Source: Thioalkalivibrio sulfidiphilus
Lineage (GTDB): Bacteria; Pseudomonadota; Gammaproteobacteria; Ectothiorhodospirales; Ectothiorhodospiraceae
Length of the DNA: 41,422 bases
Direction: 5' to 3'
Assembly: GCF_000377945.1 (NCBI RefSeq)
Contig: NZ_KB898947.1
Location: 1 to 41,422 of the forward strand
Positions 1 through 41,422 of this stretch are shown here, piece by piece. A program made the position numbers and the translations under genes. The notes under the pieces are model-generated. The model was not told the DNA's origin. It saw only the letters and a list, made by a program, of their open reading frames with translations, and did not search any database. How positions within the stretch are numbered: position 1 is the stretch's first letter; every line of letters starts with the position of its first letter.

Positions 1-57
1 CCCCCATTTCAAGCAAGCGTAACAACGCCACACGCCCGCACAGCCGCGCCCGCAGGG

Positions 58-151
58 AGCCTCGCAAAAGCGCCAATGCGGCGTTGCGCACCTTGCCAAG
101 GGCGTGCCATTGGCTGCGGTGCGCGCCTTGCCTTGGCGCTTTTGCGAGGCT
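58..151. repeat. Long perfect inverted repeat, 19-bp arms
   Basis: Bases 58-76 and 133-151 are exact reverse complements (AGCCTCGCAAAAGCGCCAA on the left), separated by 56 nt that contain further partial complementarity. The arms could fold into a cruciform or RNA hairpin downstream of the ferredoxin gene, which reads leftwards. No gene is seen in bases 1-182. It may be a bidirectional terminator or a small palindromic repeat element; no T-run is adjacent, so terminator function is uncertain. Confidence 0.6.
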
Positions 152-182
152 CTGAATGGCAAGATATTTATCAGACAGGACA

Positions 183-506
183 CTATCGCTCCAGGTACTT
201 GAGCTTGTCGGGCTTGCCGTCCCACTCCTCGGCGTCGGGCGGCGGTTCCTTGCGGGTGGTGATCACCGGCCACTGGCGGGATAGCTCGGCGTTGAGTTCC
301 AGGAAAACTTCCTGGCCCTCGGGGATGTCATCCTCGGGCACGATGGCCTCGGCCGGGCACTCGGGTTCACACAGGGTGCAGTCGATGCACTCCTCCGGGT
401 CGATGACCAGGAAGTTGGGCCCCTCGTGGAAGCAGTCCACGGGGCAGACCTCCACGCAGTCGGTGTACTTGCACTTGATGCAGTTTTCGATGACGACGAA
501 TGTCAT
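183..506 (-). CDS. fdxA: 7Fe ferredoxin (FdxA type)
   Basis: A 107-residue low-potential electron carrier. The N-terminus carries C9-x2-C12-x4-C17-x3-C21 and a further Cys at 25. A second cluster motif [12 protein letters not shown] follows near residues 40-51. Together these are the ligands of one [3Fe-4S] and one [4Fe-4S] cluster, as in Azotobacter-type ferredoxin I. The roughly 50-residue C-terminal extension rich in Pro, Glu and Trp is typical of the family. An upstream in-frame start at 629 would add 41 unrelated residues translated from a repeat. The ATG at 506 is preceded by AGAGG and gives the normal family length. The gene stands alone, with a palindromic repeat between it and bcsS. 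Confidence 0.93.
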
Positions 507-577
507 GGGCGGGCCTCTTCTGGATATTTTGCCGCCAAGTGTATCGGCAAGGGAGGTTGAATTCGAGAACCCACTCA

Positions 578-656
578 GGAAGTGCGAAGTGTGAATTGGG
601 AAGTGGGAAGTAAGGGCTTCATTTCCCACTTCTCAATTCACACTTCCGACTTCAGA
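578..656. repeat. Palindromic heptamer-type intergenic repeat (GTGGGAA family)
   Basis: The left arm (about 579-614) contains GAAGTGTGAATTGGGAAGTG and the right arm (about 619-655) is its imperfect reverse complement. The unit GTGGGAA recurs with 7-nt spacing. It fills the gap between fdxA and bcsS and reaches the bcsS stop codon. The same words recur at 3797-3903 next to mutS, so this is a family rather than a chance palindrome. Transcription termination or mRNA 3'-end protection is possible but unproven. Confidence 0.7.
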
Positions 657-1398
657 AAAGTCCGGTCAGTTCCAGTCCCAGGTACCCGCGGGTGCTCTCG
701 TCGCGCTGGTCGCGCATGCCGGCCTTGACGCCGGCCTGCACGGAGGAGGAGAGGCGCAGGCCGGTCAGGAAGGCGCCGTACTGGGTCACCCGGTAGTCGG
801 GGTCGCCCTGGATCACCAGTTCGGGGCCTGCGCGCAGGCCGTTGCCCAGGGCATGACCCAGGCGGGCGCGGCTCCAGTAGCCCCGCTGGCCGAACACGTA
901 GCTGGCCATCAGGGCGAGGTCCAGTTCATCGGTCAATGCGTGGTTGAACTCGCCCTGGGCCTTGACTCTCCAGTGGGCGCCACGGGCGGCACTGTCCGGG
1001 TCGTCGGGGCTGAGGCGCGTGTCCCGGTAGACGATGCCGAGCATGCCCGAGAGGCTGCCGCCGGTGGTGGGCGTCACGTAACCCAGGGCCGCCTCGGCGC
1101 CGGGGCCCTTGGCCTCGATGGTCTGGCCATTGCTGTCATAACGGTAGGTGACCCGGTCCACCCAGTAGCGCTGCACAAAGCCCTCGCCCAGGTTGCCACC
1201 GAAGGCGGGCAGCAGGACGCCGGCATAGGCGTAGCTGTTGCCGGGGCTGAGCTCGGCCCCGGCCAGCCACAGCCTCTCCTGGGACCAGGCAGGTGCGGCT
1301 GCCAGCAGGCCAGCTAGCAGGAGGCCCAGTGCCAGCAGGTGTGTCAGGCCGCGACGCTGACCGCGGAGGCGACGGGGGCGGGCTCGGTATGTAGCCAT
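652..1398 (-). CDS. bcsS: Cellulose biosynthesis protein BcsS-like outer-membrane/periplasmic protein
   Basis: A 248-residue predicted exported protein. A basic N-region is followed by a hydrophobic signal segment (about residues 18-37) ending in AWSQ. The remainder has alternating Tyr/Gly-rich strands typical of a small beta-barrel, with repeated G-Y and G-L pairs and a terminal Phe. The pattern and the position directly after bcsA match the BcsS family of cellulose-synthesis accessory proteins. Its role is not well defined; outer-membrane assistance of polysaccharide secretion is inferred. The start at 1398 overlaps the 3' end of bcsA by 55 nt in another frame, so the two genes are translationally linked. 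The family call rests on context and barrel pattern. Confidence 0.7.
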   Translation of the reverse strand: MATYRARPRRLRGQRRGLTHLLALGLLLAGLLAAAPAWSQERLWLAGAELSPGNSYAYAGVLLPAFGGNLGEGFVQRYWVDRVTYRYDSNGQTIEAKGPGAEAALGYVTPTTGGSLSGMLGIVYRDTRLSPDDPDSAARGAHWRVKAQGEFNHALTDELDLALMASYVFGQRGYWSRARLGHALGNGLRAGPELVIQGDPDYRVTQYGAFLTGLRLSSSVQAGVKAGMRDQRDESTRGYLGLELTGLF

Positions 1399-3587
1399 GT
1401 CTCGTGGATCTCGAAATCGTTGACCGGGGCCAGGTACAGGGGTGCCACGGGACTCTCCAGGCTGCGCATCAGGCCCGTGACGGCCCGGAAATCCGCCTGC
1501 CGGGTGCGGGTGACCAGCTGTCCCTGGATGCTCACCCCCTCGGGCAGGGGGTGGAAGCCGATGATCCGATGGGGCCCGTCCTCGTCCAGAGGCAGGGAGA
1601 TGAGCCCGAGCTCACTTTGGCCATCCTCACCCACCCGGAAGGTCACGGCGCTCCAGTGATCCAGCGCCGGTTCGCGCAGGGACTGGCCATGGATCAGCCG
1701 ATGCAGTCGGTCCAGGGGGGTGCGGGATTGTTCGCTCAGGCTGTGAAGCTGCCACTGCAGGTCAGAACCGTACAGGAACAGCTTCAGGGCATCCCGCTCC
1801 TGACTGCTGCTCCAGTGGAATTCGCAACCGATGGCCTTGGTATAGCCACCCTCCGGGCTCTCGGAGGCGATCCGTGAGGCGACCCGAGCGCGAAACGACT
1901 GCCTGCCGCTGGGCAGGGCGATCTCGCCGCTGATCCAGCGGCCCGGTTCCAGGCTCTCGGGCAGTGGACCGTAGAGGCGGCAGCCGGCGGAGGAGATGTC
2001 GTCCACGGTGGCCAGCAGTTCCTCCCCGCTGTCCGTGCTGATGCGCGCGGGCAGAGGGATGGGGAAGCGGTACTCGTTGCGGCGCTGGTCTGCGCGGTTC
2101 AGCGTGAACAGCACCACCGACAGGGCGAGCGCCATGTTCAGGCTGGCCCAGATCAGGTTGACGACCGCAGCCTCCAGGGGCAGGTGATTGTCCAGGACCA
2201 TGAACAGGGCCAGGCCCAGGGGGAGGGCGATGCCGTTGAGCGCCAGGATCAGGATCTGGGGGGTGAGGAAGTGGTAGGTCTCCCGGGCCCGGGACAGGCC
2301 CTTGGGGGTCACCGAGAAGCGCAGGTGGCGCTTGAACAGGGCGAGTGTCGCCCAGGCGAAGGCGGCGAAGCGGCCCATGTTGTACTGCTCGATGAGCACG
2401 GTGCGTCCATAGCCCCGGCCCAGTTCCTCGAACAGCCAGAAGGACAGCAGGTAGTAGGGGATGAAGCGCACGAAGAACTCCATCCCCAGGGCGTTGATGG
2501 GCATCACACCGGTGAGCAGCACCACTGCAGGGGCCAGGTAGAAGATGGCCTTCTGCCAGCCGTCGAAATAGGTGGACATGGAGGCGAAGTAATTGAGCCG
2601 CTGGGCCAGCGTCAGCCCCCGGGCGGTGAGCACCCCTTCCTGGCGCCAGACCTGCATGGCCCCCTGGCCCCAGCGGATGCGCTGCTTGAGGAAGGGCACC
2701 ACGTTGGAGGGTGCCACACCGAAGGCCAGCGACTCCGGGTGATACACGGAGCGGTAGCCCAGCTTGTGCAGGCGGATGGAGGTGTGCAGGTCCTCGGTGA
2801 CCGTCTCGGTGGCGAAGCCGCCGATGCGATCCAGCGCCTCCCGGCGCACCACGGCGCAGCTGCCGCAGAAGAAGGCCGCGTTCCAGGTGTCCTTGCCCCG
2901 CTGGATCACCCGGAAGAACAGGGACTGCTCGGTCCACACGGAGCGACGCCCGGGCAGCCAGCGGTGCTGGTAGGAGTCCAGGTTGAAGAAGTCCTGGGGG
3001 GTCTGCACGAAGGCCACCTTCTCGTCGGCGGAGAAGTAGCCCAGGGTACGTTCCAGGAAATGGCGCTGGGGGGCGTGGTCGGCGTCGAACACGGCGATGA
3101 ACTCCGCATCCGTATGGCCCAGGGCGTGGTTGAGGTTGCCTGCCTTGGCATGCAGGTTGTCGCCGCGCGCCAGGTAGCGGGCGCCCAGCTCCGCCGCCAG
3201 CGCCCGCATGGCGGGTCGGTTACCGTCGTCCAGCAGCCAGGTCTCGTGGGGGTAGTCCATGTGCAGGGCGGCGATGAGGGTGTTGCGCACCAGGTCTACG
3301 GACTCGTTGTAGGTGGGAATGAACACCGCCACCTTGAGCCCCTCGGGCACCGGCGGGCTCACCCGGCACTTCAGGCGCCAGGTCATGAAGATGTGCAGCA
3401 GGGTGGCGGTGAAACCGAACAGCTCCGCGCCGTAGAGCAGCAGGGAGAAGGTCAGGGCATCGGGATTCAGGGTGCCGGCGCGCCAGCTCAGGTACCAGAC
3501 GGCCACGCCGATGAAGGCGAACACCAGCAGCTTGCGCGCCGGGCTCAGCTCTTCGTAGTCACGACGGGTGACCTGGGGTTGGTTCAC
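1344..3587 (-). CDS. bcsA: Cellulose synthase catalytic subunit (UDP-forming), BcsA family with PilZ domain
   Basis: A processive GT2 glycosyltransferase of about 747 residues in the inner membrane, polymerising glucose from UDP-glucose. Numbered from the GTG at 3587, it shows DDG (120-122), DAD (168-170), TED (264-266) and QRIRW (302-306), so the catalytic set is complete. Transmembrane segments flank this core. A PilZ domain follows with RxxxR (503-507) and DxSxxG (530-535), indicating c-di-GMP activation. About 130 extra residues lie after PilZ with no function I recognise. The GTG start has GGAAG 7 nt upstream; a TTG at 3605 lacks such a site. Only bcsS follows; no bcsB, bcsC or bcsZ is adjacent, which is unusual because BcsB normally supports BcsA. 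Confidence 0.92.
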   Translation of the reverse strand: MNQPQVTRRDYEELSPARKLLVFAFIGVAVWYLSWRAGTLNPDALTFSLLLYGAELFGFTATLLHIFMTWRLKCRVSPPVPEGLKVAVFIPTYNESVDLVRNTLIAALHMDYPHETWLLDDGNRPAMRALAAELGARYLARGDNLHAKAGNLNHALGHTDAEFIAVFDADHAPQRHFLERTLGYFSADEKVAFVQTPQDFFNLDSYQHRWLPGRRSVWTEQSLFFRVIQRGKDTWNAAFFCGSCAVVRREALDRIGGFATETVTEDLHTSIRLHKLGYRSVYHPESLAFGVAPSNVVPFLKQRIRWGQGAMQVWRQEGVLTARGLTLAQRLNYFASMSTYFDGWQKAIFYLAPAVVLLTGVMPINALGMEFFVRFIPYYLLSFWLFEELGRGYGRTVLIEQYNMGRFAAFAWATLALFKRHLRFSVTPKGLSRARETYHFLTPQILILALNGIALPLGLALFMVLDNHLPLEAAVVNLIWASLNMALALSVVLFTLNRADQRRNEYRFPIPLPARISTDSGEELLATVDDISSAGCRLYGPLPESLEPGRWISGEIALPSGRQSFRARVASRIASESPEGGYTKAIGCEFHWSSSQERDALKLFLYGSDLQWQLHSLSEQSRTPLDRLHRLIHGQSLREPALDHWSAVTFRVGEDGQSELGLISLPLDEDGPHRIIGFHPLPEGVSIQGQLVTRTRQADFRAVTGLMRSLESPVAPLYLAPVNDFEIHETWLHTEPAPVASAVSVAA

Positions 3588-3708
3588 GATGGTGCTTCCG
3601 GGCAATGGGCGAGACGCCGTTTCGGTATCGCCCGGCGCCCGGTGAGTGCCGGTGCCGCGCGGTCTGGTGAAGGCCCCAATTCGGGGATCATCACTCAGAT
3701 GGCATTAT

Positions 3709-3724
3709 TGTGATGAATATCACA
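3709..3724. promoter_or_regulatory. CRP/FNR-family binding site, perfect CRP consensus
   Basis: The sequence TGTGA-N6-TCACA is an exact match to the CRP/Vfr half-sites. It lies about 120-135 nt upstream of the bcsA start, in the gap between bcsA (leftward) and the 3' end of mutS, so bcsA is the only gene it can sit upstream of. No convincing -35/-10 pair was identified. The assigned target is inferred. Confidence 0.6.
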
Positions 3725-3796
3725 TAATTGTGCAATGCGACACTTTTTACGCTCGTCAAAAAAAATGACCGTTGGTCAGAAAGATAGGGAAACTTT

Positions 3797-3903
3797 GAAG
3801 TGTAGATTGGGAAGTTGGGATGATAGTGGGAAGTGGGAAGTGGGAAGTGGGAAGTGGGAAGTCAAGGACTTCAATTCCCACTTCCCAATTCACCCTTCTC
3901 ACT
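3797..3903. repeat. Heptamer tandem repeat (GTGGGAA x5) with inverted arm
   Basis: Five uninterrupted GTGGGAA units occupy 3826-3860, preceded by diverged copies from about 3797. A reverse-complement arm (TTCCCACTTCCCAATTCAC) lies near 3874-3893. The element runs into the mutS stop codon at 3899-3901. It is the larger relative of the 578-656 element and could form a long RNA hairpin at the mutS 3' end. Confidence 0.75.
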
Positions 3904-6490
3904 TTGCCAATAGCGCCCTGAGCCGGTACACGACCTCCAGCGCCTCCCGGGGCGAAAGGCTGTCCGGGTCCAGGTCCTCGACCGCCTCGCGAAGGGCCTC
4001 GAGGGACGGATCCGGGGCGGGCGAGGGTGGCGGGGCGGGGGCGAACAGGCCCAACTGGGGGTCGGCAGCGCTGGCGGCCAGGTTCTGGCGTTCCAGCTCC
4101 GCCAGACGCTGGCGGGCCTTTTTGATCACCGCCGCGGGCACGCCGGCCAGGGCCGCCACGTGCAGGCCGTAGCTCTGGTTGGCGGGGCCTTCCTTGACCG
4201 CGTGCAGGAACACGATGCGGTTGCCGTGTTCCACGGCGTCGATGTGCACGTTGGCGATGGCCTCGTGCTGCTCGGCCAGCGCGGTCAGCTCGAAGTAGTG
4301 GGTGGCGAACAGGGTGAAGGCCCGGTTGTGCCGGGCCAGGTGCTCGGCGCAGGCCCAGGCGAGCGACAGGCCGTCGAAGGTGGAGGTGCCCCGGCCGATC
4401 TCGTCCATGAGCACCAGGCTGTGTTCGCTGGCGTTGTTGAGGATGTTGGCCGCCTCAGTCATCTCCACCATGAAGGTGGAACGCCCGGAGGCCAGGTCGT
4501 CCGAGGCGCCGATGCGGGTGAAGATGCGGTCCACGGGGCCGAGCAACGCCCGGCGCGCGGGCACGAACGCGCCCAGGTGGGCCATGAGCACGATCAGCGC
4601 CGTCTGGCGCATGTAGGTGGACTTGCCGCCCATGTTGGGACCGGTGATCACCAGCATGCGGCGGGTGTCCGTGAGCTCGACGCCGTTGGCCACGAAGGGC
4701 TCGTCCAGTACCTGCTCCACCACCGGGTGGCGGCCGTCCTCGATGAAGATGCCGGGGGTGTCGGTGAGTTCCGGGCGGCTATAGCCCAGGGTCTCGGCGC
4801 GCTCGGCGAAGCAGGCCAGCACGTCCAGTTCCGCCAGGGCCTCGGCCGTGCGCTGCAGGGCAGGCAGGGGTTCCAGCAGGGCCTCGAGCAGGGCCTCGTA
4901 GAGGGCCTTCTCCCGGGCCAGCGCCCGCTCCCGGGCGGAGAGCACCTTGTCCTCGAAGGCCTTGAGTTCCGGGGTGATGAAGCGCTCGGCGCCCTTGAGC
5001 GTCTGGCGCCGGGTGTAGTCGTCCGGGGCCTTCTCCGCCTGGGCGCGGCTGATCTCGATGTAGTAGCCATGCACCCGGTTGTAGGCCACTTTAAGCGTGT
5101 GGATGCCGGTGCGTTCTCGCTCCCGGGCCTCCAGGTCCACCAGGAACTGGTCGGCGTTCTCGGACAGGGCGCGCAGTTCGTCCAGCTCCGGGTCGTAGCC
5201 GGGGGCGATGACGCCGCCGTCGCGGATCAGTACCGGGGGCTGTTCGATGACCGCACGGGTGAGCAGGTCCACCACGGCCGGGTGTTCGCCGGCGCTCCCG
5301 GCGAGCTGCTCAAGCCGCGGCGCGGGGGTCCCGGCCAGCAGCCCGCGGATCTCCGGCAGCACGGCCAGGGAGTCCCGCAGGGTCACCAGGTCCCGGGGCC
5401 GTGCGGAGCCCAGGGCCACCCGGGAGAGGATGCGCTCCATATCCCCGATGCGCCGCAGCCGCTCGTGCAGCGCCCGGTAGCCGCGGCCCTCCAGCAGTTC
5501 TGCCACCGCGCCCAGACGCGCCTCCAGGTCCTGCCGGCGGCGCAGGGGCTGGTGGATCCAGCGGGACAGCAGGCGGCTGCCCATGGCGGTGGCGGTCTCA
5601 TCCAGCACCGCGGCCAGGGTATGTTCCCGGCCGCCGGCCAGGTTCTGGGTCAGCTCCAGGTTCCGGCGGGTGGCGGCGTCCAGGATGATGCCGTCCTCCC
5701 GGCGTTCCACCCCCAGGCCGTTGATGTGGGGCAGGGCGCTCATCTGGGTGTCCTGCACGTACTGCAGCAGGGCCCCGGCGGCGCCGGAGGCGAGCGCCAG
5801 GCCCTCGCAGCCGAAGCCGGCCAGGTCCCGGGTGCCGAAGTGCCGGGTGAGCAGGATGCGGGCGGCCTCGGCCTCGAAGTGCCACACCGCTCGCAGGCGC
5901 GTGCCCGGGCGCTTGGTCCCGGGCAGGGATTGGCCCTCGGGCAGCAGCAGCTCCGCCGGGTTCAAGCGCTCCAGTTCGCCGGTCAGGGCCTCGACACCTT
6001 CCACCTCCAGGACCCGGAAGCGCCCGGTGCTCACGTCCAGGGCGGCGATGCCGAAGCGGTTCTCCCGGCCGCACACCGCCACCAGCAGGTTCTCCCGGCG
6101 TTCCTCCAGCAGGGCCTCTTCCGTGACCGTGCCGGGGGTGACGATGCGTACCACCTTGCGTTCCACGGGGCCCTTGCTGGTGGCTGGGTCGCCGATCTGC
6201 TCGCAGATGGCCACCGACTCTCCCAGGCGGATCAGGCGTCCCAGGTAACTCTCCACCGCGTGCACCGGCACCCCGGCCATGGGGATGGGTTCGCCGGCGG
6301 ACTGGCCGCGCTTGGTCAGGGTGATGTCCAGCAGGCGCGCGGCGCGGATCGCGTCATCGTAGAACAGCTCGTAGAAGTCGCCCATGCGGTAGAACACCAG
6401 GATGTCCGGGTGCTGCGCCTTGATGCCCAGGTACTGCTGCATCATGGGGGTGTGCTGGGGGCTGGCGGTGGCGGTGGGGTGGCTTGACAT
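3899..6490 (-). CDS. mutS: DNA mismatch repair ATPase MutS
   Basis: An 863-residue mismatch-recognition ATPase acting with MutL in methyl- or nick-directed repair. The mismatch-binding Phe-X-Glu motif is at 39-41 within GDFYELF. Connector, lever and clamp regions follow. The ATPase carries Walker [10 protein letters not shown] (617-625), DEIGRGTS (696-703) and the ATHYFE motif (729-734). A QLGLF peptide at 812-816 matches the beta-clamp binding motif seen in MutS tails. Length is close to that of E. coli MutS (853). It is encoded alone; the heptamer repeat lies at its 3' end. The ATG at 6490 gives the standard N-terminus. Confidence 0.98.
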
Positions 6491-6721
6491 GGGCGGGAAT
6501 TCTACATGACCTGACCAGGATCAAGGACAACTCGAATTTCCGACCGCGGGGCTGGTGGGATTCGAGTAAGAGGCTATATTCAGCACATATGAAGGGCACT
6601 TTCGTGGTTACTCGGGATCTTCGGCGCACAGCGTCGATGCAGTGCTGTCAGCCTGCCTCAGGTCTCGAGTTGGCATGATGTTTTTCCGCCATCCTGCTGA
6701 TTTCATGGTTGTTTGATTCTC

Positions 6722-6751
6722 GCGGCGCCGCCACATGGCGCGCCGCTTTTT
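6722..6751 (+). terminator. Rho-independent terminator-like hairpin in the leader of the next gene
   Basis: GCGGCGC (6722-6728) pairs with GCGCCGC (6740-6746) and is followed by TTTTT (6747-6751). It lies 37 nt upstream of the ATG at 6789 on the same strand. No plus-strand gene lies between here and the divergent mutS start, so it would either attenuate the 6789 gene or end a short RNA begun after about 6570. The rest of 6491-6721 shows no gene; a TATATT at 6573-6578 is at best a weak -10 without a matching -35. Confidence 0.5.
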
Positions 6752-6788
6752 CGTGTGCTGTTTCGCAAACCTTGAAGGAGGTGACCGC

Positions 6789-7223
6789 ATGACCACATGG
6801 GTGATTGTCGCAGACGCCAGCCGCGCCCGGATCTTCAGCGCCGAGAAGTCCTTCAGTGCCCTGCAGGAGGTGGAAGACATCAGCCATCCCGAGGGGCGTC
6901 TCCACGACCAGGATCTCAACTCCGATCGACCGGGGCGCGCCTTCGACAGTACTGGCGACGGCCGTCATGCCATGGGCAAGGAGGTTCCGCCCAAGAAGCA
7001 GGAGGCAGTGCGTTTTGCCAAGGTGCTGTGCGACCGTCTCAACAACGCCCGGGCCACGGGCGTGTTCGAGAAGCTCTACATCGTGGCCGCTCCCGCCTTC
7101 CTGGGCACCATGCGCCAGTGCATGAACAGCGTGACCCAGAAGTCCATCGTCGGCGAACTGGACAAGAACCTCACGACCCACGACGTGGACACCATTCGCA
7201 GCCATCTGCCCGACTTCCTCTGA
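6789..7223 (+). CDS. Host-attachment family protein (Host_attach, COG5622 type)
   Basis: A 144-residue soluble protein resembling the family named for a protein required for attachment to host cells. That family is thought to be related to bacterial eRF1-like (baeRF) domains. The N-terminus TTWVIVADASRARIF and the later KLYIVAAPAFLG segment are the characteristic family blocks. Biochemical function is unknown. The ATG at 6789 has an ideal AAGGAGGT Shine-Dalgarno sequence; the in-frame ATG at 6735 would start inside the upstream terminator-like hairpin region and was not chosen. It appears monocistronic, with a possible attenuator in its leader. Confidence 0.82.
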   Translation: MTTWVIVADASRARIFSAEKSFSALQEVEDISHPEGRLHDQDLNSDRPGRAFDSTGDGRHAMGKEVPPKKQEAVRFAKVLCDRLNNARATGVFEKLYIVAAPAFLGTMRQCMNSVTQKSIVGELDKNLTTHDVDTIRSHLPDFL

Positions 7224-7332
7224 CGCCTGTCCGTTCCCCGCCCGTCCGGCCTTTCCCTGCCGGGCGGGATGGGGCTACAGTTCCCGGAAGCCAAAACAGC
7301 CCGCCATGCGGGCGAACAACAGGGGAGGTGGC

Positions 7333-7629
7333 ATGAGCCGGGACTACGAGGAGAAGCGGGATTTCCATCGCATGCAGATCGACTGCACCGTGCAGTTGAG
7401 GCACATGGCCACGGGCGAGGTCCTGAACGCCGAGGGGCGTGACCTGAGCGCCCAGGGCTTTTCCTTCCACGCAGGCCGTTCCTTCGGACCCGGCGCCATC
7501 CTCGAGGCCACCGTGAGCCCCGAGAACACCCTGGTCCGACCCCTGCGTGCCGAGGTGGAGGTGGTCCGCGAGGAACCAGAGGGACAGGGTTTCCTGGTGG
7601 GTGCCCGGATTCGCCGCATGCTGGACTGA
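7333..7629 (+). CDS. Single-domain PilZ protein, c-di-GMP binding
   Basis: A 98-residue protein made of one PilZ domain. The c-di-GMP ligands are intact: RxxxR at residues 9-13 (RDFHR) and DxSxxG at 37-42 (DLSAQG). It would act as a cytoplasmic c-di-GMP receptor whose partner is unknown. The start at 7333 follows GGGGAGG at 4 nt spacing. The stop is 4 nt before the GTG of pncC, so the two are probably co-transcribed. Together with the BcsA PilZ domain and the GGDEF-EAL protein at 20.6-23.4 kb it adds to a c-di-GMP theme in the window. Confidence 0.9.
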   Translation: MSRDYEEKRDFHRMQIDCTVQLRHMATGEVLNAEGRDLSAQGFSFHAGRSFGPGAILEATVSPENTLVRPLRAEVEVVREEPEGQGFLVGARIRRMLD

Positions 7630-7633
7630 GGTC

Positions 7634-8131
7634 GTGGTTCCCGGGGACGAGGCACTCGCCGGACTGGCCCGGGACACGGGGCAGGCCCTCGCCACAGCCG
7701 GACTGAGGCTGGTAACCGCCGAGTCCTGCACCGGCGGTTGGATCGCGAAGCTGCTCACGGACATTCCCGGCAGCTCCGCCTGGTTCGAGCGGGGTCTGGT
7801 GACCTACAGTAACAGCGCCAAAATGGAACTGCTGGACGTGCCGCAAGCGGTCCTGGATGTCCACGGTGCGGTCAGCGAGGCCACTGTACGGTCCATGGCG
7901 GAAGGTGCCCTGGCCCGCAGCGGTGCCGATGTCTCGGTGGCGGTGAGCGGGGTGGCCGGCCCCGGCGGCGGCAGCCCCGAGAAGCCGGTGGGCACCGTCT
8001 GGCTCGCCTGGGCGGGGGCCGGCAGTGGCGCAGAGGCGCGCCGCTATCAGTTCGACGGCGACCGGGATGCCGTGCGCCGCCAGGCGGTGGCCGCGGCCCT
8101 GGGGGGCGTGTTGGCAAGACTGTCGCCCTGA
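7634..8131 (+). CDS. pncC: Nicotinamide-nucleotide amidohydrolase (PncC / CinA C-terminal domain)
   Basis: A 165-residue stand-alone CinA C-terminal domain. It hydrolyses NMN to nicotinate mononucleotide and ammonia in the pyridine nucleotide cycle. Family blocks visible are TAESCTGGWIAKLLTDIPGS near the N-terminus, YSNSAK, and SGVAGPGGGSPEKPVGTVW. It is the same length as E. coli PncC. It begins with GTG at 7634, just after the pilZ stop, with GAGG overlapping that stop. CinA-type proteins often neighbour recA, and here thpR and recA follow, matching the common pncC-(thpR)-recA arrangement. Confidence 0.95.
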   Translation: MVPGDEALAGLARDTGQALATAGLRLVTAESCTGGWIAKLLTDIPGSSAWFERGLVTYSNSAKMELLDVPQAVLDVHGAVSEATVRSMAEGALARSGADVSVAVSGVAGPGGGSPEKPVGTVWLAWAGAGSGAEARRYQFDGDRDAVRRQAVAAALGGVLARLSP

Positions 8132-8302
8132 ATCCCGGTCTCAAGGAAGGCAGGAAACTGGCCGCCAGGGACTCGAAGGGATGCGCCAAGGTTGTGCAGT
8201 GCCCTGGTCGAAACAGAACAACCCTGCCATCCCCGGAGGCTTCGGCCCTTTGCGTTCCGGCCTTTGTGTTTTCATCGTTGTCTACCACCTACGGGAGGAC
8301 TC

Positions 8303-8869
8303 ATGGAAGAGACCCAAGACACCCCACAGCGACTGTTCTTCGCCCTCTGGCCCTCCGACGAAGAGCGCCGGGCCCTGGTCCGGTGGCGTGAAGGCCAGCC
8401 TTTATCCGGAGGGCGTCCCGTACCGTCCCGGAATCTGCATCTGACCCTGGCCTTTGCCGGCGACGTGGACGCAGCCACCCGGGACTGCCTGGAGCAGGGG
8501 GCTCAGCAGGTGCGTGGGGCGCCCTTCCGGATGACGCTGGACCGTATCGGTCTGTTCAAGCGCGGCCTGTTCTGGACCGGCCCATCCCTCTGCCCACCCG
8601 CCCTCGGGGATCTGGCCGCCGCCCTGGCCGGCTTGCTCGCGGACTGCGGCCTGGAGCCCGATCCGCGTCCCTTCCATCCCCACGTGACCCTGATTCGCCG
8701 TCTGCCCGGCCGCCTACCGGAGGTGTCGCCGCCCGGCGGCGTTTGGGAGGCGGATGCCTTCTGTCTGGTGTGCTCCCGGCCCGGCGAGGGCTATGAAGTG
8801 CTCAGAACCTATCCGCTGGGCGACAGTCCGCCGGGCTCGCTTTCGGAGCGCTCCGGTTCTATGGGATAA
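8303..8869 (+). CDS. thpR: RNA 2',3'-cyclic phosphodiesterase ThpR (LigT family)
   Basis: A 188-residue 2H phosphoesterase. The two catalytic HxT motifs are at H46-L-T48 and H127-V-T129. The family opens RNA 2',3'-cyclic phosphates to 2'-phosphomonoesters and has reversible 2'-5' ligase activity in vitro; its cellular role is unclear. The ATG at 8303 follows GGGAGGA. An in-frame start 111 nt upstream would add unrelated residues and was not used. The gap 8132-8302 holds no gene or clear signal. The last codons overlap a possible GATAAT -10 element at 8865-8870 that might serve recA. Confidence 0.92.
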   Translation: MEETQDTPQRLFFALWPSDEERRALVRWREGQPLSGGRPVPSRNLHLTLAFAGDVDAATRDCLEQGAQQVRGAPFRMTLDRIGLFKRGLFWTGPSLCPPALGDLAAALAGLLADCGLEPDPRPFHPHVTLIRRLPGRLPEVSPPGGVWEADAFCLVCSRPGEGYEVLRTYPLGDSPPGSLSERSGSMG

Positions 8870-8912
8870 TCCGAGGTTTGGTGTCCCCCGGATGCCGCCG
8901 ACACACCATCTA

Positions 8913-8934
8913 GTGTCCTGACCCTCCAGGGCAC
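8913..8934 (+). other. Hairpin just upstream of recA
   Basis: GTGTCCTG (8913-8920) pairs with CAGGGCAC (8927-8934), with one G-U pair and a 6-nt loop. It lies 23 nt before the recA start and has no T-run. It may shape the recA leader. No LexA box of the CTGT-N8-ACAG type is visible between 8870 and 8957. Confidence 0.4.
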
Positions 8935-8957
8935 CCAACAGATTGCGAGGAATCACC

Positions 8958-9963
<1,006 letters not shown>

Positions 9964-9989
<26 letters not shown>

Positions 9990-10434
9990 GGACCCCACTG
10001 AGCCGGGCGATCCCTATGCCGACGGCGTGCGACTCCTGGCGCGCCGCGAGCACAGCCGCTCGGAGCTGCGTCGCAAGCTCGCCCACAAGGGCCATGAGCC
10101 CGAGGCACTGGACGAGGCCCTTGACCGGCTCGCGGCGCAGCGATACCAGAGCGACGCGCGTTTCGTGGAAACCTTCGTGCGCCACCGGGTCCAACAGGGT
10201 TACGGTCCGGTGCGTATCGTCGCCGAACTGCGCGAACGGGGCATCGATGAGGCCGAGGCCGAGGCGGGTATCGCCGCCGCCGTGGCTGACTGGCAGCGGC
10301 TTGCCGAGGAGGCCTTGCATCGGCGCTTCGGCGACTTGCTCCCCAAGGATGCCAGGGAATGGGCGAAACGGGCCCGCTTCCTGCAGTATCGTGGTTTCTC
10401 CGCCGACATGGTGCGGCGGGCCCTGAAAAGATGA
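9964..10434 (+). CDS. recX: RecA regulator RecX
   Basis: A 156-residue all-helical protein with three-helix repeats. It shows the RecX blocks [37 protein letters not shown] and [11 protein letters not shown]. It binds RecA filaments and limits their activity. The ATG at 9964 lies inside the 3' end of recA (26-nt overlap) in another frame, with AAGG 3 nt upstream, indicating translational coupling. The length is close to E. coli RecX (166). A longer in-frame extension into recA would be Arg/Ser-rich shadow sequence. Confidence 0.94.
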
Positions 10435-10435
10435 T

Positions 10436-10517
10436 TCAAAGTTCAAGTGCAAGATTCAAAGGCTGATGAGCTTGTGTGGTCTGTCCCTTTGAATCTTGAA
10501 TCTTGAATCTTGAATTT
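10436..10517. repeat. Palindromic heptamer repeat (TTGAATC x3)
   Basis: Three TTGAATC/T-type heptamers lie near 10490-10515. They face a reverse-complement arm with GATTCAAAG and CAAGATTCAAAGG at 10436-10463. The element fills almost the whole recX-alaS gap. It has the same design (7-nt units, inverted arms) as the GTGGGAA and GGAGTNA elements elsewhere in the window but a different unit sequence. Confidence 0.7.
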
Positions 10518-10536
10518 GATTCACACCGAGACCTTT

Positions 10537-13134
<2,598 letters not shown>

Positions 13135-13224
13135 AAGATTTTCTTCATAATTTCGGCGGTTTCGTGTTTAATGGCGTCCCGGATTTGCGGCATCGCACAA
13201 TAACCGCCTGATGCAGGCACACAC

Positions 13225-14454
13225 ATGGCATTGATCGTACAGAAATACGGCGGGACCTCGGTGGGCTCGGTGGAGCGCATCCAGCACGTGGCCGACAAGG
13301 TGCTGGCCTATCGTAAGGATGGCCACGAGGTGGTGGTGGTGGTCTCCGCCATGAGCGGCGAGACCGACCGCCTGCTGGGGCTGGCCCGCTCCATCAACCC
13401 CCGCATCGAGGGCCGCGAGCTGGACGTGCTGCTGTCCACCGGCGAGCAGGTCACCATCGCCCTGCTGGCCATGGCGCTCGAGGCCCGTGGCTGTCCGGCG
13501 CGCTCCTACACCGGTGCCCAGGTGCACATCCTCACCGACAGCGCCCACAACAAGGCCCGCATCCGCGACATCGACGGCGCCCGGGTGCGTCGGGATCTGG
13601 CAGACGGGCGCGTGGTGGTGGTGGCCGGTTTCCAGGGCGTGGACGAGCACGGCAACATCACCACCCTGGGACGGGGCGGCTCCGACACCACCGCCGTGGC
13701 ACTGGCGGCGGCGCTCAAGGCCGATGAGTGCCAGATCTACACCGACGTGGACGGGGTCTACACCACCGACCCCCGCGTCGTGCCCAACGCCCGGCGCCTG
13801 GATCGCATCACCTTCGAGGAGATGCTGGAGATGGCCAGCCTCGGCTCCAAGGTGCTGCAGATCCGCTCGGTGGAATTCGCCGGAAAGTACAACGTGCCCC
13901 TGCGCGTGCTGTCCTCCTTCAAGGACGGCCCCGGCACACTGATCACGTTCGAGGAAGAAGGCATGGAACAGGCGCTGATTTCAGGCATCGCGTTCAATCA
14001 GAACGAGGCCCAGCTGACTATACTGGGTGTACCGGACCAGCCTGGTGTGGCCTACCGCATCCTGGGTCCCATCTCGGACGCGAATATCGAGGTGGACATG
14101 ATCGTGCAGAACGTGGGCGCCGATGCGACCACGGACTTCACCTTCACGGTGCACCGCAACGACTACGACAAGGCCCTGGGCATCCTCAAGGGCCTGTCTA
14201 CTGAACTGGGCGCACGACAGGTGTCGGGCGATCCCAAGATCGTCAAGATTTCGCTGGTGGGCGTGGGCATGCGTTCCCACGCCGGCATCGCCAGCAAGAT
14301 GTTCAAGGCCCTGGCCAAAGAGGGTATCAACATCCGCATGATTTCCACCTCGGAGATCAAGGTATCCGTGGTGGTGGATGAGAAATACCTGGAACTGGGC
14401 GTCAGGGCCTTGCACGACGCCTTCGAACTGGAAAAACCGCAGCAGGGAGCTTGA
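13225..14454 (+). CDS. lysC: Aspartate kinase (LysC, monofunctional)
   Basis: A 409-residue aspartokinase that phosphorylates aspartate in the first step to lysine, threonine and methionine. The N-terminal kinase motif KYGGTSVGS, the central [16 protein letters not shown] and [12 protein letters not shown] blocks, and two C-terminal ACT domains (from about residue 265, with [12 protein letters not shown] and GVGMRSHAG) are visible. The ACT domains imply allosteric control by lysine and/or threonine. It lies 90 nt downstream of alaS and 90 nt upstream of csrA, the order found in many Pseudomonas-type genomes. Confidence 0.97.
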
Positions 14455-14481
14455 AACGACTGCGGCCGGTTCGGGGCACAA

Positions 14482-14542
14482 GGAGTGTCGCACAACGATG
14501 TGCGGCTATTGGACTTTGGTGATTGGAGCAATGGAGTAAGGA
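14482..14542 (+). promoter_or_regulatory. csrA leader with multiple GGA motifs (possible CsrA autoregulatory sites)
   Basis: Five GGA trinucleotides occur in the 63 nt before the csrA ATG, at 14482-14484, 14511-14513, 14525-14527, 14533-14535 and 14540-14542. The last two overlap the Shine-Dalgarno region (GGAG and AAGGA). CsrA binds GGA motifs and represses its own translation in other gammaproteobacteria. Binding here is inferred. Confidence 0.45.
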
Positions 14543-14544
14543 CT

Positions 14545-14739
14545 ATGTTGATTCTGACCCGCCGTGTCGGCGAAACCCTGATGATCGGAGACCAGGTCTC
14601 CGTGACTGTGCTGGGCGTGAAGGGCAACCAGGTGCGCATCGGCATCAATGCCCCCAAGGATGTGGCCGTGCATCGTGAAGAGATCTACGAGCGCATCAAG
14701 AACGAGGGTGACGAAGGCCAGGCCACCGGCGGTAACTGA
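14545..14739 (+). CDS. csrA: Carbon storage regulator CsrA/RsmA
   Basis: A 64-residue homodimeric RNA-binding protein that binds GGA motifs in mRNA leaders and sRNA decoys to control metabolism, biofilm and motility. The near-invariant N-terminus [16 protein letters not shown] and the RNA-contact region [10 protein letters not shown] with Arg44 are intact. The ATG at 14545 is chosen because it gives exactly the family N-terminus and has GGAG 8 nt upstream. The lysC-csrA-tRNA-Ser order is conserved. Candidate GGA-loop RNA modules at 20.3 kb would be natural partners. Confidence 0.97.
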
Positions 14740-14758
14740 GCCGCCCGTAGCCCAAACC

Positions 14759-14787
14759 TTTACCTGCCAGGGAGTGGCGGGTATCCT
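14759..14787 (+). promoter_or_regulatory. Sigma-70 promoter for tRNA-Ser
   Basis: TTTACC (14759-14764), a 17-nt spacer and TATCCT (14782-14787) are followed by a GC-rich discriminator (ACGCGCC) typical of stable-RNA promoters. A 7-bp hairpin (GCCTGAC/GTCAGGC, 14792-14810) lies between the promoter and the tRNA. Confidence 0.6.
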
Positions 14788-14829
14788 ACGCGCCTGACTT
14801 GCAGTCAGGCCTTCATGTGCAGCAAACCC

Positions 14830-14920
14830 GGAGAGATGGCCGAGTGGTCGAAGGCGCTCCCCTGCTAAGGGAGTATGGGTCAAAAGCCCATCGAGGGTTC
14901 GAATCCCTCTCTCTCCGCCA
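14830..14920 (+). tRNA. tRNA-Ser(GCU)
   Basis: A 91-nt class II tRNA with encoded CCA. The 7-bp acceptor stem GGAGAGA/TCTCTCC closes. The anticodon loop CTGCTAA (14862-14868) gives anticodon GCU at 14864-14866, reading AGC/AGU. A long variable arm follows and the T-arm contains GGTTCGAATCC. tRNA-Ser downstream of csrA is the standard gammaproteobacterial arrangement. tRNA-Ser 3' ends are common integration targets, but I saw no second copy of this 3' end in the window. Confidence 0.98.
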
Positions 14921-14934
14921 TATCGAAACGTAAA

Positions 14935-14963
14935 GGGGTCCCGGTTTTCCGGGGCCCCTTTTT
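14935..14963 (+). terminator. Rho-independent terminator after tRNA-Ser
   Basis: GGGGTCCCGG (14935-14944) pairs with CCGGGGCCCC (14949-14958) around a TTTT loop, followed by TTTTT (14959-14963). One G-T pair is present. It is a strong intrinsic terminator 15 nt after the tRNA CCA. Confidence 0.9.
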
Positions 14964-15093
14964 GTTTGGATATAGCGACTGCAGATTCCTGATATTGTCC
15001 CCTGGTCGATTATTCCAAGCAGGAAGCTCGCGTGCCGCGCACTGGTGTGATTTATGGCGGGGTGGTCCTGACATGCCTTGGGATTGGCGGGGA

Positions 15094-15137
15094 AATGTGG
15101 CGCGATTATTGAAATGCGCCACATTGCTGGCTATGCT
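15094..15137 (+). promoter_or_regulatory. Promoter with overlapping 10-bp palindromic operator
   Basis: TTGAAA (15109-15114), a 17-nt spacer and TATGCT (15132-15137) form a good sigma-70 promoter. A perfect inverted repeat AATGTGGCGC (15094-15103)/GCGCCACATT (15116-15125) brackets the -35 box, and its right half lies in the spacer. A repressor bound there would block RNA polymerase. The first gene of the module encodes an N-terminal winged-helix domain, so autorepression is the simplest reading (inference). The remaining part of 14964-15093 shows no gene. Confidence 0.7.
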
Positions 15138-15168
15138 CGATGGTATCGCGTTGTACAGCAGGTGCTCG

Positions 15169-15702
15169 ATGCCCAGAACCCCCTCACAGACTGAACTCGA
15201 CACCATCTGTCGGGCCATCGGCGCGTTTCCTACTGGCGCATCGGTGGAGGAGATCGCCAGCGTGCTGGATGCCGATATCCCAAGACGCACCTTGCAGCGT
15301 CGCTTGGCATTGTTGGTTGAAAAACGACGTCTGGTGAGTGTGGGACGGGGGCGTGGCTGTCGGTACCTAACGCCAGAACATGGCCACAATAAAGGGGCCC
15401 AACGGCCGGTCGCGAACCGGGACGAGGCACTCAAGGTGCTTTCCCGGCTCAAGCCTGAACTGGCTGAGAAATTTGGCGTCACACGTTTGGCCTTGTTCGG
15501 TTCGACGGCGCGAAATGAGGCCAGGGCCGACAGTGATGTGGATGTGGTGGTCGATTTCGATGGGCCTGCGACCTCCGAGCGTTACTTCGGTGTTCAATTC
15601 CTCCTCGAGGACCAGTTGGGTCGCCCGGTGGACCTGGTGTCCAACAAGGCCTTGAGACCTGAGTTGCGCCCCTATATCGAGCAGGAAGCGATCAATGTCT
15701 GA
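15169..15702 (+). CDS. HTH-fused MNT-family nucleotidyltransferase (MntA-like antitoxin)
   Basis: A 177-residue protein. Residues about 5-70 form a winged-helix/HTH (SVEEIASVLDADIPRRTLQRR, then a basic wing RGRGCRYL). Residues about 88-177 form a minimal nucleotidyltransferase with the GSx10DxD motif (G111-S112, D123, D125) and the MntA-type tail VDLVSNKALRPELRPYIEQEA. In type VII systems MntA AMPylates the HEPN toxin and neutralises it. The added DNA-binding domain could also repress the promoter at 15109-15137. The ATG at 15169 lies about 25 nt after the predicted start of transcription, with AGG 6 nt upstream; in-frame starts at or before 15133 would fall in the -10 box. It overlaps the HEPN gene by 8 nt. 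Confidence 0.85.
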   Translation: MPRTPSQTELDTICRAIGAFPTGASVEEIASVLDADIPRRTLQRRLALLVEKRRLVSVGRGRGCRYLTPEHGHNKGAQRPVANRDEALKVLSRLKPELAEKFGVTRLALFGSTARNEARADSDVDVVVDFDGPATSERYFGVQFLLEDQLGRPVDLVSNKALRPELRPYIEQEAINV

Positions 15703-16039
15703 GCGCGAATGGCGCTTCTACATCGATGACATGATCCGATTTTCCGGCAACGTACTCTCATACACATCGGGCATGGACCAGGATGCGTTTGTTGCCACGC
15801 CGATCAACTACGATGCCACGCTCCGTAACCTGGAACTCATCGGGGAGGCCGCGACGCATGTTCCGGAAGTGGTACGTGCAGAGAATCCCGACATTCCCTG
15901 GAGGATGATCATCGCAACGCGAAATCGGTTGATCCATGCATATCTTGGAATCGATAACGATACCCTGTGGAGCATCATTCGTGACGATGTGCCAACTCTT
16001 GTGCAGACATTGAAGCTTTTGCAGAAGCAGGAAGGCTGA
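15695..16039 (+). CDS. HEPN-domain toxin, HepT-like (DUF86)
   Basis: A 114-residue all-helical HEPN protein of the DUF86 type. The RX4HXY active motif is intact (R76, H81, Y83), which makes it a likely RNase. Y83 is the residue equivalent to that AMPylated by MntA in the Shewanella HepT-MntA pair. The start at 15695 overlaps the 3' end of the nucleotidyltransferase gene by 8 nt, the usual coupling for this toxin-antitoxin type, here with the antitoxin gene first. The NERD-helicase gene begins 19 nt after its stop, suggesting one transcript. Confidence 0.9.
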   Translation: MSEREWRFYIDDMIRFSGNVLSYTSGMDQDAFVATPINYDATLRNLELIGEAATHVPEVVRAENPDIPWRMIIATRNRLIHAYLGIDNDTLWSIIRDDVPTLVQTLKLLQKQEG

Positions 16040-16058
16040 CGGGGATTCCTCAAGCATC

Positions 16059-17912
16059 ATGGCAACCTTGATACCCTCACTAACGAGTTGCCTTGGTCGC
16101 ATGCAGGCCGGTGAGAAGCGTTTTGCGCGTCGTCTCGAGAGTCATCTGGAAGATGACTATCTCTGCTGGTACGAGATGCCAGTGGGGCGGCGGCAACGAT
16201 ATTCGGACTTTATTGTCCTGCACCCCGCCCGTGGTCTTCTGTTGCTTGAGGTCAAGGACTGGAAGATGGAGACCATCCACAGCCTTGATAGAAGCAGCGT
16301 GACCCTGCTGACGCCCAATGGGTTGAACACCGCCAGCAATCCCCTGGAACAGGTGCGCCAGTGCGCTTACCAGCTGGTCAACCGTCTTGAAAGCGATCCG
16401 CAGCTGGTCAACCCCTCTGGACGCTATCAGGGCAAGCTCTGCTTTCCTTATGGCTATGGTGTGGTCCTGACCCAGATCAGCCGCGAGCAGTTCAATGCCA
16501 GTGGCATGGTGGATGTCATGCCAGAGCACCAGGTGATCTGCCGTGACGAGATGATGGAGAGCACGGATCCGGAGGAGTTCCAGAAGCGTCTCTGGGACAT
16601 GTTCAATGTCAGCTTTGCGCGTCAGATGAGCCTGCCGCAGATCGACCGGGTGCGCTGGCACATCTTTCCTGAGATCCGGATCGGGGACGGTCAGGCGGGG
16701 TTGTTCGACGAGACACCTGATGATGGGGCAGGGGGCGAGGAAGGCAAATCAGCTGACGAACTGATTCCTGACCTGATCAAAGTGATGGATATGCAGCAGG
16801 AGCAGCTGGCCCGGAGTCTCGGCCAGGGGCATCGGGTCATCCATGGTGTGGCGGGCTCTGGCAAGACGCTGATTCTAGGGTACCGCTGCCTCTATCTGGC
16901 CCGCCTTCTGCACAAGCCCATCCTCGTCATCTGTTTCAATATCACCCTGGCAGCCCGGTTGCGGGGCATGATGGAGGCGCAGGGCATCAACGACCGTGTC
17001 CACGTTTACCACTTCCACGACTGGTGCGGTGAGCAGCTCAAGCGCTACCACGTTCAGCGACCCGCACCGGGTGATCGTTACCTGGAAGAACTGGTTGCCA
17101 GGGTGATCGAGGCCACTGACAAGGGGCAGATCCCCCGCGGCCAGTATGGCGCCCTGATGATCGACGAGGGCCATGATTTCGAGGCCGACTGGCTCAGGCT
17201 GGTCGTTCAGATGGTCGATCCCGACGAGGGGTCCCTGCTGCTGCTCTACGATGACGCCCAGTCCATCTACAAGAAGAACAGGGCACTGGATTTCAGCCTC
17301 TCCAGCGTGGGTATACAGGCCCGTGGCCGTACCACGATACTGAAGCTCAACTATCGCAACACCAATGAAATCCTCGATTTTGCCTACCGATTCGCCAAGC
17401 ATTACCTGAACCCGACGGACTCTGACGAGGACCATGTGCCACTGGTCGAACCCCAGGCGGCTGGTCGCCATGGGCCACCACCATATCTGAAGCTGTGTTC
17501 ATCTCTCGATGAGGAGATCCGCTACATCGCACACACGCTGTCACGGCTCAACCGTGAAGGAGTCCTCTGGCGAGATATGGCTGTCACCTGCCACTCCCGC
17601 AATCTTGCCAAGCAGCTTACAAAGGGATTGGGCGCATCGGGTATACCCGTTGATAGCCTCGTGGAGTCCGTCGAGAAGAAGGCCTTTGACCCGGCGCGGG
17701 ATACCGTCAAGGTCATGACGATGCACAGCAGCAAGGGTCTGGAGTTCCCGGTTGTGGTCATTCCAGGGGTAGGAGGCCTGCCGGGTCAGTACGACGATCC
17801 TGCCTCGGATGCGAAATTGCTCTACGTGGCCATGACCCGATCAACGGACAAGCTTCTGCTGACCGCAAGCCAAGAGTCCGAATTCGTCAATATGCTCAGG
17901 GCCGTGTCGTAA
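16059..17912 (+). CDS. NERD-domain nuclease fused to UvrD-like SF1 helicase
   Basis: A 617-residue protein. The N-terminal NERD domain (about 15-130) has the nuclease-like D50...E64-V-K66 core. The SF1 helicase shows Walker A GVAGSGKT (263-270), Walker B IDEGHDF (368-374), the DDAQ motif (398-401), NYRNTNE (431-437), the MHSSKGLEFPVVV block and the LLYVAMTR motif VI. NERD-helicases take part in phage defence in some bacteria (Nhi type), and its position directly after a HEPN/MNT pair supports a defence role, though repair cannot be excluded. The ATG at 16059 has no clear Shine-Dalgarno sequence; Met15 is an alternative start. Confidence 0.85.
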   Translation: MATLIPSLTSCLGRMQAGEKRFARRLESHLEDDYLCWYEMPVGRRQRYSDFIVLHPARGLLLLEVKDWKMETIHSLDRSSVTLLTPNGLNTASNPLEQVRQCAYQLVNRLESDPQLVNPSGRYQGKLCFPYGYGVVLTQISREQFNASGMVDVMPEHQVICRDEMMESTDPEEFQKRLWDMFNVSFARQMSLPQIDRVRWHIFPEIRIGDGQAGLFDETPDDGAGGEEGKSADELIPDLIKVMDMQQEQLARSLGQGHRVIHGVAGSGKTLILGYRCLYLARLLHKPILVICFNITLAARLRGMMEAQGINDRVHVYHFHDWCGEQLKRYHVQRPAPGDRYLEELVARVIEATDKGQIPRGQYGALMIDEGHDFEADWLRLVVQMVDPDEGSLLLLYDDAQSIYKKNRALDFSLSSVGIQARGRTTILKLNYRNTNEILDFAYRFAKHYLNPTDSDEDHVPLVEPQAAGRHGPPPYLKLCSSLDEEIRYIAHTLSRLNREGVLWRDMAVTCHSRNLAKQLTKGLGASGIPVDSLVESVEKKAFDPARDTVKVMTMHSSKGLEFPVVVIPGVGGLPGQYDDPASDAKLLYVAMTRSTDKLLLTASQESEFVNMLRAVS

Positions 17913-17924
17913 TCCATTGCATTC

Positions 17925-18479
17925 ATGATCCTGTTCTACGTCCACGGTTTCGGCAGCACGTCCCAGAGCCGCAAGGGGCAGGCGCTCAAGCAGCTGTTGC
18001 CCGAACATCGCGTGATCGGTCTCGACTATGGTTATGCGCCGGATGAAGCGGTGCATAACCTGCTCGCGCAGGCCGAGGCGGCGGGTGCGGGGCGGGAGCC
18101 CTGCGTGTTCATCGGATCATCCCTGGGCGGTCTCTACAGCCGTTATCTCGCGCGTCATTTTGAGGCCAGGGCCGTGCTGATCAATCCCGTGGTGAAGGCG
18201 GAGCTTCTGCGTACGCTGATCGGTCCGGTGCGCAACTACTACACCGGCGAGCCCTATGACTGGACCGAGGCGGACGTGCAGGCCTTGATGGCCTATGACG
18301 TGCCGCTTTTGGTGCCTGCGCTCGTGCTGCTCGATGAGGGTGACGAGGTGCTGGATTACCGTATGGCGGTGCAGGCCTACGAGGGGATCGCCGAGGTGAA
18401 GGTGTTCGCGGGCGGCGATCACGCCTTTGCGCATCTGGAAGAGAGCATTCCGCTGATTCGCGCTTTCGTCGGCCCCTGA
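17925..18479 (+). CDS. YqiA-like esterase (alpha/beta-hydrolase)
   Basis: A 184-residue alpha/beta-hydrolase of the YqiA/UPF0227 type. The N-terminus MILFYVHGFGST gives the oxyanion-hole strand. GSSLGG (about 64-69) is the nucleophile elbow, and GGDHAF near the C-terminus supplies the histidine. Substrate is unknown; the family includes short-chain esterases. It starts 12 nt after the NERD-helicase stop on the same strand, so it may share the transcript without belonging to the defence module. It converges with the diheme cytochrome gene with only 16 nt between stops and no obvious terminator. Confidence 0.82.
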   Translation: MILFYVHGFGSTSQSRKGQALKQLLPEHRVIGLDYGYAPDEAVHNLLAQAEAAGAGREPCVFIGSSLGGLYSRYLARHFEARAVLINPVVKAELLRTLIGPVRNYYTGEPYDWTEADVQALMAYDVPLLVPALVLLDEGDEVLDYRMAVQAYEGIAEVKVFAGGDHAFAHLEESIPLIRAFVGP

Positions 18480-18495
18480 GCGTCGGTTCAGCCCA

Positions 18496-19410
18496 TCAGC
18501 GCACGTCGTGGCGGATGGGCTCCAGGGACATGAGATAGACGGCCATGGCACGCAGGTCCTGGTTGCTCAGGTGCGTGGTGCCGTGCTCGATCACATCGGC
18601 CATGGAACCGCCGGCGAAGTCGCCATCCGGATCCATGCCCGTGTCCAGATAACGCACGATGTGGCGCTGGGTCCAGCGGCCGATGCCGGTTTCCCGGTCC
18701 GGGGTGATATTGGGGATCACACTCCCATCCGGCAGGCGCTGACCGGCAAACAGAAGCCTGGGGTCCAGGCCGCCGGTGCGGGTGCGCGGGCTGTGGCACT
18801 CGGCGCAGTGGGCCATGGCGTTGACCAGGTAGGCACCACGGTTCCATTCGTCCGACTCTGATTCACGGGGTACGAATTCACCCGGGCGCAGGTGCAGCAC
18901 GTTCCAGAAGCGCAGGGCGGGGCGAAAGCGGGCGAACCAGACCAGTTCGTGGGGCTTGTTTTCCAGCCGCACCGGTTCGATGGATTGCAGGTAGGCCCAG
19001 ATGGCCTCGATGTCCTCCCGCTTCATGCGGGTGTAGGAGGTGTAGGGCAGGGCGGGGTAGTAATGGCGCCCGTCGGGGCCGCGTCCCTCGGTCAGGGCAC
19101 GCACCAGGTCATCGACTGACCAGTTGCCGATACCGGTCTCCTTGTCCGGGGTGATGTTGGGTCCATAGAAGGTGCCGAAGGGGCTTTCGATGGCACGACC
19201 GCCTGCCAGAAACGGGGCGCCGTCTTCTTTTTTCGTATGGCAGGAGATGCAGCCGGCGGCGCGCAGGTTGTACTCGCCGCGCTTGATGAGGTCCTCGTCC
19301 GCGGTGACTGCCCCGGCCACCGGCATCAGGCAGAGGAGCAGCACCAGCGCGAGGAGGTACCGCGCGGCCCCGCCGGGGCCGCGCGGCACGGATGCATCAA
19401 GACGGGACAC
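18496..19410 (-). CDS. Periplasmic diheme cytochrome c
   Basis: A 304-residue exported cytochrome with a hydrophobic signal segment (about 17-34). Two heme c sites are visible: CISCH (54-58) and CAECH (202-206). Each is followed by a similar block, PNITPDKETGIGNWS and PNITPDRETGIGRWT, so the protein is a duplicated mono-heme domain. This resembles cytochrome subunits of membrane alcohol/aldehyde or gluconate dehydrogenases and related electron-transfer cytochromes. Its donor and acceptor are not evident. The GTG at 19410 has AAGGG about 6 nt upstream and lies 8 nt after the stop of the cytochrome c' gene, so the two form an operon. Confidence 0.88.
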   Translation of the reverse strand: MSRLDASVPRGPGGAARYLLALVLLLCLMPVAGAVTADEDLIKRGEYNLRAAGCISCHTKKEDGAPFLAGGRAIESPFGTFYGPNITPDKETGIGNWSVDDLVRALTEGRGPDGRHYYPALPYTSYTRMKREDIEAIWAYLQSIEPVRLENKPHELVWFARFRPALRFWNVLHLRPGEFVPRESESDEWNRGAYLVNAMAHCAECHSPRTRTGGLDPRLLFAGQRLPDGSVIPNITPDRETGIGRWTQRHIVRYLDTGMDPDGDFAGGSMADVIEHGTTHLSNQDLRAMAVYLMSLEPIRHDVR

Positions 19411-19418
19411 GGAGGCCC

Positions 19419-19883
19419 TTAGTTGCGCTGACGGAAGTCGTCGTGGCAGGCGCGGCAGGACTGGCCCAGTTCACGGAAGCGGGGACCGAGGTCCTGCTCG
19501 CCACCCTCGATGGCCCCCAGCAGGGCGACAGCGGCCTTGTGGGTGTTCTCGGAGAGCTCGGCATAGCGTTCCTGGTTCTCCCACACGGCGGGCAGGGCGT
19601 TGGTCTCGCCGAAGTCGCTGCCCTCCGGGAACAGGGCGGGGATGTCGCGGGTCATGTCCACGATGTAGCGGGCATGGATGGCCAGGTTGTCCCGGTATTC
19701 ATTGGCACCGTCCACGATCACGGCGGCCAGTGCGGCGGTGTTGCCGCCGATGGCCCGCATGACGCCCTTGCGGTAATCCACCGTCGCCTCCACGGAATCG
19801 ATGGCGTGGACCTGGCTCATGGCGCCGAGACCCAGGGTCATGGCAATACCAAAAGAGAGGGCGAGCTTGATGGGTTGATGCAT
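19419..19883 (-). CDS. Cytochrome c' family protein (class II, C-terminal heme)
   Basis: A 154-residue protein with a Sec signal peptide ending near VHA (about residue 27). A four-helix-bundle cytochrome follows with the heme site CRACH at 143-147 close to the C-terminus, the mark of class II cytochromes c'/c556. Such proteins bind NO or CO or carry electrons in the periplasm. The ATG at 19883 has an ideal AAGGAGG and fixes the start; an in-frame extension to 19910 has none. It is the first gene of a two-cytochrome operon, suggesting that the diheme protein is its redox partner. Confidence 0.9.
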   Translation of the reverse strand: MHQPIKLALSFGIAMTLGLGAMSQVHAIDSVEATVDYRKGVMRAIGGNTAALAAVIVDGANEYRDNLAIHARYIVDMTRDIPALFPEGSDFGETNALPAVWENQERYAELSENTHKAAVALLGAIEGGEQDLGPRFRELGQSCRACHDDFRQRN

Positions 19884-20085
19884 GAAACACCTCCTTGATG
19901 ATGCGACCAAACGAACGAATTCAAGGGGCGGACGGGCCGTCCCGTGAGCGTGAATACGGCAATCCTGCTGGGGTTTATTCTAGTCCCCGGGAATCTAGAC
20001 TCAAGCAAACCCCCAGGGTTCAACCGGTTTTGCCGGATTCCCCTATGCAGACAATCCTGTCTGGGCCTGCGCCACGCCCCGGCAC

Positions 20086-20114
20086 TTGACGCCCGGGCCA
20101 CGCCGCCCCATAAT
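20086..20114 (+). promoter_or_regulatory. Sigma-70 promoter for tRNA-Arg
   Basis: TTGACG (20086-20091), 17-nt spacer and CATAAT (20109-20114), followed by the GC-rich discriminator GCGCCGC. The tRNA begins 15 nt downstream. Bases 19884-20085 contain no gene. Confidence 0.75.
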
Positions 20115-20128
20115 GCGCCGCTTTGAAA

Positions 20129-20205
20129 GCGCCCGTAGCTCAGTTGGATAGAGTACCTGGCTACGAACCAGGTGGTCGGAGGTTCGAATCCTTCCGGGCG
20201 CGCCA
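20129..20205 (+). tRNA. tRNA-Arg(ACG)
   Basis: A 77-nt tRNA with encoded CCA. Acceptor stem GCGCCCG/CGGGCGC, anticodon stem CCTGG/CCAGG, loop CTACGAA with anticodon ACG at 20163-20165 (modified to ICG in bacteria, decoding CGU/CGC/CGA). T-arm GGAGGTTCGAATCCTTC. Its 3' half is partly duplicated 265 nt downstream (20452-20466). Confidence 0.98.
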
Positions 20206-20255
20206 GACAAACAAAAAGGCCCCGTCCATTGGACGGGGCCTTTTTGTTTGTCTGG
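20203..20255 (+). terminator. Long perfect-palindrome terminator after tRNA-Arg
   Basis: The arms 20203-20227 and 20231-20255 are perfectly complementary over 25 nt around an ATT loop. The GC core GGCCCCGTCC/GGACGGGGCC is flanked by A5 and T5, giving a bidirectional intrinsic terminator. The outer part CCAGACAAAC/GTTTGTCTGG includes the CCA of the tRNA, so the 3' end of the precursor would be sequestered. Confidence 0.9.
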
Positions 20256-20293
20256 CGGGCTGGGAGGCCCTGGTTCGAACCTCAGGTTCGATT

Positions 20294-20446
20294 AATCCGG
20301 CAGGACAGCCGGATTGACGGTGCCTGCAAGGCACCGCCCCGCAGGGGTGAGGGCCATGGAAGGCCCGAATCATAAGGCTGGCAGGACAGCCAGTCTGACA
20401 TTGCGCGCCAGCGCGATGCCCCTCGGGTGAGGGCCATGGAAGGCCC
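20294..20446 (+). ncRNA. Candidate structured RNA: two 80-nt modules with GGA-loop hairpins (Csr/Rsm decoy-like)
   Basis: Two tandem modules each contain three hairpins. Module 1: stem AATCCGGC/GCCGGATT with loop AGGACA (20294-20315); stem CGGTGCC/GGCACCG (20318-20336); stem GGGCC/GGCCC with loop ATGGAA (20351-20366). Module 2: stem CTGGC/GCCAG with loop AGGACA (20378-20393); stem CATTGCGC/GCGCGATG (20399-20418); stem GGGCC/GGCCC with loop ATGGAA (20431-20446). The loops are identical between modules while the first and second stems differ but still pair, which indicates selection for structure. GGA in hexaloops is the CsrA-binding signature of CsrB/RsmZ RNAs. No convincing promoter was seen, so it could be a structured dispersed repeat instead. 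Confidence 0.5.
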
Positions 20447-20451
20447 GAATC

Positions 20452-20466
20452 AATCCTTCCGGGCGC
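20452..20466 (+). repeat. Direct repeat of the tRNA-Arg 3' end (att-like)
   Basis: AATCCTTCCGGGCGC is an exact copy of 20187-20201 inside tRNA-Arg. The following bases to about 20525 also resemble the tRNA terminator region in degraded form (GGACGGGGCC and GTTTGCCTGGC). The unit spacing is 265 nt and encloses the structured modules. This fits either an att-type duplication left by integration at the tRNA or a local duplication. Confidence 0.6.
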
Positions 20467-20550
20467 ACGATGCCAAGGCCGTCATTTTGTTTACCAGGAC
20501 GGGGCCATTGACTTGTTTGCCTGGCTCCCTCGTTCGGCCCGGGGTCAGGC

Positions 20551-20593
20551 CTCCTACGATCGTCCCCGTAGGAGCGGCGACCCTGCCGCGAAC
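20551..20593. repeat. REP-like palindromic element
   Basis: CTCCTACG (20551-20558) pairs with CGTAGGAG (20567-20574), followed by GCGGC-accct-GCCGC hairpin and GAAC (20574-20593). The GTAGGAG head plus a GC hairpin matches the general layout of Pseudomonas-type REP elements. It lies at the 3' side of the GGDEF-EAL gene and may protect that mRNA end. Confidence 0.6.
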
Positions 20594-20648
20594 AGCGATG
20601 TCCGGGAAGGACTCGTGGATACGGTCCCGGGTAAGGCCACCTGCGGGC

Positions 20649-23429
20649 TCAGTTGTGGGTCCCCGTGCGCCGGCCCATGAGTCGCTTCTCCAGTTGATCC
20701 ACAGGACCCGGGCGGCCGAACAGGTAGCCCTGGAACTGGTGGCAGCCCATCTCCAGCAGGAAATCCCGCTGCTCCGGGGTTTCCACGCCCTCGGCGATCA
20801 CCTCCAATCCCAGGGTCTTCGCCAGGGTGATGATCATTTCCGCGATGGCCGCGTCATTGGCGTCCACGAGGATGTCGCGCACGAATGACTGGTCGATCTT
20901 GAGCACCGATAGCGGCAGTCGCTTGAGGTAGGAGAGGGAAGAGTATCCCGTGCCGAAGTCGTCCAGGGCGAAGCCTACGCCCAGTTCCCTCAGGGCGTTC
21001 ATGCGCGTGATGACGGTCTCGGTGTCCTCCAGCAGCAGGCTCTCGGTCAGCTCCAGGACCAGGTGTTGCGCAGGTGCGCCGGTGGATTGCAGGATCTCGG
21101 CCACCTCGCGCACGAAATCCGGATGACGGAACTGCTTGGCGCTGACGTTGACCGCCATGTTGATCCGCATCCAGTGGCTCTCCCGGTGCCAGCGGGCGAG
21201 CTGCTGGCAGGCGGTTTGAAGCACCCAGTGGCCGAGTTTGATGATGAGCCCGGTCTGCTCGGCTACGGCGATGAACTCCATGGGCGGCACCATGCCGCGT
21301 TCCGGGTGGGACCAGCGCAGCAGGGCCTCGGCGCCGAGGATGTGTCCCTGGTCGTTCACGTGAGGCTGGTAGTAGAGCTGCAGCTCATCGTCCCGCAGGG
21401 CCTTGCGGAAATCCGCCTCCAGGGCCGCGCGCGCCTTGACCACCTGGTGCATCTCGGGTTCGAAAAAGCACAGGGTGTTGCGCCCAGAATCCTTGGCCCG
21501 GTACATGGCCAGGTCCGCCTGCTTGAGCAGTTCGTCCACGCTGACGTCGCCATCGCCGAACAGCGTGGCGCCGATGCTGGGAGTGCAGTGGCGTTCGTGT
21601 TCACCCAGCCGGAACGGCTCGGAGAGCAGATGCAGCAGCTTGCTGCCGAGTGTCTCGGCCTCGACCGCCGCCTGGGCCTGTTCCGGGTGCAGGTCGTTGA
21701 GGATGATGACGAATTCATCGCCGCCGAGGCGGGCGAGGGTATCGGTATCCCGGATGGTACCCCGCATGCGGCTGGCCACCTGCCGCAGCAGTTCGTCGCC
21801 CACGTCATGGCCCAGGGTGTCGTTGATGTCCTTGAAGTTGTCCAGGTCCAGGAACAGGATCGCGCCGTGGTGTCGGCTTCGGGCCGCGCTGGCCATGGCC
21901 AGACGCAGGCGATCGTAGAGCAGGCTGCGGTTGGGCAGTTCCGTGAGGCTGTCGTAGAAGGCCAGGCGACGGATCTCTTCCTCGGCGCGTTTGCGTTCGG
22001 TGATGTCGGTGAGGGTGCCGAAGGTGGCGATGACGCGACCCTCGGCGTCCAGGCTGCTGCGTACGAACACGGAGACCCAGCGGGGCTCGCCCGCTCGGGT
22101 GAGCAGGCGCAATTCATCCCGGACTTGGGACTTCTTGCCATGCAGCAGCTGGTTCGTCAGGGCCTCCAGCAGGGGGCTGTCCTCGGCGCAGACGAACTCG
22201 CCGACCGGGCGGCCCAGGGATTCGGCAATGCTGTATCCGGTGAGTTCTTCCCAGGCGGGATTGAGCAAGGTCCAGCGTCCCTGGTGGTCGGTCCGGAAGA
22301 TGACCTCCGAGACGTGTTCGATGACCTCGCGGTAGCGGCTCTCACTGTCCTCGAGGGCCAACGCGGCCTGCTTCTGGGGGCTCACATCCAGGGTCAGACC
22401 GCGCAGCACCGTCTGGCCATCGCTGTCGCTGGCCGAGGAGACGATGTCCCTGAGCCAGACCCAGCTTTCGTCGTCGCTGCGGTAGCGGTAATCCACGGAG
22501 CTGGGGGTCGGCCCCGCGTTTCGGTAGGTCTCGCGCAGCCGGGGCAGGTCATCGGCATGCACGCGGGCCTCGCGGATGCCGGGCTGACCGATCTGCTGGG
22601 CGGAGATGCCCAGGATGGTCTGGGTGTCACCGTTGACGAAACGCCACTGCCCGGTGGACGGCTCCGCCTCCCAGAGCACCGCCTCGGCGCCGCGCAACAG
22701 GGCCTCCATGCGTTCCACGGAGCGGTTGAGCTTGAGGTTCTGCTGGCGCAGCGTGCTCTGGGACTGACCCAGGTCCGAGGCCAGGGCATTGAGGGCGCGG
22801 GCCAGGTCGCCCATTTCGTCATTGGCCAGCGGGGGGATGCGATGATCCAGCCGCCCGGCCCGAAAGGCACGGGCGCCGGTATCCAGCTGTCTGAGCCGCC
22901 GCGTGACCACGAGTCCGAAGAGCACCGCGGCCAGGATGGACAGGGCCAGCATGGCGATGCCGAGGGTGACGTTGCGCTCCAGCAGGGCGTCGCTCAGGGC
23001 GTTGACGCCCTCGGGAGAGTAGCCCACGCCGAGCAGCCCCAGGGATTGACCGGCCAGGTCGATGCGGCGGGTGATGTGCACCTGGCCACGGTCATCGATC
23101 TGGGTGCCGGTAACCGGCAGCAGGGACTCCGGCGGCGTGCCCACGACGGCCAGGCGCCGCTCGCCGGCATCGATCACCACGGCGTACACCAGGTCGGGCT
23201 GGCCGGAGACCAGCTGCAGCACGTCCTGAAGCATGGCGGCGTCGCTGTAGGCGAGACCCGGCACAAGCGCGCTGGTCATGAGCAGGCTCTGTTGCTCCGC
23301 CGAGCGTACCAGCAGCTCCGTATGGCTCTCGCGGATCTGGTGGGTGGTGTTCCAGACCAGCAGGCTCACCATGGCCACCTGGATGGCCACGGCACCGATG
23401 ATGATCTGGAGCGAGAAGCGCAGGCGCAT
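20649..23429 (-). CDS. Membrane GGDEF-EAL protein with HAMP and two PAS domains
   Basis: A 926-residue c-di-GMP signalling protein. Order: TM helix (about 7-28), periplasmic sensor (about 29-152), second TM (about 153-175), HAMP (about 176-225), PAS (about 240-355), PAS (about 365-478), GGDEF (about 485-650), EAL (about 675-915). The cyclase motif GGDEF (569-573) is intact, with an RxxD inhibitory site (560-563) five residues before it. The EALLRW motif (701-706), LELTES, DDFGTGYSSL and EGVET blocks indicate an active phosphodiesterase. Net activity cannot be predicted. It starts 2 nt after the stop of a PhnD-like binding protein, which probably supplies or senses its signal. Confidence 0.95.
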   Translation of the reverse strand: MRLRFSLQIIIGAVAIQVAMVSLLVWNTTHQIRESHTELLVRSAEQQSLLMTSALVPGLAYSDAAMLQDVLQLVSGQPDLVYAVVIDAGERRLAVVGTPPESLLPVTGTQIDDRGQVHITRRIDLAGQSLGLLGVGYSPEGVNALSDALLERNVTLGIAMLALSILAAVLFGLVVTRRLRQLDTGARAFRAGRLDHRIPPLANDEMGDLARALNALASDLGQSQSTLRQQNLKLNRSVERMEALLRGAEAVLWEAEPSTGQWRFVNGDTQTILGISAQQIGQPGIREARVHADDLPRLRETYRNAGPTPSSVDYRYRSDDESWVWLRDIVSSASDSDGQTVLRGLTLDVSPQKQAALALEDSESRYREVIEHVSEVIFRTDHQGRWTLLNPAWEELTGYSIAESLGRPVGEFVCAEDSPLLEALTNQLLHGKKSQVRDELRLLTRAGEPRWVSVFVRSSLDAEGRVIATFGTLTDITERKRAEEEIRRLAFYDSLTELPNRSLLYDRLRLAMASAARSRHHGAILFLDLDNFKDINDTLGHDVGDELLRQVASRMRGTIRDTDTLARLGGDEFVIILNDLHPEQAQAAVEAETLGSKLLHLLSEPFRLGEHERHCTPSIGATLFGDGDVSVDELLKQADLAMYRAKDSGRNTLCFFEPEMHQVVKARAALEADFRKALRDDELQLYYQPHVNDQGHILGAEALLRWSHPERGMVPPMEFIAVAEQTGLIIKLGHWVLQTACQQLARWHRESHWMRINMAVNVSAKQFRHPDFVREVAEILQSTGAPAQHLVLELTESLLLEDTETVITRMNALRELGVGFALDDFGTGYSSLSYLKRLPLSVLKIDQSFVRDILVDANDAAIAEMIITLAKTLGLEVIAEGVETPEQRDFLLEMGCHQFQGYLFGRPGPVDQLEKRLMGRRTGTHN

Positions 23430-23431
23430 GG

Positions 23432-24355
23432 TCAGGGCTCGGGACTCGCGGGGCTCAGGTACTGGCGTGCACGGGGCAGGATGGCCCGGAAGGGTTCATA
23501 GTCCTCGGCGCTCGCGGGCTTGTAGCCCGCGTAGATCATCACCCGCAGCACGTCGCTGCCGTCTTCGCGATCGGTCATGCCGATCAGGGTTTCCCGCAGC
23601 GCCTCGCGCAGGGGCTCGGCCAGGTCTTTGCGGGCCAGAATGCCGACGCCGGGGAAGGACGGGGTCTCGTCCAGGATCCGCACCGCAACGCCCCGGTTGA
23701 TTTCCATGCGTGCCACGTTGATGGACACCGCGGCGGCATCCACCAGGCCGCTGGCAATGGCGTGGATGGCGGCGTTGTGGCTGGGGAAGGGGACGAAAGC
23801 CGGGGTGGGTGCCTGGTCTCCCAGTATCTTGAGCAGGTGGTCCTCCCCCACGAGGGTGATCAGTGCCTCCGGGGGCGGCGTGCCGATGCGCCGGCCGGCC
23901 AGGGCGCTGAGGTCGGTGGCGGGGTCGTACCGGCCCACCAGGTAGACGGTGGACAGGTCCTCCTTGTAGGCCGCCAGCAGCTGGTAGTGGCCGCTGTCCA
24001 GGGCGATGGGCACGAAATGGGGTGCGGTCAGCAACAGGTGGTAGTCACCGGCCTCGATGCGCTGCACATGCACGGAAAAATCCCGTGCCGTCTCCAGTAC
24101 GAACTGGGTGCCCAGCTGCAGGTTGAGGTAGTCCCGCAGGGGGGCGAAACGCTCGAACAGGGCCACGGGGCTGGCGAAGGGCAGCAGTCCGAACTTGAGG
24201 GTGGGCTGCTGGGTATCCGGGGCTGCCTGCGCCTGTGTGGCAGCCAGCGGCAGGAACAGTGTGAGCCACAAGGCCGTGATCAACATCCATCTGCCAGGAA
24301 ATCGGCGCGGGCGGACTGCTGCCGGGCTATACGGTCCGTGTGTATGCGAAAACAT
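23432..24355 (-). CDS. PhnD-like periplasmic substrate-binding protein paired with GGDEF-EAL sensor
   Basis: A 307-residue exported protein. The signal peptide's hydrophobic core lies near residues 24-40, ending in AQA. The mature part begins LKFGLLPFASPVALFERFAPLRDYL, the hallmark of the phosphate/phosphonate-type binding family (PBP-like, PF12974). No ABC transporter genes are adjacent; instead the GGDEF-EAL gene follows after 2 nt, so a sensory role feeding the membrane cyclase/phosphodiesterase is more likely than transport. The ATG at 24355 has GGAGGA 6 nt upstream. A further 27 residues upstream in frame lack a ribosome site. Confidence 0.85.
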   Translation of the reverse strand: MFSHTHGPYSPAAVRPRRFPGRWMLITALWLTLFLPLAATQAQAAPDTQQPTLKFGLLPFASPVALFERFAPLRDYLNLQLGTQFVLETARDFSVHVQRIEAGDYHLLLTAPHFVPIALDSGHYQLLAAYKEDLSTVYLVGRYDPATDLSALAGRRIGTPPPEALITLVGEDHLLKILGDQAPTPAFVPFPSHNAAIHAIASGLVDAAAVSINVARMEINRGVAVRILDETPSFPGVGILARKDLAEPLREALRETLIGMTDREDGSDVLRVMIYAGYKPASAEDYEPFRAILPRARQYLSPASPEP

Positions 24356-24498
24356 CGGTGTCCTCCGGGAATTTGGGGATATTATGCCTTGCCGCGTCCC
24401 GGGTATCGGGCACGGCTGGCGGCGATTTCCCCTCACCCGTCGATGTATGCCTTATATCCTTGTGTATGCCCGAATGGGCAATCGGTCAAGTGATTTGC

Positions 24499-25212
24499 TC
24501 AGGCTTTGTGATGGGCGTGACTGCAGGGTTCGGCCCGGTAGGGGGTGTGGCGGATCCGGTCATGATCCACCATGCGGTAGCGGATGAACTTATCCACTTC
24601 GGTGAAGCACATGAAGGGATTGCCCTCGGCCTGCTCCGCCAGGGTGGAGGTGGGATTCTCTGCGTAGTTGTGGCCCGGGTGGATCAGGGTGTCGGCGGGC
24701 AGGTCGTCGCGGATGCGCTTGAGGGTCTGGAACATCTGTTCCGGGTCGCCGCCCTTGAGATCGCAGCGCCCGCAGCCGAACACGAACAGGGTGTCGCCGG
24801 TGATCAGGTCCCGGTCGATGCGATAGCAGGCGGAGCCGGGGGTGTGTCCCGGGGTGTGCAGGATGTCGATCTCGGTCTCGCCGATGCGGATGCGGTCGCC
24901 CCCGTGGTGCAGTTCGGGGCGGGCGAGCTGCTGGCCCCAGAACTGGGCCTCGGGCTTGAGCAGGTGGATACGCGCGTCATGGCGCTCCAGTACCTCGCCG
25001 ATGCCGTTGATGTGGTCGTGGTGGCTGTGGGTGAGCAGGATGTCGGTGATGCGTACCCCGAGCCGTTCGGCCAGGGCCTCCACCTCGGGCACATCCCAGG
25101 CGGGATCCACCACCGCAGCGGTGTCCGTGGCGTGGTCATGGATCAGGTAGATGAAGTTCTCCATGGGCCCCAGTTCCAGGGCGTGGATGCTATAGGGGGT
25201 GTCTTTGTGCAT
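24499..25212 (-). CDS. MBL-fold metallo-hydrolase (glyoxalase II / persulfide-dioxygenase-like)
   Basis: A 237-residue metallo-beta-lactamase-fold enzyme. The metal motif THSHHDH gives H62, H64, D66 and H67; a later TPGHTPGS, LITGDTLF and HPGHNY supply the other ligands. These are shared by glyoxalase II and ETHE1/Blh proteins. The preceding gene encodes a DUF2892 protein, an arrangement known from sulfide/persulfide detoxification operons controlled by BigR-type repressors, so persulfide chemistry is favoured over methylglyoxal detoxification (inference). The ATG at 25212 has AAGGAG 6 nt upstream. The 24356-24498 gap towards the PhnD-like gene contains nothing clear. Confidence 0.85.
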   Translation of the reverse strand: MHKDTPYSIHALELGPMENFIYLIHDHATDTAAVVDPAWDVPEVEALAERLGVRITDILLTHSHHDHINGIGEVLERHDARIHLLKPEAQFWGQQLARPELHHGGDRIRIGETEIDILHTPGHTPGSACYRIDRDLITGDTLFVFGCGRCDLKGGDPEQMFQTLKRIRDDLPADTLIHPGHNYAENPTSTLAEQAEGNPFMCFTEVDKFIRYRMVDHDRIRHTPYRAEPCSHAHHKA

Positions 25213-25240
25213 GGGGAACTCCTTGAGTAGGGCTCAAGGG

Positions 25241-25293
25241 ACCCGGACCGGCAGGGCGCCGGTCCGGGGTGCAAACCGCCCGGCAAGCCGGGC
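25241..25293. other. Two strong GC hairpins between DUF2892 and MBL genes
   Basis: The first stem (25242-25252 with 25258-25268, 11 bp) contains CCGGACCGGC/GCCGGTCCGG. The second is GCCCGGC-AA-GCCGGGC (25278-25293). Neither is followed by a T-run. They lie inside the presumed DUF2892-MBL transcript and may stabilise the upstream part or tune relative expression. Confidence 0.5.
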
Positions 25294-25310
25294 ATTGCCG
25301 CACCCGCTGA

Positions 25311-25514
25311 TCAGCCGAAGGCCTGGCCGGGGGTCACGCCCAGCTTCTTCAGGATGATGGCCAGGGGGCAGAAGCCGGTGAAGGCGGACTGCAGCAGGTT
25401 GAAGCCCACGAATGCGGTGAACCACAGCCAGTAGATGCTGTGCAGCTGGGACAGGGCCAGGGTCACCAGGATCACGGTGCCGGCAAAGGCCATAACGAAA
25501 CGGTCGATGGTCAT
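25311..25514 (-). CDS. DUF2892 (YgaP-type transmembrane) small membrane protein
   Basis: A 67-residue protein with two hydrophobic helices (about 6-25 and 31-48) and the motif [20 protein letters not shown], which identifies the DUF2892 family. The family occurs as a tail of rhodanese YgaP and as stand-alone proteins in sulfide-response operons; its exact function is unknown. The ATG at 25514 is used; AGGAGG lies about 10 nt upstream, slightly long. It is the first gene of an operon with the MBL hydrolase, behind an AT-rich palindrome. Confidence 0.85.
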
Positions 25515-25536
25515 GATGCGAAAGCCTCCTTTCAAT

Positions 25537-25552
25537 ATTAGATTTTTCTAAT
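25537..25552. promoter_or_regulatory. AT-rich palindromic operator (BigR/ArsR-type candidate)
   Basis: ATTAGA-TTTT-TCTAAT is a perfect palindrome 23 nt upstream of the DUF2892 start and 13 nt downstream of the end of gltA. ArsR-family sulfide sensors (BigR, SqrR, YgaV) bind AT-rich palindromes upstream of similar gene pairs. No regulator gene is in the window, so the repressor's identity is inferred. Confidence 0.55.
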
Positions 25553-25564
25553 TTACATCCAAAC

Positions 25565-26860
25565 TCACCGTTGCTCAATGGGCACGTATTCCCGGGGCGC
25601 GCTGCCCACGTAGAGCTGGCGCGGGCGGCCGATGCGCGACTCGGGGTCGTCCATCATTTCGTTCCAGTGGGAGATCCAGCCCACGGTGCGGGCCAGGGCG
25701 AAGATCACCGTGAACATGTTCAGGGGAATGCCCATGGCGCGCAAGATGATGCCGGAATAGAAGTCCACGTTGGGATAGAGCTTGCGCTCCACGAAGTACT
25801 CGTCCTCGGTGGCGATGCGTTCCAGCTCCAGGGCCACGTCGAACAGGGGCTGGTTTTCGGTGCCCAGTTCCGCCAGCAGTTCGTGGCACATCTTGCGGAT
25901 GATCTTGGCGCGCGGGTCGTAGTTCTTGTACACCCGGTGGCCGAAGCCCATGAGCCGGAAGGGGTCGTCCTTGTCCTTGGCGCGCTTGACGTACTGGTTC
26001 ACGTCGCCGGTCCTGGCGATCTCCTCGAGCATGTTGATCACCTTCTCGTTGGCACCGCCGTGCAGCGGCCCCCACAGGGAGGCGATGCCGGCTGAGACCG
26101 CGGCGAGGGGATTGGCCTCGGAGCTGCCTGAGAGGCGCACCGTGGAGGTGGAGGCATTCTGCTCGTGGTCGGCGTGCAGGATCAGGATCAGGTCCAGGGC
26201 GCGCACGAAGATCGGGTTGGGTTTGTATTCCTCCGTGGGCACGCTGAACATCATCTTGAGGAAGTTCTCCGTGTAGCCCATGTTGTTGTCCGGGTACTGG
26301 AAGGGCTGTCCGGTGGCGTACTTGTAGGACCAGGCGGCGATGGTGGGCATCTTGGAGATGAGCCGATGGGCGGAGATCTCCCGGTGCCTTGGGTTATGGA
26401 CGTCTGTGTTGTCGTGGTAGAAGGCCGACAACGCGCCCACCACGCCCACCATGATGGCCATGGGGTGCGCATCGTGGCGGAAACCGCCGTAGAAGCGGCG
26501 GATCGCCTCGTGGAGCATGGAGTGCTCCTTGATGATGCGCGAGAACTTGCTCAGTTCATCCGAGCTGGGCAGGTTGCCGTAGAGCAGCAGGTGGCAGGTC
26601 TCCAGATAGGTGCTGTGCTCGGCCAGCTGCTCGATGGGATAGCCCCGGTACATGAGCACGCCCTCATCACCGTCGATGTAGGTGATGGCGCTGGAGCAGC
26701 TGGCGGTGGACATGAAGCCCGGGTCGTAGGTGAAGTAGCCCAGTTCCTTGTACAGCGTGCGGATATCGATGGCCGCCGGGCCGTGCTGTCCCTCGTGGAC
26801 CGGGAGCTCGATCTGTTTGCCCGTGGCGTTATCGGTGAGGGTGACGGTGCGGGGTTTCAT
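25565..26860 (-). CDS. gltA: Citrate synthase (type II)
   Basis: A 431-residue citrate synthase condensing oxaloacetate and acetyl-CoA to enter the TCA cycle. The long N-terminal beta domain ([32 protein letters not shown]) identifies the NADH-sensitive hexameric proteobacterial type. The catalytic blocks [11 protein letters not shown] and [15 protein letters not shown] are intact. The ATG at 26860 has AGGAG 6 nt upstream. The frame stays open to 27121, but those 87 residues are translated from intergenic sequence including a palindromic repeat ([10 protein letters not shown]) and are not real. It is encoded alone. Confidence 0.97.
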
Positions 26861-27011
26861 GCGGGCTCCTCGTGGTTCGGTGGGCCTTATGTCAAAGCAA
26901 CATGATATATTAAATCCCGTTCCCCATGCCTGTAGCCGATAACAGGTCTTTCGGCCTGTGTGCTGGCCGGATGGGGATATCCGTGTCGTCGGGTAACGCT
27001 GACAATCCCAA

Positions 27012-27091
27012 GTCGTAGGATGGGCAAAGCGAGAGCGTGCCCATGCCGACCACGGCCCGATGGGTGCGCTGCGCTTCACCCAACCTACGAC
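27012..27091. repeat. GTAGGATGGGC palindromic element, single copy
   Basis: GTCGTAGG...CCTACGAC closes an 80-nt palindrome. The left arm reads GTAGGATGGGCAAAGCG and the right arm contains CGCTTCACCCAACCTAC. It lies between the divergent gltA and 27221 genes. The rest of 26861-27220 has no gene; the AT-rich stretch 27178-27220 may hold the promoter of the 27221 gene. Confidence 0.85.
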
Positions 27092-27220
27092 AGGTGTGGT
27101 TTTACAGCCCGTTTCGTGCACGATTCAAGCATTGCGCCCACCAGAACAATGAAATGCTCGGCTTCTGTTGTCGCACAGTGATCATAATAATTAAGTAAAT
27201 ACAAAAGCTTATATTCAAGA

Positions 27221-27853
27221 ATGCGGACAATAGAACGAACTCTGGCCATCTTCATCCTAGCCACTGTCCTTGCCACCCACGCCCATGCCCTCGAAGGCAA
27301 TCCCAAGGCCATCTCGCTCTACTGGGGGCAGGGCGTGGATTCGGATTTGCTGCAGCTGCCGGGCGATTTTCTTAACAACGACTTGGTCTATGAAGCCAGC
27401 TATCTCACCGCCCTGAGTTATCTCCAGCCGCTTCCAACGCCAGCACCCGTGCAATCCGTGTTTGACTGGCTCTATCTGCCGGGCACCCAGACAGGGCTTG
27501 AGGGCATCCTGGTCAAACACTTCGGACTGCAGGAGAACTGGGAAGTCGATCTTGCCTACTTCCTGCAATTCAGGGGATGGGATCTGGGCCCCATCAGCGC
27601 CAGGCCCGGATTTGCCATAGGCCTGTCCTATGCCTTCGGTACGCCCAGTTACGAAGATGGCCCAATCGATGATCCAGATCGCCGCTATAAATTTCAGAGC
27701 TTTCAGGCCTATGAGATCGAGTGGAGTGCACGGCAAAGTGCGCGACTCGCGCTGTTTACACGCGTACACCATCGGTCCGGGATCTATGGGGTGATTGCCC
27801 CGCGCCGGGTGGGATCAAACTTCGTCACCGCGGGGATTCGCTTTGCATTGTGA
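27221..27853 (+). CDS. Outer-membrane beta-barrel protein, PagL/acyloxyacyl-hydrolase-like
   Basis: A 210-residue protein with a signal peptide (hydrophobic 8-20, cleavage near AHA-LE). Amphipathic strands end in a C-terminal aromatic-rich strand, VTAGIRFAL. The block FTRVHHRSGIYG near residue 182 resembles the His-x-Ser active region of PagL-type lipid A 3-O-deacylases and related acyloxyacyl hydrolases; I am not certain that the full catalytic triad is present. It would act in the outer membrane. It is monocistronic, facing the capsule operon, with a palindromic repeat between the two convergent 3' ends. The upstream region is unusually AT-rich for this genome. Confidence 0.6.
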   Translation: MRTIERTLAIFILATVLATHAHALEGNPKAISLYWGQGVDSDLLQLPGDFLNNDLVYEASYLTALSYLQPLPTPAPVQSVFDWLYLPGTQTGLEGILVKHFGLQENWEVDLAYFLQFRGWDLGPISARPGFAIGLSYAFGTPSYEDGPIDDPDRRYKFQSFQAYEIEWSARQSARLALFTRVHHRSGIYGVIAPRRVGSNFVTAGIRFAL

Positions 27854-27867
27854 AGCCATCAGGTCAG

Positions 27868-27934
27868 ATGGCTGCGCTTCGCTTCACCCATCCTACGGAG
27901 CCTTTGTAGGATGGGCAAAGCGCAGCGTGCCCAT
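27868..27934. repeat. GTAGGATGGGC palindromic element between convergent genes
   Basis: Left arm (27868-27896) with CTTCACCCATCCTAC and right arm (27906-27934) GTAGGATGGGCAAAGCGCAG are inverted around a 9-nt centre. Arm order is reversed relative to the 27012 copy. It fills the gap between the converging 27221 gene and kpsS and may act as a bidirectional terminator. Confidence 0.85.
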
Positions 27935-27955
27935 GAAGAACCATGATCCAAGCGC

Positions 27956-29251
27956 TTAAAGCCGCGCCTTTTTAACCATTTCTATCTTGACGTCCACAGA
28001 TCCTTCGAAATTGTTATCCTTACCCCACTGCACCGGTTCCCAGATGATCGCCGTCGGGGTATCAACGCCGGGAAGCCGCCGGTAGAAACTGCCATCCAGC
28101 TGGTTGTTCAGGAGTAACCAATTCCTGAACTGATGGTAGAACCCCAGATCCACCTCGCCTGGATCCCGCCAGAATTGCTCCAAAGGCTGTTCGCTCACGA
28201 GTCCCGGGATGTCGTAAAAGGCTGTTCCCAGAATCTTCACGGGCACACCATGCTGAAGCGCAGAAAGTCCAGTCGTGCTGTTCACGCACACCATGCCGCG
28301 GGCATGATCCAGCAGTCTGGGCATGGGGATGCCATGGACATAGATCAGCCGGTCACCAAGGCCGGTCTTGCACCGAAGCCGCCTGAACAGGCGATGGTAA
28401 TCAGTGTAGGCCCTGTCCATAGGGTGGTGTTTGAACACCAGAGAGTCTTCAGCAGAGGCGTGTTTGGCAAAGGATTGCGCGATCTCCTCAATGAATTCCT
28501 CGACGCTGTTGTACTGCGACCAGTGCACGATCTGAGCGTCGTCATGTACCTGCAAAGGCACCAGGAAATAGCGTCCAGAAAGAGGGCCGCTGAGCAGACG
28601 GGCAAGGGGGGTCTGTCTGTATGTCAGCCAGCGCCATCGCAGCGCTCCCCAACTCCAGGCCCACCCCTGGTAAAGGGCGTTGACCTTGCGGTGGTGCTGA
28701 TAGTGGGGATAGCGCCACGCGAACAGGGTCATGGCAACGTGATACACAATGGCGTAGACAATCGCGTGGTAGAAGCCTGTGGGTCGTCGAGCTGTCTCTT
28801 GAAGAGGTTTCGACGGTAGGCTATTGAAAACGACCGGATTGCGGGGCGTCGAAGAATGGCCGTTTACCCCGTTGCGTTCCAGTGTCAGGTAGTTGGGTCT
28901 GAGATAGCCTTCCTCGAAGACGTACAGTTCTATGCCAAGCCCGTCGCATAGCTCCCGCATAGGCTTGTGGTAAATACGTTGATCGCCGAACAGGACGATT
29001 GCATCAACCTCATGCCTTTGCACGAAATCAGAAACATAGTCGGTCCAGCCCGTCACATCACCACGGTAGGCGTAACAATTGTCACCGTGGAAGAACAGGG
29101 CATCCCCTGCATTGAGATTGATCTTGCTGACACGTCCGCCGTTGAGTCGGATCTCCTGGGCCAGGCGTCTGAAGAACGGGCCCATGGGGCCCTGGAGCAA
29201 CAGAAAATGGCGTCCTGCGAAATCTTTATGCATGTGTCTTATTTGGGCCAT
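27956..29251 (-). CDS. kpsS: Capsule polysaccharide export/modification protein KpsS-like
   Basis: About 431 residues of the KpsS/LipB family. Relatives are beta-Kdo transferases building the poly-Kdo linker on phosphatidylglycerol for ABC-exported capsules. Visible family blocks are LLLQGPMGPFF near the N-terminus, FGDQRIYH, VFEEGYLRPNYLTLE (about 120-135), and later FKHHPMDR and VNSTTGLSALQHG. The start is uncertain: the ATG at 29251 (or 29233) lies immediately beside a palindromic repeat and has no Shine-Dalgarno sequence, and upstream in-frame residues are repeat-derived. It is the last gene of the capsule export operon, separated from kpsE by the repeat array. KpsC, its usual partner, is not in the window. 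Confidence 0.88.
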   Translation of the reverse strand: MAQIRHMHKDFAGRHFLLLQGPMGPFFRRLAQEIRLNGGRVSKINLNAGDALFFHGDNCYAYRGDVTGWTDYVSDFVQRHEVDAIVLFGDQRIYHKPMRELCDGLGIELYVFEEGYLRPNYLTLERNGVNGHSSTPRNPVVFNSLPSKPLQETARRPTGFYHAIVYAIVYHVAMTLFAWRYPHYQHHRKVNALYQGWAWSWGALRWRWLTYRQTPLARLLSGPLSGRYFLVPLQVHDDAQIVHWSQYNSVEEFIEEIAQSFAKHASAEDSLVFKHHPMDRAYTDYHRLFRRLRCKTGLGDRLIYVHGIPMPRLLDHARGMVCVNSTTGLSALQHGVPVKILGTAFYDIPGLVSEQPLEQFWRDPGEVDLGFYHQFRNWLLLNNQLDGSFYRRLPGVDTPTAIIWEPVQWGKDNNFEGSVDVKIEMVKKARL

Positions 29252-29252
29252 G

Positions 29253-29576
29253 ATGGGTGCGCCGCGCTTCACCCATCCTACGATGATCATGACATTCAGC
29301 AGTGAGTAGGATGGGCAAAGCGAAGCGTGCCCATGCCGTTCCAGACCTGATGGGTGCGCTACGCTTCACCCATCCTACGGACTTCACCCGTCCCTCGCCC
29401 GTAGGATGGGCAAAGCGCAGCGTGCCCATGCCGTTCCAGGCCTGATGGGTGCGCTGCGCTTCACCCATCCTACGGACTTCACCCATCTCTCGCCCGTAGC
29501 CCGTAGGATGGGCAAAGCGCAGCGTGCCCATGCCGTTCGAGACCTGATGGGTGCGCTACGCTTCACCCATCCTACG
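29253..29576. repeat. Array of GTAGGATGGGC palindromes (three full units and a half unit)
   Basis: Full 74-nt units lie at 29306-29379, 29401-29474 and 29503-29576, each GTAGGATGGGC...CCATCCTACG with conserved centre CCGTTC(C/G)AG. A half unit is at 29253-29283. The two spacers (21 and 28 nt) are nearly identical (GACTTCACCC...TCTCGCCC), so the array probably grew by tandem duplication. Small differences, such as GCGCTGCG versus GCGCTACG, occur in the arms. It sits inside the capsule operon between kpsE and kpsS. Confidence 0.9.
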
Positions 29577-29600
29577 ATGTTGGTCATCCTTCACCCGCCC

Positions 29601-30683
29601 CTAATCCCTGTGATCCCTGACAATAGCCGCCAACAGGTGCGCGATCAGCCCCGCCAGCAGGGCGAGGATGGTAAACACCGTGATGTTGTACACTCTCCTT
29701 GGCTCGGTGGGATACTCCGGATGCGTCGGTTCCTGTAGCACAGCAATCTGTTTCAAGGAGCGGGCCGCCTCGACTCGAGTGTTCTCCAGTGCAGCAAGCG
29801 CATTCGCATACATGTCACGGGCAAACTCCACCTGTAGATTGAGGGTCTCATATTCGGCCGAGAGCAGATTCAGCGTGTCTCCTGTTTGCGCGGCCAGTCG
29901 TGCCCGTTCGATGCTGATCTGGTTGCGAACGGCCTCGATCTCGTTACGCAGACTGACCATCTCGGGAGAACGTTCACTCTGGGAGGCGCCCAGCGCGGTC
30001 CGTCGCGCGTTAAGTCTGGCAAGTTCTCCCTCAAGGCTCGCGATCACGGCGCTGATGCTCTCCACGGTGGCCGTCGGTGAGACCAGTCCCATTTCATTCT
30101 GATAATCCAGCAGGGCATCGCGAGCTTTTGCCAGGCGCACACTGAGTTCGTCCACCTGGGCCTCAATGAATTTGACCTGCTCGGCGGCCAACCGCTGGGC
30201 CATCCGGTTCATGTGCAGTTCACCTTCCCGCAAAAGCAGCACCACGATCGCCTGGGCGATCTCTGGATCATAGGCCTCCGCCTTCACCCGCAGGACCTGC
30301 GCATATTCGTCCAAATCCACAGAGACCCGCCGCAGGTAATAGCGATGAAAATCCTCCATGGGCACGTCTGCAACAGCCAAGCGCGACAGCCTGTCGATAT
30401 GGCGCTGCGAATAGTGGTTGCGTAGATCCAGGGCGGCATCAAGCCTGCGTAGCATGTCCACAGACTGCAGGTGATCCCTCAGGATCAGAAGCTCATTGGA
30501 GCCGGCGCCACTCAGTATGGCTGCAATACCCACACCCGGTGTGGAGATCTGAGCGCTTTGCATCACGACGTTGGCCTGGGACACATAGCGATGGCTGGCG
30601 ATAAACGCCCAGTACACACTGCTCAGCAGGATCGCCACCAGCGCCACGAGCCAGTAGGGATGTTTCTTCAAAAGGGTTTTCAT
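29601..30683 (-). CDS. kpsE: Capsule export inner-membrane protein KpsE (polysaccharide co-polymerase family)
   Basis: A 360-residue protein with a TM helix at each end (about 11-31 and 330-352) and a long periplasmic coiled-coil between (about 150-300). It matches the KpsE/CtrB/BexC family, which links the ABC exporter KpsMT to the outer-membrane KpsD channel. PTHPEYPTEPRR just before the second TM is the family's proline-rich motif. The ATG at 30683 shares its A with the TGA stop of kpsT, indicating translational coupling; a GTG 3 nt upstream is possible. Confidence 0.93.
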   Translation of the reverse strand: MKTLLKKHPYWLVALVAILLSSVYWAFIASHRYVSQANVVMQSAQISTPGVGIAAILSGAGSNELLILRDHLQSVDMLRRLDAALDLRNHYSQRHIDRLSRLAVADVPMEDFHRYYLRRVSVDLDEYAQVLRVKAEAYDPEIAQAIVVLLLREGELHMNRMAQRLAAEQVKFIEAQVDELSVRLAKARDALLDYQNEMGLVSPTATVESISAVIASLEGELARLNARRTALGASQSERSPEMVSLRNEIEAVRNQISIERARLAAQTGDTLNLLSAEYETLNLQVEFARDMYANALAALENTRVEAARSLKQIAVLQEPTHPEYPTEPRRVYNITVFTILALLAGLIAHLLAAIVRDHRD

Positions 30684-31345
30684 CACTTTTCAATACTCTC
30701 GTGGTAGGCGTTCAGCGCATCGTTGATGTCGTCGAACCAGACTGCTTCGCCCTTGTCGAGCCAGAGGCCGGCTTGGCAGAGATCCTTCAGGATCCCCTCG
30801 CTGTGAGACACCATGATCAGACTGGCCCTGCTCACGCGATCCTTGAACGCCTTTTTGGCCTTTTCCTTGAAGGCCTTGTCGCCCACGGCCGTTGCCTCGT
30901 CCGAGAGGTAGACGTCGAAATCAAAAGCCAGGGACAGACCGAACGCCAGCCGGCTGCGCATGCCGCTGGAATAGGTCTTCACCGGTTCGTCGAAGGCCTT
31001 GCCGATCTCGGCGAAGTCCTCCACAAAACGCATCACTTCATCGATGCTGGATTCATTGCCATGAACTCGCGCAACGAATTTCACATTCTGGCGCCCCGTC
31101 ATGGAACCTTGGAAGGCGCCGGTAAGTCCGATGGGCCAGGAAACCCGGCACTTGCGAACGATCTCACCCCGGTCCGGATAGTCCATGCCGCCGATCAGTC
31201 TCAGCAGCGTGGATTTCCCGGCACCGTTGCGTCCTAACAGGCCGACACTCACCCCCTTGGGCAGGGTGAAGTTGATGCCTTTCAACACCCAGTCGCTGCC
31301 GTGATGGTTGTGGTAGCGCTTGTAGACGTTGTGAACCTCGATCAT
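30683..31345 (-). CDS. kpsT: Capsule polysaccharide ABC transporter ATP-binding protein KpsT
   Basis: A 220-residue ABC ATPase energising export of capsular polysaccharide across the inner membrane. Walker A GRNGAGKST (38-46), signature YSSGM (125-129) and Walker B DVYLSDE (144-150) with the family's DEATAVGD are present. The short length and SWPIGLTGAFQGSMTGRQN block are typical of KpsT/CtrD/BexA. It overlaps kpsM by 4 nt and kpsE by 3 nt, so the three are tightly coupled. Confidence 0.96.
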   Translation of the reverse strand: MIEVHNVYKRYHNHHGSDWVLKGINFTLPKGVSVGLLGRNGAGKSTLLRLIGGMDYPDRGEIVRKCRVSWPIGLTGAFQGSMTGRQNVKFVARVHGNESSIDEVMRFVEDFAEIGKAFDEPVKTYSSGMRSRLAFGLSLAFDFDVYLSDEATAVGDKAFKEKAKKAFKDRVSRASLIMVSHSEGILKDLCQAGLWLDKGEAVWFDDINDALNAYHESIEK

Positions 31346-32121
31346 TGGGCCTTCAGTCTCATGTCAAAGCGCAGGTGCAGGGCGAGGCCCAGCGCGATCA
31401 TGCTCAGGCTCCATAGCCAGAGGTAGGTCAGGTCGATGCCCGGCAGGGACTTGTACCCCTCGAAGAAACTGAGCCTCAGGCTCTCAAGCCCGTGTACCAC
31501 CGGGTTGTAGATCAGATACTGACGTATCTGATAAGGCAGAGTCTGCAGCGGGATGATCGCGCCCGAGAGCAGGAACATGGGCAGCATCAGCATGCGCACC
31601 AGCCTTCCCACCTCGGGTACCAGGGCGCCCACCACGGAGACCACCAGGCCCGCGCCGAGTCCCAGCAACCAGATGGATATCCAGACAAACATCGCCCCGA
31701 GGGGATCGGAGGGCAGGATGTCGTAACCGAGAAGGGCCACACCAGCAATCAGGATGAACAGCACCAGGGTCTTGAGCAGCCCCTCTAGCACGTTTCGCAC
31801 CAGCACCGGATCCACGGGTTTGACCTGCCGGTAAGCAAACAAGCCGCGATTGGCCTCGACGGCCCCCAGAGACCGCAGCACGCCCTCCCGGAACAGGAAG
31901 AAGGCCACCAATCCCACGACCAGCCAGGGGATCCATTCAGCGCCCACAATCAGGCGCAGGCGTCCCAAAAGCTCCCTGACCAGCACCATGATCACCACAA
32001 AGGCGATCGGTTCAGCCAGCATCCAGAACCAGGCAAAGCGGTCACCCGTGGTCCGCGCCAGGGCCTCGCGCATGAACGTGGCGTGCCAGACGGATCGGGT
32101 GACTTCCCAGTGGGTGCGCAT
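31342..32121 (-). CDS. kpsM: Capsule polysaccharide ABC transporter permease KpsM
   Basis: A 259-residue ABC-2 type permease with about six hydrophobic segments. The block LSGAIIPLQTLPYQIRQYLIYNPVVHGLE is the conserved carboxy-terminal half of KpsM/CtrC/BexB. With KpsT it forms the inner-membrane capsule exporter. Start at 32121 is 15 nt after the kpsD stop; its end overlaps kpsT by 4 nt. A lone ABC-type capsule system here fits the absence of Wzx/Wzy genes in the window. Confidence 0.95.
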   Translation of the reverse strand: MRTHWEVTRSVWHATFMREALARTTGDRFAWFWMLAEPIAFVVIMVLVRELLGRLRLIVGAEWIPWLVVGLVAFFLFREGVLRSLGAVEANRGLFAYRQVKPVDPVLVRNVLEGLLKTLVLFILIAGVALLGYDILPSDPLGAMFVWISIWLLGLGAGLVVSVVGALVPEVGRLVRMLMLPMFLLSGAIIPLQTLPYQIRQYLIYNPVVHGLESLRLSFFEGYKSLPGIDLTYLWLWSLSMIALGLALHLRFDMRLKAQ

Positions 32122-32136
32122 CAGGCCTTCGCGGGG

Positions 32137-33834
32137 CTAGATATTGAGCGCGACCCGGGCCGCCACCGCAATGTGATACATGATCTGCGCCAAGGTGGAG
32201 GCCAATTGCAGGTTCTTGGTCGGCACCACCGGCAGTACCAGGATCTCATCACCCGGACGAAGCTCGACCTCGCTGGCCGCGACCACCTCACCGTTCTGCC
32301 GCACCACCAGGATGTTGCGCTCGTCGGCCCGATCCGTGAAACCGCCGGCGCGCCGGATGTAGTCCTCAGCCCGTTGGCCGGCCACGTAGATCATGGCCTG
32401 GGGTACCAGCACCTCGCCGCTGATCAGCAGCGAATCGGACTGGCTGGGGATGGTGATGATGTCGCCATCCTGCAGCCGGATGTTGCTGATCTGGCCCTGA
32501 TGTGCGACCACCATGCGTCCCGTGGGTACGACCTGTCGGGCCCGCTGCACGAAATTCTGGATGAGTTCTGCCTCGGCCGCACGAATGGCCGCTTCTTCCG
32601 CGGTCGCGGACGAGGCACCCAGATAGGCGGTCTCAAGCCGCCTCAGGCTGTCTTCCAGGGACTGGCGCTGGCGTTCGGCGACACTGAGTCGCTTGATGGA
32701 CACGCTGCGGACTTCAGCGAGTTCCGGATTGACCGGGATGCTGTCCAGCAGATCCAGGAGTCGGGCGTCCCGGGGCAGGGCGAAGCGTGAGGGACCCTCG
32801 TAGATGCCTTCGAGCTCCACGACGATGGTGTCTGCCCGCTGGTCTGCGGAAAAGACGATCTCATCCCCCGCGTTCAGCGCCTCGGTGCGAAAGGCGGTTA
32901 TGGGCAGGTAGACGGAGAAGGGACCTGTCTCCCTGACGCCCCGCACCAGGGCATGGGAAACGCCGGGGATGGTCTGCACCCATTGCAGCAGATCCTGGCC
33001 GCTGCGTGGTGCCGTATCCAGTTCATAGCGATAGGGCTGTGACACATCCCCTGTGACAGTGACCATGGGCCCGCGCGGACCCACGACAAGGGTATCGCCC
33101 TCCTCGAACTGGGGTCTGGGGATCTCGCCACTCAGCAGGAATGGGTAGAGGTCGACCGTGGCAATGGTTCGTCCGCCCCGCAGGATGCGGATATCACGAA
33201 AGCTGCCAGAGGCGACATCAATGCCTGAAGCCTGGTCAAGGAAATACAACAGCGAGTCGCTGGGGACGCCCGCATACAGCCCCGGGCTGTTGACGAAGCC
33301 AGTGACGAACACCGCGACAGGCTGCACCCCCTGCAGGTTGGTGTACACGGAAACGTTGTCACGGAAGACCCGCCGGATGGCTGATTCGACGCGGCCGTTC
33401 AGTTCAGCCGCCGAGGTGCCCTGGACCTGCACGGGGCCTACTTGGGGGATGAAGATGTTGCCCTGGGCGTCCACCGGAAGCACCCGCTCCATGGCGACCG
33501 CCCCCCAGGTGCGCAGCGTGATCTGATCCCCGGGCATGATCCGATAGGCCGGGTTAATCCCCGAGCTGCGAATGCCTCTGAAGCCACCCCTGAACAGATT
33601 TGCGCCAAAGGGAGGGATTTCATCGGCGTGCAGTCGCTGGTGGTCCACCGGGCCGTAGGTGCCCGTGCGCCGTTCCAGGGAGGGCTGCGGTTCCAAGGCA
33701 TCTCGAATTGGTTCCGCCTGTTGTTCCCTCGGGATGTCTCCCATGCCCGTAATGGCTTGTGCCTGGACGACAACCGGCAGAGAGATCAACAAAAGGGCAC
33801 AGAACAGCCCTGTCAAACAGCGTGAACGAGCCAT
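32137..33834 (-). CDS. kpsD: Polysaccharide export outer-membrane protein KpsD (OPX family)
   Basis: A 565-residue OPX protein with a signal peptide (cleavage near VQA-QA). A polysaccharide-export (PES) domain starts at YRIMPGDQITLRTWGAV. Soluble ligand-binding beta-grasp (SLBB) repeats follow, for example VFVTGFVNSPGLY, VTVTGDVSQPYRY and LLISGEVLVPQAM. It provides the outer-membrane route for capsule exported by KpsMTE. It lacks a lipobox, like E. coli KpsD. Its ATG at 33834 overlaps the stop codon of the upstream lipoprotein gene. Confidence 0.94.
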   Translation of the reverse strand: MARSRCLTGLFCALLLISLPVVVQAQAITGMGDIPREQQAEPIRDALEPQPSLERRTGTYGPVDHQRLHADEIPPFGANLFRGGFRGIRSSGINPAYRIMPGDQITLRTWGAVAMERVLPVDAQGNIFIPQVGPVQVQGTSAAELNGRVESAIRRVFRDNVSVYTNLQGVQPVAVFVTGFVNSPGLYAGVPSDSLLYFLDQASGIDVASGSFRDIRILRGGRTIATVDLYPFLLSGEIPRPQFEEGDTLVVGPRGPMVTVTGDVSQPYRYELDTAPRSGQDLLQWVQTIPGVSHALVRGVRETGPFSVYLPITAFRTEALNAGDEIVFSADQRADTIVVELEGIYEGPSRFALPRDARLLDLLDSIPVNPELAEVRSVSIKRLSVAERQRQSLEDSLRRLETAYLGASSATAEEAAIRAAEAELIQNFVQRARQVVPTGRMVVAHQGQISNIRLQDGDIITIPSQSDSLLISGEVLVPQAMIYVAGQRAEDYIRRAGGFTDRADERNILVVRQNGEVVAASEVELRPGDEILVLPVVPTKNLQLASTLAQIMYHIAVAARVALNI

Positions 33835-34229
33835 CAGTGGAATCCCCCCTCAACAGGCAGATTTCCGAAGGCCGGTCGTCCACCCTGGTGCAGCAACCTG
33901 ACGGGTTCCCAGGAGCCGTCCCTGCGTTGGCAGACCAGTGCCGGGCGGTGCATGCCCTCAGTCTCAGCCGTGATGCCACGGCAGATGCGGCCGCTGGCAG
34001 CATGATAGGGTTCGTGCAACACGAGCGTTACGTCCCGGCCCCAGGGGCTCTGGTCCAGCCGGGCAACACTGCCTGCCGGTGCCTCGAACAGCATGGATTG
34101 GAAGGCATCTGGAAAATGCACTGCGACGACATGATTGCTGCTGTTCATGGGGGCAGCTGGGATGGTGGTGCACCCGGAAACAAGCGCGATGATGGTCAAG
34201 ATCAACAGGGTAAGGGCGTGAGCATTCAC
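33834..34229 (-). CDS. Small lipoprotein heading the capsule operon (17-kDa-antigen-like C-terminus)
   Basis: About 131 residues. The N-terminal hydrophobic segment LLILTIIALVSGC ends in a lipobox (LVSGC), so it is probably lipidated. The C-terminal part has two cysteines in RICRG and VCQRRDGSW, resembling the ending of rickettsial 17-kDa-type surface antigens (CR...CRQPDGSW). That resemblance is inference. The chosen GTG at 34229 gives a compact signal peptide; TTG codons further upstream are possible. The stop overlaps the kpsD start (ATGA), so it is the first gene of the capsule operon; its role there is unknown. Confidence 0.65.
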   Translation of the reverse strand: MNAHALTLLILTIIALVSGCTTIPAAPMNSSNHVVAVHFPDAFQSMLFEAPAGSVARLDQSPWGRDVTLVLHEPYHAASGRICRGITAETEGMHRPALVCQRRDGSWEPVRLLHQGGRPAFGNLPVEGGFH

Positions 34230-34531
34230 GTGAGAGGGCAATCCTTTCGGGTGAGCGGATCCAGAGGGAGCGTTGATCAATGCAGGGCGTCCAGCGTTGA
34301 TGGTTCAATAAGCGCAGTTTATGGCTTTGGGTGGGGTGGTCGTGTTATTCCCCGCAGATGGCACGGATGTTAGCAAGGCACCCGATTCAGGTCTACGAGA
34401 CGCGATACTCGCCCCCCCAATGCCTCAGCAAGCTGGCGCAACAAGGCTCGCAGGCGCTACGTGCGGCTTGGAGCAGTGGAATAAACATCTGGATTCTACC
34501 CTGTCATTCGTGTAAAAATCACCGACACTCA

Positions 34532-34569
34532 AGTCTGCCTAACCCCATCACGTGGGGTGTATTCAGACT
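34532..34569. other. Two-tier hairpin in the kps-rml divergent intergenic region
   Basis: AGTCTG (34532-34537) pairs with CAGACT (34564-34569), and ACCCCA (34542-34547) with TGGGGT (34553-34558) around the loop TCACG. It lies between the divergent capsule (left) and rml (right) operons. No T-run follows. The rest of 34230-34746 has no gene I can support; the stretch 34570-34700 is AT-rich and may hold promoters. Confidence 0.4.
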
Positions 34570-34746
34570 CTAAGTATTAGAAATCCATAAATTATTTATA
34601 TTGCTTGGCCGGATAATCTGTAGTGGTTTTTGGCTCCAGCTATGGCTATCTTTGCCGAGAGTGTGATGTAGGCCACACTCACCATTGATAGAGATTTTAA
34701 GAATCGACGGATTTGATTCGGGGAATCCTGTTTCAGATCTTCAGGC

Positions 34747-35316
34747 ATGAAGATTGATATGGAAGTTTCAAAAACCCCTATAGATGGCGTGCTGGTGATT
34801 GAGCCCAAGGTATTCGGCGACCATCGCGGCTACTTCACCGAGCTCTGGAATCAGTCACGCTATACCAAGATCGGCCTGTTCGAGCAATTCGTGCAGGACA
34901 ACCTCTCCTATTCGCGCAAGGGTGTGCTGCGCGGTCTGCATTTCCAGAATCCCAACCCCCAAGGCAAGCTGGTCTATGTCCTGCAAGGGGAGGTGTTCGA
35001 CGTGGCTGTTGATATCCGCCTGGGGTCGCCCACCTTCGGTCAGTGGTATGGCGTGACCCTGAGCGCCGAGAACCACCGGCAGTTCTACATTCCACCCGGT
35101 CTTGCCCATGGCTTCTGCGTGACCAGCGACGAGGCCCTGTTTGCCTACAAGTGCAGCGATCACTACAACCCCGAGGCCGAGGGTACGCTGCTGTGGGACG
35201 ATCCGGACATCGGCATCCCCTGGCCCACTGAGGCCCCGCAGCTGGCTGACAAGGACCGGCAAGGCATGCGCCTCAGGGATCTGCCCCAGGACCGACTCGT
35301 GCCCTATCGCCCATGA
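34747..35316 (+). CDS. rmlC: dTDP-4-dehydrorhamnose 3,5-epimerase
   Basis: A 189-residue cupin epimerase, third step of dTDP-L-rhamnose synthesis. The motif VLRGLHFQNPNPQGKLV carries the catalytic His; FYIPPGLAHGFCV and the FAYKCSDHYNPEAEGTLLWDDPDIGIPWP block are characteristic. An in-frame ATG at 34759 (Met5) is an alternative start; neither has a strong Shine-Dalgarno sequence. It is the first gene of rmlC-rmlD-rmlB and overlaps rmlD by 4 nt. Confidence 0.96.
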   Translation: MKIDMEVSKTPIDGVLVIEPKVFGDHRGYFTELWNQSRYTKIGLFEQFVQDNLSYSRKGVLRGLHFQNPNPQGKLVYVLQGEVFDVAVDIRLGSPTFGQWYGVTLSAENHRQFYIPPGLAHGFCVTSDEALFAYKCSDHYNPEAEGTLLWDDPDIGIPWPTEAPQLADKDRQGMRLRDLPQDRLVPYRP

Positions 35317-36221
35317 AGCAGATCCTGTTATTCGGTCGCGACGGTCAGGTTGCCTATGAGCTGAGGCGCACGCTGGCAAGCCTAGGACGGGTCACTGTGG
35401 CTGCGCGCGATGGCTTGGGCCCGTGCGCAGACCTGGCGGACCCGGACCAGGTCCGCTCTGTCATCCGCGACACCCGGCCGGACATCGTCGTCAACGCGGC
35501 CGCCTACACCGCCGTGGATGCGGCGGAAGCCGATGCCGAAACCGCGATGGCCATCAATGGCATCGCGCCCGGGATCATGGCCGAAGAGGCCAGCCAGATC
35601 GGCGCATGGCTGATTCATTATTCCACTGACTATGTCTTCGACGGTTCTGCTCTCAGCCCATACCAGGAGACGGATGCCACCGCACCGCTGGGCGTCTACG
35701 GTCAGAGCAAACTGGCCGGAGAGCAGGCCATTGCCGCTTCCGGCGTGGCCCACCTGATCCTGCGCACCGCCTGGGTCTACGGCGCCCGTGGGCGCAATTT
35801 CCTGGCCACGATCCAGCGCCTGGCGCGGGAAAGGGAACAACTCAGAATCGTCAACGACCAGATCGGCGCCCCCACCTGGAGCCGCAGCATCGCAGAGGCC
35901 ACCAGCCAGATCCTGGCGCAGGGCGCACTGACCCCGGACTATCTCCGGGCGCACCAGGGCATCTACCACCTGACCTGCCAGGGCCAATGCACCTGGTATG
36001 AATTCGCCCGAGCCATTGTCGAGGCCATGGACCCAGCCGAGCGACGCGCGAACGTGATCGAGCCTATCGCCACCGCGGAATTCCCGACGCCGGCCAAGCG
36101 CCCGGCCTATTCAGTCCTTTCCAACAAAAAGCTCTCACAGGCCTTCGGCATCACTTTGCCCGACTGGCGCGATGCGCTGTCACTGTGCCTGGAAGACCTT
36201 TCCCCTAAGGGACACTCATGA
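35313..36221 (+). CDS. rmlD: dTDP-4-dehydrorhamnose reductase
   Basis: A 302-residue short-chain dehydrogenase that reduces dTDP-4-keto-L-rhamnose to dTDP-L-rhamnose with NAD(P)H. The N-terminal nucleotide fold [14 protein letters not shown], the STDYVFDG block and [10 protein letters not shown] (YxxxK) are present, as is the C-terminal [12 protein letters not shown]. It overlaps rmlC and rmlB by 4 nt each, indicating one translationally coupled operon. Confidence 0.96.
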
Positions 36222-37351
36222 AACTGCTGGTTACAGGCGGCGCCGGATTCATCGGCTCGGCGGTCATCCGCCACCTGATCGCGCACACCGATCATCACGT
36301 CCTCAACGTGGACAAGCTCACCTATGCCGGCAACCTGGAATCCCTGGTCTCGGTGTCCGATGACCCCCGGTACCGGTTTGCCCATGTAGACATCTGCGAT
36401 GCCCAGGCCATGACCGCCTTGTTCGAGGATTTTCGTCCCGATGGGGTGATGCACCTCGCGGCCGAATCCCACGTGGACAGATCCATCGATGGCCCCTCCG
36501 CCTTCATCGACACCAACATCGTCGGCACCTACCAGCTCCTGCAGGTGAGCCGCAGTTACTGGAATCAGCTGGATGCCGAGGCCCGCACACGCTTTCGCTT
36601 CCACCACATCTCCACCGACGAGGTCTACGGCAGTCTGGGCGAAGAGGGTTTGTTTACCGAAACCACGGCTTATGCCCCCAATTCACCCTATTCCGCCAGC
36701 AAGGCAGCCTCGGACCACCTGGTCCGCGCCTGGCACCACACCTATGGCCTGCCCACGATCATCACGAACTGCTCTAACAATTACGGCCCCTACCAGTTCC
36801 CGGAAAAACTCATCCCCCTGATGATCCTCAACGCCCTGGACGGAAAGCCCTTGCCCGTCTACGGAGACGGCGGCCAGATCCGCGACTGGCTCTACGTCGA
36901 CGACCACGCCCGCGCCCTGGTCCACGTGCTGGAGCATGGGCAGGTCGGCGAGGTCTATAACATCGGCGGACACAACGAGAAGCGCAATATTGAGGTGGTT
37001 GAGGCACTGTGCCTCATCCTTGATGAGGCGTTAGGGGGCAGGGGCGAGGAGTCAGGAAAGGATGGTCAGGAGTCAGGAGTCAGGAGTCAGGAGGGTAAAA
37101 CCTCACCCCTCACTCCTCACTCCTCACTCATTACCTTCGTCAAAGATCGCCCGGGCCACGACCGTCGATACGCCATCGACGCCAGCAAGATCGAGTGTGA
37201 ACTAGGTTGGAAACCCCAGGAAACCTTCGAAACCGGCCTGCGCAAAACGGTACAGTGGTATCTGGACAATGAAACCTGGTGGCGGCGCGTGAGGGATGGA
37301 AGCTACAGGGGGGAACGGCTTGGACTTGGGGAGTCAGGAGTTAGGAGTTAG
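36218..37351 (+). CDS. rmlB: dTDP-glucose 4,6-dehydratase with a translated repeat insertion
   Basis: A 377-residue extended SDR converting dTDP-glucose to dTDP-4-keto-6-deoxyglucose. GGAGFIG (7-13), the YSASK motif (Y158, K162) and the [15 protein letters not shown] block are intact. About 28 residues (277-304; Gly/Ser/Glu-rich then SPLTPHSSL) are encoded by a GGAGTCA heptamer repeat (37046-37130) placed in frame in a loop that varies in length in the family, just before [14 protein letters not shown]. The last residues (GESGVRS) and the stop codon are also in a heptamer array. The enzyme core looks complete, so activity is expected. Confidence 0.95.
37046..37130. repeat. Heptamer palindrome inside rmlB (GGAGTCA / TGACTCC-like arms)
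   Basis: GGAGTCA units occupy 37069-37075, 37076-37082 and 37083-37089, with a diverged unit from 37046. After a TAAAA centre the opposite strand's heptamers appear (CTCACTCC repeated, 37101-37130), forming an imperfect palindrome. It is 85 nt long and keeps the rmlB reading frame. Confidence 0.85.
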
Positions 37352-37382
37352 GAGTTAGGAGTTAGGAGTTAGGAGGTGAGGG
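37330..37382 (+). repeat. Heptamer array (GGAGTTA x5) upstream of the four-helix-bundle gene
   Basis: One GGAGTCA (37330-37336) is followed by five perfect GGAGTTA units (37337-37371) and GGAGGTGAGGGG. The rmlB stop codon (37349-37351) lies inside it. AGGAGGT at 37371-37377 is a perfect Shine-Dalgarno sequence 6 nt before the GTG at 37383, so the array supplies the ribosome site of the next gene. Confidence 0.9.
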
Positions 37383-37745
37383 GTGGCCAGGGAGAGGGCG
37401 CATCACGGTTTGTTGGTCTGGCGAGAAGCCATGAATCTGGTAAGGGACGTCTACGACATGACGAGTTGTTTTCCACAGGATGAGAAGTTCGGGCTGATCA
37501 GCCAGATGAGACGGGCTGCGGTCTCGGTTCCAGCGAACATCAGCGAGGGCGCGGCTCGTAACAGCGCTAAGGAGTTCATGAACTTCCTCTACATCGCTCG
37601 CGGTTCCCTGAGCGAATTGGAAACCGAGTATCTGATTGCCCGAGACCTCGGTTATCCAGTCGAAGGGAAGGCGGTGCAGGCCCGAATCGACAAGACCTTC
37701 ACCCTCCTCGCAGGCCTCATCCGAAAGCTAAAGGAGAAGAACTAA
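37383..37745 (+). CDS. Four-helix-bundle protein (S23/IVS-encoded family, Avd-like fold)
   Basis: A 120-residue protein of the TIGR02436 four-helix-bundle family, first known from intervening sequences in 23S rRNA genes and structurally related to Avd of diversity-generating retroelements. Diagnostic blocks are LLVWREAMNLVRDVY, FGLISQMRRAAVSVPANISEG (interrupted here only for naming) and FLYIARGSLSELETEYLIARDLGY. The molecular function is unknown; the basic surface suggests nucleic-acid binding. The GTG at 37383 follows an ideal AGGAGGT provided by the heptamer array. It interrupts rmlB-rmlA and is bracketed by inverted heptamer repeats, suggesting a mobile cassette. No reverse transcriptase is in the window. 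Confidence 0.92.
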   Translation: MARERAHHGLLVWREAMNLVRDVYDMTSCFPQDEKFGLISQMRRAAVSVPANISEGAARNSAKEFMNFLYIARGSLSELETEYLIARDLGYPVEGKAVQARIDKTFTLLAGLIRKLKEKN

Positions 37746-37816
37746 TGTCTCCCTCCCTAACCCCTCACTGCTCACCCTATAACTGGGTCCCGAAGCCCTC
37801 AACGGAGAAGGACTAA
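37745..37816 (+). other. Very short open frame in the right repeat flank (possible coupling peptide)
   Basis: The ATG at 37745 shares its A with the TAA stop of the four-helix-bundle gene (TAATG) and has GGAGAAG upstream. It encodes 23 residues ([14 protein letters not shown]... to STEKD) and ends at TAA, whose last A (37816) is the first base of the rmlA ATG. It could carry ribosomes from the inserted gene to rmlA. The peptide itself is repeat-encoded and probably has no function of its own. Confidence 0.3.
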
Positions 37817-37861
37817 TGTCTTCCCCCCTAACCCCTAACCCCTCACCCCCTAACTCACCTA
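37746..37861. repeat. Right heptamer flank (CCCCTAA type) with duplicated TAATG junction
   Basis: CCCTAACCCCTCAC occurs at about 37753-37767 and again, with an extra CCCCTAA unit, at about 37825-37850, ending CCCCCTAACTCACC. Read on the other strand the units are TTAGGGG and GAGTTAG, the inverse of the left array. The junction GGAGAAG(A/G)ACTAATGTCT appears twice, at 37734-37751 and 37805-37822, once at the end of the four-helix-bundle gene and once at the start of rmlA. Confidence 0.8.
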
Positions 37862-38748
37862 GAAGGGGCATCATCCTGGCCGGCGGCTCAGGCACGCGCC
37901 TCTATCCCATCACCGCAGGCGTTTCCAAGCAGCTACTGCCGGTCTACGACAAGCCCATGATCTACTACCCGCTCAGCACCCTGATGCTTGCGGGTATCCG
38001 CGATATCCTCATTATCTCCACGCCCCAGGATACCCCGCGTTTCGAACAGGTACTGGGGGATGGCAGCCAGTGGGGTCTGAGTCTCAGCTACCAGATGCAG
38101 CCAAGCCCCGATGGATTGGCGCAGGCCTTTATCCTCGGTGCCGAGTTCATCGATGGGCACTCGAGTGCCCTGGTCCTGGGAGACAATATCTTTCACAGTC
38201 AGAGCCTGACCAGGAACCTGAAGTCGATTGCCGTCGATGAACGCGGCGCTACGGTATTCGCTTACCGGGTCAAGGATCCGGAGCGTTATGGCGTTGTGGA
38301 GTTTGATGCACAGGGCAGGGCTGTCTCCCTGGAGGAGAAGCCCAGCGTGCCGCGTTCACGATACGCGGTCACCGGTCTTTACTTCTATGACAGCCGTGTC
38401 GTGGAGTACGCCCAGACTCTGAAGCCCTCCCGGCGAGGAGAGCTGGAGATCACAGACCTCAATAATATCTACCTCTCCCAGGGTGAACTGAATGTCATCA
38501 GCATGGGGCGGGGTGATGCCTGGCTGGATGCCGGTACCCACGAATCCCTGCTCGAGGCCTCCCAGTTCATCGAGACCATCGAACGTCGGCAGGGACTCAA
38601 GATCGCCTGTCCCGAAGAGATCGCCTGGCGCAGTGGCTGGATCGATGATGCCCAGCTCAACGCCATTGCAGAGTCCTTTCCCAAGAGCAGTTATGGCCAG
38701 TATCTGCGGGAGCTGCTCGTGCTGGATCGCCCTGGTAGCGTGGAGTAG
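37816..38748 (+). CDS. rmlA: Glucose-1-phosphate thymidylyltransferase
   Basis: A 310-residue nucleotidyltransferase making dTDP-glucose from dTTP and glucose-1-phosphate, the first step to dTDP-rhamnose. [16 protein letters not shown], the [17 protein letters not shown] block and [12 protein letters not shown] are present. The family normally starts close to the GIILAGG strand; here about 17 extra residues ([17 protein letters not shown]) are encoded by the CCCCTAA repeat. The ATG at 37816 has GGAGAAG 7 nt upstream and is the only good start. It completes the rml set, separated from rmlB by the four-helix-bundle cassette. Confidence 0.95.
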
Positions 38749-38751
38749 TGC

Positions 38752-41136
38752 GTGCTAGTCCGCGATCGTATCAAGGCATTGAGAGGATGCGTGCTTCTGG
38801 GCCTGCTATGGCTCATGAAGCTGCTTTTCACGTCCTCCGGGTTACGATCTGTCTATCGTTCCCTCTTGGTACACCTTATTAAAAAGACCGAGCTCTTCGA
38901 TCGGGCTTACTACCTGGAACACCACCACGACGTGGCGCAGGCGGGTATGCTCCCCCTGCGTCATTACGTGTCCCACGGAGACCGTGAAGGGCGCGCGCCC
39001 ATGGCATTTTTTGACCCGGTCTACTACCGCGCCCATGCCCCCGGACGCACCAAGCAGGTCAATGCTTTGCTGCACTACATCTACGTCGGTCGATACCTGC
39101 GCATCTCTCCAAGCCCCTGGTTCGATGTCGACTTCTACCTGTGTGAAAACAAGGACGTTGCGCGATCCGGGATCGATCCTCTGCTGCATTACCTCAAGTG
39201 GGGTGGTTTGGAAGGCCGCTCCCCGAGTCCGCAATTCGACGGCGCCTTCTATCTGCGCACCAATCCCGATGTGATGCACGCACGCATGAATCCGCTCATG
39301 CACTACCTGTTGGGTGGGCGTACGGATGGTCGTCCAGTACGGCCAGATCCGGAATGCGATCAGGGTGTTGAATCGCTTGAGATCCTGCCGCCCATAGTGC
39401 CTGAGCCTGATCAATGGAGAGAGTTGCAACCCCGTGCTGGTGTCAGTGGTGCACGGGTGGACGTTATCGTGCCAGTCTACAAAGGCAAACTTGAAACGCT
39501 CGCCTGCCTGTTCAGTGTGCTCGCATCAAAAAACACGACCCCTTATGAGTTGATCGTCATCAACGACGCCAGTCCGGAAGCGGATCTGGTCGCCGAGCTG
39601 GAACGATTGGCAGAATCGGGTTTATTCACACTCATCACAAATGACGAGAATCGAGGCTTTGTGAAAACCGTCAATCGGGGGATGGGTCTGCATAATGGCC
39701 GTGACGTGGTCCTTCTCAATTCCGACACCGAGGTCTATGACGGCTGGCTTGATCGTTTACACGCGGCTGCCTGTCGGCATCCTCGTACGGGCACCGTCAC
39801 GCCACTCTCGAACAACGCCACGATCTGCAGCTATCCGAGGTTCCTGCACGATAACCCGTATCCTCTGGAGTTGAGTTACAGAGAGCTGGACGCCTTAGCT
39901 GCGAGCATCAACGCCGGGTTCGAAGTCGAAGCGCCCACCGGCGTGGGTTTCTGCATGTACATCAAGCGCGCCTGCCTGGCTGAGGTGGGCCGTTTCGACC
40001 AGCAGGCCTTTGGCAAGGGTTATGGCGAGGAAAACGATTTTTGCCAAAGAGCGATCCGCCGCGCCTGGCGCAACGTCATTGCTGCAGATGTCTTCGTCCG
40101 CCACTGGGGCTCCACTTCATTTCAGGGGGAAAAGGCCAAGCGGGTCAAGCATGCACTCAAGATACTGGATAAGCGCTACCCCAGCTATAAGAAGGATGTG
40201 TCTGAATTCATCCAGAAGGACCCCCTTGCCCCCGCGCGTGAGTGCTTGGATTGGGCACGACTCAAAAGGTTACGGAGAGACAACAACGTACTGATTGTCA
40301 GCCACAATCGGGGCGGTGGTACAGAACGCCATGTGCAGGAAGACAGTGCAAGGCTGACGGAGTCTGGTGTCGGCGTGTTCCACATGCGTCCAGCCCGTGA
40401 GAACAGCGCCCATGTCTATCTGGGAAGCCCAAATATTAAGTCTGTGCCGAATCTGCCGTCGTTTCCACTCAGGGACCTGAGTGACCTCATGCTTCGCTTG
40501 AATCAGCTGGGTATTACTGAGCTTCACACCCACAGCCTCGTTGATTTCGAACCGGAGTCGCCGAAACTGATCCAGCAGTTGGTGCAGGAGATGGGCATAC
40601 GTTGGGAAGCCAATCTGCACGACTACAAGGTTATCTGCCCACGGATCAATCTCGCAGACACTGAAGGTCGCTACTGCGGTGAGCCTGGAGAAGATGAATG
40701 CAATCGTTGTCTGGCTGTGCGTGGCAGTGATTTCGGCGTCAGGGATATTCGACACTGGAGGACGATGCACTGGCAGGCCCTGGAGGCGGCAGATCAGGTG
40801 CTTGTACCCGACGAGGATGTCTCGAGTCGCATCGGGCGTTACTTCCCCGGTCTCGAGATGACTGTGTCACCTCATGAAGATGTCGATAGCATTTACAGAC
40901 ATGTAAAACGATCGATTCAGCCAGGTAAAGACGAGCTGCATGTCGTGGTGATCGGCGCCATCGGTAAACTCAAGGGGTATGACGTACTGCTAGCCTGTGC
41001 GCGAGACGCCAAAGAACGTGATCTTCCGCTGAGGTTTTCAGTGCTAGGCTACACCATGAATAACGCGGCGCTGATTGCACAGGGGGTACATGTAACCGGT
41101 AAGTACAGAGATGATGAGGCGATTCAGAAACTTAAT
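38752..41136 (+). pseudogene. Large multidomain glycosyltransferase, 3' end cut off by an insertion sequence
   Basis: About 795 codons remain. After a membrane-proximal N-terminus (about 9-40) come three to four degenerate repeats of about 45 residues (YL..HHDVAQAGMLPLRHY; NKDVARSGIDPLLHYLKWG; NPDVMHARMNPLMHYLLGG) at about 45-195. A GT2 domain follows (about 235-480) with VDVIVPVYKG, VVLLNSDTEV and EENDFCQRA. A second, GT4-like region begins near 510. The reading frame enters the IS at 41137 and stops at 41176-41178 after 13 foreign residues, in the middle of the GT4 Rossmann fold. It starts 3 nt after rmlA, so it belongs to the rhamnose operon; function of the last domain is probably lost. 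Confidence 0.85.
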
Positions 41137-41422
41137 GGGTCTTCGCGGATTAGTGTGGGTCATTTTCTGCATATTTAGGCAGAGGCGGCAGGAAGGCGGC
41201 GATGATCTTGAGCTTGAGATACTCTTCGTCGCGATAGCCGTAGGCCCTGCGTTGCAGGACGCGGATCTTGTTATTCAACCCCTCGACCAATCCGAGGCTA
41301 ACCTTGTTGTTCGGATGACAGTAAGAGGCGATGCCGTCCCAATGACGTTCGATCATGCGCGCGAACTTGCGGTAGGGTTCCAGCCGCTGCCACTTGAGGG
41401 CGTCTTGCCAGCGCTCGAAGAA
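41137..41422. mobile_element. ISL3-family insertion sequence, one end (continues beyond the window)
   Basis: GGGTCTTCGCGGATTAGTG at 41137-41155 has the layout of ISL3-family terminal inverted repeats and coincides with the point where the glycosyltransferase reading loses homology. The transposase reads leftwards and ends 13 nt inside this tip. The other end and the target duplication lie outside the window, so the exact boundary is inferred to within a few bases. Confidence 0.8.
41150..41422 (-). CDS. ISL3-family transposase, C-terminal part (5' end outside window)
   Basis: The last 90 codons of a transposase. The sequence runs FFERWQDALKWQRLEPYRKF and later NKVSLGLVEGLNNKIRVLQRR with AYGYRDEEYLKLKI, the conserved C-terminal signature of ISL3 DDE transposases, including the Glu of the catalytic triad in VEGLNNKI. 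The frame is open to the window edge; the internal Met at 41356 is not the start. It ends close to the terminal repeat, as expected for the family. Confidence 0.92.
   Translation of the reverse strand, partial: FFERWQDALKWQRLEPYRKFARMIERHWDGIASYCHPNNKVSLGLVEGLNNKIRVLQRRAYGYRDEEYLKLKIIAAFLPPLPKYAENDPH

Follow-up and report, generated by a model that had tools for sequence, protein, structure and literature searches.

A tRNA-linked repeat with two GGA-hairpin modules behind tRNA-Arg(ACG) in Thioalkalivibrio sulfidiphilus, a proposed weak CsrA decoy

Past the terminator of the tRNA-Arg(ACG) gene of Thioalkalivibrio sulfidiphilus lie two similar stretches that present the same GGA-bearing loops on differing stems, which raises the question of what kind of element this is and whether its RNA serves CsrA. 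A preliminary description of the window (the whole 41,422-nucleotide stretch of contig NZ_KB898947.1 analysed here) had read it as an undescribed Csr decoy RNA or the scaffold of a structured repeat family. The repeat family stands, with 31 own-genome matches to our covariance model R1, and the decoy stands in part, through kinship to the E. coli RNA RrB and through the loop rule for Csr/Rsm sites. "Undescribed", in turn, has to be withdrawn: the kind is known, namely that of the tRNA-linked repeats (TLRs) of RrB type. E. coli TLRs were first described in 1978 and, as recounted in PMC8144298, have had no agreed function since; CsrA binding of three of them dates from 2021 (PMC8144298). The window element almost certainly belongs to this type.

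The tRNA-Arg(ACG) locus and its two modules

The element extends further than the preliminary description had it, with an inverted copy of part of the tRNA on its left and a direct 15-nt copy on its right (Table 1). Since GGTTCGA stands to the left of the modules and AATCCTTCCGGGCGC to their right, the tRNA 3' end is present a second time, split at the T loop by the modules; the GGTTCGA junction is the same or nearly the same in relatives. As in TLRs, the modules follow the tRNA gene on the same strand (gene end 20205, module start 20293) and a copied 3' end closes the element, although its 15 identical nucleotides fall below the 18-19 bp by which an E. coli TLR copies the 3' end of its upstream RNA gene (PMC8144298). 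The arms of the terminator-like hairpin T1, 36 nt each, are 92% complementary, and the region 20190-20300 folds with a z-score of -11.9. This hairpin continues unbroken into the tRNA 3' CCA end, with a 27-bp stem in the predicted fold; as the stem merges with the CCA end, T1 could compete with tRNA maturation or form an RNase III site. At the decayed terminator copy past the modules the T run is gone, and termination there is doubtful.

Table 1. Features of the tRNA-Arg(ACG) locus and of csrA in the window
Feature	Position	Strand	Basis and remarks
csrA, presumed partner	14545-14739	+	PF02599 match 14545-14700, E 7e-26; ATG 14545, stop 14737-14739
Promoter-like TTGACG-17-CATAAT	20086-20114	+	Directly 5' of tRNA-Arg(ACG); 10/12 consensus positions; consensus match only
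tRNA-Arg(ACG), source of the duplicated 3' end	20129-20205	+	ARAGORN; Rfam RF00005, 68.4 bits
T1, long terminator-like hairpin with T run, overlapping the tRNA 3' end	20193-20265	+	Arms 20193-20228 and 20230-20265
tRNA 3' half (acceptor and T arm) copied in inverted orientation, diverged	~20254-20284	+	Score 20 against a shuffle maximum of 18, a narrow pass
GGTTCGA, direct copy of the T-arm 5' half, where the tRNA copy is broken off	20285-20291	+	Sequence
Module 1	20293-20372	+	R1 79.1 bits, E 4e-14 (sequence in R1 training set); predicted fold
Hairpins of module 1	SL1 20293-20316, SL2 20318-20336, SL3 20337-20347, SL4 20351-20366	+	Predicted fold
Module 2	20374-20452	+	R1 57.4 bits, E 6.8e-10 (sequence in R1 training set); predicted fold
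Hairpins of module 2	SL1 20374-20397, SL2 20399-20418, SL3 20419-20427, SL4 20431-20446	+	Predicted fold
15-nt direct copy of the tRNA-Arg 3' end	20452-20466	+	Exact, identical to 20187-20201
Decayed terminator copy, possible former T2	20467-20526	+	GGACGGGGCC and TTGTTTGCCTGG resemble the right half of T1

Both modules share a four-hairpin fold (SL1 to SL4) in which the SL1 and SL4 loops contain GGA; module 2 has a weak SL3 that its predicted fold does not form. The preliminary description was accurate as to the pairing. At a spacing of 80-81 nt the modules have exactly the same loops, AGGACA in SL1 (20302-20307 and 20383-20388) and ATGGAA in SL4 (20356-20361 and 20436-20441, closed by C-G), and the letters of the first stems (TAATCCGGC/GCCGGATTG versus AGGCTGGC/GCCAGTCT) and of the middle stems (CGGTGCC/GGCACCG versus CATTGCGC/GCGCGATG) differ with pairing kept. 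The stretch 20270-20466 folds with a z-score of -6.3 and the single modules with -4.5 and -3.4, and in each case none of 200 shuffles was equally stable. Since the two modules have one and the same SL4 stem, its covariation is not visible from the window alone; it does covary across the wider family.

The high-affinity Csr/Rsm site is a hexaloop ANGGAX with a stem immediately beneath it (its closing pair in RsmZ is C-G), and dropping N, adding bases or losing the stem cuts affinity 10 to 1000-fold (PMC4005645). SL4, with C-AUGGAA-G, fits the A(N)GGAX rule in full including the C-G closure, and in SL1, with C-AGGACA-G, N is missing and one base is added. Following this rule, each window module is predicted to offer one strong site (SL4) and one weaker site (SL1). 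The two modules together hold four GGA hairpin loops, where CsrB has about 18 sites and CsrC nine (PMC8144298). In a second genome of the genus (G004), the 103 bases corresponding to 20270-20372 behind the same tRNA-Arg(ACG) differ solely at 20357 and 20361. These are N and X of ANGGAX in SL4, two positions that vary and are looped out in Csr/Rsm sites (PMC4005645).

Conservation, spread and kinship of the module

A script demanding the SL3/SL4 pattern and an upstream GGA hairpin passed 124 modules, with 14 overlapping copies skipped; 48 were kept after removal of near-identical ones, and window module 2 was added by hand to give 49 sequences. SL4 is 99.0% paired among them, its outer pair being U-A in 27 and C-G in 18, and its inner pairs swap between G-C and C-G. 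The search pattern fixed the basal G and C letters and the C beneath the SL4 loop and left the outer pair of SL4 and three stem pairs free, so that for these pairs the test of covariation is a fair one; for SL1 the script itself required pairing, and the SL3 letters were set by the pattern. SL2 is 67.7% paired and poorly aligned, and one clearly misaligned row (L145) was retained. The motif YGA...GAR around SL4 may be read as two G-A mismatches closed by the covarying pair.

The covariance model R1, built from this alignment, collected 48 matches, 42 of them distinct, from 22 of 30 own-genome loci and from eight stretches of own and other genomes. The alignment of the 42, which was fitted to the structure and is therefore biased towards it, has 95.3% of its cells paired and double changes at 20 of 25 pairs (15.6 in shuffles). 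Covariation reached 0.571, against at most 0.111 (alignment A1) and 0.072 (R1-match alignment) with slid partners. Eight own-genome loci stand outside the R1-match alignment: five overlap neighbours, and for the other three (L174, L184 and L191), which also show the fold with GGA in the SL1 and SL4 loops, there was no good reason for omission.

GGA was also examined where the search did not impose it. With GGA not required of SL1, 91 of 112 distinct modules have a perfect upstream hairpin, and 81 of these 91 carry a GGA loop; hairpins of random windows do so in 35 of 558 cases. Some of the ten exceptions bear a GGA hairpin beside the better-scoring one, and others (L063, L159) do not. When the SL4 loop was left free in a strict pattern run over 276 genomes, 7 of which matched, 14 of the 15 matches had GGA. 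Among the 42 matches of R1, a model itself trained on GGA, the triplet is found in SL1 of 41 and in SL4 of 40, with SL4 reading C-ANGGAX-G in 24 and C-AGGAX-G in 11.

The preliminary description had proposed a covariance-model search of related genomes. In the own genome R1 has 31 matches at E <= 0.1, of which 26 reach E <= 1e-3; at the latter threshold it hits 120 of 276 gammaproteobacterial genomes, and it also finds RrB. Dozens of copies scattered between unrelated genes and not expressed had been named as a point that would speak against a functional RNA, and the 31 own-genome matches go half of that way. By blastn, two modules also follow tRNA-Arg(CCG) in the own genome, one follows tRNA-Ser(GGA), and a tandem array has no tRNA near it. 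Module number varies within the genus, with two modules at tRNA-Arg(ACG) here versus one in G004, and 2 versus 3 at the orthologous tRNA-Arg(CCG). A search of relatives gave matches in 7 of 58 genomes (E <= 0.001), and the SL3/SL4 pattern at least 109 stretches in the named genome collection; the taxa among the matches listed include Gammaproteobacteria, Desulfovibrionaceae, Holophagaceae, other Acidobacteria and others.

Several of these loci are of interest in themselves. At L003 (G000:C7:23917-24113), tandem 66-nt units away from tRNA are compact versions of the module that match R1. In Teredinibacter and a Cellvibrionaceae genome (L105, L087), modules stand behind tmRNA (ssrA) together with a copied tmRNA 3' end. 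Five Acidobacteriota loci (L069, L072, L109, L132 and L133) keep SL3 and SL4, and several of them show an upstream GGCCGAAGC-AGGA-GCG.AGGCC, in our reading a GGA tetraloop whose stem has purine mismatches inside it, for which reason the script overlooked it. Within L229 (G135, 1849-7206), a tRNA-Ser is followed by four modules, each with its own tRNA end, and the ORFs between them resemble, by eye, a higBA-type pair, AbrB-like antitoxins and a leucine-rich repeat protein, so that the locus looks like an array of cargo between TLR units.

At gathering score, Rfam models found two tRNAs and nothing else in the window, and tRNA, tmRNA and 5S and nothing else in 18 relative loci; permissive matches in 20120-20530 fell mostly on the terminator hairpin and were taken as chance. 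A blastn search with three module relatives against plasmids and E. coli gave no match. A phage origin was set aside, the SL3/SL4 pattern having matched 2 stretches in a viral collection of 2.9 million contigs.

The E. coli members of the family were reached solely by the covariance model, at the place taken from the published paper. E. coli has 22 TLRs at ten loci, and those of rrnA, rrnB and rrnD, between T1 and T2, make the sRNAs RrA, RrB and RrF (Stenum et al. 2021, PMC8144298). By pull-down and by gel shift, RrB is a CsrA ligand (KD ~100 nM), the shift is abolished by changing three GGA, and RrB also binds Hfq, more weakly than OxyS does (PMC8144298). R1 matches RrB (L255:340-412, rrnB) and the rrnD copy (L257) with 50.1 bits and E 4.8e-9 each, which establishes the kinship of the window element to a known TLR. 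Its matches to the E. coli arg and tyr tRNA TLRs are weak (14.2 to 19.7 bits, E 0.004 to 0.05). The MAFFT alignment A3 misaligns the E. coli TLRs and was left out of the evidence. RrB itself has no match in Rfam at gathering score. The Rfam family RtT (RF00391, gathering 45 bits) matches the E. coli tyr repeats, and in 20120-20530 it gave no match even at E <= 10.

csrA, the putative decoy and its alternatives

The preliminary description had placed csrA near 14.5 kb, where we confirm it (Table 1); it is the one match in the own genome. tRNA-Ser(GCT) (14830-14920) comes after csrA and tRNA-Arg(ACG) 5 kb further. The order csrA - tRNA-Ser(GCT) is common to the window and to E. coli K-12 (csrA-serV-argVYZQ), and the E. 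coli arg tRNA genes after csrA-serV likewise carry TLRs.

In a phylum sample of 199 genomes, modules occur in 38 (E <= 1e-5) and csrA in 111; of the 38 with modules, 36 also have csrA (Fisher p 7.7e-9; module and csrA lists crossed by hand, kinship uncorrected). One family, f178, contributes 20 of the 38 and both csrA-free exceptions (G370, G392). Without it, modules are found in 18 of 85 genomes with csrA versus none of at most 86 others (p 1.2e-6, kinship uncorrected). The class sample has PF02599 (csrA) in 242 of 276 gammaproteobacterial genomes and gives a weak link: modules are found in 111 of these 242 and in 9 of the other 34 (p 0.024, kinship uncorrected). Its csrA-free module genomes at E <= 1e-6 are G082, G104 and G143, each in 470 to 780 contigs. 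A loose csrA search in eight module-bearing genomes (G370, G392, G082, G104, G143, G118, G283 and G049) found nothing over the family cut-off, and hence the idea that csrA is merely missing from the assemblies of the two phylum-sample exceptions was not confirmed. Module counts in genomes without a csrA match are 11 (G392), 13 (G143), 6 (G118), 3 (G283) and 1 (G370). Given eight module genomes without csrA even by loose search, the link between module and csrA is strong, not strict.

With this in mind, we regard the locus as probably a tRNA-linked repeat of the E. coli kind whose two tandem CsrA-binding modules make it a weak read-through decoy for CsrA. For the window copy we infer transcription, processing, CsrA binding and a decoy effect along the following lines. 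The tRNA-Arg transcript would occasionally read through T1, and the copied tRNA 3' end past the modules would let tRNA-processing nucleases free a short RNA. Each module would present a high-affinity GGA hairpin (SL4, ANGGAX on C-G) and the weaker SL1, with room for one CsrA dimer, and the released RNA would sequester a little CsrA, scaled to tRNA transcription, i.e. growth rate. Read-through, processing and GGA hairpins combined would thus draw off CsrA in proportion to tRNA transcription. We think with considerable confidence that the window RNA can bind CsrA; that this particular copy acts as a growth-coupled decoy we hold with slightly more doubt than trust. Counting against the decoy are the scattered copies, mostly off tRNAs, the varying module number, the decayed T2, the module genomes without detectable csrA and the modest published phenotypes of RrA, RrB and RrF (PMC8144298). 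The E. coli tRNA TLRs, with their weak R1 match and an SL4 without GGA, likewise count against the explanation that we prefer.

The position of the copies bears on the alternatives. We scored 30 tRNA- or tmRNA-linked loci (13 Ser, 11 Arg, 2 Gln, 2 tmRNA, 1 Glu and 1 Pro, the Pro gene being the upstream neighbour of an Arg gene) and found a direct copy of the 3' end in 23 and an inverted one in 18, beyond 50 shuffles; the window copy passes both tests, the inverted one narrowly (20 vs 18). Modules near tRNA lie 3' on the same strand in 21 cases, 5' on the same strand in 4 and on the opposite strand in 4. Most own-genome copies are elsewhere, 7 of 30 loci being within 600 nt of a tRNA. By crude gene calls, non-tRNA modules between co-directional genes are sense in 11 and antisense in 2 cases (p 0.022), with 14 more between convergent and 5 between divergent genes; of the remainder, 31 fall in crude ORF calls, a contig end is too close for 22, and 1 has no flanking ORF. 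Among 16 own-genome non-tRNA copies, 6 have inverted-repeat flanks beyond the 99th percentile of random positions, a count that does not bear out the impression that all such copies are nested in palindromes. At four own-genome loci (L178, L179, L180 and L193), the modules sit within a common GGGAGAGGG-type palindrome repeat, a repeat inside a repeat.

Such a distribution could also be that of a self-spreading or amplified structured repeat that favours hairpin loops, be it the T arm or palindromes, with GGA kept for movement or simply inherited and the host making no use of it. The number of own-genome and gammaproteobacterial matches, the 6 copies between inverted-repeat flanks, the tandem arrays with shifting copy number and the modules in several genomes without detectable csrA all agree with this. 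We nevertheless consider it unlikely: the other 10 of the 16 copies are not clearly nested in palindromes, no mobiliser was found (RAYT being the one tested), the crude calls show the sense skew, the loop letters obey the Csr/Rsm rule at each position, and the modules co-occur with csrA. As for RAYT, its transposase domain Y1_Tnp (PF01797) is present in 15 of 16 module-bearing genomes tested, and the many intergenic palindromic copies are reminiscent of REP/BIME sequences. REP copies flank their RAYT gene, however, and 30 RAYT loci (~3 kb each, of 67 RAYT places listed) contained no module at E <= 1; the four conserved hairpins are also unlike REP, so that mobilised REP sequences, already disfavoured, are scarcely credible here.

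Alternatively, the element could be a processing or stability device of stable-RNA operons, a second processing or termination point to which CsrA is irrelevant. It does sit past T1 and before the copied tRNA end, several relatives have a copied terminator as well, and RrB lies between T1 and T2 with an end repeat suggested by the authors as an RNase E site (PMC8144298). This would leave unexplained, however, why GGA is kept in both loops while stems change and why copies exist away from tRNA genes, and we judge it improbable. If the units were scars left by integrative elements whose attachment site is the tRNA 3' end, this would account for the duplicated tRNA 3' ends, and perhaps for the toxin-antitoxin- and AbrB-like ORFs seen by eye between the successive units of L229. 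Yet modules occur also away from tRNA genes and, in E. coli, after rRNA, and the left flank holds an inverted copy beyond a direct one, which makes such scars very improbable.

Returning to the decoy that we prefer, the element may tie CsrA activity to tRNA production. A wider and more speculative possibility, towards which we lean less than towards a growth-coupled role of the window copy, is that TLRs, RrA/RrB/RrF and the dozens of scattered repeats are one family of CsrA-docking modules, a distributed Csr decoy coupled to tRNA, tmRNA and rRNA transcription, with E. coli as a reduced case in which the rrn copies alone keep the binding loops. With the same reserve, this family might extend over Gammaproteobacteria, other proteobacterial classes, Desulfovibrionaceae and perhaps Acidobacteriota, in stable-RNA operons and at gene 3' ends. 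If true, stable-RNA synthesis would signal directly to CsrA in many bacteria, and the repeats would be a ready test set of natural CsrA ligands.

Comparison with known systems

In the PMC literature searched, "tRNA-linked repeats" led to PMC8144298 and the editorial PMC9245011 only, and neither a two-module, tRNA-linked form outside Enterobacterales that has CsrA-type loops nor the spread of the module over classes and its co-occurrence with csrA was found there. The 2021 study describes BLAST conservation within Enterobacterales only and predicts the other 19 TLRs to be unlikely CsrA binders (PMC8144298). Unlike that picture, our data suggest that outside E. coli the tRNA-linked copies often keep both GGA hairpins.

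CsrB/RsmZ-class RNAs have their own regulated promoter (GacA/UvrY). The window element resembles CsrB/CsrC and RsmX/Y/Z as an RNA presenting GGA hairpins of the A(N)GGAX type, presumably for CsrA/RsmA titration. It differs in having two GGA hairpins per module, in being a genome-wide repeat and in that no dedicated promoter was seen, the promoter-like site preceding the tRNA; the RsmY model scores 20.2 bits on the window versus a gathering score of 57.

The TLRs of E. coli tyrT/V and argVYZQ share with the window the interruption of the tRNA copy at the T loop (GGTTCGA / (A)ATCC), SL2, a CCCGAAGGG hairpin and a GAGTAATCC-type tail, and an inverted T-arm copy lies to the left of the tyr TLRs as it does in the window. 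Unlike the window modules, the E. coli tRNA TLRs examined lack GGA in the SL4 loop as well as a good SL1 stem.

The closest counterparts are RrA, RrB and RrF. The window copy differs from them in lying behind a tRNA instead of 5S rRNA, in its two tandem modules, in its decayed T2, in the SL4 loop (hexaloop AUGGAA on C-G versus AGGAC) and in its occurrence outside Enterobacterales. It shares with them the four-hairpin fold (by R1 for the rrnB and rrnD copies), GGA in the first and last hairpin loops, the read-through position past a stable-RNA terminator and the copied 3' end of the upstream RNA gene.
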